64,000 bases of DNA, taken from NCBI GenBank assembly GCA_902761145.1, contig CACWJA010000004.1:1-64000 (forward strand), read 5' to 3'. The notes under the pieces are model-generated. The model made no database searches and was not told the origin of the DNA. It saw nothing but the letters and a program-made list of their open reading frames with translations. The stretch comes from an uncultured bacterium. Lineage in GTDB: Bacteria; Patescibacteriota; Saccharimonadia; Saccharimonadales; Saccharimonadaceae. The position numbers and the translations under genes were made by a program. This document shows positions 1-64,000 of the stretch, piece after piece; the stretch's first letter is position 1, and each line of letters opens with the position of its first letter.

Positions 1-234
1 TTGAGCTTCTAGATCTATGCCGTGGGTTTCTATCGTGATAATGTTGAGTACTGCTTTGTACTCATCCTCGCTGATGGCGTAGCCGGGACATTCTTTGGAG
101 CAGACTGTGTAATACCAGTTCCAGAATTTTGCCGCTGCCCTTTTGTTGTGGGCTAGGTTTACGACTATGTTGAGTGCTTTGTGGCATTCTTTCATTATGT
201 CTGTGGAATATGATTCTTTCCAGGTCTCTCCCAT
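1..234 (-). CDS. Partial hypothetical protein (N-terminal 78 residues)
   Basis: An open frame on the minus strand begins with ATG at 234 and runs off the left edge of the window without a stop. A strong ribosome binding site (AAGGAGGA) lies about 8 nt upstream of the ATG, which fixes the start. The visible 78 residues are polar, with several Trp, Tyr and Cys residues (two Cys about 5 residues apart near residues 45-49), and no signal peptide or membrane segment. I do not recognise the family. It is transcribed away from gpmI, and the intervening divergent region holds a palindromic repeat. The function cannot be inferred from this fragment. Confidence 0.7.
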   Translation of the reverse strand, partial: MGETWKESYSTDIMKECHKALNIVVNLAHNKRAAAKFWNWYYTVCSKECPGYAISEDEYKAVLNIITIETHGIDLEAQ

Positions 235-333
235 TATTACTCCTCCTTACTAATAAAGAATATTTCTGCGGTATATTTTAATGTGCGATGTGATATTAGG
301 TAATTATAACATGAAGCAAATAGGCTAATAGGT

Positions 334-479
334 ATTGTTGCATAATTCACCGTATTTCGGAAGCTACGCTTTGATGTAGTCAAAGATTATACATCAAAGC
401 TCCGACCCTCTGGCGGAAAGAATTGCCTAAAGGCAATTTTTCCTGAATGTTCCTCAACACTAGTGAAGTATGCAATAAT
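334..479. repeat. Structured palindromic repeat, family A copy 1
   Basis: A 146-bp element. The outer arms 334-350 and 463-479 are complementary at 15 of 17 positions. Inside lie the core TTTCGGAAG (355-363), a hairpin with 11-bp arms GCTTTGATGTA/TACATCAAAGC (368-400), a second hairpin AATTGCC/GGCAATT (421-438) and the core AATGTTCCTCAA before the right arm. Other full copies are at 6922, 44035 and 49959. This copy sits in the divergent gap between the partial gene and gpmI, a 298-bp region with no other gene. Confidence 0.85.
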
Positions 480-520
480 GTTGGGTGAATATTGTAAAGA
501 AGAAACTTTTGATTATGTGA

Positions 521-526
521 TATAAT
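521..526 (+). promoter_or_regulatory. -10 box of gpmI, leaderless type
   Basis: TATAAT ends 6 nt before the gpmI ATG, so transcription would start at or next to the A of the start codon. There is no Shine-Dalgarno sequence between them. The same arrangement recurs at many genes in the window. Confidence 0.65.
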
Positions 527-532
527 AAGGTT

Positions 533-2176
533 ATGGATAAATTATCGTATGATGGGCCGATAGTTTTGGCGATTCTTGACGGGGTAGGGTTAGCGCCAGA
601 TGGCCCTGGGAATGCAGTAAGTAAAGCCAGGACGGCGTTTCTGGGTAGAGCGGCACGTGATTATTTGCATTTGGCTCTTAATGCTTCAGGAGAGGCGGTT
701 GGACTGGTTGCGGGGCAAATGGGTAACTCTGAAGTGGGGCACAATACTATGGGCGCTGGGCGTGCGATTAAGCAGGGTATAGCACATATAGAGGAAGCTT
801 TTGCTAGTGGAGAAGTATTCAAATCCGAGGCTTGGAAAGGCGCTATAAACAGGGTGCGAGAAGCTGGTGATATTGACAATTCTGACGAAACGTGGTATAA
901 TAAGAAGACGGACCAGCATACATTGCATTTTGCTGGTATTTTTTCTGACGGGGGTGTGCATAGCCATATTAGCCATTTGGAGCAAATGGTACAGAAGGCA
1001 TATGACGAAGGTATACGACGAATGCGTGTGCATGCGATATTTGATGGACGAGATGTGGCTCCGCAGTCTGAGCCGAAGTATATACAGAGATTTGAATCTT
1101 TTGTGGAAAAATTTCCCGATGCAGATATACGAGTAGCTTCTGGTGGCGGCAGAATGACTACGGTATCAGATAGGTATGAAAATGACTGGGGTATGGTAGC
1201 ACGCGGCTGGGATATGATGGTAAATGGTGAGGCAGATTATTACTTTAAGTCTGCAGAAGAAGCCGTGCAAACTTTAAGGAGGATTTTCCCGGACGTGCAG
1301 GACCAAAATTTGCCAGCTTTTGTGATAGTAGACGAGGGCGAAAAGCCAGTAGGCAAAGTAGAAAAGGGTGACGCTTTTATATATTTTGATTTTCGGGCAG
1401 ATAGAGCCATAGAAATAGCGATGGCGTTTACTTACTGGGATTTTCCGTATTTTAATCGTGGAGATTATAAACCCTCAGATGTATACTTTGTAGGGATGAC
1501 AGAATATAATTCTGATACTCATGTGCCAGAGCATAGATTAGTGCAGCCGGTAGCGGTACGTGAAACTTTGAGCCAGTTTTTGGGTGAGCGAGATATATCA
1601 CAACTAGCTATCAGTGAGACGGTGAAGTTTGGGCATGTGACGTATTATTTTAATGGTAATAGCTATGGCAAGGCGCCAAATGAAGAACATCTCCAGATAG
1701 ATTCATATACAGAGCCGTTTGACACTAGACCATGGATGCGAAGTGCGGAGATTACGGACACCGTGCTAGATAATCTAGACAAATACAAGTTTGTGCGGAT
1801 TAATTACCCTGGTGGCGATATGGTAGGTCACACTGCGGACATGGAAGCCACGATAGTGGCGATGGAGGCGATAGACCTAAGCTTAGCGCGGATAGCTGCT
1901 AAGGTAGATGAACTAGGCGGAGCATTAATAATAGTAGCAGACCATGGCAATGCGGAAGAATTACTAGATAAAAATGGCGCAAAGAAGACATCGCATACTA
2001 CTAACAAAGTGCCATGTATCATATATGATAATACTGTGAATCGTGGCAAATATCAGCTGGCGCCTGTGTATGATCCGGGATTGGCGAATATTGCTGCTAC
2101 TATGGCAGTGCTACTTGGGCAAAATGATTACCCTGAGAGCTGGGACACGGCGTTGATAGAGATTTCTGGAACATAG
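533..2176 (+). CDS. gpmI: 2,3-bisphosphoglycerate-independent phosphoglycerate mutase
   Basis: This cytosolic glycolytic enzyme interconverts 3-phosphoglycerate and 2-phosphoglycerate using two Mn ions and a phospho-serine intermediate. The 547-residue protein shows the alkaline-phosphatase-fold metal site at the N-terminus (LDG around Asp16), the catalytic serine in GNSEVGH (Ser66) and the C-terminal metal ligands in VADHGNAEE. It is some 35 residues longer than the usual 510-515. The ATG at 533 directly follows a TATAAT box with no ribosome binding site, so the mRNA is predicted to be leaderless. The gene stands alone, with palindromic repeats upstream and downstream. Family assignment is secure; the leaderless start is inference. 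Confidence 0.95.
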   Translation: MDKLSYDGPIVLAILDGVGLAPDGPGNAVSKARTAFLGRAARDYLHLALNASGEAVGLVAGQMGNSEVGHNTMGAGRAIKQGIAHIEEAFASGEVFKSEAWKGAINRVREAGDIDNSDETWYNKKTDQHTLHFAGIFSDGGVHSHISHLEQMVQKAYDEGIRRMRVHAIFDGRDVAPQSEPKYIQRFESFVEKFPDADIRVASGGGRMTTVSDRYENDWGMVARGWDMMVNGEADYYFKSAEEAVQTLRRIFPDVQDQNLPAFVIVDEGEKPVGKVEKGDAFIYFDFRADRAIEIAMAFTYWDFPYFNRGDYKPSDVYFVGMTEYNSDTHVPEHRLVQPVAVRETLSQFLGERDISQLAISETVKFGHVTYYFNGNSYGKAPNEEHLQIDSYTEPFDTRPWMRSAEITDTVLDNLDKYKFVRINYPGGDMVGHTADMEATIVAMEAIDLSLARIAAKVDELGGALIIVADHGNAEELLDKNGAKKTSHTTNKVPCIIYDNTVNRGKYQLAPVYDPGLANIAATMAVLLGQNDYPESWDTALIEISGT

Positions 2177-2190
2177 TCTTGTGTTGTGCG

Positions 2191-2495
2191 GGTAATCAAA
2201 ATAACCTTTTCCGTCGCTCGGACTTATTTGACTTGTCATTATCGTCTGGACATTATATCATCTACTACATTTCGGAAATAATACTTTGATGAAACAGAAA
2301 CTCTATGGCAAGGCAACCAAAATAATACTTTTGGGACACACTCGCTCGGCCCATCGACCATAGGTCGTCCACTGGGCGTCGTCTCGATATAAAAAGCTAG
2401 CTTTTTATATCCTCGACTCCTACAGTGTTCGTACAGGCGAGCTTCGCTCTCTACCTTCCTATTTCTGGTTGCCTGAAACTGCAATGTAGAAGAAG
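2191..2495. repeat. Nested palindromic repeats, families A and B (partial and full copies)
   Basis: This 400-bp gap between gpmI and the FISUMP gene has no gene. At 2191-2240 there is a left half of family B, nearly identical over about 40 nt to the one at 38604. At 2252-2300 there is a left end of family A (TTTCGGAA). At 2311-2474 there is a full family B element: AGGCAACCAAAATA pairs with TATTTCTGGTTGCCT, and inside lies a perfect 26-bp palindrome at 2386-2411. The outer CTACATT near 2265 pairs with AATGTAG near 2485, so the B element is nested inside an A-like stem. Confidence 0.7.
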
Positions 2496-2570
2496 GTCGG
2501 GGGTCGGAAGATTGGGGGGCGGGGCGGCTATTTTACGAGACAAAGGATGGCAAGGCTGGAAGTAAAAACT

Positions 2571-2757
2571 GCTAAACCTACCTAGCAACGCACCGTAAAG
2601 AGAAGCCGTTATCCCTATAGTCGTCATGCTGAGGGAGTAGATAGCCGCCCATAGTGAAAACGAGTTTATACGAATTGCCGCTACTGTACACTACACTAGA
2701 CCAGTAGTTGCCGTTGCTCCCAGCGTCTCTAGATCTACCGCCCCTGCTGCCACCATA
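2571..2757 (-). repeat. Putative diversified variable region of FISUMP protein 1
   Basis: This is the last 60 codons of the FISUMP gene plus 7 nt after the stop. It has exactly the length (187 bp) of the matching region at 42793-42979. Invariant blocks (18 nt around Tyr-Trp-Ser-Ser-Val-Val, and the 3' CTAGGTAGGTTTAGC spanning the stop codon) alternate with codons that differ completely at positions 1 and 2. Most variable codons end in C or T. That is the pattern left by adenine-directed mutagenic homing of AAC/AAT template codons. No template repeat or reverse transcriptase is in the window. Confidence 0.5.
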
Positions 2758-4019
2758 GACAAAGTAAACCGGGCCGTTCTGGATATTGCCGCTAGTACCG
2801 GCGGAAAGACCTTGTGCGTTTACTAGGTTTTGGTAAGATTTGTCTCCCTCATAGGTAGGTAACCTCCAGCCAGCCGGACAGATGGATTGGTTTACGTCTG
2901 TGTGTCGCGAAGTATACGAGCTAGAGTCACTCATAGCTACAGCGGCAGCCCAGTTGTAGTAGTTACCGATGTGGTAGTGAGTGCCGCCAGATGTAGTAGA
3001 TGGGTCTGTCACAGTTTCGTTATCTAGATTACCGTCCCAGTTTGTATTTAATGTGCCATCCCAGTAGAGGTCACCTGGGTCGTAGGATTCTGGAGCAGTA
3101 TAAGAATAATTCCAAGTAGTGGTGCCAGTAGGATATGTAGCTTCACTAGAAGTAGGAGTCCAGGTAGTCCCTATGCTGGAGTTAGCGAGGTCTGTATCTG
3201 CACTAGTGTAGGTTCTGCCGGCTTCTATGTCTAGGTTTAGGTTTTGTGTCATCCAGATATTGCCGTCGGCAAGTTTGGTAATCCAGTATTTCTTACCGTC
3301 TCTGCTATCTGTAGCCTGCATAGTGTCGCCTACATTGGTTAGCGTCTCTTTTATCCTTGCTGTTTCTTGCATTGTAGGAGGTTTTTCTGGCGCTGGGGCA
3401 GTAGAGGGGTGAACTAGAGTATATTTGACCTTGCCGTTATATGTACCTGCTGGTTGGGTAGGGGAGATGTAGGCTTGGTAGGTGGTAGAGATAGAAGAGC
3501 CAGTAGTAGAAGTGTCTGGATTAGTGATAGTATTTAATGTGGCTACCTTAGTGTAATCGTCTGGGGCTGTGTGGTAGTTATCATAACTATTTTCTATAGT
3601 AGCTGTAGTAGTGCCTGGTACTGTGGATAGTTTCATAGACCAGTTGCTAGTACTTCCTGAAGTAGATGTACCTGTAGAGATATTGTAATCATCTGAGATA
3701 CTAGATTTTAGTGAAGTATTGCCATATTCGTCATTAGTGTAGCCTATAGCATAGACTGCATAGCCTCCTTGATCATTACAAGTGACATTTAGAGTAGTCT
3801 TACCTATATCGGTGCTATTGACACCATTTTACCTACTGTGACTGATGCATCTAGACTGCTGCCGGCTGAGCCGAGATCTTCGTCATCTGCATGAGCGTAA
3901 TTTAGCTCGGTAGTGTAGATCATGAAGCAGATGGCTGCCAGTGTGTATATGGAGATGTTTAGCAATAGAAGTGGGTGGATGGAGGAGTGATCTTTTTTTG
4001 TTGTGTGTTTGATGCTCAT
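2578..4019 (-). pseudogene. FISUMP-domain surface protein, one-base frameshift (phase-off or pseudogene)
   Basis: The N-terminal frame starts at 4019 with a signal peptide or membrane segment (residues about 18-37) ending near an AHA site. It terminates after 71 codons. The following frame, open from about 3825 down to 2578, encodes the rest. Adding one A to the AAAA run at 3827-3830 joins them into one frame of 480 residues, almost the length of the intact paralogue at 41527 (481). Shared features are a secreted beta-rich N-terminal domain, a Pro-rich linker, and the FISUMP domain (DSRDGKKYWITKLADGN motif, CPAGWRLP, then the YWSSVV and RCVAR ends). The C-terminal 60 residues vary between paralogues. 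FISUMP domains have a C-type-lectin-like fold and are common on bacterial cell surfaces. Ligand binding or adhesion is inference. The break could be a real mutation, phase variation or a sequencing error. Confidence 0.8.
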
Positions 4020-4121
4020 TCATAATAATTACATATCCTTGGTTGCTTATGGTTATTATAGCATATTTTGCTGTAATATTATTGTAGTAAAATAATAATT
4101 ATTTGCTATAATCTGGATATT

Positions 4122-4958
4122 ATGATAACAAAAGCTATTATTCCGGTAGCAGGGTGGGGGACTCGGCGGCTACCTATTACCAAGATTATAGAAAAATCAA
4201 TGCTTCCGGTGGGGAATCGTCCGCTGGTGGATTATTCCGTGCAAGATCTGATAAAGGCGGGTGTAAAAGATATATATATGGTGATATCTAATGTAGAGCC
4301 GTGTCAGGTGCGGGAGTTTTACAAGGACAATTTAGCATTGAATCAGTATTTGATGGATCGTGGCAAGGAAGATAGGTTGAGGCTGGCTAAGACTTTGCCG
4401 GATGATGTGACGATACACTATATTGCGCAAGATCCGGCTGATAAATATGGTACAGCGGTGCCAATAGCGATGGTGGTGGAGGAATACAATATAAATGAGC
4501 CAGTGCTTGTGTTTATGGGCGATGATTTTATTTGGAATCCAGGCGGCGAAAATGCTGCAGAGGCACTGATAAAAGCAGCTGGGGAAAATGAGAGCGCAAT
4601 ACTGGGCGTGGAGATTCCACGAGAGAAGGTAGGCAAATATGGGGTATTAGCCGTAGAAGATGGTAAATTAATGAACGTGGTAGAAAAACCTACGCCGGCA
4701 GAAGCGCCGAGTAATTTGATAAATGTATCGAAATATATAATGACGCCAGACCTACTAAGGCGAATAGTGCGGTACGTAAAGGAAAATGATTTTGGGCCAA
4801 AAGACCAGGAGTATATGGTAACGGACCCAATAGATGAATATATCAAAGATGGCGGTATAATGCGTGTAGCGCCTACAACTGGCGAATATCTAGACGGCGG
4901 ATCGGTAGAAGGGTGGTTGCATGCAAATGAAGTTGTATGCAATGGTGTTGATAAGTAG
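4122..4958 (+). CDS. galU: UTP--glucose-1-phosphate uridylyltransferase
   Basis: This cytosolic enzyme makes UDP-glucose from UTP and glucose-1-phosphate, feeding cell-surface glycan synthesis. The 278-residue nucleotidyltransferase shows the N-terminal nucleotide-binding signature GWGTRRLP with the downstream Lys (EKSMLPV, residues 24-30) and an FMGDDF metal-site motif. It is close to the family's usual 290-300 residues. TATAAT (4107-4112) ends 9 nt before the ATG with no ribosome binding site, so a leaderless or very short-leader mRNA is likely. Its last five codons (Gly-Val-Asp-Lys-stop) form one arm of a long palindrome whose other arm is the 3' end of the convergent gene. Confidence 0.92.
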   Translation: MITKAIIPVAGWGTRRLPITKIIEKSMLPVGNRPLVDYSVQDLIKAGVKDIYMVISNVEPCQVREFYKDNLALNQYLMDRGKEDRLRLAKTLPDDVTIHYIAQDPADKYGTAVPIAMVVEEYNINEPVLVFMGDDFIWNPGGENAAEALIKAAGENESAILGVEIPREKVGKYGVLAVEDGKLMNVVEKPTPAEAPSNLINVSKYIMTPDLLRRIVRYVKENDFGPKDQEYMVTDPIDEYIKDGGIMRVAPTTGEYLDGGSVEGWLHANEVVCNGVDK

Positions 4959-5119
4959 GTTTTGCCAGCTTGGACTTTTTCATTGCTATTTTTATAACGC
5001 AAGTCAAGAAAAAATTTTTCCTAATCTCGGGAAATTTTTTCATTGTTGAGTTGTAAAAATAGCATTCAAAAATCTGGTCTAAATCTCATTTATGCTGGCA
5101 AAACCTACTTATCAGCACC
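4944..5119. repeat. Long nested palindrome whose arms are the 3' ends of both flanking genes
   Basis: Arms 4944-4969 and 5094-5119 are complementary at 25 of 26 positions. Each includes the stop codon and last codons of a convergent gene, so galU ends Gly-Val-Asp-Lys-stop and the synthetase ends Gly-Ala-Asp-Lys-stop from the same DNA. A second stem lies inside (ATTGCTATTTTTATAAC near 4983 with its partner near 5051). The inner core shares GGACTT, AAGAAAAAAT and CTAAATCTCATT with the family B element at 38604. It could act as a bidirectional terminator. Confidence 0.85.
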
Positions 5120-6832
5120 TTTTGTATCACCGAGCTCTTTAGCCATGCGTTCGAGACGGCGGAAGTCGGTCTTGTTGGCTTTGGTGAGTGGGAGGTCGTC
5201 TAGGAAGATTACTTTGTGTGGAAGTTCGTAATCTTTGAGAGTGATGCGGCGGCGGCCGAGATTGAATGGTTCGGCTGATTTGGCTATAATCTGCTTGCGA
5301 ATGTCTTCGTTGTGACCGACTCCGTCATTAGTAACTACAAAAGCATAGGCGGCGAGCTTGAGCTTGGGGTCGGGGCCTTTGACTACGTAACATTTTTTGA
5401 CGAGGTCGGATTTGGAGACGGCAGCACGGACTACTTCGTAGTAGACTTTGGCTGGGAGATTATTGATGAAAAATGTGGCGCGACCGACTAGATTGACAAA
5501 GCCAGTCTCGGTAACATAGGCGAGGTCGCCTGTCTTGACGAATTTTTTGCCGTGAATAGTAATGATTTTGTCTTCGGTGAGCTCAGGGCGATTGTGGTAG
5601 CGGCTGAGGATATGCTTGCCGGTGACATAGAGAATGCCGGTTTTGCCGAAATTGAGCTCCTCGCCAGTGTCTGGATTTAGCACCATTACATGGACGCCGG
5701 CAGGGACTTGGCCTACTGAGTCAGGATTGTAGGTGCGGTTGCCGACGGCGGTAGAGATGAGACCTAGGGCTTCGCCTACGCCGTAACCATTGCTGATCTT
5801 AATGTTTTTGAGGCCGCGAGATTTGAAGAAATCTAGTGCAGCTAGAGAGGCGGATTTTTCTAGGCGTTCGCCGCCAGAAGCAAACATCTTTAGGTTGCTA
5901 ATATCGGTGTCTTCTTTGAGTGAAGGCATAGCCTCAAGAAGTGGTGGAATACCAAAGATAGTATTGGGGTTTTTGCCTATATAGTAATCTAGGTTGGTGT
6001 CGTCGATATCTGGAGTAAGGATGACTTCGCCGCCACCGCAAATAGGTGCAATGGTAGAGACTACTAGCCCATATGGGCAGTCGAAATGAACATAACTCAT
6101 CCAGGAATGTAGCTCTTTGTCCCACATTTTGACATCGGAAGCGACTTTGGAATAAATAGCGGAAGCGATTAGGGCCTTATTGGTAAAGACCATTGGCTTA
6201 GGGCCAGAAGTAGAGCCAGAAGTAAAGGAAATAAGGGCTTCTTTGCGAGCTGAGAAGAAATTTGAGGGTATTCGGCCATGATATTTGTCAGCTATCTTGG
6301 TGATAGGCTGGCGATCTAGCCAAAAGCCGTCTAGGGCATGGAAATCTATATCTTCTAATTGTTCGTCGTCTGGGCCGGATTCATCTATGGTGCGGCCGTC
6401 TAGATTGATGACGTGTTTGACAGATGGGGCATCGTGTTTGATGGCCTCGATGCGTTCATCGGAATACTTATAAGTGATAAGTAGTGGGGATTTGAATTCA
6501 TCTAGATAGTGGATGAGAGTGTCGCGGGCGGTTTTCTCGTCTAGAAAGCTTACAATGGCGCCGATACGATTGGCTGCTAGGAAAATAAGGACATTTTCGT
6601 ACATACTACGGCCAGTGGCTACGGTGATAATATCGCCAGATTTGATACCAAGAGCCAGGAATGCCTTGGCTAGAGTTTTGCGGTCTTGCTTGAGCTCATA
6701 ACGGGTAAAGTTTAGCTCTTTCTGATTGATAACTATGTCGTCGTTGTGGCCGATACAAGAAAGATCGAATAGCCCAGAGATGCTCAACGGTGGCACTGCT
6801 GGGTCACGTTTTTGATGCTTGATTTTTAACAT
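5105..6832 (-). CDS. AMP-dependent synthetase/ligase (acyl-CoA synthetase-like)
   Basis: A 575-residue member of the ANL superfamily, which activates a carboxylic acid as an acyl-AMP. The sequence shows the phosphate-binding loop SFTSGSTSGPKP (about residue 205), the adenine-binding segment NGYGVGEALG (about 350), the TGDLAYV motif (about 425) and a C-terminal lid with LPLTKANKTD including the catalytic Lys. The substrate is not clear: a fatty acid, aryl acid or amino acid are all possible. No carrier or condensation domain is attached. The start follows GAGGTAATA, with a TATAAT box about 25 nt upstream, so this gene has a short leader. It is a single gene, convergent with galU. Confidence 0.85.
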   Translation of the reverse strand: MLKIKHQKRDPAVPPLSISGLFDLSCIGHNDDIVINQKELNFTRYELKQDRKTLAKAFLALGIKSGDIITVATGRSMYENVLIFLAANRIGAIVSFLDEKTARDTLIHYLDEFKSPLLITYKYSDERIEAIKHDAPSVKHVINLDGRTIDESGPDDEQLEDIDFHALDGFWLDRQPITKIADKYHGRIPSNFFSARKEALISFTSGSTSGPKPMVFTNKALIASAIYSKVASDVKMWDKELHSWMSYVHFDCPYGLVVSTIAPICGGGEVILTPDIDDTNLDYYIGKNPNTIFGIPPLLEAMPSLKEDTDISNLKMFASGGERLEKSASLAALDFFKSRGLKNIKISNGYGVGEALGLISTAVGNRTYNPDSVGQVPAGVHVMVLNPDTGEELNFGKTGILYVTGKHILSRYHNRPELTEDKIITIHGKKFVKTGDLAYVTETGFVNLVGRATFFINNLPAKVYYEVVRAAVSKSDLVKKCYVVKGPDPKLKLAAYAFVVTNDGVGHNEDIRKQIIAKSAEPFNLGRRRITLKDYELPHKVIFLDDLPLTKANKTDFRRLERMAKELGDTKGADK

Positions 6833-6921
6833 ATTATTACCTCGCTTTTTTCATTATAGCATAGTTCTCCTGTTATATAGTTGTACAATTTGCTTGCATA
6901 TAAACATTTCATATAAGGTAC

Positions 6922-7090
6922 ATTATCTACTGTGTTTCGGAAGCTACGCGATGTGAAGCCTAAAGATTTTACCACATCGCTTCGCCCCTAACGCTCGCTT
7001 TACTTCGCTAGAGCGTCCCAAGGGGCTTACGGCGGAAAGAATTGCCTGAGGGCAATTTTTCCTTAATGTTCCTCAACTACAGTAGATAAT
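6922..7090. repeat. Structured palindromic repeat, family A copy 2
   Basis: The outer arms ATTATCTACTGT (6922-6933) and ACAGTAGATAAT (7079-7090) match perfectly over 12 bp and share little sequence with the arms of the other copies. The cores TTTCGGAAG and TTAATGTTCCTCAA are conserved. Inner hairpins are GCGATGTG/CACATCGC (6948-6980), an additional ACGCTC/GAGCGT hairpin found only in this copy, and AATTGCC/GGCAATT (7040-7057). It lies in the divergent gap between the synthetase and the 29-residue ORF. Confidence 0.85.
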
Positions 7091-7149
7091 AGACTTTTAC
7101 TTTGTTGTTCTGGTGTAATGTGTTTTGATTATTTTGATTTGTATTAAAA

Positions 7150-7178
7150 ATGTTTGACATGGGTCTAGCAATGTGATA
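7150..7178 (+). promoter_or_regulatory. Predicted promoter of the 29-residue ORF
   Basis: TTGACA, a 17-nt spacer and TAGCAT lie about 45 nt upstream of the small ORF at 7223. The -35 box is perfect and the -10 box is weak. Confidence 0.45.
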
Positions 7179-7222
7179 GCATAATAAACATAAAGGTTAT
7201 ATAAAATAAAAAGGAAAACAAA

Positions 7223-7312
7223 ATGTTTAGATTTGTACCATTGTTGGTGTTGGTCACCGGAATACTAATATATGTGTGGCGTAGCCGCAAAGCGCACCGG
7301 AAATTTGACTAA
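7223..7312 (+). CDS. Small single-span membrane protein (29 aa)
   Basis: A short ORF with ATG at 7223 and TAA at 7310-7312, preceded by AAGGAAAA as ribosome binding site and a TTGACA promoter. The peptide has a hydrophobic segment (residues 4-18, rich in Val, Leu and Ile) followed by a basic tail (RSRKAHRK), so it should insert as a single-span protein with a cytoplasmic C-terminus. I do not recognise it. The next gene also encodes an anchored membrane protein and could be co-transcribed. It could also be chance coding, but the promoter, ribosome binding site and clean topology favour a real gene. Confidence 0.5.
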   Translation: MFRFVPLLVLVTGILIYVWRSRKAHRKFD

Positions 7313-7389
7313 TAATAGACGATTAATATATGGCGTTATAATTATATTGAATATGTTATAATGATATTAACATAAGTAGAAAGGACAAT

Positions 7390-8214
7390 ATGCAACCAGG
7401 ACAAGAAATAGATATACCAAATAGGCCGATAACAAGAAGGCGGCCGGTGGCTGCACGGCCAGCTAGTGCTGCTGGGGCGGGGGCAAGTGTGCCAGTGGAT
7501 AATGGACCGACTTTTGGTAATGGTGCGTCCGTAGTGGGCGCAAAAGGGGGCAGAAAGACTGGCTGGATATTAACTACGATATTATTGTTGCTAATAGCTG
7601 CTGGTGGTGTAGGGTTTGGTGTATGGGCTTATATGGATGGTAATACACAAAAAGACCAGCTAAATTCGCAGATAAGTACTTTGCAGCAGCAGAATAATGA
7701 TTTGCAGGAGCAGATTGAGGAAATGGCCGCGAAAAACAATACTACTGGTAGTGCTGGCGATAACGCAAATATGGAAGGTGATACATTTGCCAGTATGGAA
7801 GAGTCGGATTTTATAGTTTTGGATGAATGGGGGGTGAAAATAAGGATAGGAACTCCTTTCGTGTACGTAGCTAAATCTATGAAAGAAGATTGTGATGGTA
7901 GTACTTGTTCAATCCGGATAACAGCATTGACGGAAGAAATGAAAGAGATTGTTGATAAATATCCGGATTTGGGGGTGGAAGATATCGTTCATGATTTGGC
8001 TATAGTGAAGACCAAAGAAAGTGAGCTAGAAAGATATCCTGGCGAAATGATAAAGCCGATATTTAATGATGGAGAATATAATTATTTTGTATTGGTTCCG
8101 AGTGGCTTGTCTTTGTCTTCCGAATTGAGTATTGATGAGAGTAGTTTGATAACCAAGGCTTTTGATGCTTTTGTAGAAAAAGTAAATACTGCGGAAAATT
8201 ATTCCAAAATCTAG
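7390..8214 (+). CDS. Membrane-anchored protein with coiled coil, unknown function
   Basis: The 274-residue protein has a cytoplasmic Pro/Arg/Ala-rich N-terminus (about 1-58), one membrane segment (about 59-82), a short coiled coil rich in Gln and Leu (about 87-113), a low-complexity Gly/Asn linker and an extracellular domain of about 150 residues with a possible disulfide pair (the DCDGSTC region). The ribosome binding site AAAGGA lies 6-7 nt before the ATG. The layout resembles the protein at 20493: N-terminal disordered tail, one span, external alpha/beta domain. I do not recognise the external domain. Confidence 0.75.
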   Translation: MQPGQEIDIPNRPITRRRPVAARPASAAGAGASVPVDNGPTFGNGASVVGAKGGRKTGWILTTILLLLIAAGGVGFGVWAYMDGNTQKDQLNSQISTLQQQNNDLQEQIEEMAAKNNTTGSAGDNANMEGDTFASMEESDFIVLDEWGVKIRIGTPFVYVAKSMKEDCDGSTCSIRITALTEEMKEIVDKYPDLGVEDIVHDLAIVKTKESELERYPGEMIKPIFNDGEYNYFVLVPSGLSLSSELSIDESSLITKAFDAFVEKVNTAENYSKI

Positions 8215-8241
8215 AGCTTAAAATAGGTTAAAAATAGTGAA

Positions 8242-8268
8242 TTGGCACTCTTGCATTGTGAGTGCTAA
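8242..8268 (+). promoter_or_regulatory. CIRCE operator (HrcA binding site)
   Basis: TTGGCACTC, nine bases and GAGTGCTAA match the CIRCE consensus (TTAGCACTC-N9-GAGTGCTAA) with one change. It ends 20 nt before the clpC start codon. In other bacteria HrcA binds CIRCE and represses heat-shock genes until misfolded protein titrates GroEL, so clpC-clpP is predicted to be heat-inducible here. Confidence 0.9.
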
Positions 8269-8288
8269 TTTGTTACAATAGGAGTATT

Positions 8289-10757
8289 ATGCAAGAAGAA
8301 TTTAGTGAAATAATGAATCGGTTGAGTGAAAATGCGCGGTTTGCACTGCAAAAGGCGGATTTTTACAGTAAAAGATATAATAATGGCTATATGGGGACGG
8401 AGCATTTACTGCTTGGTATTATGAGTATAGATATGTCTACTGGGGCAAAAATGATTCGTGACCAAGGTGCTACACTGGAAGAAGTGGAAAAAGCGCTGAA
8501 TAAGACTGCGGTAGAGGTGCCGGGAAGTGATATGGCGATGATGTCGTTATCTGAGGCGGTAATTTTGACACTAAGGATGGCGCAAAATTATACGCGTGAG
8601 CAAGGACTTACTGTAATAGGGACAGAACATATTTTGTATGCGCTACTGAGCCAGCCAAACTCTAGGGCAAGTCTAATATTGGTGGGATTAAAAGTAGATA
8701 CAGAGAAATTGTTAGACGAAATAGAAAGATTGGTAGAAGAGCAAACAAAAGATGAAAAATTAAAAGCTGAGAAAGCAAAATATTTGAAAAAATCTCCGCT
8801 GAAATTTCTGAGCCGCTATGGTAAAGATTTGACAGAAGAAGCCAAGGAGGGGAAGTTGGATACAGTAATAGGGCGAGAGAACGAAATAGAGAGAGTAATA
8901 ACTGTACTATCGCGCAGGACTAAGTCTAACCCAGTGCTGATAGGTGAAGCTGGTGTAGGCAAGACGGCAATAGTAGAGGGGCTAGCTACGAGAATAGTGA
9001 AGAATGAAGTGCCAGGTAACTTAATAGGTAAGCATATATATCAAGTAGACTTAAGCTCTGTGGTGGCGGGGACGAAATTTCGTGGGGAATTTGAAGAGCG
9101 AATAAAGGGCATAATAGATGAGGCGACTGGCGATGATTCGGTGCTACTATTTATAGATGAGATACATTTGCTAAGTGGTGCTGGGTCTAGTGAAGGTAGC
9201 ATGGATGCGGCGAATATATTGAAGCCGGCACTAGCGCGTAATTCTATAAACTTAATAGGTGCGACGACGCTGGATGAATATAGAAAGAGCATTGAGAAAG
9301 ATAAGGCATTGAGCCGAAGGTTTCAGACCGTAATGGTAGAAGAGCCAAGTGCAGCTGTGACTTTAAGAATATTAAAAGGTATAAAGAAACATTATGAGAC
9401 TCATCACGGTGTAGTGATACCAGATGAAATGCTAGAGACAGCTATTACTATGAGCCAAAGATATATAAATGATAGGTTTATGCCAGACAAAGTGATAGAT
9501 GTGATAGATGAGGCAAGTGCTATAGCTAAGGTGGCGGCTGATAAAAAAGGTGGTGGCAAATATAAAAAAATGAAGATAGAAAAAGCTGCGTTGGAAAATA
9601 AGATCGCTGATGCGGCAGAAAAAGAAGACTACGAAAAAGCCGCCAATCTAAAAACTGAGCTAGCAAAGCTAGATAAGGAAATAAAAAAGCTAGAAAAAGC
9701 TGGCGTAAAGAAAATGGAAAATCCGACACTTACGGAAGAGAATTTGGCTACAGCGGTATCATTAAAGACTGGTATACCGGTGAGCAAAGTGCATGGTAGT
9801 GAGATGAAAATGTTGATGAATCTAGAGGACGAACTGAAAAGATCTATCATAGGGCAAGATGAAGCGGTGGCGGCAGTGGCAAAGGCGATACGGCGCGGCA
9901 GAAGTGGCATTACTGATACTAGGCGGCCGATAGGATCTTTTCTATTTATGGGGCCGACTGGCGTAGGTAAGACGGAGCTGGCGCGTGTGATAGCTAGAGA
10001 AGTGTTTGGTGGAGAAAATGCGCTAGTAAAGATAGATATGAGCGAATTTGGTGAAAAACACAACGTATCGCGGCTAGTAGGGGCACCGGCTGGATACATA
10101 GGCTATGATGACGGTGGTAAGCTGACTGAAGCGGTACGACGCAAACCATACTCGGTAATACTATTTGATGAAATAGAAAAAGCACATCCAGATGTATTTA
10201 ATTTACTACTACAAATACTTGAGGATGGTGTACTTACGGACGGACAAGGTAGTAAGATAAAATTCAATAATACTATAGTAATACTTACGTCAAATTTAGG
10301 TTCGGCAGATATGTATAGGGAGAGTGAGCTTGGGTTTACGGCAAAGACCGCAAAGGATAAGAAGGCTCTAGCAGAGGAATACGAAGAAAATAAATCTTAT
10401 GCAATGAAAGCTTTGAAAAAGGTGATGCGACCAGAGCTAATTAATAGACTAGATAATATATCGGTATTCCATGCTTTGGCTAGGAAAGACGTAGAGAAAA
10501 TATTTGACAACCTAATAAGTGATCTAAGAAGGAGACTCGCGACAAAAGGAATAGGTATAAAGATAGACGAAAAAGCAAAGAAATATTTGATAGATGAAGG
10601 GTATGATCCGAAGAATGGCGCAAGGCCATTAAGGCGCAAAATAGAGGACGAGGTAGAATCGCTAATATCTGAGCAGATAATAGCGGGCGAATTAGAAAAA
10701 GGTGATATACCGACACTAAAATATGTAAATAAGAAATTAAAATTAGTAAAGGAGTAA
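8289..10757 (+). CDS. clpC: ATP-dependent Clp protease ATP-binding subunit ClpC
   Basis: A Hsp100 unfoldase that feeds substrates to ClpP. The 822-residue protein has an N-terminal Clp repeat domain (about 1-150), AAA module 1 with Walker A GEAGVGKT (about 218-226), a UVR-type middle segment (about 425-465, typical of ClpC rather than ClpB), AAA module 2 with GPTGVGKT (about 555) and the D2-small domain. I chose ATG 8289 because GGAG lies 5 nt upstream; an earlier in-frame start would fall inside the CIRCE operator. Its stop (10755-10757) is followed one base later by clpP, so the two form an operon under HrcA control. Confidence 0.95.
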
Positions 10758-10758
10758 A

Positions 10759-11343
10759 ATGACAAAAAATTATTTAGTACCTACAGTAGTAGAAGAAACA
10801 AATAAAGGGGAGCGAGCTTATGATATATATTCACGGCTGCTCAATGATAGAATTGTATTCATCGGTGAGGACGTGAATCCGCATACGGCCAACCTAGTAG
10901 TAGCACAGCTGCTGTATCTTGCGCATGAAGATTCTAAAAAGCCGATCAAGCTATATATTAATTCTCCAGGTGGCAGCGTGTATGATGGGTTAGCTATAAT
11001 AGATACGATGAATTATATCGAGCCAGATGTAGAGACGATAGGCATAGGACTGCAAGCGAGTATGGGGGCGATGCTGTTGTCGTGTGGGGCGAAAGGTAAG
11101 AGATATTGCTTGCCGAATTCTAGAATAATGATACATCAGCCGTCATCTGGCACAGAAGGCAAAATTACTGATCAAGAAATAATGTTAAAAGAAGGTATTT
11201 TCCTGAAGAAACGTTTGGCGGAAATATTTGCCAAGAATACTGGTAAAGACATAAAACAGGTAGAAAAAGACATGGATCGTGATAACTGGATGAGCGCAGA
11301 AGAAGCGAAAGAGTATGGCATAATCGATGAAATAATAAAATAA
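10759..11343 (+). CDS. clpP: ATP-dependent Clp protease proteolytic subunit
   Basis: This is the serine peptidase that forms the tetradecameric barrel docked to ClpC. The 194-residue protein shows the full catalytic triad: Ser101 in QASMGAM, His126 in MIHQP and Asp175 before NWMSAEEA. Spacing agrees with E. coli ClpP. It lies 1 nt after the clpC stop, with the ribosome binding site AAAGGAG at the clpC 3' end, so translation is likely coupled. Regulation follows the CIRCE operator upstream of clpC. Confidence 0.97.
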
Positions 11344-11398
11344 TTATTCAGCAAAAAGTATTGGAATTGTAACTTGCTTATGATAATATAGTATTATC

Positions 11399-11905
11399 AT
11401 GAAGAGCGTAGAGTGGGGGAAAAATAGACAAAAAATAATGGCGTGGGCTATGGGTGCGGCGTTACTATTGATTGTTGCTATTTGCGTGGTTGCTATAGTT
11501 GTAACGACAATGAGTAAGAATGATTCAGTAGATGTCGGCGTGGAAGAGCCTGAATATGGTGATGTTTTTGATAGTTGGGGTAAATATGTAGCTAATAAAG
11601 ATATGGAAGGTTTGATAGAATTGACGAACAAGCAGCTTGAGGCTACTGACGACATGGAGACGAAAGCTGTCATATATGCATCGCGGGCGGGGATACTGTA
11701 TGACTTTGACGTCGAGGAGGGTGCTAGCAGGTATAAGGATCAAGTATTATTTGATGTGTATAAAGCTGAGGAGTTTTATCCTACTGGTGATACCGCATAC
11801 TTGATATATGTGTACGAACAGGCGTATGGTAATGATACAGTGGCAGAAGAATATCTAAAAATAGCAGAAGAGCGTGGTGAGGCGATACCACCAGGGAGAG
11901 GATGA
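11399..11905 (+). CDS. Membrane-anchored protein with TPR-like helical domain
   Basis: The 168-residue protein has a short basic N-terminus, one membrane segment (about 14-37) and an external, mostly helical region with spaced Tyr/Ala residues suggestive of two or three TPR-like helix pairs. TATAGT (11387-11392) ends 6 nt before the ATG, so its mRNA is predicted to be leaderless. The stop is only 4 nt before the start of the large secreted protein at 11910, so the two are probably co-transcribed and may act together at the cell surface. I cannot assign a function. Confidence 0.75.
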   Translation: MKSVEWGKNRQKIMAWAMGAALLLIVAICVVAIVVTTMSKNDSVDVGVEEPEYGDVFDSWGKYVANKDMEGLIELTNKQLEATDDMETKAVIYASRAGILYDFDVEEGASRYKDQVLFDVYKAEEFYPTGDTAYLIYVYEQAYGNDTVAEEYLKIAEERGEAIPPGRG

Positions 11906-11909
11906 AAGG

Positions 11910-14900
11910 ATGACGGGCGAAATAAAAATAATCTTGGGGGTATTGGTAGCGTGTCTTTGGGTGAACGTGTGTTGTTGTGCAAAGGATTCTAATGCGATGA
12001 CTTGTGCAGAGCTACAGAATAAGGGTAAGCAGTATAATGAGTCTTTATATAATGCTTGTGTCGGTAGCGGTGCGAGAGGTGCCTTATGGGTGAGTAGTAA
12101 GCCTGGTGGAAATGAGCTGGAATCGATAGTTGAGTATGATGGTAGCGACAGTGAGATTACTGTTTATGTGCACGGTGTTGTGATAAATAATTCTTATAGT
12201 GTTGCTGCGAATGCTACTTGTATGATAGTCTTTACTGGCGACAGAGAAAAGAATGATACGTATAATGCGGACAGCAAGGGGCTTAATTGTGCTGCCGGTA
12301 AAGCTGCGTATAATGGAAAAAAATATAATTCTTTAAAGTTTGACGCTATAAGTTGGCCAAATGATACTAAAGGTGGTTGGAATAGTTGGGGAGCCTATAT
12401 GGTGAGGGCTGGGGTGATTAGAGGTAATGATTTAACTTCCGAAGTAAAGAGTATAAAGATAAAGTTGGCTGACGCCATTGCTTCTAGTGATGATTATGAG
12501 GATGAAGATGGTCGGCGTATTTATAAGACGAATCTTAATTTTTTCCGGTGTTATGGCGGAAATGAAACAAAAAATGGTTCGTGCTACTCTGATCAGTCTG
12601 TTCTAAAAATAAGTACTCCTATTCCGGACAGTTTTCAGGGTATTTCGACGGTAGTCAAGGGTTACGATGCGGATCATAACGACTGGAGTCATGTCGGAAG
12701 TAGTGACAGGAAAGGCACTGATTACATGCCGGGAGGAGATAATAATAAGGCGGTACTTGAAATAAGTGGATGCAATGATGGGTGTCAGTGGGTGAGGTTT
12801 GGTCATGGACTGAGAAGACTATCTGGGAATGGAGGGGTAAAATATAGGGTATATAGGTATGTCAATGATGCGTCTATCGATCCTAAAGGTTGGGTTGTGG
12901 GAAATGAAAATAAGTTTGAGGCAGTAAGTGGGTTTAACGGCACTAGCCAGAAGGTGGTACGCTCCGAATTACAGACTATGTATACGGGGCAATCAATATG
13001 CGAACAGATGGGATTTTATAGGGATGGTGAATCTGGTTTGACGGGTACTATGGCTTGTGCTTTTGCGGTGGGAAACGTAGACACGACGTTGAATATTAAA
13101 GTGAAGAATAATTCTTTGGGTCAAACTAATTATGCCGGGACAACGTATGCTAGACCTGGTGATGACATAGATTTTTTGGCGACTTATAATCCACGAGTGC
13201 AGGAATTGGTAAACCGTGTGCCGGAAAAGATGCAGATCAATGGAGTTTGGAAAACTAATGCAGATAAGAAGACACTGAAGGATGCCTATAATGATAATAA
13301 TGGTAATGATGCGGATTGGAATAATGCCTTTACGGTGCATAGCGAGGGATTTTCATCTGTAGATTTTAGTAAAACTTATAATTATGCTGTTGGAGATTCG
13401 GATGAGAAATCGGAGCGTATTTTGCCGTATGCTACTGGAGACTCGAGCGATGAAATGGAACATGTTCCATCGCATACTGTGTCGCAAGGTGAAGTAGGGC
13501 GTGAATTGAAAGAAATTGTAAATATTAATGAAAATGAACAAGGAAGTACTACGCCGAAGCAAGTGAGATACTTTAACGACAATGGAAGTTTGACGGCTAA
13601 TGTGATAACCGACAAATACGATGTAGAGAATAATACCGATTTGGTGGCTAATGTAGTAGTGCCGTATAACTTCAGGAACGTTCCAAGCGTAGAAGGTAAT
13701 CATATTATGGCTTACGCTGGAGAAAATTATAATATACCCTATAAAATAACTACTGAACTAAGGGCTAACGGTCTGGTTGGTGGAGATCCTTATGCGACTA
13801 TTGTGGAAGATGCACAATGGAAAACTGCTATCTGTACTGACAAATACGATATTAATAAGTGCGCCTGGAATGAGCCAGATGGAGGTGATTTACATACTGA
13901 TATAAGTGCAGTATTTAGTGCATCTGAAAAAACTGGCAATGTATTTGCTCTTATTCCGGATCTGCCAGCTGGAACTGAAGTCTATGTAAGAGTGGCTGTA
14001 TATCCGGCAGCGAGCAGTGAAACTAATTGGTGGGATCCAGAAGGTAATCATGAATGGGCCTATTCCGATGCAGCGCCAATAACGGTTGTTAAAAAGCCTA
14101 GTTTCCAGGTATGGGGTGGTGATATCTTTGTAAAAGATGGGGTAGATGTTGATGACATTCCTTTGGCTAATAAGATAGTGCTAGCGACGTCGTTTGAGGA
14201 GCATGCTCCACGTAAATTTGGCTCATGGGGTGAACTATCCGTGGAAACTGGCTCTGGTAATACAGGTAATCTATTTAGTGGTGCTGCATTAGGGTTTGCA
14301 GGTAATGTTGGCGGAGAGTTGAGCCCGAACTATTCGTTCTTGGGTGATAACGATAAGACAGCTAGTTATTCTGGGCCTGGTAACAATGGCTCGGGCATAA
14401 ATCCTGGCAGTAGTAATTCTAGTGGAGGCGGTTTGAACTATTCTGGTGGAAGCATGATTGATATAGGAGTATTGGTGGGTAAGTTGACTGGGAAAATGAA
14501 GGAAGAAGATGCGGAAGATGTAGAGACGGTAGGTGCTCCTGATGCGAATCTGAATCCTAATTCAGGTGAAAGCAAAATGTATAAAAACGAGAACGGGACT
14601 ATTACGATAGATGGAAATATTGAATACAATGGTAGCTATAGTACCTTAGAATCTATCCCGAAAGTAATTATTTATGCAAATAATATAATAATTAATTGTA
14701 ATGTAGAAAGGATAGATGCAATACTAATAGCCAAGGAAAATATTGAGACTTGTCCATTTGCCGAAAGCGATGAAAAAAAGAATAATTTGGGCAGTCCAGC
14801 ACGTTCTGTTCAGTTGCGTATAAATGGTGCAGTGATAGCTGGTGGTAGTGTATCATTTGATCGTTCTTATGGTGCAGGTACAGGTGCGAACTCTATGATT

Positions 14901-15044
14901 CCGGCGGAGATTATAAATATGGATCCATCGTGGTATTTGTGGGCTGCGGATTCGATAGGGGTTAGTGGTGCATCGATGGAACATGATGACACCGAAGGGC
15001 TGATGATACCTACGTATACTTGTGAGCTGCCGCCTAGATACTAA
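11910..15044 (+). CDS. Large secreted or surface protein (1044 aa), unknown function
   Basis: I place the start at ATG 11910, after GGGAGAGG and just past the previous stop. The N-terminus is a signal peptide with a Cys-rich end (CCC at about 19-21), so lipoprotein processing is possible but no clear lipobox is seen. The protein is rich in Asn, Gly, Ser, Asp and paired Cys, typical of an extracellular beta-rich protein. The C-terminal 150 residues have a distinct pattern: IPKVIIYANNIIINC, then INGAVIAGG, and an ending DPSWYLWAAD. No transmembrane anchor or sorting motif is visible at the C-terminus. It could be a pilus-associated or adhesive protein, but that is a guess. Confidence 0.8.
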   Translation: MTGEIKIILGVLVACLWVNVCCCAKDSNAMTCAELQNKGKQYNESLYNACVGSGARGALWVSSKPGGNELESIVEYDGSDSEITVYVHGVVINNSYSVAANATCMIVFTGDREKNDTYNADSKGLNCAAGKAAYNGKKYNSLKFDAISWPNDTKGGWNSWGAYMVRAGVIRGNDLTSEVKSIKIKLADAIASSDDYEDEDGRRIYKTNLNFFRCYGGNETKNGSCYSDQSVLKISTPIPDSFQGISTVVKGYDADHNDWSHVGSSDRKGTDYMPGGDNNKAVLEISGCNDGCQWVRFGHGLRRLSGNGGVKYRVYRYVNDASIDPKGWVVGNENKFEAVSGFNGTSQKVVRSELQTMYTGQSICEQMGFYRDGESGLTGTMACAFAVGNVDTTLNIKVKNNSLGQTNYAGTTYARPGDDIDFLATYNPRVQELVNRVPEKMQINGVWKTNADKKTLKDAYNDNNGNDADWNNAFTVHSEGFSSVDFSKTYNYAVGDSDEKSERILPYATGDSSDEMEHVPSHTVSQGEVGRELKEIVNINENEQGSTTPKQVRYFNDNGSLTANVITDKYDVENNTDLVANVVVPYNFRNVPSVEGNHIMAYAGENYNIPYKITTELRANGLVGGDPYATIVEDAQWKTAICTDKYDINKCAWNEPDGGDLHTDISAVFSASEKTGNVFALIPDLPAGTEVYVRVAVYPAASSETNWWDPEGNHEWAYSDAAPITVVKKPSFQVWGGDIFVKDGVDVDDIPLANKIVLATSFEEHAPRKFGSWGELSVETGSGNTGNLFSGAALGFAGNVGGELSPNYSFLGDNDKTASYSGPGNNGSGINPGSSNSSGGGLNYSGGSMIDIGVLVGKLTGKMKEEDAEDVETVGAPDANLNPNSGESKMYKNENGTITIDGNIEYNGSYSTLESIPKVIIYANNIIINCNVERIDAILIAKENIETCPFAESDEKKNNLGSPARSVQLRINGAVIAGGSVSFDRSYGAGTGANSMIPAEIINMDPSWYLWAADSIGVSGASMEHDDTEGLMIPTYTCELPPRY

Positions 15045-15062
15045 CGTGGTATAATGAGTGAT

Positions 15063-15494
15063 ATGAAAATATTGTGGACTGATGGAAGTGCGGATCCTAA
15101 TCCTGGGCCAGGTGGTTTTGCTGTGATTGAAATAAGTGATGGGGCGGGTAGGCCGGTAGCGTTGGGGGCAGAAGAAGATAGCACTAATATCAGGATGGAA
15201 GGTAAAGCTCTAATAGCAGCGATGAAATATGCCGGAGAAGCTGGGTGTGAAATTCATACTGACTCTGAGTTTTGGATAAATGTCTTAACGAAGTGGGCGC
15301 CTACTTGGGAAAAGCAAGGCTGGAAGAAGAAAAGTGGTCCTATAAAAAACTTGGAAATTGTACAAGAGCTTTGGGAATTATATACTAGGTATTCGGTAGT
15401 ACTTAAATGGGTAAAAGGGCATGCAGGAATAGAATATAATGAGATGGCGGATGAGTGGGCGAATAAGGCGAGGCAGGGTGCAAAATTGCCTTAA
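15063..15494 (+). CDS. rnhA: Ribonuclease HI
   Basis: This enzyme cleaves the RNA strand of RNA:DNA hybrids and clears primers and R-loops. The 143-residue protein shows the full catalytic set: Asp7 in WTDGS, Glu46 in RMEGKA, Asp67 in HTDSEF, and His119 with Asp129 in the WVKGHAG...NEMADEWA segment. An ATG also occurs at 15054, but it overlaps the TATAAT box (15050-15055). ATG 15063 lies 7 nt after that box, fits the leaderless pattern and gives the usual N-terminus. tyrS follows 18 nt later. Confidence 0.93.
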   Translation: MKILWTDGSADPNPGPGGFAVIEISDGAGRPVALGAEEDSTNIRMEGKALIAAMKYAGEAGCEIHTDSEFWINVLTKWAPTWEKQGWKKKSGPIKNLEIVQELWELYTRYSVVLKWVKGHAGIEYNEMADEWANKARQGAKLP

Positions 15495-15512
15495 ATATGG
15501 TATATATTATAT

Positions 15513-16748
15513 ATGAAATTATCTGAAGAGCTAAAATATCGTGGTTTTTTTGCTAAGACTACTGTCGAAGATGCGTCGGAGCTAGACGAACGTAAAACAA
15601 AGAAATTTTACTGGGGGGCTGATCCTTCTGCGGATTCTTTGACTATAGGAAATCTGGCGGCGCTAATGATGTGCGCGTGTTTTGTAAGACACGGTTATAA
15701 GCCATATTTATTGGTGGGTGGAGCTACTGGACAGATTGGTGATCCAAAAGAAAATGACGAACGCGAACTAAAATCTTTGGATGAGGTGGAACATAATAAA
15801 AAATGCATTAAGGCACAGATTGAGAGAATCGTGAGGGCTGACGATGTAGTGATGGTGGATAATTTGGACTGGTTCCGCGAAATGAAATATTTGGATTTTT
15901 TGCGGAAAGTAGGTAAAGCTTTTTCGATGACACAGCTACTAGATCGCCAGTTTGTGCAAAACCGAATTGGTGAAGGGGGTGCAGGAATAAGCTATGCGGA
16001 GTTTTCTTATACATTGATTCAAGGATATGATTTTTTGCATTTGTATCGCGAGCACGGTGTGGACTTACAGCTATGTGGCGCAGATCAATATGGAAATGCT
16101 GCGTCTGGGATTCATTTGATAAAAAGATTAGAGAATGGCAAAGCGGACATATGGTCCACTCCTTTGATAGTGGATCCCGTGACTGGACGGAAATTTGGTA
16201 AGTCGGAGGGGAATGCAGTATGGCTGGCGGCTGCTGATAATGGTGGCGGTAACTATACATCTATATTTGACTTTTATCAGTTTTGGCTGAATCAATCCGA
16301 TGAAGCGGTGGAAAACTTGATAAAAATCTATACGCTGCTCGAAAAAGATGAGATTGAAGAAATATTGGCTATACACCATGAACATCCAGAAGAACGGAAG
16401 GCGCAGAGAGCTTTGGCTTATGGTGCTACCGAGGTGGTGCATGGGAAGGAGAATGCGGACGCAATAGTAAATCTTATTAAGGTATTGTTCGACAGGAATA
16501 CTAATTTTGCGGAATTTTCCGAAGATGAACTTTCTGAATTTGCCGAATATTTGCCTGTAGTAAGTAAAGGCAGTATGTTGGTGGATGTGTTGGTGGACAA
16601 TGGACTTGCAGAGTCAAAGAAAAAAGCACGTGAATATTTGGCTCAAGGCGCTATTACTGTGAACGGGGTAAAAGTGCAGGAGAACGTGGCGTTATCACAA
16701 ATAGCTATCATAAAAAAAGGTAAGAATAAATTTGTAATCGTAAAATGA
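15513..16748 (+). CDS. tyrS: Tyrosyl-tRNA synthetase
   Basis: A class I aminoacyl-tRNA synthetase that charges tRNA-Tyr. The 411-residue protein has the TyrS signature WGADPSADSLTIGN (the HIGH motif reads TIGN), the tyrosine pocket around YTLIQGYDFLHL and DLQLCGADQYGN, the KMSKS loop as KFGKS (about residue 230) and a C-terminal S4 RNA-binding domain (about 345-411). The start follows AT-rich TATATT-like sequence rather than a ribosome binding site. Its stop overlaps the start of the next gene (ATGA at 16745-16748), so the two are translationally coupled. Confidence 0.96.
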   Translation: MKLSEELKYRGFFAKTTVEDASELDERKTKKFYWGADPSADSLTIGNLAALMMCACFVRHGYKPYLLVGGATGQIGDPKENDERELKSLDEVEHNKKCIKAQIERIVRADDVVMVDNLDWFREMKYLDFLRKVGKAFSMTQLLDRQFVQNRIGEGGAGISYAEFSYTLIQGYDFLHLYREHGVDLQLCGADQYGNAASGIHLIKRLENGKADIWSTPLIVDPVTGRKFGKSEGNAVWLAAADNGGGNYTSIFDFYQFWLNQSDEAVENLIKIYTLLEKDEIEEILAIHHEHPEERKAQRALAYGATEVVHGKENADAIVNLIKVLFDRNTNFAEFSEDELSEFAEYLPVVSKGSMLVDVLVDNGLAESKKKAREYLAQGAITVNGVKVQENVALSQIAIIKKGKNKFVIVK

Positions 16749-17842
16749 AGTATATTGCGATAGCTGGTAGACAGTTGGATATATCATTGGCAGAAGTTTA
16801 TGCGCTATTTGGTAATGCTAAAGTCAAAAATAAGTACATTATAGAATTCAATACTGATGTAAGACCAAATATAGACAGAATGGGTGGTAGTTTGAAATTG
16901 GCTGAAGAATTGGCTGTAGCACCTATGCATTATTTGATGGACCTGCCAGAGGGGAAGATTACTTTGGGGGTATCGGATTATTCTGGCACAGCTAATCGTA
17001 GAAATATAATGATGGAAGCTTTAAAATTAAAGAAGATTTTGGTAAGGCATGGGCGCAGTGTGAGAATTGTAGAAAATAAGGAAGCTGTGCTTTCGACTGC
17101 AACTTCGCTGCATAATGGACTCGGCGGTAAGAATGAGCGGAAAGTTGAGTTAATCAAAAGCGATGGTAAGTGGTACAGGGTGATAGGGGTGCAGGATATA
17201 GATGCGTATGCTAAGCGTGATCAGATGCGGCCAGCTAGGGATGCTAAGGTAGGAATGTTACCGCCGAAATTAGCGCAGATTTTGATAAATCTTTGTGGGC
17301 CGCTGAATGCTGGCGCGTGGGTATTGGACCCTTTTTGTGGAACTGGCGTAGTGTTGCAAGAGGCGATGCTGATGGGATACAAAGCTTATGGTACGGATAT
17401 TAGCGAGAGGATGGTTGAGTATAGCAAGAAGAACTTGGAATATTATGGACTTGATGGATATAGGCTGGAAAAAGGAGATGTGACGTGCCATCGATGGGGT
17501 GAAACAATAGATGCTGTAGCTTGTGAAGGGTATCTAGGCAAACCCTTTTCGAAAATTCCTTCAGAGATAGAATTAAAAGAACAAAAACAAGAATGTGGCA
17601 GGATTTTTGTGGGGTTTCTAAAAAATTTAGCTTTGCAAATCCGAACTGGTGTGTCAGTAGTGGTAGCTATGCCGGCATGGTTGCGCGTGAATGCAGAGTA
17701 CGAAAGGCTTTTTTCGGATAAAATGATTGACGAAATTGAGAATATGGGGTATAATGTAGTAAATAAGTCGCGTGAGGGGTTGCTTTATCATCGTGATGGG
17801 CAAGCTGTGGCGCGAGATATAATAATATTAAGGAAAAAATAG
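16745..17842 (+). CDS. Trm11/TrmG10-like SAM-dependent RNA methyltransferase
   Basis: The 365-residue protein has a poorly conserved N-terminal half that may be a THUMP-like RNA-binding region, and a C-terminal Rossmann methyltransferase. Motif I is LDPFCGTGVVLQE (about 196-208), preceded by the conserved MRPARDAKVGMLPPKLAQ stretch and followed by YGTDIS. This matches the tRNA guanine-N2 methyltransferase group (Trm11, TrmG10). The expected catalytic DPPY-type motif IV reads ACEGYLGKPF, as in some Trm11-like proteins, so target and activity are uncertain. It overlaps tyrS by 4 nt and touches rpmA, so it belongs to the same translation operon. Confidence 0.75.
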   Translation: MKYIAIAGRQLDISLAEVYALFGNAKVKNKYIIEFNTDVRPNIDRMGGSLKLAEELAVAPMHYLMDLPEGKITLGVSDYSGTANRRNIMMEALKLKKILVRHGRSVRIVENKEAVLSTATSLHNGLGGKNERKVELIKSDGKWYRVIGVQDIDAYAKRDQMRPARDAKVGMLPPKLAQILINLCGPLNAGAWVLDPFCGTGVVLQEAMLMGYKAYGTDISERMVEYSKKNLEYYGLDGYRLEKGDVTCHRWGETIDAVACEGYLGKPFSKIPSEIELKEQKQECGRIFVGFLKNLALQIRTGVSVVVAMPAWLRVNAEYERLFSDKMIDEIENMGYNVVNKSREGLLYHRDGQAVARDIIILRKK

Positions 17843-18115
17843 ATGTCACATGTAAAAGCAGGCGGTACCGCTAAGAATGTCCACAATAATGCCGGTCAGA
17901 GACTTGGTGTGAAGCGTTTTGGTGGACAGAAAGTAAAGAATGGTGAAGTATTGGTACGTCAGACTGGTGCCACTAAGATTGCTGGTCCGGGTACTTATAT
18001 GTCACGTAATTTTACTATCCATGCAGCAAAAGATGGTGTAGTTACTTTTGTGAAGACCAAAAAGACGCATTTTTCGGGTAAGAGTTTACCTCGCGTAAGG
18101 GTTGAAGTACGCTAA
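17843..18115 (+). CDS. rpmA: Ribosomal protein L27
   Basis: A large-subunit protein whose N-terminus reaches the peptidyl transferase centre. The 90-residue sequence is typical: AGGTAKN...GQRLGVKRFGGQ, then VLVRQ and the GTYMSRNFTIHA region. It is not next to rplU (L21), its usual partner. Instead it ends an operon with tyrS and a methyltransferase and is followed by a clear terminator. The start codon directly follows the stop of the upstream gene. Confidence 0.97.
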   Translation: MSHVKAGGTAKNVHNNAGQRLGVKRFGGQKVKNGEVLVRQTGATKIAGPGTYMSRNFTIHAAKDGVVTFVKTKKTHFSGKSLPRVRVEVR

Positions 18116-18118
18116 ATA

Positions 18119-18141
18119 TCCCCCATTCTGGGGGTTATTTT
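18119..18141 (+). terminator. Intrinsic terminator after rpmA
   Basis: CCCCC, a 5-nt loop and GGGGG (18120-18134), followed by a T-rich run. The TATAAT box of the next gene starts only 5 nt later. Confidence 0.85.
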
Positions 18142-18157
18142 GTGCTATAATTTTGTT

Positions 18158-19207
18158 ATGGTTAAGAAGAAAAAGATTAAGATTTCTTTTCGTGCAATCC
18201 TTTCCGTGTTGACCTTAGTGTTGGTGGGATATGTGATTTATCAAAACTGGCCAGATATTTTAGATACAGTTAATCATTTGGATGATGCGAATATATTTGT
18301 ATTATTACTTTTGATACCTGAACAATTATTTATGTATTATGCTTGTGGTAAAATATTTTTTTCGTACCTTAGCAATAGACAAAGTGTGAAGAAGTTTTCA
18401 AATAAAGATGTTTTGTTGATTTCTACTGAATTGAATTTTGTGAATCATGCAATACCTGCTGGTGGGATTGGTGGGTTGGCATATTTAACATATAGATTGT
18501 TACCATATAATGTGTCGGCTGGGCAGGCGAGTTTTTTGTATATTTTTAGGTATGCAATAACTACTGTAATAAACTACGCACAGGCCTTGATAGCTATAGT
18601 CATTTTATTGATTCTTAATGCTATCCCTGATGATGCGAAATGGATTATACCTGTGTCGCTATTGATGAACATGGCAGTATTTTTCTTTTTGTGGTTTGTG
18701 GTATATATAGCAAGCAGTAAAAAACGAATCGAATTTTTTTCGAAGACTGTGGCTAAAATTATGAATTCGGTGGTGAAAATCGTAAGTTTTGGGCATAAAA
18801 GGCAATTGATGCGATACGAAAAAATTAGTAATTATTTTGCCGACATACATGAGAGTGTAAAAATGGCAAAAGAAAACAAGCGTTATCTGAAGAAGCCTGC
18901 GTTGTGGGGATTTATATATAGTTTTTGTGAGATAGCGACGTATTGGATTGTGGCGATATCTTTGGGTAGGCCAGAGCTGCTGCCGTTCATTATGGTGGGG
19001 GAAGCTATTGGGTCGGTGTTCGATGGGATTGTGCCATATGGACTATACGAACTGGGTATGGCGGGCGTGATGATAGCGTTAGGGGTAGACTTTCCGACTG
19101 CGACTATTGTGACTGTGATGACAAGGGTAATTACTCTGCTGTTTACAGTGATATCTGGGTCGGTACCGTACTATAAAGCGATTCAGAGGAAGAATAATGG
19201 AAGCTAG
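18158..19207 (+). CDS. Integral membrane protein, UPF0104/lysylphosphatidylglycerol-synthase transmembrane family
   Basis: The 349-residue protein has about eight membrane segments. The pattern AIPAGGIGGLAYLTYRL, the loop after it and the C-terminal DGIVPYGLYELGMAG segment are typical of the UPF0104 (YbhN/AglD2-like) family, related to the flippase half of MprF. These proteins are thought to move lipids or lipid-linked compounds across the membrane; the substrate here is unknown. ATG 18158 is chosen because TATAAT (18146-18151) ends 6 nt before it, a leaderless arrangement. It overlaps xseA by 11 nt. Confidence 0.8.
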   Translation: MVKKKKIKISFRAILSVLTLVLVGYVIYQNWPDILDTVNHLDDANIFVLLLLIPEQLFMYYACGKIFFSYLSNRQSVKKFSNKDVLLISTELNFVNHAIPAGGIGGLAYLTYRLLPYNVSAGQASFLYIFRYAITTVINYAQALIAIVILLILNAIPDDAKWIIPVSLLMNMAVFFFLWFVVYIASSKKRIEFFSKTVAKIMNSVVKIVSFGHKRQLMRYEKISNYFADIHESVKMAKENKRYLKKPALWGFIYSFCEIATYWIVAISLGRPELLPFIMVGEAIGSVFDGIVPYGLYELGMAGVMIALGVDFPTATIVTVMTRVITLLFTVISGSVPYYKAIQRKNNGS

Positions 19208-20288
19208 CATACAGCTTAGTCCAACTGAGTTTATTTCGGTTGTAAATCAGACATTGGAGTATGCGTATTCATCTGTATTGTTGGTGGGTGAAGTTGCGAG
19301 TTTTAAAGTCAATCAGGGGAAGTGGGTATTTTTTGATGTAAAAGATGAAGAATCTAGTGTATCATGTTTTATGACAATGTATCAATTGAGGGTTCCATTG
19401 GAAGATGGTATGAAGATAGTAGTGAGAGGCGTGCCAAAGCTTACCAAATGGGGAAAGTTTTCTTTTACGGTAAATAGTGTGATGCCTGTGGGCGAGGGTA
19501 GTATAAAAAAAGCGTATGAGTTACTAAAAAAGAAGCTAGCCGATGAAGGACTATTTGACGCAGACAAGAAGCGTGGAATACCGGGAGATTTATCTAGAGT
19601 AGGGGTAATATCCAGTACGGCGGCGGCTGGGTATGCGGATTTTATTAAAATACTCAATGAGAGATGGGGTGGTTTGGACGTGCAGGTGGCACATACTCAG
19701 GTGCAAGGTGCAGATGCATCAGATCAGATCATTAGAGCCTTGAGGTATTTTAATGAGAAAGGAGAAGTACAGATAATTGCAATATTGAGGGGTGGTGGAT
19801 CGGCAGACGATCTGGCTTGTTTTAATGATGAAGCTTTAGTGCGGGAAATAGCAGCATCAAAAATACCTGTGATTACTGGGATAGGGCATGAAGTTGATGA
19901 AAGTTTGGTGGATTTGGTAGCTGATATAAGGGCATCGACACCATCCAATGCTGCGCAAATGTTGACCCCGGATAAAAGTAGCGTGAGACAAAAAGTTGAT
20001 ATAGAAATACAGAGGGCTAGTTTAATGATAAAGGATAAAATTGATAGCTTAAAAAATAAAGAAAATGAAAAGATTGTGCGGATTTTTGAAGCTATACAGA
20101 CTAAGATTGAGGAGCATGAGAGACGGTTAGCTGAACGAATGAAATTATTGTCAGCTATGGACCCGGAGCGGGTGTTGCAACGTGGATATGCGATACTCAG
20201 AGGGAAAGTTGTGATAGGCAATAATATAAATATAGTTATGGCAGAAAAAGAAATAAAAGCATTAGTAAAGGAGATAAATGAAAGATAA
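19197..20288 (+). CDS. xseA: Exodeoxyribonuclease VII large subunit
   Basis: This is the catalytic subunit of the single-strand DNA exonuclease used in repair. The 363-residue protein has an N-terminal OB-fold (about 5-100) and the ExoVII catalytic domain with RVGVISSTAAAGYADF, ILRGGGSADDLACFNDE and PVITGIGHEVDESLVD, ending with a helical region and QRGYAIL. It is shorter than the usual 400-450, mainly in the coiled-coil part. AGAGGAAG precedes the ATG, which lies inside the 3' end of the flippase-like gene. It overlaps xseB by 11 nt. Confidence 0.93.
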   Translation: MEASIQLSPTEFISVVNQTLEYAYSSVLLVGEVASFKVNQGKWVFFDVKDEESSVSCFMTMYQLRVPLEDGMKIVVRGVPKLTKWGKFSFTVNSVMPVGEGSIKKAYELLKKKLADEGLFDADKKRGIPGDLSRVGVISSTAAAGYADFIKILNERWGGLDVQVAHTQVQGADASDQIIRALRYFNEKGEVQIIAILRGGGSADDLACFNDEALVREIAASKIPVITGIGHEVDESLVDLVADIRASTPSNAAQMLTPDKSSVRQKVDIEIQRASLMIKDKIDSLKNKENEKIVRIFEAIQTKIEEHERRLAERMKLLSAMDPERVLQRGYAILRGKVVIGNNINIVMAEKEIKALVKEINER

Positions 20289-20475
20289 GAAAAATATAAA
20301 TAATAAGATTGAAGAATTTGACCAAAGTGTTGATTGGTTTTACTCAGATGAATTTGATTTAGATAAAGTAGAAGAAAGATATAAAAAGGCTATGGCATTG
20401 GCTGAGGACATACAAAAAGATTTGAGTGAATTAAAAAATAATATTGAAATATTAGAAAAAGATTTTACAAAATAG
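20278..20475 (+). CDS. xseB: Exodeoxyribonuclease VII small subunit
   Basis: A 65-residue helical protein that binds the XseA coiled coil in multiple copies. It shows the family pattern VEERYKKAMALAEDIQKDLSEL. The start (ATG 20278) lies within the end of xseA, with AAGGAG as ribosome binding site, so synthesis is coupled. The short basic N-terminal extension is of unknown meaning. Confidence 0.88.
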   Translation: MKDKKNINNKIEEFDQSVDWFYSDEFDLDKVEERYKKAMALAEDIQKDLSELKNNIEILEKDFTK

Positions 20476-20492
20476 TATGATATAATAGGGTT

Positions 20493-21254
20493 ATGGATAA
20501 TAATCAAAGTTCGTCGCAGTCTGGTGGTTCGGTTGTTTCTGGCGGTGCTATGCCGATGGTGCAGCAGACACCTTTGGTGGTGGAGCCAAAGAAAAGCGCA
20601 AGTGGGTTGATAAAAACTATTGTAATAATAATACTATCTTTGATATCGGTTACTTTTATCGGATTATTTATATGGGTTTTTTTACAGTATAAAGATGTGC
20701 AGGAAAAAGCAGATTACAATATAAGTGTGGCGGTAGCAAAGGCGAAGGATGAACAGTCTGAACAGGATACTATTAGCTGCGAGAACCAAAAGAAAGAGCC
20801 GTTGCAGACTTTTTCTGGACCGGCAGATTATGGTCAGTTGACTTTTGAATATCCAAAAACTTGGAGCGTGTATGTGGAGTCTGATGCGGCAAATGGTGGT
20901 AATTTTAGCGCATATTTGAATCCTATACAGGTAAATACTGTATCTAAAGATACCATTAATGCTTTGAGAGTGTCTATATTGAATGACAGTTACGAGGATG
21001 TGGTAGCTAAGTATAGAAAGGAAATTGAGAAAAAGGATGCTAAGCTAACTGTGCAGTCTGTAGTAATAGGCAATGTAGAAAAGGGTACGGAGGTTACTGC
21101 GAATAGATATACCGGTACTATACCTGGTACGGACTTGAGTGGGTTTATTGTAATATTTAAGATACGCGATAAGACAGTAATAATGCAGACTGATAGTGTG
21201 TTGTTCGAAGAAGATTTTGATGCATTGCTAAGGACTGTCACGTTTAATAAGTAA
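20493..21254 (+). CDS. Membrane-anchored protein with external PsbP-like domain
   Basis: The 253-residue protein has a Ser/Gly/Gln-rich cytoplasmic tail (1-37), one membrane segment (about 41-64), a short linker and an external domain beginning with a Cys and the pattern FEYPKTWSVYVE. That pattern resembles PsbP/MOG1-like lipoprotein domains found in many unannotated Gram-positive and CPR proteins. TATAAT (20481-20486) ends 6 nt before the ATG, predicting a leaderless mRNA of its own downstream of xseB. The function is unknown. Confidence 0.75.
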   Translation: MDNNQSSSQSGGSVVSGGAMPMVQQTPLVVEPKKSASGLIKTIVIIILSLISVTFIGLFIWVFLQYKDVQEKADYNISVAVAKAKDEQSEQDTISCENQKKEPLQTFSGPADYGQLTFEYPKTWSVYVESDAANGGNFSAYLNPIQVNTVSKDTINALRVSILNDSYEDVVAKYRKEIEKKDAKLTVQSVVIGNVEKGTEVTANRYTGTIPGTDLSGFIVIFKIRDKTVIMQTDSVLFEEDFDALLRTVTFNK

Positions 21255-21298
21255 AGTTTATTATATATCATCAATATACAGTGTTATAATAGTTGTAT

Positions 21299-21979
21299 AT
21301 GAATGAGGAGGTAGATGGTATTTTGTTGGTGGCACATGAGCTGAAAGCGCCACTTGCCGTGATGAGACAATTGGCCTTTGTATTTGAGGGTGCAGGCGCT
21401 AAGGATGAACATGTACGTGCTGAGATGATAAGAGTATCTGAAAGAGCTATTAGGCAGGTAAATGATTTGGCTAGGGTGCGTAGGTTAGAGGATGGGCTAT
21501 TCACCATGGAACCAGTAGCGGTACGTGAAGTGTGCGACGCTGTATCTCATGAATTAAGTTACCTTTTGGGTAATGATCTAGGGAGTTTAGATGTGAAATA
21601 TAAGAATAAGTCAAGGCTAGTGATTGCTAATCGTGATTTGCTGTATAGCGTAGTATATAATTTTTTGCTAAATGCAATACATTATTCTGATGATAAAATG
21701 AAGACCAAGATGATAGTGAGCGATAAACATGATAAGGTGAAAATAGTAGTGAGGGATTATGGGCCGGCTTTGCCTATAGATATATGGCGTAAGATAAAGA
21801 GTGGACGAGTAGACAAGCCGACTTCTATGGCGATGAGGCCAGGGTCTTCTGGGGTGGGATTATATATAGCGTCGAAATTTTCTGAGTATATGAATGCTAA
21901 TATAGGAGTTGTGAGGCATCGTGATGGAACGAGCTTTTATATAGAGTTAATGATGTCTAACCAAGCGAGTTTGTTCTGA
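21299..21979 (+). CDS. Soluble sensor-less histidine kinase
   Basis: The 226-residue protein is a minimal histidine kinase. The phospho-acceptor His13 lies in AHELKAPL, followed by the dimerisation helices and an ATP-binding domain with N box (YNFLLNAI), G1 box (RDYGPALP) and G2 box (GSSGVGLYIAS). There is no sensor domain, membrane segment or HAMP, so it must sense cytosolic state or receive input from a partner. TATAAT (21285-21290) ends 8 nt before ATG 21299. Its TGA stop overlaps the ATG of a lone receiver gene, the likely phosphotransfer partner. Confidence 0.85.
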   Translation: MNEEVDGILLVAHELKAPLAVMRQLAFVFEGAGAKDEHVRAEMIRVSERAIRQVNDLARVRRLEDGLFTMEPVAVREVCDAVSHELSYLLGNDLGSLDVKYKNKSRLVIANRDLLYSVVYNFLLNAIHYSDDKMKTKMIVSDKHDKVKIVVRDYGPALPIDIWRKIKSGRVDKPTSMAMRPGSSGVGLYIASKFSEYMNANIGVVRHRDGTSFYIELMMSNQASLF

Positions 21980-22326
21980 TGATTTTTGTGATAGACGACG
22001 ATCGAATTATGGCAAAATGCATAGTGAGCTATGTGCGTGAAGAGACCTTGGTGTTTGCCAATGCAATTGACGCAATGGATAAAATAGCAGAGGGGATCAT
22101 TCCTAAGATGATTTTTTTGGATATATTGCTAGATGGGCCGGATGGATTTACTTTTTTGAATGAACTAGTGTCGTATAATGATACAGCTAAGATACCAGTG
22201 GTAATAGTGACATCTCTTGACATAAATAAGAACAGTTTAGCTACGTATGGGGTGGTAGGGATGTTGAATAAGGAGATAATGAGACCAGAGGATATTAGGG
22301 GATATGTCGAGCAATATTCGAAATAG
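21979..22326 (+). CDS. Stand-alone response regulator receiver (CheY-like)
   Basis: The 115-residue protein is a bare receiver domain: acidic pocket DDD (6-8), phospho-acceptor Asp48 in FLDILLDG, Thr78 and Lys98. No DNA-binding or enzymatic output domain is attached, so it should act by protein-protein contact like CheY or Spo0F. It overlaps the histidine kinase by 1 nt and recO by 23 nt, placing phospho-signalling and recombination repair in one transcription unit. Confidence 0.88.
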   Translation: MIFVIDDDRIMAKCIVSYVREETLVFANAIDAMDKIAEGIIPKMIFLDILLDGPDGFTFLNELVSYNDTAKIPVVIVTSLDINKNSLATYGVVGMLNKEIMRPEDIRGYVEQYSK

Positions 22327-22987
22327 AGATGTTAAAACTTTGGGATATGTGCTTCGTCGTACAAATTATGGCGAATCGGATAGGATATTGAACATTATTA
22401 CTCCTGATGGAAAGATATCTGCTATGGTTAAAGGGGTTCGCAAGGAGAAGTCTAAATTGGCTGGAAGTATAGAAATGTTCACTTTGACTGAATATATTAT
22501 TCATTTTGGGAAGAGCGATTTCGGTATTGTAACTGGTGCGAGAATGCAGAAATATTACAGTGAAATAATAAAAGACCTTGATAAAATAGAGCTGGCGGCC
22601 GGGATAATGAAAAGGATCAATGGCGTAGCAGAAGGGTCTGACAATTCGGATTTTTTTGACATAGTGGATCAATGTTTTAAATCAATGAATACGGACGGCG
22701 ATATGAGAATGATAGAGGCTTGGTATTTGCTGAACGTAAGGAAGATAATGGGGGAAGAGGTAAATTTTTACCGTGATGTGAAGGGAGAAAAATTGGTACA
22801 GGAAAAAAAATACGATTGGAATATGCAGGAGATGGCATTTGACGAGGGTGTAAATGGTGAATATGATGCGGATGATATAAAAGTTTTGAGATTAATAGTA
22901 AGTAATAGCTTGGCTGTGGCGCAACGCATAAAATTACGCGAAGATATGGTACTGAGAGCTTTGCGACTAGCTAGGATGGTGGTATAA
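22304..22987 (+). CDS. recO: DNA repair protein RecO
   Basis: RecO helps load RecA at gaps and anneals single strands in the RecFOR pathway. The 227-residue protein shows the N-terminal OB-fold with VLRRTNYGESDRILN...GKISAMVKGVRK, and a helical C-terminal part. The ATG at 22304 lies inside the upstream receiver gene. A later in-frame start cannot be excluded because residues 1-10 are not conserved in the family. The zinc-finger Cys cluster of some RecO proteins is not obvious. Confidence 0.85.
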   Translation: MSSNIRNRDVKTLGYVLRRTNYGESDRILNIITPDGKISAMVKGVRKEKSKLAGSIEMFTLTEYIIHFGKSDFGIVTGARMQKYYSEIIKDLDKIELAAGIMKRINGVAEGSDNSDFFDIVDQCFKSMNTDGDMRMIEAWYLLNVRKIMGEEVNFYRDVKGEKLVQEKKYDWNMQEMAFDEGVNGEYDADDIKVLRLIVSNSLAVAQRIKLREDMVLRALRLARMVV

Positions 22988-23013
22988 TATCTTGTATAAA
23001 TAAGGAGATAAAA

Positions 23014-23658
23014 ATGGCAGACTTTAATAAAGTTTTGACACCTGGGGATTATGAAAAGGGTGAGTTAAACGTAGTGATAGAGATACCTACTGGCTCTAAT
23101 CATAAAATTGAATGGGATCGTGAACATGCGTGTTTTATGCTAGACCGGGTAGAGCCTATGGCTTTTGCAAAACCATGTAATTATGGATTTATCCCACAGA
23201 CTATTGATGAAGACGGGGACGAGTTAGATGTATTAATGATCACTGATCAACCTCTTACTACTGGCATATGGATGAAGGCGAAAATATTAGGCGTAATGAA
23301 ATTTGTGGATGGTGGTGAAGTAGATGATAAGATTATATGCGTGCCAGCAGACGATCGAAATAATGGTGATGCATATAATAAACTAGAGGATTTGCCAAAG
23401 CAATTGATTAAGCAGATTGAATTTCATTTTAATCACTACAAAGACCTGAAAAAGGCTGGCACTACAAAGGTAAAGGCTTTTGAGGATGTAAAATCCGCAA
23501 AAGAAGTAATAAAGGCGTCAATCGAGAGATATGAAGAGGCGCATCCTGAGGTGCGGTTAGCCAAGAATGTAGACAAGGCAGTGAAACAGGTAAAAGGTGC
23601 AGTTTCGGAAACTATCGATGCGGCCAAAAAGGCTATAGAGGAAGCTGCAAAAGAATAG
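23014..23658 (+). CDS. ppa: Inorganic pyrophosphatase
   Basis: A soluble family I pyrophosphatase that hydrolyses PPi and pulls biosynthetic reactions forward. The 214-residue protein shows EIPTGSNHKIEWD, the NYGFIPQT segment and the metal site DEDGDELDVL. A C-terminal extension of about 45 residues, Lys/Ala-rich and helical, is beyond the usual 170-180. AAGGAG precedes the ATG at a normal distance, so this gene uses a Shine-Dalgarno. A bidirectional terminator follows. Confidence 0.95.
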   Translation: MADFNKVLTPGDYEKGELNVVIEIPTGSNHKIEWDREHACFMLDRVEPMAFAKPCNYGFIPQTIDEDGDELDVLMITDQPLTTGIWMKAKILGVMKFVDGGEVDDKIICVPADDRNNGDAYNKLEDLPKQLIKQIEFHFNHYKDLKKAGTTKVKAFEDVKSAKEVIKASIERYEEAHPEVRLAKNVDKAVKQVKGAVSETIDAAKKAIEEAAKE

Positions 23659-23671
23659 TTTATTACTATAT

Positions 23672-23705
23672 AAAAAATACCTCCATTCACAAATGGAGGT
23701 ATTTT
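23672..23705. terminator. Bidirectional terminator between ppa and the 161-aa gene
   Basis: AATACCTCCATT, a short loop and AATGGAGGTATT form a 12-bp stem flanked by A-rich and T-rich sides, serving both convergent genes. Confidence 0.9.
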
Positions 23706-23718
23706 GTGAAGTGAATAA

Positions 23719-24204
23719 TTATTCGTCGTAGTCTTCTACAACTTCGTACTCTTCACTTTCTTGGACATCGTCGATAGTGCTACCTTTGAATATTTCGTCT
23801 TTCATTTCGGCGACGACATATTTGCCGTTTACATAGACGCTCTTGGACATTTCTTCGACTTCTTTTTTGAAATCATCTAGAGCGGCTTTTGCTGCAGATT
23901 CGTCGGCAAATACAGCGTATGCAGTCATGCTGGTGATTTTGTCGCCGTCACGACCATAAACGAGATGGACTTTTAGAGGGGCATTTGCTGCGTTTTCGGA
24001 TATTCCTATTTCTTCTGCGCTAGATGTCATGACATACTTGGTGTTGTCTGACACGAAGTATGCGTCGGTTATTTGAGGTTTTTTAGTCGCAAAAAATACT
24101 GCTACAGCTATTACTACTACGGTAATTGCCGCTATACATACTCCGATGATGATGTTTTTGTTTGGGTTGTTTTTAGCTGATGTGGTTTTAGCTTTTCCAG
24201 CCAT
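23719..24204 (-). CDS. Membrane-anchored protein, unknown function
   Basis: The 161-residue protein has a Lys-rich N-terminus, one membrane segment (about 18-40) and an external alpha/beta domain of about 115 residues ending in an acidic tail. AAGGAGATATT precedes the ATG, and a TATAAT box lies about 35 nt upstream of it, so this mRNA has a normal leader. It is convergent with ppa across a shared terminator. I do not recognise the domain. Confidence 0.75.
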   Translation of the reverse strand: MAGKAKTTSAKNNPNKNIIIGVCIAAITVVVIAVAVFFATKKPQITDAYFVSDNTKYVMTSSAEEIGISENAANAPLKVHLVYGRDGDKITSMTAYAVFADESAAKAALDDFKKEVEEMSKSVYVNGKYVVAEMKDEIFKGSTIDDVQESEEYEVVEDYDE

Positions 24205-24244
24205 AATATCTCCTTATTTTATGAAGTCATTATAGCATAAGCTA

Positions 24245-25564
24245 TTACAAGTTTGCAATAGTTTGGCGAATTTGTGTGGCGGTATCGCGATTGCGAATGG
24301 TGACGGTGTCGTCTGCGAGGGTATCAAAATCTATGACTATGCACTTGGGAGTGCCGATTTCGTCTTGTTTGCGATAACGTTTGCCGATGTTACCAGAATC
24401 GTCCCAGGTGACAAAAGTGTATTTGGCGCGCAGCATATCGTAAACTTTGCGAGCTTTGGCTACTAGCTCTGGTTTGTTCTTGAGAAGTGGGGAAACGCAA
24501 TATTTGTATGGTGCGAGATTTTCTGGCAATTTTAGTACTGTGCGTTTGCTGCCGTCGATGTCTTCTTCGGTATAAGCATTGGAAAGGACGGCCAGGAATA
24601 GGCGCTCTACGCCGATAGACGGCTCGATAACGTGGGGAATAAATGTCTCGTTGGTGATTTTGTCGCGGTATTCCATAGATTTGCCAGATTCACGCTGGAT
24701 ATTGGCGAGGTCGAAGTCTGTGCGGTAGGCTAGGCCCATCAGCTCTTCTTCACCACCTGGGTAGTCGAACATAAAATCTATAGTGCGTTTGCTGTAGTGT
24801 GCACGGTCGCTAGCTGGGACTTCGTATTCGTGGATCTTACTGCTATCTAGGCCAATGACGTTTTCGAGAAAATCGTGTTGCATAGCGCGGAGCTTCTCAA
24901 AATTCTCCTCCCAGGTAGAGGGATGGACGAAATACTCTATCTCCATTTGACTGCATTCGCGATCACGCAGGATAAAGTCGCGCGGGCTGATTTCGTTACG
25001 GAAGGCTTTGCCTTGCTGAGCGAGGCCGAAAGGTAGGCTAGGATAAACAGTATCGACTATATTTTTGTAATTAGTAAAGATGCCTTGGGCTGTTTCTGGA
25101 CGGAGATAGGTTACAGAGCTATCGTCATCTATGGCGCCAACATGAGTAGAAAACATCATATTGAACTTGCGGATGGGGCCCCAAGACTCTTTGCCACAGA
25201 CGGGGCATTTGGCGTGAGTGGCGAGGAATTCTTCGGTGGTGACAGACTCGGAGATGCCATCGGCGATTTTGTCGGCGCGAAAGCGGGATTTGCATTCTTT
25301 GCACTCTACTAGAGGGTCGGCAAAGGTGGCTAGGTGGCCGGAGGCTATCCAGGTGCGAGGGTTCATAAGTATGGCGGCATCTATGCCGTACATATCGTCA
25401 CGGCTATCGACGAAATAATTCCACCAGGCGTTCATAAGGTTGCGCTTTAGCATGACGCCAAGGGGGCCAAAATCCCAGGTGCCGGCCATACCACCATATA
25501 TGTCGCTGCCTTGGAAGATAAATCCGCGGCGTTTGCATAGACTAACTATATCCTCTAACTTCAT
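24245..25564 (-). CDS. glyS: Glycyl-tRNA synthetase, homodimeric class II type
   Basis: This enzyme charges tRNA-Gly. The 439-residue protein is the alpha2 type of Gram-positives, archaea and eukaryotes rather than the alpha2beta2 type. It begins with CKRRGFIFQGSDIYGG...WDFGPLG and carries a small zinc-like insertion (CKECKSRF and CPVCGK, about 90-125), class II motif 2 (FRNEISPRDFILRDRE) and motif 3 (IGVERLFLAVL), and an anticodon-binding domain. TATAAT (25571-25576) ends 6 nt before the ATG, so a leaderless mRNA is predicted. Confidence 0.95.
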   Translation of the reverse strand: MKLEDIVSLCKRRGFIFQGSDIYGGMAGTWDFGPLGVMLKRNLMNAWWNYFVDSRDDMYGIDAAILMNPRTWIASGHLATFADPLVECKECKSRFRADKIADGISESVTTEEFLATHAKCPVCGKESWGPIRKFNMMFSTHVGAIDDDSSVTYLRPETAQGIFTNYKNIVDTVYPSLPFGLAQQGKAFRNEISPRDFILRDRECSQMEIEYFVHPSTWEENFEKLRAMQHDFLENVIGLDSSKIHEYEVPASDRAHYSKRTIDFMFDYPGGEEELMGLAYRTDFDLANIQRESGKSMEYRDKITNETFIPHVIEPSIGVERLFLAVLSNAYTEEDIDGSKRTVLKLPENLAPYKYCVSPLLKNKPELVAKARKVYDMLRAKYTFVTWDDSGNIGKRYRKQDEIGTPKCIVIDFDTLADDTVTIRNRDTATQIRQTIANL

Positions 25565-25711
25565 GTATATATTATACCATAATGTAAATGACAGATAGAT
25601 ATTAGCTAGTCAATGAAGGTGCATTTGATTTTGTAGTCAACATGCTATGATGATATTTGCACCAATAACGAAAATGCGCTTAGGCTTGATAATGGTAAAT
25701 TAATTATACTA

Positions 25712-28628
25712 CTATTGAGTAGGAATTATGCATCTGACTGCTTTGCCGGCACTTTGGGTATTGGATGCTCCGCCTGGATGTACTAGGTTATTGTAGATGG
25801 AAAGGATATGCGCCTCATCACCGCTATCGTCATCTGCAGTGGACGTCCAATAATAGCCGATATAGCCGCGGTAGCTTGCTGATTCTTCGGCTTTCCATAA
25901 TCCGGAATAGATGTAATTGTTTGGGAAGGAGCGCCACTTATTAGCGGCCGCAACCGTCATTTGGCGGTCGCCAGTTCCGCCCATTACGGTATCTAGGTGA
26001 GAGAAGGAGCCGTTGGTGTTTGTTTGATCACCTATTGGTAATTTCCATCCAACTGGGCAAATATCGCCATTTACTGTAGTAGATGTAGTTTCTTGCTCGC
26101 TGTTGCCGGCGGTTGCAGAGTACCAGTTGTAATAGTTGCCATAGGAAAAGATGTTGTCATCGAAATGTTGATGAACATCATAGGTGAAATTATGGGTAAA
26201 CTCTGGGGATACTGTAGTTTGAGTAGTATTAATTGTGTTTAGACGAGACTGTTTAGGGCATGATGACATTGCGCTATTCGTGCACCAGGTATAAGATGAT
26301 TCGGACAATCTGTTAGAAGTGATTTGCTGATCATAGTCATTGACGAGTGGTAGTGATGGATTATTGGTGTTGTCTGTGGAGAACTCTGATGTGGTAGATT
26401 CGTAAGTAATGGAGTTGTCTAATCTCAGGTTTTCTGTCATCCAGCAGTTGCCGTCGGCTAGTCTTGCTATCGCATAGGTTTTTCCGTCACGACTGTCTGT
26501 AAGGGCGGTAACGGTGTTTTTTGCTGACTTTTAGCGTACCAGTGATATTGTCGTAGGTCGTGGCGGTGAGGTTGGAGCAACCTTGCCAGTTTTGAAAATA
26601 TACTTGATTATTGTTGCTATCTCGTTCTGCTGGGGCCCAGGTGGCGTAGAGATTTATGCCTTTTTTGGTCGTATTGTTTACTGTGATTGTTTGGTTGGGG
26701 CCGTAGATAATAGGATCATTACTATTGTCGTTGTCTGTGAGTTTGCTCCAGGCGCCTTTATCTCTGCTCCAGCCTACAAAACCGTAGCCGGATCTTTGAA
26801 AGTTGGATGCTAAGAGGTCTACGTCTTTATCTATAGTGGATAAGGTGGTGTACTGAGTGACATTGTCCATGTTCGTGACAGAAGATGCGTCGTTGCCTTT
26901 ATAACAAATAGTTCTTGCTGGGCATGGGATTTCCCATTGTGCGTATAATGTTACGTTTTTGGATTCTGCTGAGGCGGTGTAGTTTCCTTGTGGAGCATAG
27001 GAATTGCCGGTGCCATTTGATGTGGTGTTCCAGTTAATTAAAGTGTAGCCAGTATTAGTATAGGTGTTTGGCCTTAGCTGTGCAGTGGTGCCTGCTTCTA
27101 TGATTTGCGGATCCATAGTTTCGGTGCCGTCGGCACCGTTTTTATTGAAAGTGATTACGGTGGTATAAGTCCAGATAGCATAGAAGGTAATGTTGCTATT
27201 TGCGTTGAGATCGATGTCCAGGATATCTTGCTCGGTGGTATAGGTGGGTTCTGTGGCATCTTGGTTTTCACTCCAACCCTTGAAAATATAGTTGGTATGA
27301 GTAGAGGTAAGTGGGGCTGGTTCGGTATAAGTGCCAGAGTAAACTATGTTGGTTTTTTCATCGGTAATTTTACCATTTGTGTAGGTGGGGATGCACTGTA
27401 ATGTGTTGGTAGTATCTGTAGTAGTGCCATTAAATACTAGTCCGTTGCCGTCGAACGTGATTGTGGCCGGAGCGCCCCAGGTGGCGTAGAGGATCTGGGT
27501 GTTTTCTACTGTCTGGTCTATACCAAAGTCATCATCTGGTTGGAATACCCTGGTATCATTAGGACAAGTTTGATAGCCTGTGGTTTGGTTTTCTGTGGGT
27601 TGCACCGTGCACCAGCCAGTAAAGACGTAGCCTGCATGAGTGAAGCTTCCTGTAGACGTATCCGTGGTGCCTATGGCGGGGACTTTAGGACTAAGTGGTA
27701 CTGTTATGGCGTCTCCGCTATGAGTGGTACCGGCTTGAGCACTGGGCATGTTGGTGACTTCGGCATCTGTTGAGGCTTGGGCTGGCTTATTGGCGTCGTA
27801 TGATACGCTGTATGGTACTGGATTGCCTACTGCAGTGATAATGTAAGACTGGTTGTTGTAGTTAGTAGAGTAAGTACCAGCATAGGTAGAGTAGTCTGTA
27901 CGCATACCATAGTCTATGGTGTATTCGTCTGCTACTAGTGAACCGTCACCAGCAGTAGTGTTCTCTTGGTTAGGAGAGTCTGTAGTAGCTATAGTATCTC
28001 CACTTACAGGAGCTGGGTAGTAGTTGATGGGGGATGTGATAGTGATGTTCTCATTGGTAGAAGGGTCTAGTGTGGTGGTGGTAGTAGTGTTAGGCATAGA
28101 GTTGTATTTACTAGGTGCATAGCCCCAGGTGTTGTTTAGGTCTACTCCTTCTACTGTATTGTCTATGTATTGTGATTCTGATACTGCTTGGGGGAGGGAG
28201 TTAATAGCACATTTGGCAGATGTAGGAGTATTCTCACATTGTTCATTGTCACTGATTAGTTTATCTGCAGAAGAGGAGTTAGGATTACTTGCTTTAATAC
28301 CTAATGTATAGCCAGTGATGTTATTAGTGGTTACGTGTATTACTGCAGTATTAGCTTCTACACTATCACTAGCTGTACTAGCAAAGGTACCAGAAGAAGA
28401 GGTAGGAGTAATGTCTAATGGTAATACACTACCAGACAGAGAGATGGAGAGAGTGGTGTCAGAAGCGATACTGGTGGTGGTGAGAGCATGGGAGTTGTCA
28501 GTAGAGACTGGAGGGACAATGAAACAGAGTACATAAAGTACTAGCAATAATATACACGTATAGCTAGCAAAGCGAAAGGATCGCCTGCTTCTAATCAAAT
28601 GTTTAATTTTTCGTTTATGATGATTCAT
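25712..28628 (-). pseudogene. InlB-repeat plus FISUMP surface protein, one-base frameshift
   Basis: The start is ATG 28628 after GGGAG. The first frame (to 26487) has a signal peptide or anchor (about residues 22-46), a Thr/Ser-rich region and four InlB B-type (Listeria-Bacteroides) repeats, each ending in a G-Y-x-F-x-G-W...LYAxW pattern. It then runs out of frame. The second frame (to 25712) gives the FISUMP domain, starting with TDSRDGKTYAIARLADGN. Removing one A from the six-A run at 26517-26522 fuses both into a continuous 971-residue protein. The C-terminal end (RCIIPTQ) does not resemble the variable ends of the other two FISUMP proteins. Such repeats usually mark cell-surface binding proteins. 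The break may be a mutation, slippage-based phase variation or a sequencing error. Confidence 0.8.
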
Positions 28629-28738
28629 GGTCTCCCGCATTTAATACATTACCATTATAATATGGTTATTGTTAATTGTTGCAAAATTATTTTTGGAAAT
28701 GTTTTTGTTAAAATGCAATTTTATGGTATAGTAGTAAT

Positions 28739-30526
28739 ATGACAGATGCTAAGAAGAAGAATTGTACTAGAAGGACGTTGTATTATTTTTTGAATGCCAC
28801 GAAGAAATATATGGGGCTGGCTATAGGTGGGGCGATAACTACTCCTATGGTGATATTCTTAAGGAACATTCTTACGCCACTACTGCTTGCTGATATGATA
28901 CAGATAGTGTCTGATGGGATACGCGGCGAAGAACTATATCAAGCTTTGATACCTAGAGCTATACTACTGGTGGTAGTGGCATTACTGAGAAGTTTTGTGC
29001 TGGGGCCGCTTAGGATGTGGTGCGTATGGAAGATGGAAATCAAGGCTATGTACGACCTAAGTTGCAAGGCATTTGATACGGTGACTGCACAATCTATGCA
29101 ATTTCATTCGGATAGATTTTCTGGATCACTAGTATCACAGACGAATAAGTTTGTAGGTGCATATGAACGGCTGATGGATGAGTTTTTCTGGAATATTTTT
29201 CCAGTGGCTTTGGACATATTAATGATAATGATAGTAATGATACCGAAAGCGCCACTATTTGTAGTGGGCATGGTGGTATTTATCATAATATATATAGTAG
29301 CAGCGGCGATATGGTTTAAGAAGTTGGCACCGATTCACGAAAAAGAAGCTAGCACATCGAACAAATGTACTGGGCAATTGGCTGATTCGGTGTCCAATGT
29401 CGTATCTGTAAAATCGTATGCACGAGAAAAATACGAGAGTGCTAGATATGCTAAGTATCAGGGTGAGTGGTATAAAGCAGTATTTGATAGCTTAAAACAA
29501 AATACGAAGAGGAATTTTTTCTTTGACGGCGTGGGTGTGGGGTTGATAATACTAGTAGTGGTATTTATGATAGGTGCACAAGATTGGTTTGGTGTGTCGG
29601 TGGCCACGCTTGTACTGATAGTGAACTATTCGCAGAATATTTTGGGTGACTTATGGTCTATACATTCGGTGTTTAAATCTATGAATAGAGTATTTGGTGA
29701 TGCCAGGGAAATGACGGAAATATTGGATATGAAGGATGACGTAGTGGATGAACCTGGTGCGAAAAAACTAAATATCAGTAAGGCAAAGATTGATTTTGAT
29801 GACATTACTTTTGAGCACAAAGATGCTAAGGCGCCAATATTTGAGAATTTTTCGCTAGAAATACAGCCTGGAGAAAGAGTTGGGCTGGTGGGAGTGAGTG
29901 GATCTGGTAAAAGTACTCTTACTAAGCTACTACTAAGATTTGCAGATGTAGAGAAGGGTGAGATATTGATAGATGGGCAAAATATTTGCAATGTGACACA
30001 AAAAAGCTTACGCGAAGCGATAGCATATGTGCCACAAGAATCCTCGCTATTTCATAGGACGGTGTTCGATAACATTGCCTATGGTAGACCCAATGCTAGC
30101 AAAGATGAGATTCTAAAGGCGGCAAAGCTGGCGAATGCAGATGAGTTTATTCGTAAGTTGCCGGATGGCTATGAAACAATGGTGGGGGAACGTGGCGTGA
30201 AACTATCTGGTGGGCAAAGACAAAGAATAGCGATAGCTAGGGCGATATTAAAAGATGCGCCGATATTAGTACTAGATGAAGCTACTTCGGCACTAGATTC
30301 GGAAAGTGAGGCGATGATACAGGGGGCACTAGTGAACTTGATGAAAAGCCGAACCGCGATAGTGGTGGCGCATAGATTATCTACCATTGCTGGGCTGGAT
30401 AAGATTGTAGTGCTAAGCGAAGGTAAGATTGTAGAGCAAGGTACTCATGCAGAGCTACTGGCTAAGGGTGGGGAATATCACAAGCTGTGGTCGCGACAAT
30501 CTGGTGCTTTTCTGGATGAGGAGTAA
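28739..30526 (+). CDS. ABC exporter, fused permease and ATPase (MsbA/MDR-like)
   Basis: The 595-residue half-transporter has a six-span exporter domain (about 30-310) and an ATPase domain with Walker A GVSGSGKST (about 388), signature LSGGQRQRIAIARAI (about 493), Walker B ILVLDEATSALD and the H-loop in AHRLSTI. It should form a homodimer that exports a lipid, peptide or drug; the substrate is not visible. TATAGT (28727-28732) ends 6 nt before the ATG, giving a predicted leaderless mRNA. Its 3' end overlaps the 3' end of the convergent methylase gene by 49 bp. Confidence 0.92.
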   Translation: MTDAKKKNCTRRTLYYFLNATKKYMGLAIGGAITTPMVIFLRNILTPLLLADMIQIVSDGIRGEELYQALIPRAILLVVVALLRSFVLGPLRMWCVWKMEIKAMYDLSCKAFDTVTAQSMQFHSDRFSGSLVSQTNKFVGAYERLMDEFFWNIFPVALDILMIMIVMIPKAPLFVVGMVVFIIIYIVAAAIWFKKLAPIHEKEASTSNKCTGQLADSVSNVVSVKSYAREKYESARYAKYQGEWYKAVFDSLKQNTKRNFFFDGVGVGLIILVVVFMIGAQDWFGVSVATLVLIVNYSQNILGDLWSIHSVFKSMNRVFGDAREMTEILDMKDDVVDEPGAKKLNISKAKIDFDDITFEHKDAKAPIFENFSLEIQPGERVGLVGVSGSGKSTLTKLLLRFADVEKGEILIDGQNICNVTQKSLREAIAYVPQESSLFHRTVFDNIAYGRPNASKDEILKAAKLANADEFIRKLPDGYETMVGERGVKLSGGQRQRIAIARAILKDAPILVLDEATSALDSESEAMIQGALVNLMKSRTAIVVAHRLSTIAGLDKIVVLSEGKIVEQGTHAELLAKGGEYHKLWSRQSGAFLDEE

Positions 30527-31095
30527 TCGGTAGACATAGGATCGACGATTCGTTTGGCTTCGAATAGCACAGTGGGCACAGCGGGGGGAGGTGTGAAATC
30601 CGTAGGCTTGAGGGGTAAACGAATCTTAGTGTGGTAGCTTGAAATTAATTGTAAGCCAAGCTGAGATGTGTAATGGCGATCTGTGTTGAGTAGCTTGAGG
30701 GCGAATTGTTTTTGGAGAATGAGATAGAACGAATCTGGCGGAACTGGAGCTTCTATGAGCTTATGAATGATTTTGGAGCTGAGATGGAATGGGGGATTGC
30801 TGAAGACTTTGTATGGTGCAGTGGGTAAGGTATAGTCTAGAAAATCTTGTTCTACTATATCCACATTGGTAATGTGTTGCCTGGCGAGATTTGCGCGGAG
30901 TTTGGCTGCGGTGGCGTGATCTGGCTCGATAGCGATAATGTGGCTAGCGCGACGAGCCAAGGCGCTGGTGATAACGCCAGATCCAGCGCCGATTTCTATA
31001 ACAGTATCGCGTTTTTTGATATTGGAATGACCAATAAGCATGAGTGCTAGGCGCGGTGACCTAAGGAAATGTTGGGAGAGTAGGTGGTTACGCAT
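30478..31095 (-). CDS. rRNA adenine N6-methyltransferase of the Erm/KsgA family
   Basis: The 205-residue protein has the SAM-binding site IEIGAGSGVIT (about 34-44), acidic IAIEPD and the catalytic motif as SNPPF (NPPF rather than the NIPY of KsgA). A bona fide rsmA is present at 40268, so this is a second, shorter paralogue. The N-terminus HLLSQHFLRSP matches the family. It may dimethylate 23S rRNA, as Erm does, and could give macrolide or lincosamide tolerance; this is inference. Its start overlaps the end of hisS by 8 nt, so it is coupled to hisS, and it runs tail-to-tail into the ABC exporter. Confidence 0.75.
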   Translation of the reverse strand: MRNHLLSQHFLRSPRLALMLIGHSNIKKRDTVIEIGAGSGVITSALARRASHIIAIEPDHATAAKLRANLARQHITNVDIVEQDFLDYTLPTAPYKVFSNPPFHLSSKIIHKLIEAPVPPDSFYLILQKQFALKLLNTDRHYTSQLGLQLISSYHTKIRLPLKPTDFTPPPAVPTVLFEAKRIVDPMSTDYSSSRKAPDCRDHSL

Positions 31096-32395
31096 TGTTG
31101 ATAAAAAGATCTGTAGTATCGCCAGTGGCGAAATCTTTGACTTGGAGGCTTTCGGATGCTACTTCGGATTCGCCTATGACGATGCCGTTAGCGGCTATCT
31201 TGGCGGCATAGGTGAGCTTGGCGCTGAGCTTTTTGTCGGTAAGAACTACGGTGGCGGTATGTCCCAACTGGCGTAATTTTTCGGCAACTTGGAGGGAATA
31301 AATGACTTCATTGTCGGATACTGGGATTATGGCGTAGTCTATAGGGGTGTTAGACGCTGTTGGCAATAAATTGCATTCGTTTAGTACATAAAATAGCCTG
31401 GTAAGACCGATGGAACCACCAACACCAGGGAATGATTGTTCGGAGAAATAGCCAGTGAGATTGTCGTAACGGCCGCCACCGCAGACGGAGCCGATGGATT
31501 TGTAGTCTGGAAGAATGAATTCGAACACGGTACCAGTATAATAGTCGAGGCCGCGAACTATTTTCATGTCGGCGATGATATGATCGCCGAGATCCATGGC
31601 TTCTAGCAGGTGAAGGACGTGATCTAGCTCGGTGACGCCTTCTTGGAAGATAGGGTGATCTATATCTAGGCTATTAAGGCTATCGATGACAGATGCGCGA
31701 TCGCCATGTAAATCTATGAATGATGTGAATTTGGCAACTTCGGATTCCGAGAGACCGATCTCGACTAAGTTGTCGTGGGTTTTTTGTGGTGTAACTTTTT
31801 CGGTATGGTCTATAATGCTATAGATATCAGTGGATTTGTCGGAAAGTCCTAGTGCTGAAATAAATCCAGTGAGGATCTTGCGATTGTTGATGCGGGCGAG
31901 GACGGGGGTATTGAGGCCGAAGGAGAGAAATGCTTGAAGCAGGGTAGAGATGACATCTGCATCGTAAGAAATAGATAAATCGTTGCGGCCAATTATGTCG
32001 ATATCGCACTGGTAAAATTCTCGGAAGCGACCTTTTTGGGCGCGTTCGCCACGGTAGTTGGGGCCGATTTGTGATACTTTGAAAGGGAAAGCTAGGCTAG
32101 ATTCGTGTTCTACGACGTACCGTGCGAGTGGTACAGTGTGATCAAAACGTAAGGCTTGGTCGGAGCTATCGGCTGATTCGGCGGTTTTGATGACTTTATA
32201 GATTTGTTTCTCGGTGTCGCCGCCAGCTTTGGCTAGCAAGATTTCGGCGCGCTCTATAGCTGGGGTCTCTATGTCTAGATAGCCATGGCGATGGTACACT
32301 TCGGCAATTGTATTTTTGAGATTATTAAAAATAGCTTGTTCCCCTGGCAAAAGTTCTTGCATGCCAGAAATTGGAGAAGTGTTTAGTTTTTTCAT
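31088..32395 (-). CDS. hisS: Histidyl-tRNA synthetase
   Basis: A class II synthetase that charges tRNA-His. The 435-residue protein shows motif 2 region GPNYRGERAQKGRFREFYQCDID, the histidine signature RGLDYYTGTVFEF and CGGGRYDNL, and a C-terminal anticodon-binding domain. I place the start at 32395 (MKKLNTSPISGMQELLP), because a TATAAT box ends 7 nt before it. The longer in-frame version would overlap that promoter. The methylase gene overlaps its 3' end. Confidence 0.95.
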   Translation of the reverse strand: MKKLNTSPISGMQELLPGEQAIFNNLKNTIAEVYHRHGYLDIETPAIERAEILLAKAGGDTEKQIYKVIKTAESADSSDQALRFDHTVPLARYVVEHESSLAFPFKVSQIGPNYRGERAQKGRFREFYQCDIDIIGRNDLSISYDADVISTLLQAFLSFGLNTPVLARINNRKILTGFISALGLSDKSTDIYSIIDHTEKVTPQKTHDNLVEIGLSESEVAKFTSFIDLHGDRASVIDSLNSLDIDHPIFQEGVTELDHVLHLLEAMDLGDHIIADMKIVRGLDYYTGTVFEFILPDYKSIGSVCGGGRYDNLTGYFSEQSFPGVGGSIGLTRLFYVLNECNLLPTASNTPIDYAIIPVSDNEVIYSLQVAEKLRQLGHTATVVLTDKKLSAKLTYAAKIAANGIVIGESEVASESLQVKDFATGDTTDLFINNA

Positions 32396-32480
32396 ATCTA
32401 TAATTATATCATATGTAAACAAAAAAGGCCTAACGGCTCTATGGGGTAATTGTATTGTGCTTTGTTGCTTTTGTTAATGG

Positions 32481-32554
32481 TGGGCGATACAGGAGTCGAA
32501 CCTGTGACCTCGTCTACGTCAAAGACGCGCTCTAGCCAACTGAGCTAACCGCCC
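32481..32554 (-). tRNA. tRNA-Val (anticodon GAC)
   Basis: A 74-nt cloverleaf on the minus strand: acceptor GGGCGGT with ATCGCCC, D arm GCTC/GAGC, anticodon stem CGTCT/AGACG with loop TTGACGT (anticodon GAC, read as Val), and T arm with TTCGACT. A CCA end is encoded at 32478-32480. Confidence 0.95.
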
Positions 32555-32714
32555 ATGTATAGCAAATGGTGATGAATCCAATTTGTTTTGTGAAATTTAG
32601 ATTTATCTTTTTCTTAAAATCTTGGTGGTGGATAAATTTCACTTTCGCGAAATTTTAACTCACCTGCGATTTCTCGTAAAAGCAAGCAAGCTTTCTTTTA
32701 TCTCAAAATCTTGG

Positions 32715-32788
32715 TGAGTCGGGAGGGGCTCGAACCCTCGACACCGGGCTTAAAAGGCCCGTGCTCTAACCTGCTGAGCTACCGACCC
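32715..32788 (-). tRNA. tRNA-Lys (anticodon TTT)
   Basis: A 74-nt cloverleaf on the minus strand: acceptor GGGTCGG with CCGACTC, D arm GCTC/GAGC, anticodon stem CGGGC/GCCCG with loop CTTTTAA (anticodon TTT, Lys), and T loop TTCGAGC. A CCA end is encoded at 32712-32714. The 160 nt between this gene and tRNA-Val contain an 8-bp hairpin GAAATTTA/TAAATTTC but no gene. Confidence 0.95.
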
Positions 32789-32874
32789 AGGCATAGTTTG
32801 TATTATAGCATACTTGGACAGTGTTTTTCAAGGGCTAAAATATTGAACAGACAACTATTATTTAAGAAAGGATA

Positions 32875-32961
32875 ATGAGAATCGGTAAAATGTTAAAGGT
32901 GATGTGTGGGCGTGATGAGGAAAATAGGCAGATATCAATACTAGGTAGAGGTAAAGTTTGA
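32875..32961 (+). CDS. Possible 28-aa small protein
   Basis: ATG 32875 follows AAGAAAGGATA, a usable ribosome binding site, and the frame closes with TGA at 32959-32961. The peptide is basic with no membrane segment. It lies between tRNA-Lys and the promoter of the orphan gene at 33190. With no homologue in the window, it is only a candidate. Confidence 0.3.
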   Translation: MRIGKMLKVMCGRDEENRQISILGRGKV

Positions 32962-32987
32962 CTATTTTGAAAAATAACATAAGACTA

Positions 32988-33016
32988 TTGACAAAAATAA
33001 GTATGTGTGGTATAAT
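32988..33016 (+). promoter_or_regulatory. Strong promoter of the orphan gene at 33190
   Basis: TTGACA (32988-32993), a 17-nt spacer ending TATGTGTGG and TATAAT (33011-33016). The predicted transcript has a leader of about 165 nt. That leader contains a GGCTCGTTC/GAACGAGCC hairpin (about 33087-33127) and a second CCGCT/AGGCGG hairpin before the ribosome binding site. Confidence 0.85.
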
Positions 33017-33189
33017 GTAGTGATAAGTTTGAAAAAGCTTAAGAACTTTAAGAGGATGTGTAAAAGAATTTCACCTGGGATTTTGTGGCTCGTTCTGTTT
33101 ATTTGTGAAGTAATTGGAACGAGCCGCAAAAAAGCCGCTCAAAAATAATTTTTAGGCGGTAATCCCATTCCGCCAGAAGGAGAAAGCTT

Positions 33190-33849
33190 ATGAAAATCAA
33201 TAAGACAGAAACTAATGATTTTATCCATGCGATGGCGGGCGATTGCGTGCGTCCCTGCACAAAGCTGCCCCTGGACAACATTGTTTTTCCCAAGTGGTCG
33301 GATCTTGGCCTTTTGGGGATGATCTTCTCTCAAAAGATCAAAACCAAGGAACAGCCTTTTGGTTGCGATTACGATGAGGCCGTCTATCAGGTCGTGATGC
33401 GCGTTATCAATGGTAAAGTGTTGATGACCGGCGGCCGTCCGGACGCCTACACGTGGAAGCAGTCAAAGGTGGAAGGCGCCCTCTCGGATATTTCGAAGGT
33501 TCGCCTGATCGGCACAAACAGCGCTTCGGCGGTTGTTAACTTGTCTGAGGTGATGGCTACCATTGACGATCCCGACGAGAGGATGATCTTTGCGGACATG
33601 TTCTGCAGCCTCAATAAGGATCTGTTATTAGTCAGAACCGAGGCGGAAGGACGTCGGTGCATTGAGGTCACCCAGGATCTCTACGAGCTTGGCTTGACTG
33701 TTTGTGTTGACTCTTGGATGGAACTGGACGAGAACGGCGAAGCTAACGCTACATTGCTCAATGTTGGCGATTTCCTGATCGTTGAGGAGAACGGAGATGT
33801 GTACTGCATTAGAAGGGAGGAATTCTTAGAAACGCATTCTATCAACTAA
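33190..33849 (+). CDS. Orphan cytosolic protein (219 aa), single-gene cassette
   Basis: Start ATG 33190 follows AGAAGGAGA. No signal peptide or membrane segment is seen. The protein is mixed alpha/beta, with a TGGRPDAY segment (about residue 80) and a C-terminal half with three predicted strands ending GDVYCIRREEF. I do not recognise a family. Base composition is clearly richer in G and C than neighbouring genes, with codons such as GCG, CGT and CTG, suggesting a different origin or strong codon adaptation. It has its own consensus promoter, structured leader and terminator, an architecture shared with the small genes at 53-60 kb. Confidence 0.75.
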   Translation: MKINKTETNDFIHAMAGDCVRPCTKLPLDNIVFPKWSDLGLLGMIFSQKIKTKEQPFGCDYDEAVYQVVMRVINGKVLMTGGRPDAYTWKQSKVEGALSDISKVRLIGTNSASAVVNLSEVMATIDDPDERMIFADMFCSLNKDLLLVRTEAEGRRCIEVTQDLYELGLTVCVDSWMELDENGEANATLLNVGDFLIVEENGDVYCIRREEFLETHSIN

Positions 33850-33854
33850 TTGAA

Positions 33855-33906
33855 ACCCCCGACTTCCGCACAGCCAGTGCGGGTAGAGCCGGGGCTCTAT
33901 TTTTTT
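33855..33906 (+). terminator. Intrinsic terminator of the 33190 cassette
   Basis: CCCCCGACTTCCGCA pairs with TGCGGGTAGAGCCGGGG across a short loop, followed by a run of seven Ts. Confidence 0.85.
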
Positions 33907-33925
33907 GAAGAAGTTTAGGCTAAAA

Positions 33926-34091
33926 TGTTTGAGGTGTTAATAGATATTTTAACATGGATGAAAGCTACATTTTTTTGGCAGTTTTTTGCTGCAAAAACGG
34001 TCCAAAATTGCATACTATTTTTGCAAGGTGCTTAACAGAAATTTACCACTAAAAAATCGGCGAAAATGCCGAGTTATATATAATCTGGTGG
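33926..34091. repeat. Direct repeat copy 1 (orphan tRNA-Phe downstream region)
   Basis: 166 bp that match 35171-35334 at roughly three quarters of positions, including the terminator-like AAAAAATCGGC...GCCGA and ending in CTGGTGG. CTGGTGG is the last 7 nt of the match and equals the complement of the tRNA-Phe 3' end plus CCA. There is no tRNA here. The rest of the gap to 34190 contains a TATAAT box (34154-34159) for the next gene. Confidence 0.75.
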
Positions 34092-34190
34092 GGGCGAATT
34101 GCCCAGGTATTAACAATCTATAAGAAGAATATTCGGGTAAAGTTAAATAGTGTTATAATGGAAACATGAACATTATAGAAAGGTAATTCA

Positions 34191-35099
34191 ATGGAGCAAA
34201 ATATAGATACCGATGAATCCATAACGCCAGTGCTTAATAATAAACAAGATAGCCAAAATGATCTAAAAACTAAAAAATTTCGAAACCTGCCTGTTGGCGT
34301 GATTTTGGTATTGATTTTGAGTATAGTGATAGCAGTATGTATGTTAGTTATGGGCGGGGGTATTACGAAACAACCATCAGAGACTGAAGCTCGCCAGTTA
34401 GCCTTCGAATATCTGAACACTAAATATGGTGATGGCGCTTGGCAAATACATGAGAGTATACGGGATGCTGGCTATACACTTAATGGTTTTGTTAAGAGTG
34501 AATATGATAATGGTTATATTTTCCGCGTAACTTCTGCTTATACTAATGGGATTAGTTTTGTCGTCGATGTTGATGATACTGGAATAATTACGACAGACTC
34601 GTTTTTGCCAACATATTATAGTATTAAATACGGTTTGAATTTCACGGCGCCGGAAGAAGGTAATATAACGACTTACGAATATGATGATTTAATTAAGAGA
34701 ATGGTTTATATTACCGATTATCATTATCCTTATAATGATTATGAGTATAGCTCCTCTGGTTCTATTCTTCAGCGGCCAAAAGCCCGTATTGGAGAGTTCG
34801 AAATGGAAAGTTTTTATGATCCAATCAGCGTCATGCGGGCTCCAGAACAGAGCAAGATATTGGACATTATACCAAGTAATAGCAGCATTCCTGATATTAT
34901 GGATATCATTAGGGCAGTGGAAGATTATTATTCATCCGGATTAATCAAAAATAATGATGGGCATGAAAAAGAGCTTTTTTCATTAGTATTTGAGGAAAAA
35001 GCGAGTAGTGAAATAATTGAGTCGTTCATTGCTGACCATATTTCATCGGTTGATGGATATGAGCCAATGTATAAATATAGACAAAAAGAAGTGGAATAA
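34191..35099 (+). CDS. Membrane-anchored protein with PepSY-like external region
   Basis: The 302-residue protein has a polar cytoplasmic tail (1-34), one membrane segment (about 35-57) and an external domain. The external pattern EYLNTKYGDGAW...YTLNGFVKSEYDNGYIFRV recalls PepSY-type and related secreted domains; the remaining C-terminal part is not recognised. AGAAAGG precedes the ATG at 9-10 nt, with a TATAAT box upstream. The gene lies exactly between two 165-bp direct repeats, the right one abutting tRNA-Phe, so it may be the cargo of an insertion or duplication at that tRNA. Confidence 0.7.
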   Translation: MEQNIDTDESITPVLNNKQDSQNDLKTKKFRNLPVGVILVLILSIVIAVCMLVMGGGITKQPSETEARQLAFEYLNTKYGDGAWQIHESIRDAGYTLNGFVKSEYDNGYIFRVTSAYTNGISFVVDVDDTGIITTDSFLPTYYSIKYGLNFTAPEEGNITTYEYDDLIKRMVYITDYHYPYNDYEYSSSGSILQRPKARIGEFEMESFYDPISVMRAPEQSKILDIIPSNSSIPDIMDIIRAVEDYYSSGLIKNNDGHEKELFSLVFEEKASSEIIESFIADHISSVDGYEPMYKYRQKEVE

Positions 35100-35170
35100 T
35101 AAATAATGTTAGGTTTTTTGTCTATGTTTGATTTTAAAACCATATAGATGTTTTGCCTGTACGATCAAGT

Positions 35171-35334
35171 TGTTTAGGGTATTAACAGACATTTAACAGG
35201 GGATGAATGGCACATTTTTGGCAGTTTTTTGTCATAAAAATGCTCCAAAATCGCATACTATTACTGCAGGGTACTTAACTGAAACTTACCACTAAAAAAT
35301 CGGCCATTTTGCCGATTTAGATAAAATCTGGTGG
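35171..35334. repeat. Direct repeat copy 2, abutting the tRNA-Phe 3' end
   Basis: Pairs with 33926-34091 (spacing 1245 bp). Read in the tRNA direction it contains the tRNA-Phe terminator: ATCGGC, loop, GCCGAT and a T run. A second hairpin, CATTTTT/AAAAATG (about 35212-35242), has a differently paired counterpart in copy 1. Confidence 0.75.
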
Positions 35335-35404
35335 TTCCGACTGGACTTGAACCAGTGACACAAGGCTCTTCAGGCCTCTGCTCTACCAACTGAGCTACAG
35401 AACC
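35332..35404 (-). tRNA. tRNA-Phe (anticodon GAA)
   Basis: A 73-nt cloverleaf on the minus strand: acceptor GGTTCTG with CGGAACC, D arm GCTC/GAGC, anticodon stem with loop CTGAAGA (anticodon GAA, Phe), and T loop TTCAAGT. CCA is encoded at 35329-35331. Its terminator lies in the adjoining direct repeat. Confidence 0.96.
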
Positions 35405-35473
35405 ATGGTTTTATTATATCATATAATTTTGGTTTTTGAAAAAAATAGCCCCCACTAAGGGGGCTACTGGTGA

Positions 35474-35875
35474 TTATTTTTTCTCTGTGTTATGCCATAT
35501 TTTAATGATTACCATGACGAATTCATAGATTAGACGTATTACGATAGGGCCTAAGATTAGCTGTTCGAAGAATTGCCATATAAAATCTCCGCCTAGTGTT
35601 AGCCAGTTGAACGAAGCAAGGATGCAGTAGAAGGTGCAGGCGTAGTAAAACATTTTGATTAGGGCTTCTATTTTCATGGTCTTGAAGGAAAGAAAATCTT
35701 TGAGAAGTTTTGCTGTGGGATTTTTGGGGTCTGCTGCTGGGCGGACGAATAGGAAGTAAAGCAGAATTGCTCCTACGATAGCCAAAATTGGTGCAAGTAT
35801 CATCCATACTTCGGCACCGCTGTTGCTCTTTGTGCTGACTGTATCTAAAAGTTGATATAATTCATTGTTGGACAT
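35474..35875 (-). CDS. Small integral membrane protein (133 aa)
   Basis: The protein starts at ATG 35875 after AAAGGAG. It has an N-terminal hydrophobic segment (about 23-45) and two further hydrophobic stretches (about 72-95 and 100-125), probably three spans, with a basic C-terminus. No signature residues are recognised. It stands alone between tRNA-Phe and rarA, and a short hairpin (GCCCCC/GGGGGC at about 35449-35464) just past its stop could serve as a terminator. Confidence 0.7.
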   Translation of the reverse strand: MSNNELYQLLDTVSTKSNSGAEVWMILAPILAIVGAILLYFLFVRPAADPKNPTAKLLKDFLSFKTMKIEALIKMFYYACTFYCILASFNWLTLGGDFIWQFFEQLILGPIVIRLIYEFVMVIIKIWHNTEKK

Positions 35876-35950
35876 TTGTTCTCCTTTATTATTAAGTTGA
35901 TTTTACCATAAAAAATTACGAAATGATAAAAAATGTATATAATATATGAT

Positions 35951-37132
35951 ATGAATAGAGTTCCATTGGCTGAAAGAATGAGGCCAGATAGTTTAGATAA
36001 AGTAGTAGGCCAAGAGGAAATTATTGGTGAAGGTAAAATATTGACCGAAATCGTAAAAAGGAAAGAGCCTACTAATCTGATATTTTGGGGGCCACCTGGT
36101 ACTGGTAAGACTACTTTGGCTAGAATAATAGCTAGGGAATTTGGGGCGGATTTTATAGAAATTTCGGCCGTGACGGCTGGGAAGAAAGATGTGGAGAATG
36201 TAGTGGCACGCGCAAAGGTAAATTGGAATCTAGGTACGCGCACGGTGCTTTTTGTGGATGAGATACATAGATTTAATAAGGCACAGCAGGATGCTTTTTT
36301 GCCGCATGTGGAGAGTGGGCTGATTACGCTTATAGGAGCTACTACGGAGAATCCTTCTTTTGAGGTGATATCACCGCTTCTTAGTAGATCGCGCGTGGTA
36401 ATAGTGGCGCCACTGGCTAAGGATGCCATCTTGGAAGTACTTAAACGAGCGATTAAGGCGGAAAAAGCTACAAAAAGAGTATCGAAAAAAGCCATAGATA
36501 TGTTGGCCGAAATGTCTGGTGGTGATGCGAGGTCGGCGCTTGGTGATCTTGAGCTCGCTTTGTCTCTAGCGGAAAAAGTAGATGATAAAGTGGTGCTAGA
36601 GGCGGCTGGAAAAAAGATGCCAGGATATGATAAAAAAGGTGATAAACATTATGATACGATATCGGCATTTATTAAATCTATGCGTGGTGGAGATGTGGAT
36701 GCTGCGTTGTACTGGCTGGCAAGGATGGTGCAAGCTGGTGAGGATCCGAAGTTTATAGCACGGAGGATGGTGATATTTGCGTCGGAAGATATAGGGCTGG
36801 CTGGTAATGGGGCTCTAAGCCTAGCGACAGCTTGTTTTCAGGCGGTAGAGCGAGTAGGCATGCCGGAGAGTGGGCTGATATTGGCACATGCGACAGTGGC
36901 ATTGGCTAAATCTAAAAAATCTCGTGCTACTACCGATGCATGGTATACTGCTCTGGATTTGGCTCGCAAGGCGCCAAATGAACCAGTACCAGTATGGCTG
37001 CGCAATGCGCCTACTAAGCTAATGAAGGATCTGGGATTTGGGAAGGGGCAAAAATGGGAGGCTGGATTCCACTTAGACAAAAACTATTTGCCGGATAGTA
37101 TAAAGAATGAGAAGATATTTGGAGTGCAATAA
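35951..37132 (+). CDS. rarA: Replication-associated recombination protein A (RarA/MgsA AAA ATPase)
   Basis: A clamp-loader-like AAA ATPase that acts at stalled replication forks. The 393-residue protein has Walker A GPPGTGKTTLARIIA (about 48-62), Walker B FVDEIHRFNKAQQDAFLP, sensor 1 GATTENPSFE and the MgsA C-terminal tetramerisation region (SAFIKSMRGGDVDAALYWLARM). I choose ATG 35951 because TATAAT (35938-35943) ends 7 nt before it. A longer in-frame start at 35933 would contain the promoter. Confidence 0.93.
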   Translation: MNRVPLAERMRPDSLDKVVGQEEIIGEGKILTEIVKRKEPTNLIFWGPPGTGKTTLARIIAREFGADFIEISAVTAGKKDVENVVARAKVNWNLGTRTVLFVDEIHRFNKAQQDAFLPHVESGLITLIGATTENPSFEVISPLLSRSRVVIVAPLAKDAILEVLKRAIKAEKATKRVSKKAIDMLAEMSGGDARSALGDLELALSLAEKVDDKVVLEAAGKKMPGYDKKGDKHYDTISAFIKSMRGGDVDAALYWLARMVQAGEDPKFIARRMVIFASEDIGLAGNGALSLATACFQAVERVGMPESGLILAHATVALAKSKKSRATTDAWYTALDLARKAPNEPVPVWLRNAPTKLMKDLGFGKGQKWEAGFHLDKNYLPDSIKNEKIFGVQ

Positions 37133-37152
37133 GTGATAAAGAATAGGAGTTG

Positions 37153-37188
37153 CATTATCTACTATATTTTGGAAGTAATACTTTGATG
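37153..37188. repeat. Left-end fragment related to repeat family A
   Basis: ATTATCTAC, a TTTTGGAAG core and TAATACTTTGATGGAGCAG closely match the fragment at 2252-2300. No matching right end is found nearby. It lies in the 96-bp gap between the convergent genes rarA and dsbA. Confidence 0.55.
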
Positions 37189-37228
37189 GAGCAGCAATTA
37201 TTTGGTTGCTTGAAAATTCCTCTGGCAA

Positions 37229-37921
37229 TTATTTTTCTTCGAGGCCGGACTGGAAGTAAGCTAGTACATAATCCCAACCCCAAGATAGGTCAAAGCCGGA
37301 GCTGGTGTAATCGTTGAATTTGAAGTATGGCATGCCACGGGCGAGCTTGGCGGATTTCTCGGCGTTGGCTTCGATTTCACCTAGTGGTAATTCGTCACGG
37401 ACGCAGGTGGCGAAATCTTCGCCAAGGCCAACTTTTTTGCCGATATCTATCCAATAATCCTTGCCGAGGGTGGACATTTTGCCGACGCCTGATTTACCAG
37501 AAGATTTGAAAAATTCCTTCCAGACAGTGGAAATAGCTTTGCTATAATAATCCCAGAATTTGCCTTCGTTTTTGGCACAGTAGGCGCCAAGTGCGGAATT
37601 GCGTGAGCTGGTAGGTTTGGTCTCGCCGTATTCGTATAAAAAGTCAGATAAGCGGACTTCGAAAAGGATATCATTATCGGCTAGGTATTGTTCGAATTCT
37701 TCTTCGTGCTCTACGATGGCGTTCTCGAAGGCTACGCAGTAAGGGCAGACAAGATCAGAATATACTATGAAGTAATTTTTAGCATTAATGTCTCCTTTGG
37801 TCATGGCGACGTCCCAGACTTTTTCGGCATTGGTGGGCTTGGCCGTCATGCTGGCAACGATGGCCGCAATGATTACCCCTACTACGGCGATAATGCCGAA
37901 GATTCTAACTGCTTTTTTCAT
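37229..37921 (-). CDS. DsbA-like thioredoxin-fold oxidoreductase
   Basis: The 230-residue protein has an N-terminal membrane anchor (about 5-24) and an extracytoplasmic thioredoxin fold with the redox motif CPYC (Cys59-Cys62). It should catalyse disulfide formation in secreted proteins, of which this window encodes several rich in Cys. A cis-proline is likely in ARGMPYFKFN near the C-terminus. Its start overlaps the end of the upstream membrane-protein gene by 17 nt, so they are coupled and probably functional partners. Confidence 0.88.
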   Translation of the reverse strand: MKKAVRIFGIIAVVGVIIAAIVASMTAKPTNAEKVWDVAMTKGDINAKNYFIVYSDLVCPYCVAFENAIVEHEEEFEQYLADNDILFEVRLSDFLYEYGETKPTSSRNSALGAYCAKNEGKFWDYYSKAISTVWKEFFKSSGKSGVGKMSTLGKDYWIDIGKKVGLGEDFATCVRDELPLGEIEANAEKSAKLARGMPYFKFNDYTSSGFDLSWGWDYVLAYFQSGLEEK

Positions 37922-38519
37922 TTTGCTCCTTTACTCGTTTTTTCGCTAGATATTTTTCATTTATTATTATAACATAGGCTTCCTCCCCTAGGCGTTTGAG
38001 TGACAATACGGCTATGATGATGGCGAGCCACGTAATGATGGTGGAGATGGTGCCAGTAATAGCAAGACCGCCGGTGGAAAAAATAGTACCGATTAGCGGA
38101 GTAAGTAAGGTGGTACCGCAGGTAGGGCAGCCGGCTCCTAGAGCGATAAGGCCAGTAATGATACCAGCTTTTTCTAGATTGGCGGAGTTTTGATGACGCT
38201 TTTTGTCCCATAATAGTACTATTAGCCCGATGAGGATGCCCTGGAGTATGGATATAGCGAATATCGGTAGCCAGTCTAGAAATATTTGATTAATGCCAAA
38301 TATGGCCAAGAAACATTCGCCTATGACGCGAAGACTAGCAGGGAAGCCGAGTGCGGACATTAGCTCGAATTTGGTAAACCCGCCTGATAACAAGTTCATT
38401 AAGAAACCGAAAAACAAGAATGATGGTACAAAACCATACCAGAATTTTTTTTCGCGTGTGGCTAGTAGTATACCTTTGCTTGCCAAGGCGAATCCGTCTA
38501 GCCATTTCCTCCAATTCAT
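37905..38519 (-). CDS. Polytopic membrane protein with CPTC motif, DsbA partner candidate
   Basis: The 204-residue protein has about five membrane segments, with a CPTC motif (Cys131-Cys134) at the start of a hydrophobic stretch. It is neither DsbB nor VKOR by any motif I can see. The tight overlap with the DsbA-like gene suggests it may hand electrons on, i.e. re-oxidise or reduce that protein. TATACT (38527-38532) ends 7 nt before the ATG, predicting a leaderless mRNA for the pair. Confidence 0.75.
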   Translation of the reverse strand: MNWRKWLDGFALASKGILLATREKKFWYGFVPSFLFFGFLMNLLSGGFTKFELMSALGFPASLRVIGECFLAIFGINQIFLDWLPIFAISILQGILIGLIVLLWDKKRHQNSANLEKAGIITGLIALGAGCPTCGTTLLTPLIGTIFSTGGLAITGTISTIITWLAIIIAVLSLKRLGEEAYVIIINEKYLAKKRVKEQNEKSS

Positions 38520-38603
38520 ATATATAAGTATAGCATATGTTTAATGATAATAGATTTATCTTTTTGGATTTACGATCTCTATCTTTATATATGGAGTTAC
38601 GAT

Positions 38604-38748
38604 GGTAATCAAAATAACCCCTTCCGTCGCTCGGACTTGTTTGGCTTATAATTTTCACAACGTAGGGCAAGAAAAAATGTCTTTAGTCGCTAACGCTAGG
38701 GACATTCTAAATCTCATTATGCTCCGGAAGGGGTTATTTCTGATTACC
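38604..38748. repeat. Structured palindromic repeat, family B full copy
   Basis: Arms 38604-38626 and 38725-38748 match over 23 bp with one unpaired base (left GGTAATC-AAAATAACC, right GGTTATTTCTGATTACC). The inner part contains a TGTC...GACA hairpin with GTCGCTAACGC between. Shared with 2191 (left half) and 2311-2474 is the CAAAATAA / TTATTTCTG pair at the inner end of arms of different sequence. Shared with 4944-5119 is the CTAAATCTCATT...ATGCT right core. Confidence 0.8.
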
Positions 38749-38967
38749 TGGGATGTAATAGAAAACGCATCCTAATATAGCGAGCAATATTAAATGTGGT
38801 GAAGGTCGGAGTTTCGACTGGCTGTGAACTACGTTCTCTTGGTTTAGATACAATATAATATACATTGCTATTGTCAAATTAATCTGTTCGGTTTTTGGGG
38901 TTTTACCTCTGTAAATTGGCTAAAGAACATAAAAATATTACAACATAAAGATTTTGAAAAATCAATG

Positions 38968-39172
38968 TTGACAATGATTTTGCATATGCTAAAATGAAAG
39001 TAGGTTTGGACTGGATCCGACGTTGAAAGCAGCCTGAGCCTGGAAGATTGGGGAGTGTGAGTTATAAGTGGTGATAGTTGAGTTGGGAGTTGTGGTTGCT
39101 AGATGTGTTTGTAGTTGTATATGGGGGTGTGGTCGTAGGTTCATCCGTGTAGGGGTGGACTTTTTAGCATAA
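38968..39172 (+). ncRNA. Candidate non-coding RNA, G/T-rich
   Basis: A good promoter (TTGACA 38968-38973, 16-nt spacer, TAAAAT 38990-38995) precedes about 170 nt with no open frame, low in C and rich in G and T. GGAT (about 39013) and ATCC (about 39152), and nearby ACG and CGT, could pair to close the ends. A GAAAGCAGCC stretch recalls the signal recognition particle RNA, but the expected GGAA tetraloop context is missing. The 215 nt before the promoter (38750-38967) show no gene. Confidence 0.3.
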
Positions 39173-39190
39173 GTATGGTATAATATAAGG

Positions 39191-40267
39191 ATGAGGCTAT
39201 CAAGAAAAATTGATCGAGCTTTAAATATAATAATAGCTATATCTGTAGTGACTGTTTTTGCTGTAATAATGGGTACAACGCGCCATGTTACTTTTGCCGA
39301 TACGAATGGCGTATCGGAGACTTTTGTTAGTGATGGGGCTAGGTATGTGACTTTTTATGATGATGGTGATAAGTTGATAGTAAAAACAGAGGCACACACT
39401 GTGCGTGAAGCCTTGGAGCGAGCTGATATTGAGTTGAATGATGGCGATAAGGTAGAGCCAGGGTTAGAAGCAGAGATAAATTCCGATAATTTTCATGTCA
39501 ATATTTATCGTGCACGACCAGTGATAATAAAGGATGGCAAGAAGAGCAAATATATAATGGCGGCTGGAAGTGATATTGTTAGTATGGCCAGAGATGCTGG
39601 TATGACAATATATGATGGTGATGAAATACGATTGGTGACTAATACGGATTTTTTGGAGTCTGGTGCGGCTAGTATGTATGAAATAATTCGTAACGGCGGT
39701 AGAACTATAACAATGGACGAGGAGATACCTTTTGCTGAGCGCACAGAGAAAGACTATAATCTAGCACCAGGGGTGAGTGAAGTGCGACAGCTGGGTGAGG
39801 TTGGCGTAAAGAGATTAGTCTATAACGTGCAATATGTGAATAATGAAGAAGTATCGCGCGAACTCGTAAATGAAGAAGTGGTGCGAGAGCCAGTAGAACG
39901 TGTGGTGGCGGTGGGGGTGAGTGCTATAGAGCGGTCGCCACTAACTGTGGGCAAGGGGCGGAATTATTACACATACACCAAGTCTGATGGTACTACGGTG
40001 ACTCGGCAGGAAACTTACTATGATCTAAATATGTCTATAGTGATGGGTGCCTGTGGTGGTGGAGATTATACCGTACGCGAAGATGGGGCTAAGGTAGACA
40101 AAGATGGGTATGTACTAGTGGCGGCGAACCTTAGCCTATATCCACGCTGCTCAGTGGTAGAGACTAGCCTTGGCCCGGGCAAGGTATACGATACGGGTGG
40201 ATTTGCCGCTAGCAATCCAGAGCAGTTTGACTTGGCTACAGACTGGACTAATAGGGACGGTAGATAG
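39191..40267 (+). CDS. Secreted G5/3D-domain cell-wall protein (YabE/Rpf-like)
   Basis: The 358-residue protein has a signal anchor (about 10-30), two DUF348-like modules (about 52-105 and 108-155), a G5 domain (about 185-255, VSRELVNEEVVREPVERVVAVG) and a C-terminal 3D region (VYDTGGF...FDLATDW with its Asp residues). This layout matches the YabE/YuiC and resuscitation-promoting-factor-like family, where the 3D domain resembles lytic transglycosylases and remodels peptidoglycan. TATAAT (39179-39184) ends 6 nt before the ATG. It directly precedes rsmA, the same order (yabE-ksgA neighbourhood) known in Bacillus. Confidence 0.85.
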   Translation: MRLSRKIDRALNIIIAISVVTVFAVIMGTTRHVTFADTNGVSETFVSDGARYVTFYDDGDKLIVKTEAHTVREALERADIELNDGDKVEPGLEAEINSDNFHVNIYRARPVIIKDGKKSKYIMAAGSDIVSMARDAGMTIYDGDEIRLVTNTDFLESGAASMYEIIRNGGRTITMDEEIPFAERTEKDYNLAPGVSEVRQLGEVGVKRLVYNVQYVNNEEVSRELVNEEVVREPVERVVAVGVSAIERSPLTVGKGRNYYTYTKSDGTTVTRQETYYDLNMSIVMGACGGGDYTVREDGAKVDKDGYVLVAANLSLYPRCSVVETSLGPGKVYDTGGFAASNPEQFDLATDWTNRDGR

Positions 40268-41056
40268 ATGAAAAATAATAAATCCCTGGGCCAACATTGG
40301 TTGAAAAACCGCGCTATTTTAGATGAAATAGCGGCACTGACTGCCAATGATAGCGCGTGGCTAGAATCCGATAATACAGAGGCCGAGCCAAAAAAGCTGG
40401 CTAAGCTAGCAGTGGAGATAGGGCCGGGGCTGGGCACGCTGACTAGTAGTTTACTTAAAAAATTTGATAAAGTGATAGCGGTGGAATATGATGCTAAATT
40501 AGCGCAGAATTTGCCAAAATCTTTCCCAGGGAAAAATCTAGAAGTAGTAAATGCAGATATATTGCAATATGATTTTGCTACTATAGCAGAGCCATATGTG
40601 GTGGCTGGGAATATACCCTACTATATCACTAGTCCAATCATAGAGAAATTGATTACTTTGGATAATGCGCCAGAGCGAATAGTACTGTTAGTACAAAAAG
40701 AAGTGGCGGAGCGGATAGCAGCAGTGCGCGAGACCATGCTATCACTAATGGTGAAAAACCGTGCTAATGTAGCGCTAGGGCCAGTGGTAGGCAAGCAAGA
40801 ATTCACGCCGTCGCCGAAAGTAGATAGCCAAGTAATAATACTAGTGCCACATGCGCCAGTAGTGTTTCCTGAGGTGTTTACGCTGATACGGCGAGGGTTT
40901 TCCGCGCCGCGGAAGAAACTCATACATAATATAGCCGGGCTAAAGCCGAAGGACGAGCTGGTGCAGATATTTGCTAAGTGTGGCATCTCTGTGGATGCTC
41001 GGCCTGGGGATCTACATCTCCCAGAGTGGCAGAAGCTATATGATTTGATAAAATAG
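40268..41056 (+). CDS. rsmA: 16S rRNA (adenine1518/1519-N6) dimethyltransferase
   Basis: KsgA/RsmA dimethylates two adenines near the 3' end of 16S rRNA late in small-subunit assembly. The 262-residue protein shows SLGQHWLKN, the SAM site VEIGPGLGTLT (about 50-60), VNADILQYDF and the catalytic GNIPYYITSPI. A short acidic insertion (about 30-45) precedes motif I. It starts at the base after the stop of the G5/3D gene. A shorter paralogue with NPPF is at 30478. Confidence 0.94.
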   Translation: MKNNKSLGQHWLKNRAILDEIAALTANDSAWLESDNTEAEPKKLAKLAVEIGPGLGTLTSSLLKKFDKVIAVEYDAKLAQNLPKSFPGKNLEVVNADILQYDFATIAEPYVVAGNIPYYITSPIIEKLITLDNAPERIVLLVQKEVAERIAAVRETMLSLMVKNRANVALGPVVGKQEFTPSPKVDSQVIILVPHAPVVFPEVFTLIRRGFSAPRKKLIHNIAGLKPKDELVQIFAKCGISVDARPGDLHLPEWQKLYDLIK

Positions 41057-41077
41057 CTAATTATATGCGGAGGTTTC

Positions 41078-41283
41078 CCAAACCATAATTTTTATTCGCT
41101 CTACGCTGCACGCGGGGATAAATTTTTATATATTTTTTAACGGAAAATTTGCGGTCTCACGCCGGATGGGGGGTCTCGCTCGTCAAATTTTCCTAAAATC
41201 TATAAAAATTTTCTCCGGTTTGCTTTATGCTTATAAAAATTAGGTTTGGAAAACTCTGGGACTACTGGCTTAATGTTCCTCAA
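41078..41283. repeat. Large nested palindrome with a family A right end
   Basis: Outer arms 41078-41095 and 41233-41249 (CCAAACC(A)TAATTTTTAT) pair over 17 bp. Inside, GGATAAATTTTTATA (about 41116) pairs with TATAAAAATTT (about 41201), and GGAAAATTTG (41142-41151) pairs with CAAATTTTCC (41184-41193). It is followed at 41269-41283 by the family A right core CTTAATGTTCCTCAA. At 41360-41374 there is a family B right end TATTTCTGGTTGCCT. No gene is seen between rsmA and 41527. Confidence 0.75.
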
Positions 41284-41526
41284 TATTGGCGAACCATGTA
41301 ATAAAAACCTGAAGTTACAAACACGTTGCAGCCACCCGCAAATAATGCAATATCTTAGCTATTTCTGGTTGCCTAAAACTGCAGCTTCCGAATTGCAGTA
41401 GATGATATAACATCACATCATCTGTAAATAAAAATAAGAGTTATAATGTTAATATTTGTCTTGTTTTATAAAAATATGCTATTATATATTTATAAACATA
41501 ATAACAATGATTATAGCGAGGAAATC

Positions 41527-42972
41527 ATGAAGAAAAAACAATCCAAAATATACTTATTCCCAGCAGCAATGTTGGGTATTACTGCTACTGCTGGAATGAT
41601 AGCTAATATACCAGGAGCTAATGCAGATGATAATCCAGCTATAGACGATACCATCAATATCACAGTAGATTCATCCTGTACTATGGGCCAGACAGTTACA
41701 TCTACTCACACTACAGCACTAAACCCAGGAGAAACTAACACTACCATAGGACAGTCTCGTATAGCAGCATATTGTAATGACAATGAAGGTTATGCTATAT
41801 ACGCTATAGGCTACACTAATGGTGAATATGGTAATACTAATCTAGTAAGTACAGACGGCAATCATACCATCCCTACAGGCACATCAGGAGATAACTCCTA
41901 TTGGAACATGAAGCTCACCCAAGGTATAGCTACAGGCACTATCAGCTACCTGCCTACCATGGTAAATGAATTCACTACCAATGCCACCATCCCAGATGAC
42001 TACACTAAAGTAGCCTATAGAGACTCTAGCACTATCTCACAAAACCAAGATCCTACAGAGTCAGGCTCTTACTTCACTACTACTTACTCAGCCCATATAG
42101 ACACTACCCAACCAGCTGGCATCTACAATGGCCAAGTCCAGTATGTGATGGTGCATCCGAGTGGTGCGCAGGCGCCAGAAATCCCGCCTACTTATATGCA
42201 AGATACGGCTGCTATTAAGAATAAGCTAAAAAATAACGGTGATACCATGCAGGCGGTAGATAGTAGAGACGGTAAAAAATACTGGATTACCAAGTTGGCT
42301 GACGGTAATATCTGGATGACTCAAAACCTAGACCTAGACATAGACTCCACTAAAACCTATACTCCAGCAGACACCGATATTCCGGCCAACTGGACGCCAG
42401 TGCGTAGTACTACAAATAGCACTACGTGGGATACTAGTACCACTGGACGAACTGTCCCCCATTCCTACGACCCAGGCAATCTTTACTGGAATGGCAATGT
42501 AACTACTAGTACTAGTGGCACTCTTAGCAACAGCACCACAACAGATCCATCCGCTACGTCTGGTGGTACTCACTATCATGTAGGTAACTACTACAACTGG
42601 ACTGCTGCAGTAGCTATGAATAGCTCCAGCTCATATACTTCAAATTATCGAGATGTAAACCGATCTATCTGCCCTGCTGGCTGGAGATTGCCTACCTATA
42701 GCGGTGATAAGTCTTACTATAGCCTAAAGAATGCCCAAGGCTTAACTTCTGGCACCAGTGGTAATATCCAAAACGCTCCTACCTATTTCGTATATGGCGG
42801 CGGCTGGTATGGCGGCTCGAGTTTCGTAGGCTACGACGGGGTCTACTGGTCTAGTGTAGTGGCCGATAGTACCTACGCGTACCAGCTCAGCTTCGGTGCC
42901 GGTGGCGCTCTGTACCCTCAGGGTAGCTACGGTCGCTACCGTGGCTATTCGATACGGTGTGTAGCTAGGTAG
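41527..42972 (+). CDS. FISUMP-domain surface protein, intact copy
   Basis: The 481-residue secreted protein has a signal peptide (about 1-34, ending in ANA), a beta-rich N-terminal domain (about 35-215), a Pro-rich linker and a FISUMP domain (about 245-481) with DSRDGKKYWITKLADGN, GGTHYHVGNYYNW, CPAGWRLP and YWSSVV, closing with RCVAR. The start ATG 41527 follows GAGG at 6 nt; upstream in-frame Met codons lack a ribosome binding site. It is the unbroken paralogue of the gene at 2578-4019 (480 residues after repair). The last 60 codons are a candidate diversified ligand-binding region. No sorting motif is visible. Confidence 0.88.
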   Translation: MKKKQSKIYLFPAAMLGITATAGMIANIPGANADDNPAIDDTINITVDSSCTMGQTVTSTHTTALNPGETNTTIGQSRIAAYCNDNEGYAIYAIGYTNGEYGNTNLVSTDGNHTIPTGTSGDNSYWNMKLTQGIATGTISYLPTMVNEFTTNATIPDDYTKVAYRDSSTISQNQDPTESGSYFTTTYSAHIDTTQPAGIYNGQVQYVMVHPSGAQAPEIPPTYMQDTAAIKNKLKNNGDTMQAVDSRDGKKYWITKLADGNIWMTQNLDLDIDSTKTYTPADTDIPANWTPVRSTTNSTTWDTSTTGRTVPHSYDPGNLYWNGNVTTSTSGTLSNSTTTDPSATSGGTHYHVGNYYNWTAAVAMNSSSSYTSNYRDVNRSICPAGWRLPTYSGDKSYYSLKNAQGLTSGTSGNIQNAPTYFVYGGGWYGGSSFVGYDGVYWSSVVADSTYAYQLSFGAGGALYPQGSYGRYRGYSIRCVAR

Positions 42973-42979
42973 GTTTAGC
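42793..42979 (+). repeat. Putative diversified variable region of FISUMP protein 3
   Basis: 187 bp matching 2571-2757. About 30 of 59 residues agree with that copy, and they fall in fixed blocks (YWSSVV, GG, PQ, RCVAR). The other positions vary freely, largely through NNC or NNT codons. The upstream FISUMP core is far more conserved (the DSRDGKK...MTQNL block is identical). Confidence 0.5.
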
Positions 42980-43021
42980 TATTCCTACCTCCAGTCTCTC
43001 CGAAACTCATTTGAAACTGCA

Positions 43022-43134
43022 ATACAATGCAAAGATGCCTTGATGCGTAGCATTGTAGTGTATGAAATAAAAGACGTTTGAAACAAATTGGAATGAAAGC
43101 GTGAAAAATTGAGTAGAAAATACAATTTTCACGC
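43022..43134. terminator. Two hairpins in the convergent gap
   Basis: TACAATGC/GCATTGTA (43022-43057) and GCGTGAAAAATTG/CAATTTTCACGC (43099-43134, 12 paired bases with one bulge) lie between the FISUMP gene and the convergent surface-protein gene. No long T run follows, so the terminator role is tentative. Confidence 0.45.
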
Positions 43135-43162
43135 AAAGTGTAATGCGCGATAGATGTGGATA

Positions 43163-43999
43163 CTAATGTTGGCGGAATTTGCGGCGGGAGCGGGCGCGGA
43201 AGATGAGCGCAAAGATGATGCTAAAAATAGTAAAAGCGATAAGGACTAAGAACCAGACTGGGCAGAGTATGAGGACTCCAGAGAATGTGGTATCAGCACC
43301 ATTGTAGGTGACTGTCTGGGTGACTTGCACAGCGCCGAGGGCTGGTAGGCCTTCCAGCTGGCGGACGAGGAGGCGAGTGGAGCTAGGCATAATGACTTCG
43401 CTAAAAGTATCGGGCTGATCGGACTTAGGGAAGATGCGCTCGCCAGTGACGTTATTCACTACGGATAGCTTGACACTGGCTGTTTCGTGGACATTGCCGG
43501 TATTGGTGATAGTAGTAGCTATAGATATAGGAGTTACAAAAGAAAAGCCTGGCATGGAGGTGTCTAGTACTTCGCCAGAATGGGTAGTCTCGCCAGCGAC
43601 GTCGGCATAGATGATGCTGGCCATGCCTACTACACTGCTAATGGAATTATCTACGGCAGAAGATTGGCTAACTACAATGGTAGCATACTGGCCGCCAGCG
43701 GGTGCGTCGGCTGGTACGGTGATAGTAAATGGTATCTCGGCAGTGGAATTAGGTGCGATGGTGCCAGTGGGGGTATCTAGCTTGACCCAATCTACTATCT
43801 GGGAGAAATTGGACACAGTAGCGAGATCGGCTTGGTATTCTTGGCCAATAACACTATATGGGGTGACACGTGCAGAAAAATCGAGATCGGCGGTAGAGCC
43901 AGATGGGTTGACGACTTTGATGCTGCCAGAATAAGTTTGGCCAGGTGTAAGGGAGATAAATTGGCTCATAGGAGATACAACAAAAGTATTCTGTTCCAT
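43163..43999 (-). CDS. DUF916-like cell-surface protein lacking a signal peptide
   Basis: The 278-residue protein begins directly with the mature-domain pattern FVVSPMSQFISLTPGQTYSGSIKVVNPS, typical of DUF916/WxL-associated surface proteins (two Ig-like beta domains, about 5-125 and 130-235). It ends with one membrane segment (about 242-267) and a basic tail. No signal peptide precedes it: upstream in frame there is a stop within a few codons, and TATAAT (44006-44011) ends 6 nt before the ATG. A family A repeat begins 24 nt further upstream. Either the signal peptide was lost when the repeat arrived, or export uses the C-terminal anchor in another way. Confidence 0.75.
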   Translation of the reverse strand: MEQNTFVVSPMSQFISLTPGQTYSGSIKVVNPSGSTADLDFSARVTPYSVIGQEYQADLATVSNFSQIVDWVKLDTPTGTIAPNSTAEIPFTITVPADAPAGGQYATIVVSQSSAVDNSISSVVGMASIIYADVAGETTHSGEVLDTSMPGFSFVTPISIATTITNTGNVHETASVKLSVVNNVTGERIFPKSDQPDTFSEVIMPSSTRLLVRQLEGLPALGAVQVTQTVTYNGADTTFSGVLILCPVWFLVLIAFTIFSIIFALIFRARSRRKFRQH

Positions 44000-44034
44000 A
44001 GGGCTATTATACCATGATCGCGCCGTTTGCTGTA

Positions 44035-44171
44035 TTGTCGCATAAATCCACCGTATTTCGGAAGTTTCGCTTTGATGTAATCAGAGATTATACATCAAAG
44101 CTCCGCCCCTCCGGCGAAAAAATCTAAGATTTTTTCTTAATGTTCCTCAATACTAGTGGATTATGCGACAA
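44035..44171. repeat. Structured palindromic repeat, family A copy 3
   Basis: Outer arms TTGTCGCATA(A)ATCCAC (44035-44051) and GTGGATTATGCGACAA (44156-44171) pair fully apart from one bulged A. Inner hairpins are GCTTTGATGTA/TACATCAAAGC (44069-44101) and AAAAATC/GATTTTT (about 44118-44135). The cores TTTCGGAAG and CTTAATGTTCCTCAA are conserved. It sits in the divergent gap between the DUF916-like gene and serS. Confidence 0.87.
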
Positions 44172-44199
44172 CGTTATAAAATAGTGGTATAATGACGAT

Positions 44200-45444
44200 A
44201 TGTTAGATGTGAAATTTATACGAGAAAATAAGGAGCTGGTAGAAAAATCTGCACGAGAAAAGGGGTACAAGGTAGACATAGATAAGCTACTAGCAGTAGA
44301 TGATGAACGCAAGGCTGAGCTGGTACAAGTAGAAGAGCTGCGCAAGAAACGCAATGAGATAGCAGCCAAGATGAAGGGTGGCAAGCCAGATGCTGAGCTG
44401 ATAGAGGCTGGTAAAGCCGTAAAGGTGGAACTAGCCGAGCGTGAGGAAAAATTATCCCAGGTAGAAGCTGAGCTAAAAGCAAAGATAGCCTTGGTGCCAA
44501 ATATAATATTATCCGATGTACCGCTAGGGGATGAAGATTGTTCTGTAGAGGTACGCAAATGGGGTGAACCGCATGAGACTGGCGTGGACCACCTGGACTA
44601 TGCCGTGAGTCGTGATTGGGTGGATTTTGAACGCGGCGCCAAGGTAGCGGGGGCGAAATTTTACTATCTCAAGAATGAGCTGGCTTTGCTGGAAAATGCT
44701 CTATTGCAATATGCACTGAAGAAAGTATTGGCGCATGGATTTACTTTTATGACGGTGCCGGACATGGTAAGCTCTAGAGTGCTGGAGGGATGTGGGTTTA
44801 ACCCGCGTACTAGCGATCAGTCTGATGAGTATTTTATAGAAGGCGAGGACTTAGCTATGATTGCTACGGCAGAAATGCCACTTACGGGCTATCATATGGA
44901 TGAGATAATCGACGAAGACAAATTACCATTACTATATTCTGGATATTCGGCGTGTTTTCGCAAGGAAGCTGGCGCGTATGGTAAGTATACCAGAGGGCTG
45001 TTCCGGGTACATCAGTTTAATAAGCTAGAGATGTATGTATTTTGCTTGCCAGAAGAAAGCGAAGAAATACATGGGAAAATATTGGCCGTAGAAGAAGAAA
45101 TATGGCAAGAGCTAGGTATACCATATCATGTGATAAATATTGCGGCTGGAGACCTAGGCGCGCCGGCGGCGAAAAAATACGATATAGAATATTGGTCGCC
45201 AGTGAACAAGAAATATCAGGAGATTACTAGTTGTAGTAACTGTACAGATTTTCAGGCTAGAGCGGTAAATGCTAGAGTACGACGCAAAGACGGTACGGTA
45301 GAGTGTGTACATACGCTTAATGGTACTGCTATATCGCTAGCCAGAGCAATGGTGGCAATGATAGAGAACTACGCTAAGGAGGGTGGCAAGATGTATGTGC
45401 CAGAGCCTTTGAGGCCGTATTTAGATAATAAGGAAGAAATATAA
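44200..45444 (+). CDS. serS: Seryl-tRNA synthetase
   Basis: A class II synthetase for tRNA-Ser. The 414-residue protein has the N-terminal tRNA-binding coiled coil (about 25-105) and the catalytic domain with motif 2 (FRKEAGAYGKYTRGLFRVHQFNKLEMY) and motif 3 (HTLNGTAISLARAMVAMIEN). TATAAT (44188-44193) ends 6 nt before the ATG, predicting a leaderless mRNA. hpf follows 9 nt after the stop. Confidence 0.96.
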   Translation: MLDVKFIRENKELVEKSAREKGYKVDIDKLLAVDDERKAELVQVEELRKKRNEIAAKMKGGKPDAELIEAGKAVKVELAEREEKLSQVEAELKAKIALVPNIILSDVPLGDEDCSVEVRKWGEPHETGVDHLDYAVSRDWVDFERGAKVAGAKFYYLKNELALLENALLQYALKKVLAHGFTFMTVPDMVSSRVLEGCGFNPRTSDQSDEYFIEGEDLAMIATAEMPLTGYHMDEIIDEDKLPLLYSGYSACFRKEAGAYGKYTRGLFRVHQFNKLEMYVFCLPEESEEIHGKILAVEEEIWQELGIPYHVINIAAGDLGAPAAKKYDIEYWSPVNKKYQEITSCSNCTDFQARAVNARVRRKDGTVECVHTLNGTAISLARAMVAMIENYAKEGGKMYVPEPLRPYLDNKEEI

Positions 45445-45453
45445 AGGAGGAAT

Positions 45454-45816
45454 ATGATAGATAAAATCGATATACGTGGTGATGGCTACAGGGTAGAGGA
45501 GCCACTAAAAAAATACGTAGGAAAGCGTATAGGCAAGTTAGATAGATATTTGCCACGTGGTAGCAAAAAAGATGTAGTGGCAAAAGTAGTGGTGTCTGAA
45601 ATAGGCAAAAATAAGAGCGAAAAATACAATATATCTGTAGCGATGGAGCTAGTAGGTGGCAAGGTGATAGCTGCGCATGATGAATGCAGCAATGTGTTTG
45701 CTGGTGTAGATTTGGTAGAAGCTAAGCTGATGGGGCAGATACGGCGTTATAAGCTAGAAGTGCAGCCGCATCGTCAGAAGAAATCACTGAAAAATCTCTT
45801 TATCAAGAGAAAATAG
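45454..45816 (+). CDS. hpf: Ribosome hibernation promoting factor (HPF/RaiA family)
   Basis: This small protein binds the 30S decoding region and stores ribosomes when growth slows. The 120-residue sequence is the short HPF type: the beta-alpha-beta core (IDIRGDGYRVEEPLKKYVGKRIGKLDRYL) and a DLVEAKLMGQIRRYK helix, then a basic tail. It lacks the long C-terminal dimerisation domain. AAAGGAGG gives a strong ribosome binding site. The serS-hpf-secA run forms an operon; hpf next to secA is a common bacterial arrangement. Confidence 0.9.
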   Translation: MIDKIDIRGDGYRVEEPLKKYVGKRIGKLDRYLPRGSKKDVVAKVVVSEIGKNKSEKYNISVAMELVGGKVIAAHDECSNVFAGVDLVEAKLMGQIRRYKLEVQPHRQKKSLKNLFIKRK

Positions 45817-45847
45817 TATGGTACAATAGGGGGTAGATTGGAGTTAT

Positions 45848-48583
45848 ATGGTGAAAAAAGAGAAGAAGCCTACCGATAAGTTGGCAGATAAGACTGCGTT
45901 GACCAAATTCTTGCAAGGGATTTTTGGTGATGCCCAGAAAAAAATATTGAAGCGCATGTGGAAAAAAGCGCAAGAAATAAACAAGCTCGAGCCAAAGTAT
46001 GAGGCAATGAGCGATGAGGAGCTGGCAGAACAGACGGAGATATTCAAGAAAAAAATAGACAAAGCTCTAAAAGTAGCACGTGCAGAGCAGGGTATCAATA
46101 AGACTGGCAAGAAGCGTCCACCAGTGGATGACACCAAGATATTAAATGACTTATTGCCGGATGTTTTTGCGGTGGCTAGAGAGGCTTCGAAGCGTATATT
46201 GGGGCTAAGGCCATATGATGTACAGCTGATAGGTGGCATAGCGTTACATGAGGGTAACGTTGCTGAGATGAAGACTGGTGAAGGTAAGACTCTTGTGGCG
46301 ATGCTTCCGGCGTATCTAAATGGGTTAACTGGGCGTGGTGTACATGTGGTAACAGTGAATGACTATTTGGCACAGCGCGATGCTGGGTGGAACGGGCCGA
46401 TATATGACTTCCTAGGGATGAGCGTAGGCGTGATTATAAACAACGCTTCTTTTGTGTATGATGCTGAGTACGAGAATACAGATCATGACGACGAGAGATT
46501 TAAACACTTGCGCCCTGCTACGCGTAAGGAAGCTTATGCGGCCGATATTACTTATGGTACGAATAATGAATTTGGATTTGACTACTTGCGCGACAATATG
46601 ACTAGCGAGGTACAATATTTGCGCCAAAGAGGGCTGAATTTCGCGATAGTGGATGAGGTGGACTCTATACTTATAGATGAAGCGCGAACGCCGTTGATAA
46701 TATCGGCGCCAGCTGGTGACAATCCGGATTCGTACTATCAATTTGCAAAGATAGCGGCAAGGCTCAATGCGGACGATTATATACTAGACGAAAAACGTCG
46801 TAGTGTAACTTTGACGGACAAAGGCATAGAAAAGGTTCAGGATATATTGGGCGTGGATAATCTATACTCTACTAAGAATACTCGACTAGTGTATCACCTA
46901 GAGCAAGCAATACGTGCAGAGGTAGTGTTTAAGCGCGATAAAGATTATGTAGTAACTAACTCTGGTGAAGTAATAATAGTAGATGAGCATACTGGACGTT
47001 TGATGCAAGGGCGACGATACAATGAAGGGTTGCACCAGGCGATAGAAGCAAAAGAAGGTGTAGTGGTAAAACAAGAGTCTATGACATTAGCTACTATATC
47101 ATTCCAGAATTTCTTCCGGTTGTACACTAAACTTTCGGGGATGACTGGTACGGCGTTTACCGAGGCGGAAGAATTTCAGCAAATATATGCGCTGGATGTA
47201 ATACAAATACCACCTAATAAGCCGATAGCACGTGTAGATAAGGATGATTTGATCTATAAGACTAAGGCTGGTAAGCTAAAAGCTATAGCGGATGAGATAC
47301 GCAAATATCATGAGAAGGGGCAGCCAGTGTTGGTGGGGTCTGGATCTATAGCTAACAATGAGGAAATAGCTAGGTATTTGGATGCCCAGAATATACCGTA
47401 TGAAATACTTAATGCTAAAAATAATGAGCGTGAGGCAGCCATTATCGAAAAAGCTGGTGAAAAAGGCGCTATTACGCTAGCTACCAACATGGCAGGGCGT
47501 GGTACGGATATTAAGCTGGGCGAAGGCGTGAAGGAGCTAGGTGGATTAGTAGTGATAGGATCAGAACGGCATGATTCTAGGCGCGTAGATAACCAATTGC
47601 GTGGCCGTGGTGGTAGGCAGGGCGATCCTGGTACTACACAGTTTTTTGTGAGTTGTGAAGATGATCTGATGCGGATATTCCAGGGCGACAGAGTAAAAAT
47701 GCTAATGACGCGGCTAGGGGTGGATGAAGACACACCAATACAGACTAAAGCTATATCAAAGACATTAGAGGCGGCGCAGAAGCGAATAGAGGGATTTAAT
47801 TTTGATTCACGTAAAAATGTGGTGCAGTATGATAATGTGATCAATAGGCATCGCAAAGTGGTATATATGATGCGTAGAAAAATCTTGGAGGGCGACGATA
47901 TATACCCAGAAATAAAGCGATTGATGCGTGATGAAACTAAGATGTTGACCGAGTTTTCGTCGAGAGTGAATAAGAAGTTTGACGAAGAGTTTAAAGCCGT
48001 ATTTGATTTTGATGATGATTTGATACATGGTATTGGGCTGATGCGTAAGGAGAAGGATCGCGAGAAACGTGCTTTTGAAGCGGTGGAAGAAGCCTATAAA
48101 AAGAAAGAAGAAGAATTTGGTTCTGAGACGATGCGTAAAGTAGAGCGTGAGGTATACCTGAAGGTGCTAGATACTTTATGGATGCAACATCTAGAGAATA
48201 TGCAGCATTTGCGTGAAGGGATACATTGGCGTAGCGTAGGACAGAGGGATCCGTTGGTAGAATATCGCAGTGAATCTCAGAAGCTCTTTGACGGATTACA
48301 GAGGAACTTGCGTGAAGAAGTATTAAAGATACTATTATCTATTACTCCAGCAGAAGCAGCAGAAGATAACGTGACGGATGGCGAAGAGTATGAAAGTGAG
48401 CTTACCAAGATGGCAGAAGGGCAGACTGAAAAGGGTGTGAATGAAATATCGGCTGGTGATAAGAATATGGATGATGAATTTCGTACGAAGGTAACTGTAC
48501 ATAAGAATGTAAAGCCTGCTACTAGTAGAAATGTGATAAAGAAGAAAAATAAAAAGAAGAAATCAAAATCCAAGCGGAAATAG
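45848..48583 (+). CDS. secA: Preprotein translocase ATPase SecA
   Basis: SecA drives secretion of unfolded proteins through SecYEG. The 911-residue protein has Walker A MKTGEGKT (about 140), Walker B VDEVDSILIDEARTP, the preprotein cross-linking domain, helicase motif region ATNMAGRGTDIKL (about 540), QLRGRGGRQGDPG and the helical scaffold/wing. An N-terminal insertion (about 50-100) is Lys-rich. The C-terminus is a Lys-rich tail without the Cys zinc finger that binds SecB in proteobacteria. The start follows GGAG at 6 nt. Confidence 0.97.
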   Translation: MVKKEKKPTDKLADKTALTKFLQGIFGDAQKKILKRMWKKAQEINKLEPKYEAMSDEELAEQTEIFKKKIDKALKVARAEQGINKTGKKRPPVDDTKILNDLLPDVFAVAREASKRILGLRPYDVQLIGGIALHEGNVAEMKTGEGKTLVAMLPAYLNGLTGRGVHVVTVNDYLAQRDAGWNGPIYDFLGMSVGVIINNASFVYDAEYENTDHDDERFKHLRPATRKEAYAADITYGTNNEFGFDYLRDNMTSEVQYLRQRGLNFAIVDEVDSILIDEARTPLIISAPAGDNPDSYYQFAKIAARLNADDYILDEKRRSVTLTDKGIEKVQDILGVDNLYSTKNTRLVYHLEQAIRAEVVFKRDKDYVVTNSGEVIIVDEHTGRLMQGRRYNEGLHQAIEAKEGVVVKQESMTLATISFQNFFRLYTKLSGMTGTAFTEAEEFQQIYALDVIQIPPNKPIARVDKDDLIYKTKAGKLKAIADEIRKYHEKGQPVLVGSGSIANNEEIARYLDAQNIPYEILNAKNNEREAAIIEKAGEKGAITLATNMAGRGTDIKLGEGVKELGGLVVIGSERHDSRRVDNQLRGRGGRQGDPGTTQFFVSCEDDLMRIFQGDRVKMLMTRLGVDEDTPIQTKAISKTLEAAQKRIEGFNFDSRKNVVQYDNVINRHRKVVYMMRRKILEGDDIYPEIKRLMRDETKMLTEFSSRVNKKFDEEFKAVFDFDDDLIHGIGLMRKEKDREKRAFEAVEEAYKKKEEEFGSETMRKVEREVYLKVLDTLWMQHLENMQHLREGIHWRSVGQRDPLVEYRSESQKLFDGLQRNLREEVLKILLSITPAEAAEDNVTDGEEYESELTKMAEGQTEKGVNEISAGDKNMDDEFRTKVTVHKNVKPATSRNVIKKKNKKKKSKSKRK

Positions 48584-48649
48584 TTCCGATGGCGGTATTA
48601 TAACATAAGCGCTTTGAATTGTCAATAGTTTAGGTGAAGCGAGGTAAAA

Positions 48650-49921
48650 ATGAAGCATTCTGTAGAGGAAATTAAGCTAAAAAATGGGGCGAAAGGATTA
48701 TTAATAGATATCCCTGGCGCCAGTGTAATGTCTACTCGAATACAGTTTCGGGCGGGCATGATGTATGCCAAGAAAAAAGATGTATATGAAATACCACATC
48801 TAGTGGAGCACTTGGCTTTTGGCGCAAATGCTAAGTATAAGGACGAACAGGCATATGAAGCGGAATTCACCAAAAATGGCGCATATCATAATGCTTGGAC
48901 TAGTGATATATCTGTATGCTACGAGACAGAATGTGCGGATTTTGAGTGGGAAAGGATAATGGATCTGCAGCGAGTATCTATATGTCAGCCTAAGTTTAAT
49001 GAGGAAGAATTGAAGAGCGAAAAAGCCAATGTAAAGAGTGAACTGACGGGATATATGAACGATTACTATAGATTGCTGTGGCCACGGGTGCAACAGACTG
49101 TAGGAGAGGACATACTTGATTTGTCTGAGCGCATTAAAACTATACCCAATATTGAATTAAAAGATATACGTGAACATTACAGACGTACTCATACGGCTAA
49201 AAATATGCTTTTTATTATAGCGGGCAAGATGAAGGGTCGTAAGCATAAGATAATGAAAATGTTGAGCGATTGGGAACTAAAGGAAGGTGAGAAATTTGAG
49301 ATACCACAGGCTGAATTGCATGCTGGTGAGGCGGTATCAATACGGCGTAAGGATGCAAATAATATAACATTTGGGTTTTCGCTGGTAACACCTAGACATT
49401 TGGAACCGAGCGAGGTGTTTGCTATGAATTGTCTTAATCATATATTAAACGGTACGACAAATTCAAAAATATTTGGGGCAGCTAGAAAGCGTGGACTAGT
49501 ATATGGGATGGGTAGTTCGGTAGCAAGCAACACAAATAATTCGTATTGGGATTTTGATGGAGAGGTAAATGTAGAAAATGCAGAAGCATTGTTTGAGCTA
49601 ATACAGACAGAGATGATGAAGACGCTGAATGGTGAGATATTGGATATGGATTTTTTGGCGGCAAAATCGTATGCGCTTGGAAGATTCCAGATGGGGGCAC
49701 AGACTCCGTCTCAGATAGCGGATTATTATGCGGAAAATTATTTTACTAATGAAACTGTGGAAAAATATGATAATATGCCAAATTTAATAAAATCTATTGA
49801 TAAATTTAAGATGATAGAGCTAGCAAGGGAATTTGCTGATAGTGGTATAAAAGGGTTTGCGGCGGTGTCATCCACAGAGAAGGCGTTTATAAATAGTCTA
49901 GAGGCGAGATTGAATTTTTAA
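48650..49921 (+). CDS. M16-family zinc metallopeptidase
   Basis: The 423-residue protein carries the inverted zinc motif HLVEH (His50, Glu53, His54) with the distal Glu in EELKSEKANVKSEL (about residue 130), so it is expected to be active. Length and the two-domain layout fit single-subunit-length M16 peptidases (processing-peptidase/PqqL/YmxG-like). No signal peptide is seen, so it should be cytosolic. The start follows a weak AGCGAGG. Substrates may be peptides or leader sequences. It stands alone after secA, with a family A repeat beyond it. Confidence 0.88.
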   Translation: MKHSVEEIKLKNGAKGLLIDIPGASVMSTRIQFRAGMMYAKKKDVYEIPHLVEHLAFGANAKYKDEQAYEAEFTKNGAYHNAWTSDISVCYETECADFEWERIMDLQRVSICQPKFNEEELKSEKANVKSELTGYMNDYYRLLWPRVQQTVGEDILDLSERIKTIPNIELKDIREHYRRTHTAKNMLFIIAGKMKGRKHKIMKMLSDWELKEGEKFEIPQAELHAGEAVSIRRKDANNITFGFSLVTPRHLEPSEVFAMNCLNHILNGTTNSKIFGAARKRGLVYGMGSSVASNTNNSYWDFDGEVNVENAEALFELIQTEMMKTLNGEILDMDFLAAKSYALGRFQMGAQTPSQIADYYAENYFTNETVEKYDNMPNLIKSIDKFKMIELAREFADSGIKGFAAVSSTEKAFINSLEARLNF

Positions 49922-49958
49922 ATTCATTTTTTCTGGGGGAAAAAGTTACATGATACAC

Positions 49959-50102
49959 ATATTACCCCACACACTACATTTCGGAAGCTGTGTGATGTGA
50001 TAATCGAAGATTATATCACATCACTCCGCCCCTTCGGCGGCCAAACTTGCTAAAGCCAAGTTTGGCCTTAATGTTCCTCAATTGTAGTGTGTGAGGCAAT
50101 AT
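49959..50102. repeat. Structured palindromic repeat, family A copy 4
   Basis: Outer arms 49959-49978 and 50083-50102 pair at 18 of 20 positions with a sequence unlike other copies (CACACACTACA/TGTAGTGTGTG). Inner hairpins are TGATGTGAT/ATATCACATCA (about 49992-50023) and a 12-bp GGCCAAACTTG/CAAGTTTGGCC stem (about 50039-50067). The cores TTTCGGAAG and CTTAATGTTCCTCAA are conserved. It lies between two convergent genes, the M16 peptidase and murD. Confidence 0.88.
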
Positions 50103-50174
50103 GATCTTGCTTTTTGAATTTGATTAAAGGCTAGGTTCGATCTTAATATTCTTTGATGAAATGGATTATATAGC

Positions 50175-51401
50175 TTAAGAAAGATTTTTTATGATATCTT
50201 GATATTGATTTCCGCGGTCGTAGACGTTGTCGAACATATCGAAGGATGCGGCTGCCGGGGACATGATAACTACGGTTGGAGTGATAGCTTCGGCAAATTC
50301 TCGAGCGGTGGCTACGGCTTGATCTAACGAATCTGCTATCGTGAATCTATTGTCTGCGTAACGATTGGCTAGCTCGTGACCGGATTCGCCTATAAGGACG
50401 ATATGCTTGATATTTGGCGAGCTGATGATACGGTAGATTTCTGGTAAATCTTTGTTATTGGTCTTGTCTCGGCCACCAAGAATTAAAACGATATTGTCGT
50501 CTGGGAAAGATTCTATGGCTACTCGGGTAGAGGAAGGGTTGGTGGAGAAATTGTCGTCGTAATATTTTACGCCATTTAGCTCACGAAGGAATTCTAAGCG
50601 GTGAGGTAGGCCGTGGAAATTGCTGAGACCAGTGGAGATTTCGGAAGAATGTTTGTCGATAAGATCATCAGGCGACAGGTGATAATAGCTAGCTACGGCT
50701 GCAATGGCCGCCATAGCGTTTTGCTGATTGTGTTTACCAGGGAGATGGATGGAGCCAGAAATATCTGCGGGAATACTGTAAGGATAGGGGACTTTGTGGG
50801 CGATGGAAAGATTGGAAAGCTTGACTGATTCTGGATTGGCAGAATTGAAGACAAGGTAATCATTGGCGGATTGATGACGGCAGATGTTGGATTTGGCCGC
50901 TAGGTAATCGGCATAATCTTTGTGAACATTGAGATGATCTGGCTCTAGATGACCTATGACGGCGATATGAGGGGATTTTTCTAGATCCCAGAGCTGGAAA
51001 CTAGACATTTCGTAGACTACTATGGAGGTGGGCGAAAGTTGATCTAGTACTTCTATGGCTGGGGTGCCAATATTGCCGACGAGATGGGCGTCTTCGTTCA
51101 TGACATCCAGGATGGACTTAATGAAGGAGCAGGTGGTACCTTTGCCTTTGGTGGCAGTTACGCCGATGATGGGGCAAGGGCAATGATCGAAGAAATACTT
51201 AGTGAGGCTGGATTCGTTCGGTAGCCCTAATGGCGGTACACTAGGGGAACGCAAGATTATATCGTAGGATGAAAAATCTCTATGTTTGATCTCGTCATAC
51301 GTGAAGTTTTCAAAAACGTCGCATTCGGCAGAGAAGTGTGTTTTGAAATATTTTTCGGCGGATTTACCTTCTACGCCGTATCCTAATAATGCTATTTTCA
51401 T
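50175..51401 (-). CDS. murD: UDP-N-acetylmuramoylalanine--D-glutamate ligase
   Basis: MurD adds D-Glu to UDP-MurNAc-L-Ala in peptidoglycan synthesis. The 408-residue protein has the short Rossmann N-domain, the ATP loop GVTATKGKGTTCSFI (about 97), the Mur-ligase motif GHLEPDHLNVHKDYADYLAAK (about 152) and the C-domain with DDNFSTNPSSTRVAI. It is somewhat shorter than the usual 440. Its ATG overlaps the stop of the upstream dus gene (ATGA), and a TATAAT box inside the dus 3' end could give an extra leaderless transcript. Confidence 0.92.
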   Translation of the reverse strand: MKIALLGYGVEGKSAEKYFKTHFSAECDVFENFTYDEIKHRDFSSYDIILRSPSVPPLGLPNESSLTKYFFDHCPCPIIGVTATKGKGTTCSFIKSILDVMNEDAHLVGNIGTPAIEVLDQLSPTSIVVYEMSSFQLWDLEKSPHIAVIGHLEPDHLNVHKDYADYLAAKSNICRHQSANDYLVFNSANPESVKLSNLSIAHKVPYPYSIPADISGSIHLPGKHNQQNAMAAIAAVASYYHLSPDDLIDKHSSEISTGLSNFHGLPHRLEFLRELNGVKYYDDNFSTNPSSTRVAIESFPDDNIVLILGGRDKTNNKDLPEIYRIISSPNIKHIVLIGESGHELANRYADNRFTIADSLDQAVATAREFAEAITPTVVIMSPAAASFDMFDNVYDRGNQYQDIIKNLS

Positions 51402-52339
51402 AATTTGATTATATCACGGGCTTCGGGGATGGAGTGAGTATTCATCAGTTTGGTACGGAGGTCTTTGGCGCCAGGGAAATTATTAACGTAGATTTTGAAG
51501 AAATGTTTTAAGGTCTCGTAAGAAACATAATATTTTCTTGATTGTATTTCGTACAAATCTAGATGCATTTTTAAGAGTTCCATTAATTCTTCTTTAGCGG
51601 GTTGATGGTTGGTGAAACAATATGGGTTAGCAAAAACGCCCCGACCAATCATAAAGCCATCTACTTCTGGATATTTGGCGTGTAATTCTAGTGCGTGAGT
51701 GCGATCTTTAATATCGCCATTGATGATAAGCTTGGTGGCGGGGCTGATTTGGCTGCGTAGTTTAGTAATGTCTGGAATTAGTTCGTAGTGAGCGGGAACC
51801 TTGCTCATTTCCTTTTTGGTACGGAGATGTATGGTGAGAGCGGCGGGGTGTTCGGCGAGTAAAATTGGTAGCCAAGTGCGAAACTCTTCAGAGTTGCTCC
51901 AGCCGAGACGAGTTTTGATGGATACTGGTAGAGTGGTAAATTTTTTGGCATTTTTAAAACATTCTACGGCGAGATCGGGCGTGAGAATCATAGCGGCGCC
52001 ACCGCCAGCTTTGTTGACGTGCTTGTCTGGGCAGCCAAAATTGAGGTCTACGCCAGAAAAGCCAAGGTTATCAAGCGCCTGGCAAGTTTCCGAAAAGTGG
52101 TCGGGATTTTTGCCCCATATTTGGGCAATGATGGGATTATCTGAGGGAGCTACTTCTAGACGTTCCAGAGCATTGTGGCGGCCTTTTTCGGAGGCGTAGC
52201 TAGAGACATTGGTAAATTCTGTAAAGAATAGATCTGGGCGGCCGGCATGGGCAATAACCTGGCGAAACATAATATCGGTAACGCCTTCCATAGGAGCCAA
52301 GATCAAGAATGGTGTTGGTAGGGTATCCCAAATATTCAT
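51398..52339 (-). CDS. dus: tRNA-dihydrouridine synthase
   Basis: This FMN enzyme reduces specific uridines in tRNA. The 313-residue TIM-barrel protein shows LAPMEGVTD at the N-terminus, the catalytic-Cys region DLNFGCPDKHVNKAGGGAA (about 97), SIKTRLGW and the NGDIKDR and GFMIGRGVFANP flavin-phosphate motifs. Which of DusA, B or C it matches is not clear. TATAAT (52346-52351) ends 6 nt before the ATG. murD overlaps its end, so the two are co-expressed. Confidence 0.92.
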   Translation of the reverse strand: MNIWDTLPTPFLILAPMEGVTDIMFRQVIAHAGRPDLFFTEFTNVSSYASEKGRHNALERLEVAPSDNPIIAQIWGKNPDHFSETCQALDNLGFSGVDLNFGCPDKHVNKAGGGAAMILTPDLAVECFKNAKKFTTLPVSIKTRLGWSNSEEFRTWLPILLAEHPAALTIHLRTKKEMSKVPAHYELIPDITKLRSQISPATKLIINGDIKDRTHALELHAKYPEVDGFMIGRGVFANPYCFTNHQPAKEELMELLKMHLDLYEIQSRKYYVSYETLKHFFKIYVNNFPGAKDLRTKLMNTHSIPEARDIIKL

Positions 52340-52371
52340 TTTATTATTATACCATTTTTTGTAATGTATGT

Positions 52372-52398
52372 AAAAGCCCCGATGTAAAGGATCGGGGC
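52372..52398 (-). terminator. Intrinsic terminator of the 52408 gene
   Basis: On the minus strand AGCCCCGAT, a 7-nt loop and ATCGGGGCT are followed by TTTTA. It ends the orphan cassette that starts at 52809. Confidence 0.85.
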
Positions 52399-52407
52399 TG
52401 GATAGGA

Positions 52408-52809
52408 TTATTCTTGTATGTACGTTGGTGTAATGTTATAGCCATTATATGATTCATATAGAATTCGAGCCGTTGCCGTTTGCATGTCTTTGGGTGAGAA
52501 CAAGAAAAAGCTTCCTTTTGCGTCTTCCAGAAGATAGACTCCGCACATTTTTTCGAAATGTTCAGTGCAAATTCTGTAGGTATCTATAATGCTCAATCTT
52601 GATGGTCTTTTGATGCGTATAATGTTTGCGGATGTAATGGTGCGTTTGCTGCCGAAATCTTCGAATCCTCTGATTTTGAAGAATCCGTTTGTTCTAAAGG
52701 AATCTTGATAACCATAAAGAAATTTTACGAAGGATTTGGCTAGTCTCTGATGTTCTATGGGGCTGTCACTTTTATCGAAGACAAAATCCCAATTTTTTAA
52801 TCTTTTCAA
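52408..52809 (-). CDS. Orphan small protein, family X member 1 (133 aa)
   Basis: I place the start at TTG 52809, 8 nt after AAGAGGTG; a GTG at 52818 overlaps that site and is less likely. The protein is cytosolic, mixed alpha/beta, with no known motif. It can be aligned by eye to the proteins at 56779 and 58945: an early W-x-F, a basic helix with FVKFL, IRGF...GS+xI, I-x-RI-x-R, then a VY...G-x-FF-x-L end and a final helix. I call this unnamed group family X. It has its own upstream TATAAT-like box and terminator. Confidence 0.65.
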   Translation of the reverse strand: MKRLKNWDFVFDKSDSPIEHQRLAKSFVKFLYGYQDSFRTNGFFKIRGFEDFGSKRTITSANIIRIKRPSRLSIIDTYRICTEHFEKMCGVYLLEDAKGSFFLFSPKDMQTATARILYESYNGYNITPTYIQE

Positions 52810-52912
52810 TAATATCACCTCTTGAAATGTATAGAATAATCCTGTTAAAGTGCTGTATTATAGTAACATAAAATTATCAAAAAATCAATCGTGATACCCG
52901 TGCAGAGTATGC

Positions 52913-53059
52913 TATAATTAAGTTGCTCGTGCTATACTACGGTCACTGGCATAGAGAAAAGTTAAAAGCTGCGTGGTATTGTCATTTATGCCCGTAGCCA
53001 GGAGCCAATAAAACAGGCTCACATAAATGACTCTAATATTATTAATAAAGGAGTCAATT
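52913..53059 (+). promoter_or_regulatory. Promoter and switch-like RNA leader of the 53060 gene
   Basis: TATAAT (52913-52918) has no good -35 box. The leader of about 140 nt contains a perfect 10-bp stem GTCATTTATG (52981-52990) with CATAAATGAC (53022-53031), enclosing GAGCC/GGCTC (53002-53020). GACTC (53029-53033) can instead pair with GAGTC (53051-53055), which is part of the Shine-Dalgarno AAAGGAGTC. The two pairings share bases 53029-53031 and exclude each other, as in a translational riboswitch. Confidence 0.55.
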
Positions 53060-53308
53060 ATGAAAAATTTTAACAAAAATACAGAGCAGGTCGAAGTAAT
53101 GGCGCTCTTCGGATACGAAATGACACCCTGTCAACCGCTAACTTTTAGGCGACGTGGGGAAAGCGAAACCGAAGTGACGGAATTGCTTCGTACGCAAATA
53201 AAATTTGCGGGCGGAGTGGCATTACATATATTCGATGTGCTTGTAGGCCGGGAGAAAATGCGGCTTGAGTTTAACTCACGCGATTTGTCCTGGTACCTCA
53301 CACAATAG
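53060..53308 (+). CDS. Orphan small protein (82 aa)
   Basis: ATG 53060 lies 5 nt after AAAGGAGTC. The 82-residue product is basic in the middle and has a C-terminal pattern FAGGVALHIFDVLVGREKMRLEF suggestive of two strands and a turn; no signal peptide or membrane segment is present. I do not recognise it. It is a single-gene unit with its own promoter, a structured leader that could hide its ribosome binding site, and a terminator at 53366. It is located between the family X gene at 52408 and prfB. Confidence 0.65.
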   Translation: MKNFNKNTEQVEVMALFGYEMTPCQPLTFRRRGESETEVTELLRTQIKFAGGVALHIFDVLVGREKMRLEFNSRDLSWYLTQ

Positions 53309-53365
53309 TACTGATGCCTTGAACTTTTCTTTGAATGGGATAAGTTTTGCGAGGCAGTCAGCAAG

Positions 53366-53402
53366 AAAATTAAGTTGGAAGTAAACCCCAACTTAATTTT
53401 TG
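53366..53402 (+). terminator. Intrinsic terminator after the 53060 gene
   Basis: AAAATTAAGTTGG, a 9-nt loop and CCAACTTAATTTTT. The stem is mostly A/T but long, with a T run. Confidence 0.8.
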
Positions 53403-53452
53403 ATTAGACTGGCATGTTCGTGCTATGAATAGATAAATGATATAATGGTAGT

Positions 53453-54523
53453 ATGCAAGAGCTAGAAAAGAGATTAGCAGAACTTGAAGCAGAGTTTTTG
53501 AAGACTTATGAAAAATTGGAGATCGCAGAGAAGCTGAAGAAGATTGTTGGGTTAGAGAAAGAGGTGGCAGATCCTGATATTTGGAAAAATATAGAAGAAG
53601 CGACTGCCAAAAATCAGGAATTAGCAAAATTGCAAAATGAGACTCAGCCGTATGAATTACTAAAAACGCAGATAAGCGATATGCGGGAGTTGATGGAGCT
53701 ATCTGGTGACGATATGAAAGATGAAATTGAGGCTCAGATAGAAGCGATGGAGGGGCAATTTGTGGAGTTGAAAAAAGCTTTGAGATTTACTGGGCCATAT
53801 GATGGAAAGGATGCTATTGTGCGAATTACATCTGGAGCTGGCGGAACAGAGGCCATGGACTGGGCTGGGATGCTAGAACGGATGTATCTTAGATATTTTG
53901 AAAAGAATAACATGAAAGCGGTGAATTTAGAAAGAGTGGAGGGTGAAGAAGCTGGAATAAAAACTGCGGTGTATGAAGTGAGTGGTGCGAATGCTTATGG
54001 GCTACTAAAGTCGGAGCATGGAGTGCATAGATTGGTGAGATTATCGCCTTTTAATGCAAACAATCTGCGGCAGACTTCTTTTGCATTAGTAGAAATATTG
54101 CCAGTAATAAAGGCTGATACAGAGGTGCAAATAGATGATAAAGATTTGCGAATAGACGTATATCATTCTGGTGGGCATGGTGGGCAGAGCGTGAATACCA
54201 CAAATTCGGCGGTGAGGATTACGCATTTGCCTACTAATACAGTGGTAGCAATACAAAATGAACGAAGTCAGCTGCAAAATAAAGAGAAGGCAATGGAAAT
54301 ACTAAGAGGAAAGTTGGCGCAAATGCAGCTAGAGCAACGTGCGGCTAGTCTAGCGGATTTGCGTGCTGGAGAGTCGGCTGGCTGGGGGCAACAGATCCGG
54401 AATTATGTCTTGCAGCCGTATAAGCTAGTGAAAGATACTCGGACAGGATACGAAGAGACGGATCCAGACGCGGTATTGGACGGTAAGATTGACGGGTTTA
54501 TTGACAGTTATTTAGAGGCGTAG
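53453..54523 (+). CDS. prfB: Peptide chain release factor 2
   Basis: RF2 ends translation at UGA and UAA. The 356-residue protein has the N-terminal helical domain, the codon-recognition SPF motif (HRLVRLSPFNANN, about 188), the catalytic GGQ in SGGHGGQSVNTT (about 243) and the usual C-terminus. It is encoded in one frame: the in-frame UGA with programmed +1 frameshift of many bacteria is absent. Presence of RF2 agrees with UGA being used as stop in this window. TATAAT (53441-53446) ends 6 nt before the ATG. Confidence 0.95.
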   Translation: MQELEKRLAELEAEFLKTYEKLEIAEKLKKIVGLEKEVADPDIWKNIEEATAKNQELAKLQNETQPYELLKTQISDMRELMELSGDDMKDEIEAQIEAMEGQFVELKKALRFTGPYDGKDAIVRITSGAGGTEAMDWAGMLERMYLRYFEKNNMKAVNLERVEGEEAGIKTAVYEVSGANAYGLLKSEHGVHRLVRLSPFNANNLRQTSFALVEILPVIKADTEVQIDDKDLRIDVYHSGGHGGQSVNTTNSAVRITHLPTNTVVAIQNERSQLQNKEKAMEILRGKLAQMQLEQRAASLADLRAGESAGWGQQIRNYVLQPYKLVKDTRTGYEETDPDAVLDGKIDGFIDSYLEA

Positions 54524-54538
54524 ATTGGTACGTTGATA

Positions 54539-54567
54539 TTGACAATTACCTCTACGTGTGGTATAAT
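54539..54567 (+). promoter_or_regulatory. Strong promoter of the 54724 gene
   Basis: TTGACA, 17 nt ending ACGTGTGG, TATAAT. It is the same type as at 32988 and 59524. It starts just after the prfB stop. Confidence 0.85.
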
Positions 54568-54645
54568 ATGTGCTGCTGGACAGAGACTTATGGGTCTCTT
54601 GATACGCAAATTAAAATGATGTGGAAGGAGGGCTGTACTTACTCT

Positions 54646-54672
54646 AGCCTCTAGGGTTAACAGAGGTTTTTT
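54646..54672 (+). terminator. Attenuator-like terminator inside the 54724 leader
   Basis: CCTCT (54648-54652), a 9-nt loop and AGAGG (54662-54666) followed by TTTTTT. It lies after the promoter but 50 nt before the ribosome binding site, so it would stop transcription before the gene unless overridden. A GAGAC/GTCTC hairpin lies 50 nt upstream. Confidence 0.5.
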
Positions 54673-54723
54673 ATGTTCTGCTGTTTAATAAACTTGCAAT
54701 GATTGTATCGGGAGGTAATTATA

Positions 54724-55077
54724 GTGAGAAGAGCTTGTACACTTGAAAGCTTGGATGAGCTTGAACTGTCTGCAAGGACAAAGGCACATATCGAAAAAAT
54801 AGGTATTTCTCTTGATGAAGTGGTTCGGCGTGGTCGAATTACGGACTATGTTATCACAAATGGGCCAGGCCCATTGTCGAATAGTGATGTTAAGAGAATT
54901 ACGACAAAGTGGAGACGGGAGTTGGCGTTGGCGCTTGACAAGGCCGGATTCACTGGCTTTAACCCTGATCCGCAGATGTTTGCTGTGGGACGTTTGTATC
55001 ATGCTATCTTTGACAGTCCCGCAGTGACCTGCATAGACGAAATAACCAATGAGATGTATGAACGTACCTTCTTTTAG
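54724..55077 (+). CDS. Orphan small protein with RNA-polymerase-alpha-CTD-like N-terminus
   Basis: GTG 54724 follows GGGAGG at 8 nt and gives 117 residues. The N-terminal stretch LDELELSARTKAHIEKIGI...LDEVV reads like the helix-hairpin-helix of the RNA polymerase alpha C-terminal domain (consensus ELELSVRSYNCLKRAGI). The rest has a Trp-Arg-rich helix (KWRRELALALDKAG) and no known motif. A DNA- or sigma-contacting role is possible but unproven. The gene has its own promoter, a leader with an attenuator-like hairpin, and a terminator at 55085. Confidence 0.65.
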   Translation: MRRACTLESLDELELSARTKAHIEKIGISLDEVVRRGRITDYVITNGPGPLSNSDVKRITTKWRRELALALDKAGFTGFNPDPQMFAVGRLYHAIFDSPAVTCIDEITNEMYERTFF

Positions 55078-55084
55078 TCTGGCT

Positions 55085-55111
55085 GGCCTCGGCGCAAAAC
55101 CGGGGCTTTTT
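55085..55111 (+). terminator. Intrinsic terminator after the 54724 gene
   Basis: GCCTCGG, a 7-nt loop and CCGGGGC followed by TTTTT. Confidence 0.8.
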
Positions 55112-55153
55112 GCTGAGACTAGTTGGGGAGTTTTTGTGCTTTGAGCCCTTTTT

Positions 55154-55187
55154 TTAATGTTTTTCAATGTCGGCAAATTATGTAATA
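55154..55187. repeat. Remnant of a family A right end
   Basis: TTAATGTTTTTCAA followed by TGTCGGCAAATTATGTAATA resembles 41270-41303 at about 28 of 34 positions. No left end is nearby. It lies just upstream of the promoter at 55205. Confidence 0.5.
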
Positions 55188-55204
55188 CTGTCCATGCGGT
55201 ACCA

Positions 55205-55233
55205 TTGACTTTTTTGGATAAGTGTGATATAAT
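55205..55233 (+). promoter_or_regulatory. Strong promoter of the 55308 gene
   Basis: TTGACT, 17 nt ending AAGTGTGA, TATAAT. The leader is about 70 nt with a GTTTG/CAAAC hairpin. Confidence 0.82.
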
Positions 55234-55307
55234 AGGTTTGTTTGGTAGTGCTTTTTGCTCTTCTCAAACAGTACTTTACAATGTTTTCCCAGAAAGGAGT
55301 GATATGT

Positions 55308-55685
55308 ATGGGAAAAGTTGTTATGTTTGGCAAGGAAATTATCTTGTTGGATGCAATTGCTAGCAAGATAGAAGAACAGCGGCTTTCCAGCGCATATGAC
55401 TGGGCTAAGGAACGACAGCGTGAGCTTGGGTTCGTGGCCCAAAATCTTCGTCTGGAATTTAAAACCGGCGATTTCATAGATGATGGAGATGGGTTTATAA
55501 TCTCTATATTCTACAAGAAGTCGACGGGAGAGGCTTTGCTTCGTCGTGATTGGGAGGATAAGATGCTTACTCAGATAGACATCCTGTCTAATCCGGAAGA
55601 GGTCTCTAAAGTGGCTCCGAAATCTTGGAGACATATGATCAAGAATGGACTGCGATTAAAGCAACTTTGGGAAACTACGAGATAG
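55308..55685 (+). CDS. Orphan small protein (125 aa)
   Basis: ATG 55308 follows AAAGGAGTG. A nearby ATG at 55304 is in another frame. The product is cytosolic: an N-terminal helix with SKIEEQRLSSAYDWAKERQREL, then three predicted strands (LRLEFKTGDF, GFIISIFYKK) and C-terminal helices with a basic end. No family is recognised. It is a single-gene unit with promoter and terminator. G+C content is somewhat above that of neighbouring housekeeping genes. Confidence 0.65.
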   Translation: MGKVVMFGKEIILLDAIASKIEEQRLSSAYDWAKERQRELGFVAQNLRLEFKTGDFIDDGDGFIISIFYKKSTGEALLRRDWEDKMLTQIDILSNPEEVSKVAPKSWRHMIKNGLRLKQLWETTR

Positions 55686-55711
55686 GTATCCAGTTGCTGG
55701 GTCCACAAAAC

Positions 55712-55739
55712 AAACCCCCGATATGGCATCGGGGGTTTT
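55712..55739. terminator. Bidirectional terminator between 55308 and 55762 genes
   Basis: AAACCCCCGAT, a 5-nt loop and ATCGGGGGTTTT form a strong stem flanked by A and T runs, serving both convergent genes. Confidence 0.9.
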
Positions 55740-55761
55740 AACATTCTAAGAGTGTAATGGG

Positions 55762-56544
55762 CTAATCTTTGAATGAATTAATAGCGTCTTCGCGGGAACT
55801 ATAAATCACCCCGTTTTTCCCTAGGAAGGTTTGTTGTGTTGGTTTTTCTGTACGTGGCGTATCATTAGAGACAGGAGTGACTGGTGGCATGTCATTTCTG
55901 ACTTCGGTGCTAGAAAGTGTTTTGGGCTCAGACTCTGTGTTGGAGGCTTCGTTTGTAGTTGTATTGCCAGCTGTGTCGGTTGCGACTTCTAGAGGCGCAT
56001 CTTGAGCCGTGGGTGGGGTATTTACCGCTTGGGAGTCTAGTGCAGTGGTTGCCGTATCGGGTTTGGCCGCCATATTGATGAGTATGTCATAGAATCTATC
56101 GTCGGCCTCTTTTTTGGCGGAGATCACCTCTTGCAATGTTTTTAGCATATCATCAGTGTCGGGGTTAGTTTCTAGTGGTGCAGGGCTGCCTTCTGGTGGC
56201 GTAGGATCTGTAGGGTCAGTTTCTGCTTGAGGAGTAGAAGGTTCGTCGTCATACCATCCTGGAAAAGCGGCTTTTTCTTCTGCTTCTTGAGCTTTTTCGG
56301 CAGCTGCATATACATCGTTGACGCGCTGACCTACTTGTTTGTTATAGTCGGCTGCGTCGAGATCTCCTCGCTCTCTGCTGTAACCTCTTGGATCTGTGCC
56401 GTAACCGTTTTCATCTGATGTGGGGCCAACTTGTTCTGAGATGGTTTCGTCTGCCTGTAGTTTTGGTTCTGATTCTGCCGGCAAGATTGGCTCATCGTTG
56501 TTGGTGTTTGCTGGTGAACTGAAAGTATTGAAATTTTTGTCCAT
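55762..56544 (-). CDS. Acidic disordered protein (260 aa)
   Basis: ATG 56544 follows AAGGAG at 7 nt. The protein is rich in Asp, Glu, Thr, Pro, Asn and Ser and mostly low-complexity, with one helical stretch (about 75-95, YAAAEKAQEAEEKAAF) and a small conserved-looking C-terminus (FLGKNGVIYSSREDAINSF). There is no signal peptide or membrane segment. Function unknown; it may be a scaffold or linker. It is the only minus-strand gene in the 53-60 kb cluster. Confidence 0.7.
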   Translation of the reverse strand: MDKNFNTFSSPANTNNDEPILPAESEPKLQADETISEQVGPTSDENGYGTDPRGYSRERGDLDAADYNKQVGQRVNDVYAAAEKAQEAEEKAAFPGWYDDEPSTPQAETDPTDPTPPEGSPAPLETNPDTDDMLKTLQEVISAKKEADDRFYDILINMAAKPDTATTALDSQAVNTPPTAQDAPLEVATDTAGNTTTNEASNTESEPKTLSSTEVRNDMPPVTPVSNDTPRTEKPTQQTFLGKNGVIYSSREDAINSFKD

Positions 56545-56649
56545 GGAAGAACTCCTTATTAATTATGGTTATATTGTAACATATTATTGGTATATGGTGG
56601 TAAAAATTGCTATTGGTAGATGGTTCTAGATGGTGAAGTAGTGGTTTAG

Positions 56650-56678
56650 TTGATTTTTGTGCAAAATTATGCTATAAT
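56650..56678 (+). promoter_or_regulatory. Promoter of the 56779 gene
   Basis: TTGATT, 17 nt ending ATTATGC, TATAAT. The leader is about 95 nt. Confidence 0.7.
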
Positions 56679-56778
56679 ATGTGTAGCTGTGTTTACGGCT
56701 TAAATTTGCACATTAAATAGAAGGCATGAAAAACCAGAGGGCATAAGTGATATGTGAATACTTAGGAGGCGATGTACG

Positions 56779-57213
56779 ATGAGGATGTTGAAAAAATGGA
56801 GTTTTGCTATAACTATGATGCCAGAAATGGATAACTCTATGAAAAGTATGCGGCGTTTTCTTGATTTTATCGATAGCGGTAAGAAGAAAATTGATTTTCG
56901 TGATCCGATAGGCATAACTGGAGAATTGTATGGTAGTAAGGCTATATGTGATGGTACTATTGTATATCCGGTGAGGATTCGTAGAATCGAACGCGTTGAA
57001 GGATTTCGTGGTCTGATTGCGTCGTTTCGTGTGATGATATGGCAGTTTGAAAGGGTTGAAGAAATTTATCGCGTGTACACGAAAAGAGGGATATATTACA
57101 TAAAGTTATGTGATTATTCGGATGATACAAAGGCTATCTTTGACGATTTGTTGGAGGGAGCAAAAAAGCTGGATGAGCTGCGCTGTGAACCTTTTAGGGT
57201 GGCTTCTATTTGA
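56779..57213 (+). CDS. Orphan small protein, family X member 2 (144 aa)
   Basis: ATG 56779 follows AGGAGG at 9 nt. The protein resembles those at 52408 and 58945: W-x-F near the N-terminus, a basic helix with RRFLDFI, ITGELYGSK, IRRIERV, then FERVEEIYRVYTKRGIYYI and an acidic D-D-T-K-x-I helix. It has no known motif or membrane segment. It has its own promoter and terminator. The three members are divergent, so sequence identity is low and the grouping rests on pattern order and spacing. Confidence 0.65.
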   Translation: MRMLKKWSFAITMMPEMDNSMKSMRRFLDFIDSGKKKIDFRDPIGITGELYGSKAICDGTIVYPVRIRRIERVEGFRGLIASFRVMIWQFERVEEIYRVYTKRGIYYIKLCDYSDDTKAIFDDLLEGAKKLDELRCEPFRVASI

Positions 57214-57219
57214 ATGTGG

Positions 57220-57246
57220 AGCCTCGACGATCGGTCGGGGCTTTTT
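57220..57246 (+). terminator. Intrinsic terminator after the 56779 gene
   Basis: GCCTCGAC, a 5-nt loop and GTCGGGGC followed by TTTTT. Confidence 0.85.
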
Positions 57247-57279
57247 GCTTGGTATATGAGATGAAGTATGATATAAGCA

Positions 57280-57308
57280 TTGACTTTTTGAAGATTTTGT
57301 GCTATAAT
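57280..57308 (+). promoter_or_regulatory. Strong promoter of the 57398 gene
   Basis: TTGACT, 17 nt ending TTTGTGC, TATAAT. The leader is about 80 nt. Confidence 0.82.
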
Positions 57309-57397
57309 TGGAGCGTCGATCTATTGATGATTGGCTTGTTCTTTTAGTTGCCGCAATCTGTGCAAAGACATCATGCATTTAGGGGAGGTGATTATGT

Positions 57398-57709
57398 ATG
57401 TGTCTGAATAATGAATACATCACAGAAAAACGTTTGGACGACATTGATGATACTGTGCGTCAGGATGAGCATGATGGTGAAATAATTTATTATTTTCGCC
57501 CTAAATGCTATAGGCCTAGCAGTGTGGCTCTGATGGATGTAATCAATGGTTTGATTTTCGCCAATAATTGCTCCGGTGGAGACTTGTCTAGGATCGCTTA
57601 TGGCGAAATCCGTATCTATTTTAACCCAATGATCCACTGCTGGCGCGATCGTAAGATTACTAGCGACAAGATTATTGAAACGATTAAAAATCCAAATACG
57701 CAACTTTAA
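57398..57709 (+). CDS. Orphan small protein (103 aa)
   Basis: ATG 57398 follows GGGGAGGTG; an ATG at 57394 is in another frame. The product is acidic at the N-terminus and has IRIYFNPMIHCW in the middle, with Cys residues at about 2, 37, 58 and 81. No family is recognised, and no membrane segment is present. It forms a single-gene unit with promoter and terminator. Confidence 0.65.
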   Translation: MCLNNEYITEKRLDDIDDTVRQDEHDGEIIYYFRPKCYRPSSVALMDVINGLIFANNCSGGDLSRIAYGEIRIYFNPMIHCWRDRKITSDKIIETIKNPNTQL

Positions 57710-57740
57710 TGGCTCCGCAAGGGGCCATTTACTTTTGTTT
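57709..57740 (+). terminator. Intrinsic terminator after the 57398 gene
   Basis: ATGGCTCC, GCAA loop and GGGGCCAT, followed by a T-rich stretch. It overlaps the last base of the gene. Confidence 0.75.
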
Positions 57741-57781
57741 TTTGCTCTGGTAGTATTATTGTTATGGATGGAGGCGAAAAA

Positions 57782-58777
57782 ATGAGGGATTTTAATAGAC
57801 CTGGCGTAACGAGTGGCGGGTCTTGGAGAAGAGAAATTGTTAATAGGGCAAAGGGCTATAGTATTGAGGAAAGGGCCGCGATATTGCAAAAAGCGATGTA
57901 TAGAGCTCAGCCTACATTTGATGATTTTCGTGGATGTCCAGGATATTCCAATGATATGCTAGGGCGAGATGCGCAAAAATTAAAAGAAAAAGAGGCGAGG
58001 ATTGCTAGGAACAATAAGGGAAAAAGCGGTGAGGCTTGGAGTGATCGGTGGTCGGCACAGGCTGAGCCGATTCTTACTTATGTGATGAACACTGATAGTT
58101 TTTTATCCACGAGGGATTCTTTTGCTTTTTTGGCGCATGAATATGATGACAAGTACAATGGCACAGATATCGTATTTTGTGTGATGGGAAAAGACAAAAG
58201 ATATATGACTTTTTCGGTGGATGTAGCTACTGGTACTAGTTCAGATAATATCCGGAAAAAATTTGACGAGAGTGCACAGTCGCATGGGGGAACACCGCCG
58301 ATGGCGGCCTATGTGAAATATTGCGTTCATGGGGGTAGGCATTGGAAAGAATCGGAGGCGCCACAATTTATATTAGGTATGATGCCGTCTAGACTTGATG
58401 ATGCTACCGGAGCGGTAGACATTAAAGAAGGTCTGATAGCTGGGCGAGAGGCAGATCCGAAGACCGACTTTAAGTTGTTGTCCGAGATGAGAGAGCAAAT
58501 AATAATGCAATTGGCTATATTAAAAAACGAGAAGAATCCGGCAAACGAGAGCAGGATGAATAAATTGAGAGAGCTGATATCCGCCGTAAATACAAGATTG
58601 GCGGAGATATGTGGCGTGAAAGGGGACACGAATGAGGAACGTATAGCTGATTATGGGAGAAAATATAAAAAGATGATGGGGCAGATGAGGGAGGATCTGG
58701 TATATAAAAATATAGTGGATGAAGCAATAAGAAGGACGAACATGGCTCGAGGAAAAAAGGTAAGGAATGCAGCGTAA
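57782..58777 (+). CDS. Hypothetical cytosolic protein (331 aa), possible nuclease-like fold
   Basis: ATG 57782 lies 8 nt after GGAGG. An alternative in-frame ATG at 57764 follows a TATTAT box at leaderless distance, so both are possible. The central region GTDIVFCVMGKDKRYMTFSVDVATG (about 127-150) has the strand-Asp-strand-Asp pattern seen in PD-(D/E)xK-like endonuclease folds, but the catalytic Lys is not evident. The C-terminal part is helical (DUF-like, with KLLSEMREQIIMQL). The N-terminal third is basic and Arg-rich. I do not recognise a family. Unlike its neighbours it lacks a consensus -35 and a clear terminator. Confidence 0.6.
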   Translation: MRDFNRPGVTSGGSWRREIVNRAKGYSIEERAAILQKAMYRAQPTFDDFRGCPGYSNDMLGRDAQKLKEKEARIARNNKGKSGEAWSDRWSAQAEPILTYVMNTDSFLSTRDSFAFLAHEYDDKYNGTDIVFCVMGKDKRYMTFSVDVATGTSSDNIRKKFDESAQSHGGTPPMAAYVKYCVHGGRHWKESEAPQFILGMMPSRLDDATGAVDIKEGLIAGREADPKTDFKLLSEMREQIIMQLAILKNEKNPANESRMNKLRELISAVNTRLAEICGVKGDTNEERIADYGRKYKKMMGQMREDLVYKNIVDEAIRRTNMARGKKVRNAA

Positions 58778-58849
58778 ATTAGTGGTTATAGCTAAAAGAA
58801 CGAGCTGAGAAATAGAGCCAATACACTTTTTGAGGACTTTATGAATGTA

Positions 58850-58878
58850 TTGACTTTTTGGGGCGCATGTTGTATAAT
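58850..58878 (+). promoter_or_regulatory. Strong promoter of the 58945 gene
   Basis: TTGACT, 17 nt ending CATGTTG, TATAAT. The leader is about 60 nt and has GGAAG...CTTCC pairing. Confidence 0.82.
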
Positions 58879-58944
58879 ATAGTTAGGAAGATAGCTTCCG
58901 GGAAGTATTTTGTTTCAGAATTATTATGTAGGGAGGAATAATAA

Positions 58945-59403
58945 ATGAAAAGAAATAAGCACTTTGCAAATCCTGCGGAAGAATTTCTCTTTGAGTGGGA
59001 ATTCGTGTTTCCGGACGGAACGTCATTGGCTGTCTGTAAAGACTTTTTTGGAACTTTTTTGGCCAGCCTGACGGTACGTAACCCTCGTTTTGCCGGCGTG
59101 CTCTTGAACTACCCTGTGGCTATTTCTGGCCGCGTGTATAACACGGATCGGTTCGAAGAGGGGAAAACCATCAACACAAACTATATCAAGAGTATCCGGA
59201 GGGTCCATATGACTCTGTTTGACCGGATCGCCCTGTGGGCTTGGTGGCCCAACCTTACTAGGGTGAAATACCTTGTCACTACAGAGGACGGAAATGTCTA
59301 TACGATTTGGTTGCGCGATGCATCTGCGGTCACTTTGGAGGTACTTGACACCTGTATTTACGACGAATTTGACGACGCTGGTCTTGTACTGACTCCGCAA
59401 TAA
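58945..59403 (+). CDS. Orphan small protein, family X member 3 (152 aa)
   Basis: ATG 58945 follows AGGGAGG at about 8 nt. The sequence shares the order of patterns with 52408 and 56779: FEWEFVF, a helix with FFGTFLASL, VAISGRVY, YIKSIRRV, a Trp-rich stretch (WAWWPNLTRV), VYTIWL and a C-terminal helix. G+C content is clearly raised, as in the 33190 gene. It has no membrane segment by charge pattern, although the Trp-rich part is hydrophobic. It forms a single-gene unit with promoter and terminator. Function unknown. Confidence 0.65.
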   Translation: MKRNKHFANPAEEFLFEWEFVFPDGTSLAVCKDFFGTFLASLTVRNPRFAGVLLNYPVAISGRVYNTDRFEEGKTINTNYIKSIRRVHMTLFDRIALWAWWPNLTRVKYLVTTEDGNVYTIWLRDASAVTLEVLDTCIYDEFDDAGLVLTPQ

Positions 59404-59413
59404 TTACTCTATT

Positions 59414-59446
59414 AGCTCTGGCTGCAAAGTCGGAGCTTTTTCTTGT
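59414..59446 (+). terminator. Intrinsic terminator after the 58945 gene
   Basis: AGCTCTG, a 10-nt loop and CGGAGCT followed by TTTTCTT. Confidence 0.78.
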
Positions 59447-59523
59447 GAAAATGAAGCTATTGTTACGTAATTCGCCGTTTTTTTTGGAAGATTATACAAC
59501 AATGACAATTTATGGTAAAAGTA

Positions 59524-59552
59524 TTGACAAAAAAGAGTATGTGTGATATAAT
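59524..59552 (+). promoter_or_regulatory. Strong promoter of the 59758 small ORF
   Basis: TTGACA, 17 nt ending ATGTGTGA, TATAAT. The leader is about 200 nt, the longest of the group. Confidence 0.83.
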
Positions 59553-59569
59553 TAGAGCAATGATGGAGT

Positions 59570-59757
59570 TGATCCATCATCTAGCTGTTTTACAATTTCT
59601 TCCATAGTCTTTTTATTGTATTTGATTATAAAGAGAGGAGAGTGAGCTATAGTGTTTAGTTCTGGCTTTGTCTGACATCATGCAGAGCTAATAGGCCAAC
59701 AGGGCATTAGGCCTAGACGCTCTGCGTATGATTCTTCTATAGGTAGGAGGTGAGATA
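59570..59757 (+). promoter_or_regulatory. Structured leader of the 59758 small ORF
   Basis: Contains GATGG/CCATC and a 7-bp stem GCAGAGC (59682-59688) with GCTCTGC (59719-59725) enclosing two GGCC blocks, then AGGAGGTGA as ribosome binding site. A leader this long for a 46-codon gene suggests RNA-level control, or that the RNA itself is the product. Confidence 0.45.
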
Positions 59758-59898
59758 ATGACAAAGATGACAAAGAGCCTTGTTATGGGAGAAGAATTAG
59801 TAACATTCTTTTGTTGTCCGTGCGTGCCTAGAAAAACCGGCGTAGAAGACACGAACAGCAAGAATCGTACTATTACCCAGTTGTCTGGTTTTACCTAG
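59758..59898 (+). CDS. Small Cys-rich protein (46 aa)
   Basis: ATG 59758 follows a near-perfect Shine-Dalgarno (AGGAGGTGA) at 5 nt; the frame ends with TAG 59896-59898. The peptide contains FFCCPCVP (Cys about 19, 20 and 22), which might bind a metal or form disulfides, and a polar C-terminus. The strong promoter, leader, ribosome binding site and downstream terminator support a real gene. No family is recognised. The 110 nt after the stop, up to the terminator at 60011, show no gene. Confidence 0.55.
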   Translation: MTKMTKSLVMGEELVTFFCCPCVPRKTGVEDTNSKNRTITQLSGFT

Positions 59899-60010
59899 CT
59901 TTGGGGGTTGTTTTGCGTAATTTGGGTCTAGGGATCTAAAGCTTGACAACTCCTGCGGGTAACCGCCAATAGAAATTGATGAGACAGCGTTTGCGGCGAG
60001 CGCCGCGCTT

Positions 60011-60038
60011 CGCTCCGGCTAAAGCCGGAGCTTTTTTT
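60011..60038 (+). terminator. Intrinsic terminator before the ribosomal operon
   Basis: GCTCCGGC, TAAA loop and GCCGGAGC followed by seven Ts. Confidence 0.92.
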
Positions 60039-60086
60039 ATGGTAAAAATACATGAAATGGGGCTAGGCAAAGAGTAAAAAGTATGC

Positions 60087-60298
60087 TATAATGTGGGTAT
60101 TACCTAGACATAAGGTGAGGTCTGGAGTGTTTCTTGTAAAGGGACGCGAAGGAAACCGGCCTAAAAGTCTAGTTTTAATAGTGCAGTTTTGCCTGTTGTA
60201 CAGAGGCAAAACAGCCCATTGGTAGTAATAGATATATTATTGCCAGCATTCGCCTAGAGGGCGAGAATAACAACTAACTAATAAAAGAAAGGAATAGG
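60087..60298 (+). promoter_or_regulatory. Promoter and leader of the ribosomal protein operon
   Basis: TATAAT (60087-60092) precedes a leader of about 200 nt. It contains a 9-bp hairpin GTTTTGCCT/AGGCAAAAC (60186-60212) and a CGCC/GGCG hairpin (about 60249-60265) before AAAGGAA and the rplC start. In other bacteria such leaders carry feedback sites for a ribosomal protein (L4 in E. coli). That role here is inference. Confidence 0.55.
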
Positions 60299-60919
60299 AT
60301 GCAAGTCATTCTCGGCACCAAAATTGGTATGACCCAGATCATCGGTGAAGATGGCGTAGTGACACCTGTTACTATCCTCCAAGCTGGCCCTTGCACAGTG
60401 ACTCAGATTAAAACTATCGATACCGATGGTTATAACGCTGTGCAGGTGGGATATGGTCAGGGTAAGAATCTGAGCAAGTCGGTAGCCGGCCATGTAAAGA
60501 AGGCTGGCGAAAATATAAATCCTAAGGTCCTAAAGGAATTTCGTATGGAAGAGATTCCTGAAGGTATGAAGCTAGGCGATAGCCTAACGGTCGAAAGCTT
60601 CAAATTAGGAGATAAGGTGGCTGTTACGGGTACAAGCAAGGGTAAAGGCTTTGCTGGTACAGTAAAACGACATAATTTCCAAGAATCTCGCAATACGCAT
60701 GGATTTAAGGGTAATATCCGTCGTGTCGGATCTATTGGTTCGATGTATCCTCAAAAGGTATTTAAAGGTAAGAAGATGCCTGGCAGAATGGGTCATGATC
60801 AAGTTACCGTAAAAAACCTTGTAGTAGCGTATATTGACGCCGAAAATAATCTAATAGGCCTCAAAGGTGCTGTACCTGGTCCGCGCAAAGGAATAGTAAG
60901 CGTGGAGGGAAAGGAGTAA
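60299..60919 (+). CDS. rplC: Ribosomal protein L3
   Basis: A 206-residue early-assembly protein of the large subunit. Recognised by GTKIGMTQI at the N-terminus, SKGKGFAGTVKRHNF and the MPGRMGHDQVTVKNL segment. ATG 60299 follows AAAGGAATAG. It is the first gene of the operon: rpsJ (S10), which normally precedes it, is absent here and replaced by a leader. Confidence 0.97.
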   Translation: MQVILGTKIGMTQIIGEDGVVTPVTILQAGPCTVTQIKTIDTDGYNAVQVGYGQGKNLSKSVAGHVKKAGENINPKVLKEFRMEEIPEGMKLGDSLTVESFKLGDKVAVTGTSKGKGFAGTVKRHNFQESRNTHGFKGNIRRVGSIGSMYPQKVFKGKKMPGRMGHDQVTVKNLVVAYIDAENNLIGLKGAVPGPRKGIVSVEGKE

Positions 60920-60920
60920 T

Positions 60921-61520
60921 ATGGCTACACTTAATAAAGATATATTTGGATTAGAAGTAGAGAATCATGAGTTGGTAAAACTTGCTTATGATAGGTATTT
61001 AGCCAATTCGCGCTCTTCACATGCTAAGACCTTGAAGCGTGGTGAAGTACGTGGTGGTGGTAAGAAACCATGGAAGCAAAAGGGCACTGGTAGAGCACGT
61101 TTTGGCAGTACTCGTAACCCTATTTGGCGTCATGGTGGTGTAGCTTTTGGTCGTACTGGCGAAGAAAACTTCACCAAGAACATGTCGAAGGCCGCGAAGC
61201 GTTTGGCTGTAAGACAAGCTTTGTCTATGAAGAATGCTGATAAAGCAGTATTCATACTAGACAAAACCGTAAAACTAGACGGCAAGACTAAGACTGCTGT
61301 AAAAGTACTTGAAGATATGAATCTAGATGGTAAGAATGTATTGGCTGTAGCGGCAGAAAAAACACCAGAAATATTACGCTCTACCAATAACTTGTCAAAT
61401 GTCAAGCTAGTACGTGCTACTTATTTGAATGTTTTCGATATCATGAATGCTGATGCGATAGTATTTTCGGAAGATGCTTTGAAGCAAGCCGAAGAATGGT
61501 TACTAGGAGAGGAGAACTAA
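60921..61520 (+). CDS. rplD: Ribosomal protein L4
   Basis: A 199-residue large-subunit protein lining the exit tunnel. Shows the conserved extended loop RSSHAKTLKRGEVRGGGKKPWKQKGTGRARFGSTRNPIWRHGG in outline (about 32-75). One base separates it from rplC, and AAAGGAG lies in the rplC end. Confidence 0.97.
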   Translation: MATLNKDIFGLEVENHELVKLAYDRYLANSRSSHAKTLKRGEVRGGGKKPWKQKGTGRARFGSTRNPIWRHGGVAFGRTGEENFTKNMSKAAKRLAVRQALSMKNADKAVFILDKTVKLDGKTKTAVKVLEDMNLDGKNVLAVAAEKTPEILRSTNNLSNVKLVRATYLNVFDIMNADAIVFSEDALKQAEEWLLGEEN

Positions 61521-61521
61521 G

Positions 61522-61926
61522 ATGGCGGAAAAGAATACTAGCAAGAAGATAAATATGATTGAGCCACGTGCGACAGAAAAGAGTTATCTTGAGCAAGCCA
61601 AGCGTATCTATATGTTTCCTGTAAAGAAGACTATGGGCAAGCAAGAGATAGCTGCTATGGTAGAGAAAGAATTCAACGTAACCGTAACAGATGTAAGGAC
61701 ATTAATTCGTAATGGCAAAAAGACTAAATACAGCAAAGGTAAGCATGCTTACCCTGGGATTACGCATCGTCAGGATAAGAAGATTGCTTATGTAAAATTG
61801 AAAGAAGGCGATTCAATCAAAGTATTTGATGAGCCAGAAGATAATAAAACCAGCGCAAAGGAAGCCAAAAAGGCCGAAAAAGAGGCCAAGAAGGCAGACA
61901 AGAATGCAGGGAAGGAGAATAAATAA
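61522..61926 (+). CDS. rplW: Ribosomal protein L23
   Basis: A 134-residue protein at the exit-tunnel mouth, the docking site of trigger factor and SRP. Core: IEPRATEKSYL...YMFPVKKTMGKQEIAAMVEKEFNVTVTDV. A Lys/Ala/Glu-rich tail of about 30 residues extends the usual 95-100. It overlaps rplB by 1 nt. Confidence 0.95.
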   Translation: MAEKNTSKKINMIEPRATEKSYLEQAKRIYMFPVKKTMGKQEIAAMVEKEFNVTVTDVRTLIRNGKKTKYSKGKHAYPGITHRQDKKIAYVKLKEGDSIKVFDEPEDNKTSAKEAKKAEKEAKKADKNAGKENK

Positions 61927-62762
61927 TGGCTATTAAGGCATATCGCCCGATTACGCCGGCACAGCGTCAAAAAACCACACAGGATTTTGACCAGATTACT
62001 ACGAGTAAGCCAATGAAGTCGCTTTTGAAAGCAAAAAAGCAACAAGCCGGTAAAAATAATCAGGGTAGAATAACAGTACGTCATCGTGGTGGTGGCGTGA
62101 AGAGGCACTACAGAATAGTGACTTATAACCTACCGAAGGATCTAACTCTTACGGTAGAAGAAATAGAATACGATCCAAATCGTAGCGCAAGAATAGCGCG
62201 TGTGAAAGATCAGAATGGTACTTATTATTACGTACTCGCTGATACAAAAATGACAAAAGGTACTACTTTTAAAACTGGTGATGAGATAGAAGTAGAGGAT
62301 TCTTCGAGAATGCCTTTGGAAAACATCCCAGTAGGTACTTTTGTGTATGCAGTAGAGTTGACGCCTGGCAAGGGCGCACAGATGGTGCGTGCTGCTGGTG
62401 CTTCGGCGCAGTTGATGGCTAAGGAAAACGGCTACGCTACGCTAAGGATGCCATCTGGTGAGGTACGCAAGGTGCTAGTAAAGTGCGAAGCTTCTGTAGG
62501 CACAGTGTCTAATTTGCAACATCAGAATATAAAAATTGGTGCTGCTGGTAGACGACGTCGCAAAGGTATTCGTCCAACCGTACGTGGCGTAGTAATGAAC
62601 GCTACGGATCACCCACACGGTGGTGGTGACGGTGGTAGACACGGTTCTGGTAAGGCACCACGTACACCATGGGGTCAATTGACTTTGGGGTATCGTACTC
62701 GTCACAATAAGAAAACTAATAAAATGATCGTGCGCAGTCGCCACGAAGGAAAGAGGAAATAA
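61926..62762 (+). CDS. rplB: Ribosomal protein L2
   Basis: A 278-residue protein near the peptidyl transferase centre. Shows [17 protein letters not shown], the SAR region and the conserved [15 protein letters not shown] loop (about 222) with its essential His. It overlaps rplW and rpsS by 1 nt each. Confidence 0.98.
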
Positions 62763-63055
62763 TGTCGAGAAGTTTGAAGAAAGGTCCATTTGTGGACTAC
62801 AAGCTCGCAAAGAAAATCGCCGCACTTTCCAGCGAGGATCGCACCGTGATCAAGACTTGGGCAAGGCAATCTACTATCTCGCCAGAGATGGTGGGGCGTA
62901 CTATAGCCGTGCACAATGGTAAAGTACATGTACCAGTCTTTATTTCGGAAAATATGGTAGGGCATAAGCTTGGCGAATTTGCGCCAACTCGTAAGTTCCG
63001 CCGTCACGGTGGTAAAAAGGCTGCAGAAGCTGCAGCTGCGAAAGGAAAGGGGTAA
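62762..63055 (+). CDS. rpsS: Ribosomal protein S19
   Basis: A 97-residue small-subunit head protein. Shows [36 protein letters not shown] and [17 protein letters not shown]. Its start overlaps the rplB stop. Confidence 0.97.
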
Positions 63056-63058
63056 AAT

Positions 63059-63511
63059 ATGGCAGAAACATACTTTGCACATGCATATGAAAAAGGTATT
63101 GATTCTCAGCCTCGCAAGACCAATGTAGTGGCAAGCTTAGTGCGTGATCGCTATGTGGCAGATGCTGTAGTAATACTTGAAAATACCCCAAGAAGAGCTG
63201 CACGCGCAGTGCGAAAAGCTATTGAGTCTGCAAATGCAAATTTGTTGAACAATTCCAAAGTTTCAATAGATCCTAAGACTGTACGTATAGCAAGAATATT
63301 TGTAACAAGTGGCACAAGAATGCGTAGGTACAAGCCAGCTTCTCGTGGCCGTGCGTTACCATACGAAAAGATTAGTAGCAATATATTCGTCGAGGTCGCC
63401 GGCGAAGAAAAGGTAAAGAAAACTGCTTCTGAGGACAAAAAGGCAGCTGAAAAGAGCGCGTCTAAAAGTTCCGATAAAACAGAGGTAAAAGCGAAAAAGG
63501 AGAAAAAGTAA
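63059..63511 (+). CDS. rplV: Ribosomal protein L22
   Basis: A 150-residue large-subunit protein. The core has RKTNVVASLVRDRYVADAVVILENTPRRAA and the tunnel hairpin tip near GTRMRRYKPASRGRA. A Lys/Ser-rich tail of about 35 residues follows, similar in style to that of L23. The ribosome binding site AAAGGGG lies in the rpsS end. Confidence 0.96.
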   Translation: MAETYFAHAYEKGIDSQPRKTNVVASLVRDRYVADAVVILENTPRRAARAVRKAIESANANLLNNSKVSIDPKTVRIARIFVTSGTRMRRYKPASRGRALPYEKISSNIFVEVAGEEKVKKTASEDKKAAEKSASKSSDKTEVKAKKEKK

Positions 63512-63512
63512 T

Positions 63513-64000
63513 ATGGGTCAGAAGGTTAATCCCATCTCTTACCGTCTCCAGATTAGCAAAGACTGGTCGTCTAAGTGGTTTACCCGCAAGGCGGACTTTC
63601 GACGCTGGTTGGTGGAAGACGACAAGATTCGCAAATTGATAGAAAAGCGATATGAAAATCGCCCAACTATTGCGCGGATTGATATTGAGCGTTCTGCTAA
63701 TCTTACTACCATTACTATCCACACGGCTAAGGCTGGGGCAGTGATTGGTAAGCAAGGTGCAGGAGTTAATGAGCTCAAGAGTAAACTAGAAAAAATCGTA
63801 GATGGACCAATTCGTATCAACATAGAGGAAGTAAAAAGGCCAGAGCTAAGTGCTAAGTTGGTAGCTGAGAATATTGGCTTTCAGCTGGGCAAGCGTATGA
63901 ATTTTCGTCGCGCTGTAAAAATGGCTTTGCAATCCACTATGAATGCTGGTGCCAAAGGTGTACGTATAGAAGTAGCCGGTCGGTTGAATGGCGCTGAGAT
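63513..64000 (+). CDS. rpsC: Ribosomal protein S3, 5' part
   Basis: The start ATG 63513 follows AAAGGAGA, and the frame is open to the window end (about 162 residues seen of roughly 210-230). The N-terminus MGQKVNPISYRLQ and the KH-domain motif AGAVIGKQGAGVNEL identify S3. It is cut by the right edge. Confidence 0.97.
   Translation, partial: MGQKVNPISYRLQISKDWSSKWFTRKADFRRWLVEDDKIRKLIEKRYENRPTIARIDIERSANLTTITIHTAKAGAVIGKQGAGVNELKSKLEKIVDGPIRINIEEVKRPELSAKLVAENIGFQLGKRMNFRRAVKMALQSTMNAGAKGVRIEVAGRLNGAE

Follow-up and report, generated by a model that had tools for sequence, protein, structure and literature searches.

A genus-restricted palindromic insertion element of Saccharibacteria with arms that mirror the DNA beside gene ends

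A near-perfect palindrome at the junction of two convergent genes in a Saccharibacteria genome is one copy of a genus-restricted, palindromic insertion element. Copies of this family lie just past stop codons, carry arms of fixed length that arise whole, leave no direct target duplications and, at the junction where the palindrome was noticed, have changed the end of one gene. The best explanation is probably that insertion of a terminator-bearing element copies a fixed length of host DNA in inverted orientation, and such copying would account for unrelated convergent genes having the same terminal residues. Small palindromic repeats and template switching are each well known. In the literature, searched through open-licence papers only, no case was found of a family element coupled to inverted copying of its target over a fixed length.

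The palindrome and its repeat family

In the window, by which we mean the whole 64,000-nt stretch of DNA that was analysed, galU (UTP-glucose-1-phosphate uridylyltransferase; 4122-4958, forward strand) converges with a gene for an AMP-dependent synthetase (5105-6832, reverse strand). The first-pass annotation had described the ends of these genes as the two arms of one palindrome with 25 of 26 bp matched, and arm matching confirmed this: of the 26 bp in the outer arms (4944-4969 and 5094-5119), 25 are complementary, and the arms can be extended to 4941-4969 and 5094-5122 (29 nt, 93% matching). The left arm, read on the forward strand, holds the final galU codons GGT GTT GAT AAG and the TAG stop at 4956-4958. 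The right arm, on the reverse strand, is its inverted copy (25/26) and holds the final codons of the synthetase with a TAG stop at 5105-5107. Each stop lies 11 nt from the inner edge of its arm. As had also been claimed, these unrelated genes have a common end, the proteins finishing in NGVDK and KGADK (here and below, residues are given up to the stop), nearly the same residues followed by the same stop codon. Chance can be set aside, since the top inverted repeat of the window is the 26 bp of this palindrome, against 16 elsewhere, and the longest inverted repeat in 30 dinucleotide-preserving shuffles of the window was at most 16. A scan of all 64 kb found no other inverted repeat that reaches 20 nt within 400 nt. 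Its folding z-score is -14.7.

Between the arms lies the core of the family element (4970-5093, forward strand), which is matched by the covariance model over 4962-5101 (E 6.6e-26). In an alignment of copies, all features being given on the forward strand, the core opens with the conserved left-end motif TTGGACTTT (4970-4978) and closes with the conserved right-end motif GGTCTAAATCTCATTTAT (5076-5093), immediately after which the arm begins. An inner stem pairs 4976-5002 with 5046-5072 and shows double Watson-Crick changes among copies, and an A-tract, hairpin and T-tract at 5008-5041 are built like a two-way intrinsic terminator. The window copy was not called by a simple consensus terminator scan, so the label 'terminator' rests in this case on anatomy. 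Only tRNAs in the window were matched by Rfam 15, and the palindrome itself gave weak matches, mostly to unrelated microRNA models, far below the gathering threshold.

All copies of the family have fixed motifs at both ends, GGACTTG (left) and CAAATCTGGTCTAAATCTCATTAT (right; also given as ..GGTCTAAATCTCATTAT), and the 3' end of the element reads ..CATTAT. The core measures 75-145 nt. Between the end motifs the stems vary by paired Watson-Crick to Watson-Crick changes, with 26 covarying pairs, and the A-tract, hairpin and T-tract are found inside 92 of 108 copies. A shorter subfamily has identical ends and a single inner hairpin. Within one Saccharibacteria genus, 68 of 174 genomes carry the family by the covariance model and 64 by blastn; none of the 142 other genera of the order that were sampled gave a hit (a draw of 295 genomes from 143 genera). 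Every named record in which the right-end motif occurs exactly belongs to Candidatus Saccharibacteria, and many come from ruminant guts; one member of the element-bearing genus is Ca. Nanosyncoccus alces, whose record carries the motif. An exact scan of viral contigs found no exact right-end motif. Misassembly was set aside, since copies, orthologous pairs among them, come from assemblies made independently.

The genome carrying the window copy (G000; G and L numbers denote the genomes and loci compared) has three copies: that at galU, a shortened one at 38604-38748 (forward strand; arms 38604-38626 and 38725-38748) and one on contig 2. The core at galU had been thought akin to the element at 38604, and the common motifs GGACTT..., CAAGAAAAAA and TCTAAATCTCATTATGC establish the kinship. 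The shortened copy has lost 40 internal nt that are present in the intact G078 orthologue (L132). The two are nearly identical, arms included, with a divergence of roughly 10-15% in the flanks. The contig 2 copy (G000:C2:117219-117412, L002) has a terminator-like hairpin tandemly duplicated inside it and shares its arms with the 38604 copy.

Of 108 copies, 96 have a gene 3' end no more than 60 nt from the core: 27 on the left only, 28 on the right only and 41 on both sides. With left-only and right-only cases so even, the element can be said to follow stop codons with indifference to strand, sitting a few to ~30 nt past them in either orientation. A stop codon falls within an arm in 74 copies, and both stops do so in 18. 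Several convergent pairs with both stops at equal offset end in like residues (IATE/TVTE, PTQE/KAQE, EMEE/PAEE, NYKK/KNKK and FINK/SIGK), and conserved host codons lie inside arms, for example those of uS7 (HFAR) and GroEL (GGMY). Paralogous genes ending in LRCVAR, which recur in the window at 2552-3781 and 41472-43119, adjoin some family copies.

Arm length and rewritten gene ends

Arm statistics were drawn from 99 non-redundant copies; a fair arm score was required of each, which trims the short end of the lengths and not the upper limit. The median arm is 25 bp (IQR 23-27), with a standard deviation of 3.7 against the 24.8 expected if lengths were geometric. The arms are about 96% Watson-Crick overall, pairing at 92-99% over positions 1-21 and reaching background by position 28. 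Core length (45-186 nt) hardly affects arm length, the relation being only weak, and a fixed total palindrome size was rejected as the ruler on that ground. Two loci, L052 and L207, contain tandem units of the right-end motif plus an arm of 26, 27 or 27 nt, which look, as far as sequence can tell, like the trace of a ruler that measures the arm from the right-end motif. The arms also have a weak base profile in common, T-rich at positions 7-11 and A-rich at 15-20, so a reading based on copying a fixed length needs a target preference as well.

The earlier inference that one arm was copied from the other can be examined in relatives without the element, where the two genes do not end in the same codons (G078, G175/G079 and G001). 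In these genomes galU ends in VVCGV (G078), VVCGS (G175, G079) or VVCKERK (G001), with VVCG, CGK or CNN in more distant genomes, and the synthetase ends in GETKTAKV (G078), GEINK (G175, G079) or GEEHK (G001); the two proteins agree in the last residue only, and in 2 of 3 cases (V in G078, K in G001). With the element, the ends become CNGVDK and GDTKGADK (G000) or CGNTNK and GSVENTNK (G174, G164). The C-terminus of galU is thus lengthened, from three residues after VV to six, the synthetase keeps its length, and AATAAATA is common to the synthetases of G175, without the element, and G174, with it; for these reasons the native end appears to be that of the synthetase, and the galU end to have been overwritten. 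The synthetase is the probable arm donor and galU the gene overwritten, a call based on C-terminal length and the AATAAATA match, with no exact ancestor behind it. At the bL25 locus, empty relatives show AQE to be native to the left gene; the right gene has changed from LKNNP to IRKAQE, mirroring the AQE of bL25. The two loci run in opposite directions, which means that copying can go either way. The changed galU end, the bL25 locus and the whole-arm origin described below all support the inference.

No empty site was close enough for a base-by-base reading of the insertion, and junctions often hold other inserts. In G078, the closest relative, the galU junction (L255) holds a different palindromic family (..TATTATTCATCA..ATATCGAGG..) with relatives in the window at 342-455, 44077-44152 and 49978-50039, and in G175 and G079 it holds another insert, of 467 nt. 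At L334-L336 and L329, L330, orthologous gene ends carry inserts that are palindromic (about 264 bp) or GC-rich (182 bp). With other inserts in place of the family element, these junctions turn over quickly. At a junction that is occupied by the family element in G175 and G079, G164 and G174 have a 222-bp palindrome with another core (L320, L321), the arms of which are 22+ bp, perfect and of similar T-rich/A-rich profile; given like arms at the same junction, cores of more than one kind may acquire their arms by a common process.

Arms that mirror gene ends could also be native stems, if the element, in the manner of group IIC introns, enters the loop of a terminator hairpin that was already there. 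Insertions do lie where terminators lie, the element-free uS7 locus of G124 has a terminator palindrome AGATAAAAAGACAGGTCC/GGACCTGTTTTTTATCT that mirrors the stop codon, and the galU junction of G001 has a 14-bp stem with G-T pairs spanning both stops. Native stems, however, fall short of the arms in length and are imperfect (outside the elements, none in the window exceeds 16 bp), whereas the arms keep to 25 bp with almost complete pairing. Nor is the inner arm a GC-rich stem; the far gene's end is altered at the galU and bL25 loci, and the tandem units of motif plus 26/27 nt would be left unexplained. We consider this account unlikely as a general one. It is possible that a pre-existing terminator hairpin contributes as the landing site at some loci, such as uS7, where part of the arm may be pre-existing since G124 has its palindrome without the element. 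Downstream of uS7 in G003, G060, G147, G148 and others (L225, L228, L229, L232), a conserved near-perfect palindrome, ATCTACTTATGYTATAATTARCATAAGTAGAT, overlaps a TATAAT box and is probably an operator.

How the arms arise

Comparisons of copies at the same locus fall into two classes. Nine pairs with the same arms show 12 one-sided changes and 0 mirrored ones; most other same-locus pairs differ by 3-13 mirrored changes over 21 positions, often with flanks of comparable identity. Core identity is 0.985 in same-arm pairs, 0.879 in same-locus pairs with different arms and 0.862 between unrelated loci. Different-arm cores are therefore about as unlike as unrelated copies, and mostly represent independent insertions at the same gene ends. 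The galU copies of G000 and G174, with a core identity of 0.877, may likewise be two separate insertion events. One locus is seen in two states, L163 and L171, and in L171 the far gene's last codons have been overwritten. Judged from these alignments, arms are made whole from local DNA at each insertion and then decay one-sidedly.

It could be argued that template-switch correction of quasipalindromes, ongoing in replication, keeps the palindrome perfect while its arms grow outward with time. This is a known mechanism for making and mending hairpin stems (PMC8794818), and the core stems do show Watson-Crick to Watson-Crick double changes. The absence of any mirrored change in the nine same-arm pairs, together with an arm length that is fixed and not broadly spread, makes it improbable.

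Care must be taken with covariation, as Watson-Crick covariation alone is no proof of a selected RNA structure; here, the element stems covary because they are copies of each other. A structured RNA, either a 3' UTR element or a terminator with stems kept by compensatory selection, would fit the strong fold, the 26 covarying pairs and the terminator-like inner hairpin. Among non-Watson-Crick arm positions, however, G-T makes up 21.5% against 17% in random sequence, a near-random share that gives no sign of RNA pairing selection on the arms. Nor is there a strand preference relative to genes (27 vs 28) or an Rfam match, and the same-locus comparison is bimodal. Such selection is thus very unlikely to explain the arms, and may still apply to the inner core.

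Arms are unique to each locus and alike only at orthologous loci, bar two recent duplicate pairs; one recent duplication in G000 involves two copies with common arms. The first-pass annotation had expected copying to explain variable but complementary arms elsewhere, and locus-unique arms that arise whole are in keeping with this. Inheritance of arms from a donor copy was rejected because arms are not common to unrelated loci, recent duplicates aside. Direct duplication just outside the arms was not found beyond the null from shuffled pairs (observed 1.93, null 1.94). An ordinary miniature transposon, into whose own terminal repeats both genes read to acquire the same C-terminus, fits the galU junction taken alone and the two recent G000 duplicates that do have common arms, but is scarcely credible when arms are otherwise never common to unrelated loci, contain conserved host codons (those of uS7 and GroEL) and are accompanied by no direct target duplication.

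In the preferred reading, inverted copying of host DNA by a terminator-bearing element, the element would insert shortly after a stop codon in either orientation, and ~26 nt of host DNA from one side would be copied inverted onto the other at each insertion. Arms would thereby be unique yet complementary in every copy, and the far gene could receive the near gene's last codons. The element may join one side of a break, where its 3' end (..CATTAT) would fold back, be extended on ~26 nt of exposed host strand and then be joined to the other side, with the built-in terminator making insertions tolerable. Both the fold-back extension and the tolerance are inferred. Alternatively, the same product could be reached by replicational template switching between the terminator hairpin and a donor copy; in the study of Monttinen and Loytynoja (2022, PMC8794818), a single switching event is shown to be enough for a perfect stem. 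That fold-back 3' end extension constitutes a new insertion mode, a fixed-length (26-27 nt) inverted target duplication that rewrites the C-termini of neighbours, is put forward tentatively and could well prove wrong.

A mobilising enzyme was not found among the Y1 transposases and reverse transcriptases searched, DDE families being outside the search. Y1 transposase (Y1_Tnp) occurs in 8 of 174 genomes, none of them G000, and RVT_1 in 98 of 174, including 39 of the 68 element-bearing genomes (the latter counted by hand). Neither is associated with the element, and both were rejected as its mobiliser.

Comparison with known systems

Like MITEs, RUs and Rickettsia palindromic elements, the family is short, non-coding, palindromic, intergenic and present in many copies, and some small palindromic repeats reach into coding ends, as it does. 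Unlike them, its arms mirror the local host and are not conserved between copies, there is no direct target duplication, and no parent transposase was found. Two criteria for a MITE, terminal inverted repeats common to copies (two recent duplicate pairs excepted) and direct target-site duplication, are not met, nor is the REP/BIME criterion of a Y1 (RAYT) transposase in the host, G000 having none. Group IIC introns insert at intrinsic terminators just after genes, and the family resembles them in landing site. It has no intron domains in its 75-145 nt core and no Rfam match, so that the criterion of catalytic RNA domains recognised by Rfam is not met, and the arms are not explained by introns.

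The coding palindromes of nematomorph mitochondria (PMC6649704) are likewise inverted repeats with both arms protein-coding; these differ in being long perfect repeats inside genes, with no common core element. Template switching and quasipalindrome correction (PMC8794818) likewise yield a reverse-complement copy of nearby DNA and perfect stems in one event, whereas the family has a copy fixed at ~26 nt, a fixed motif, an inserted element and no ongoing correction that could be seen. The criterion for a template-switch palindrome, that an arm derives from one reverse-complement copying event, is met, given the one-sided decay and altered gene ends. Known transposition leaves direct target duplications. 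A fixed-length inverted target duplication, if true, would add a new result and imply a hitherto unknown enzyme that measures out ~26 nt, and the element would show one way in which non-coding DNA comes to rewrite the ends of proteins.
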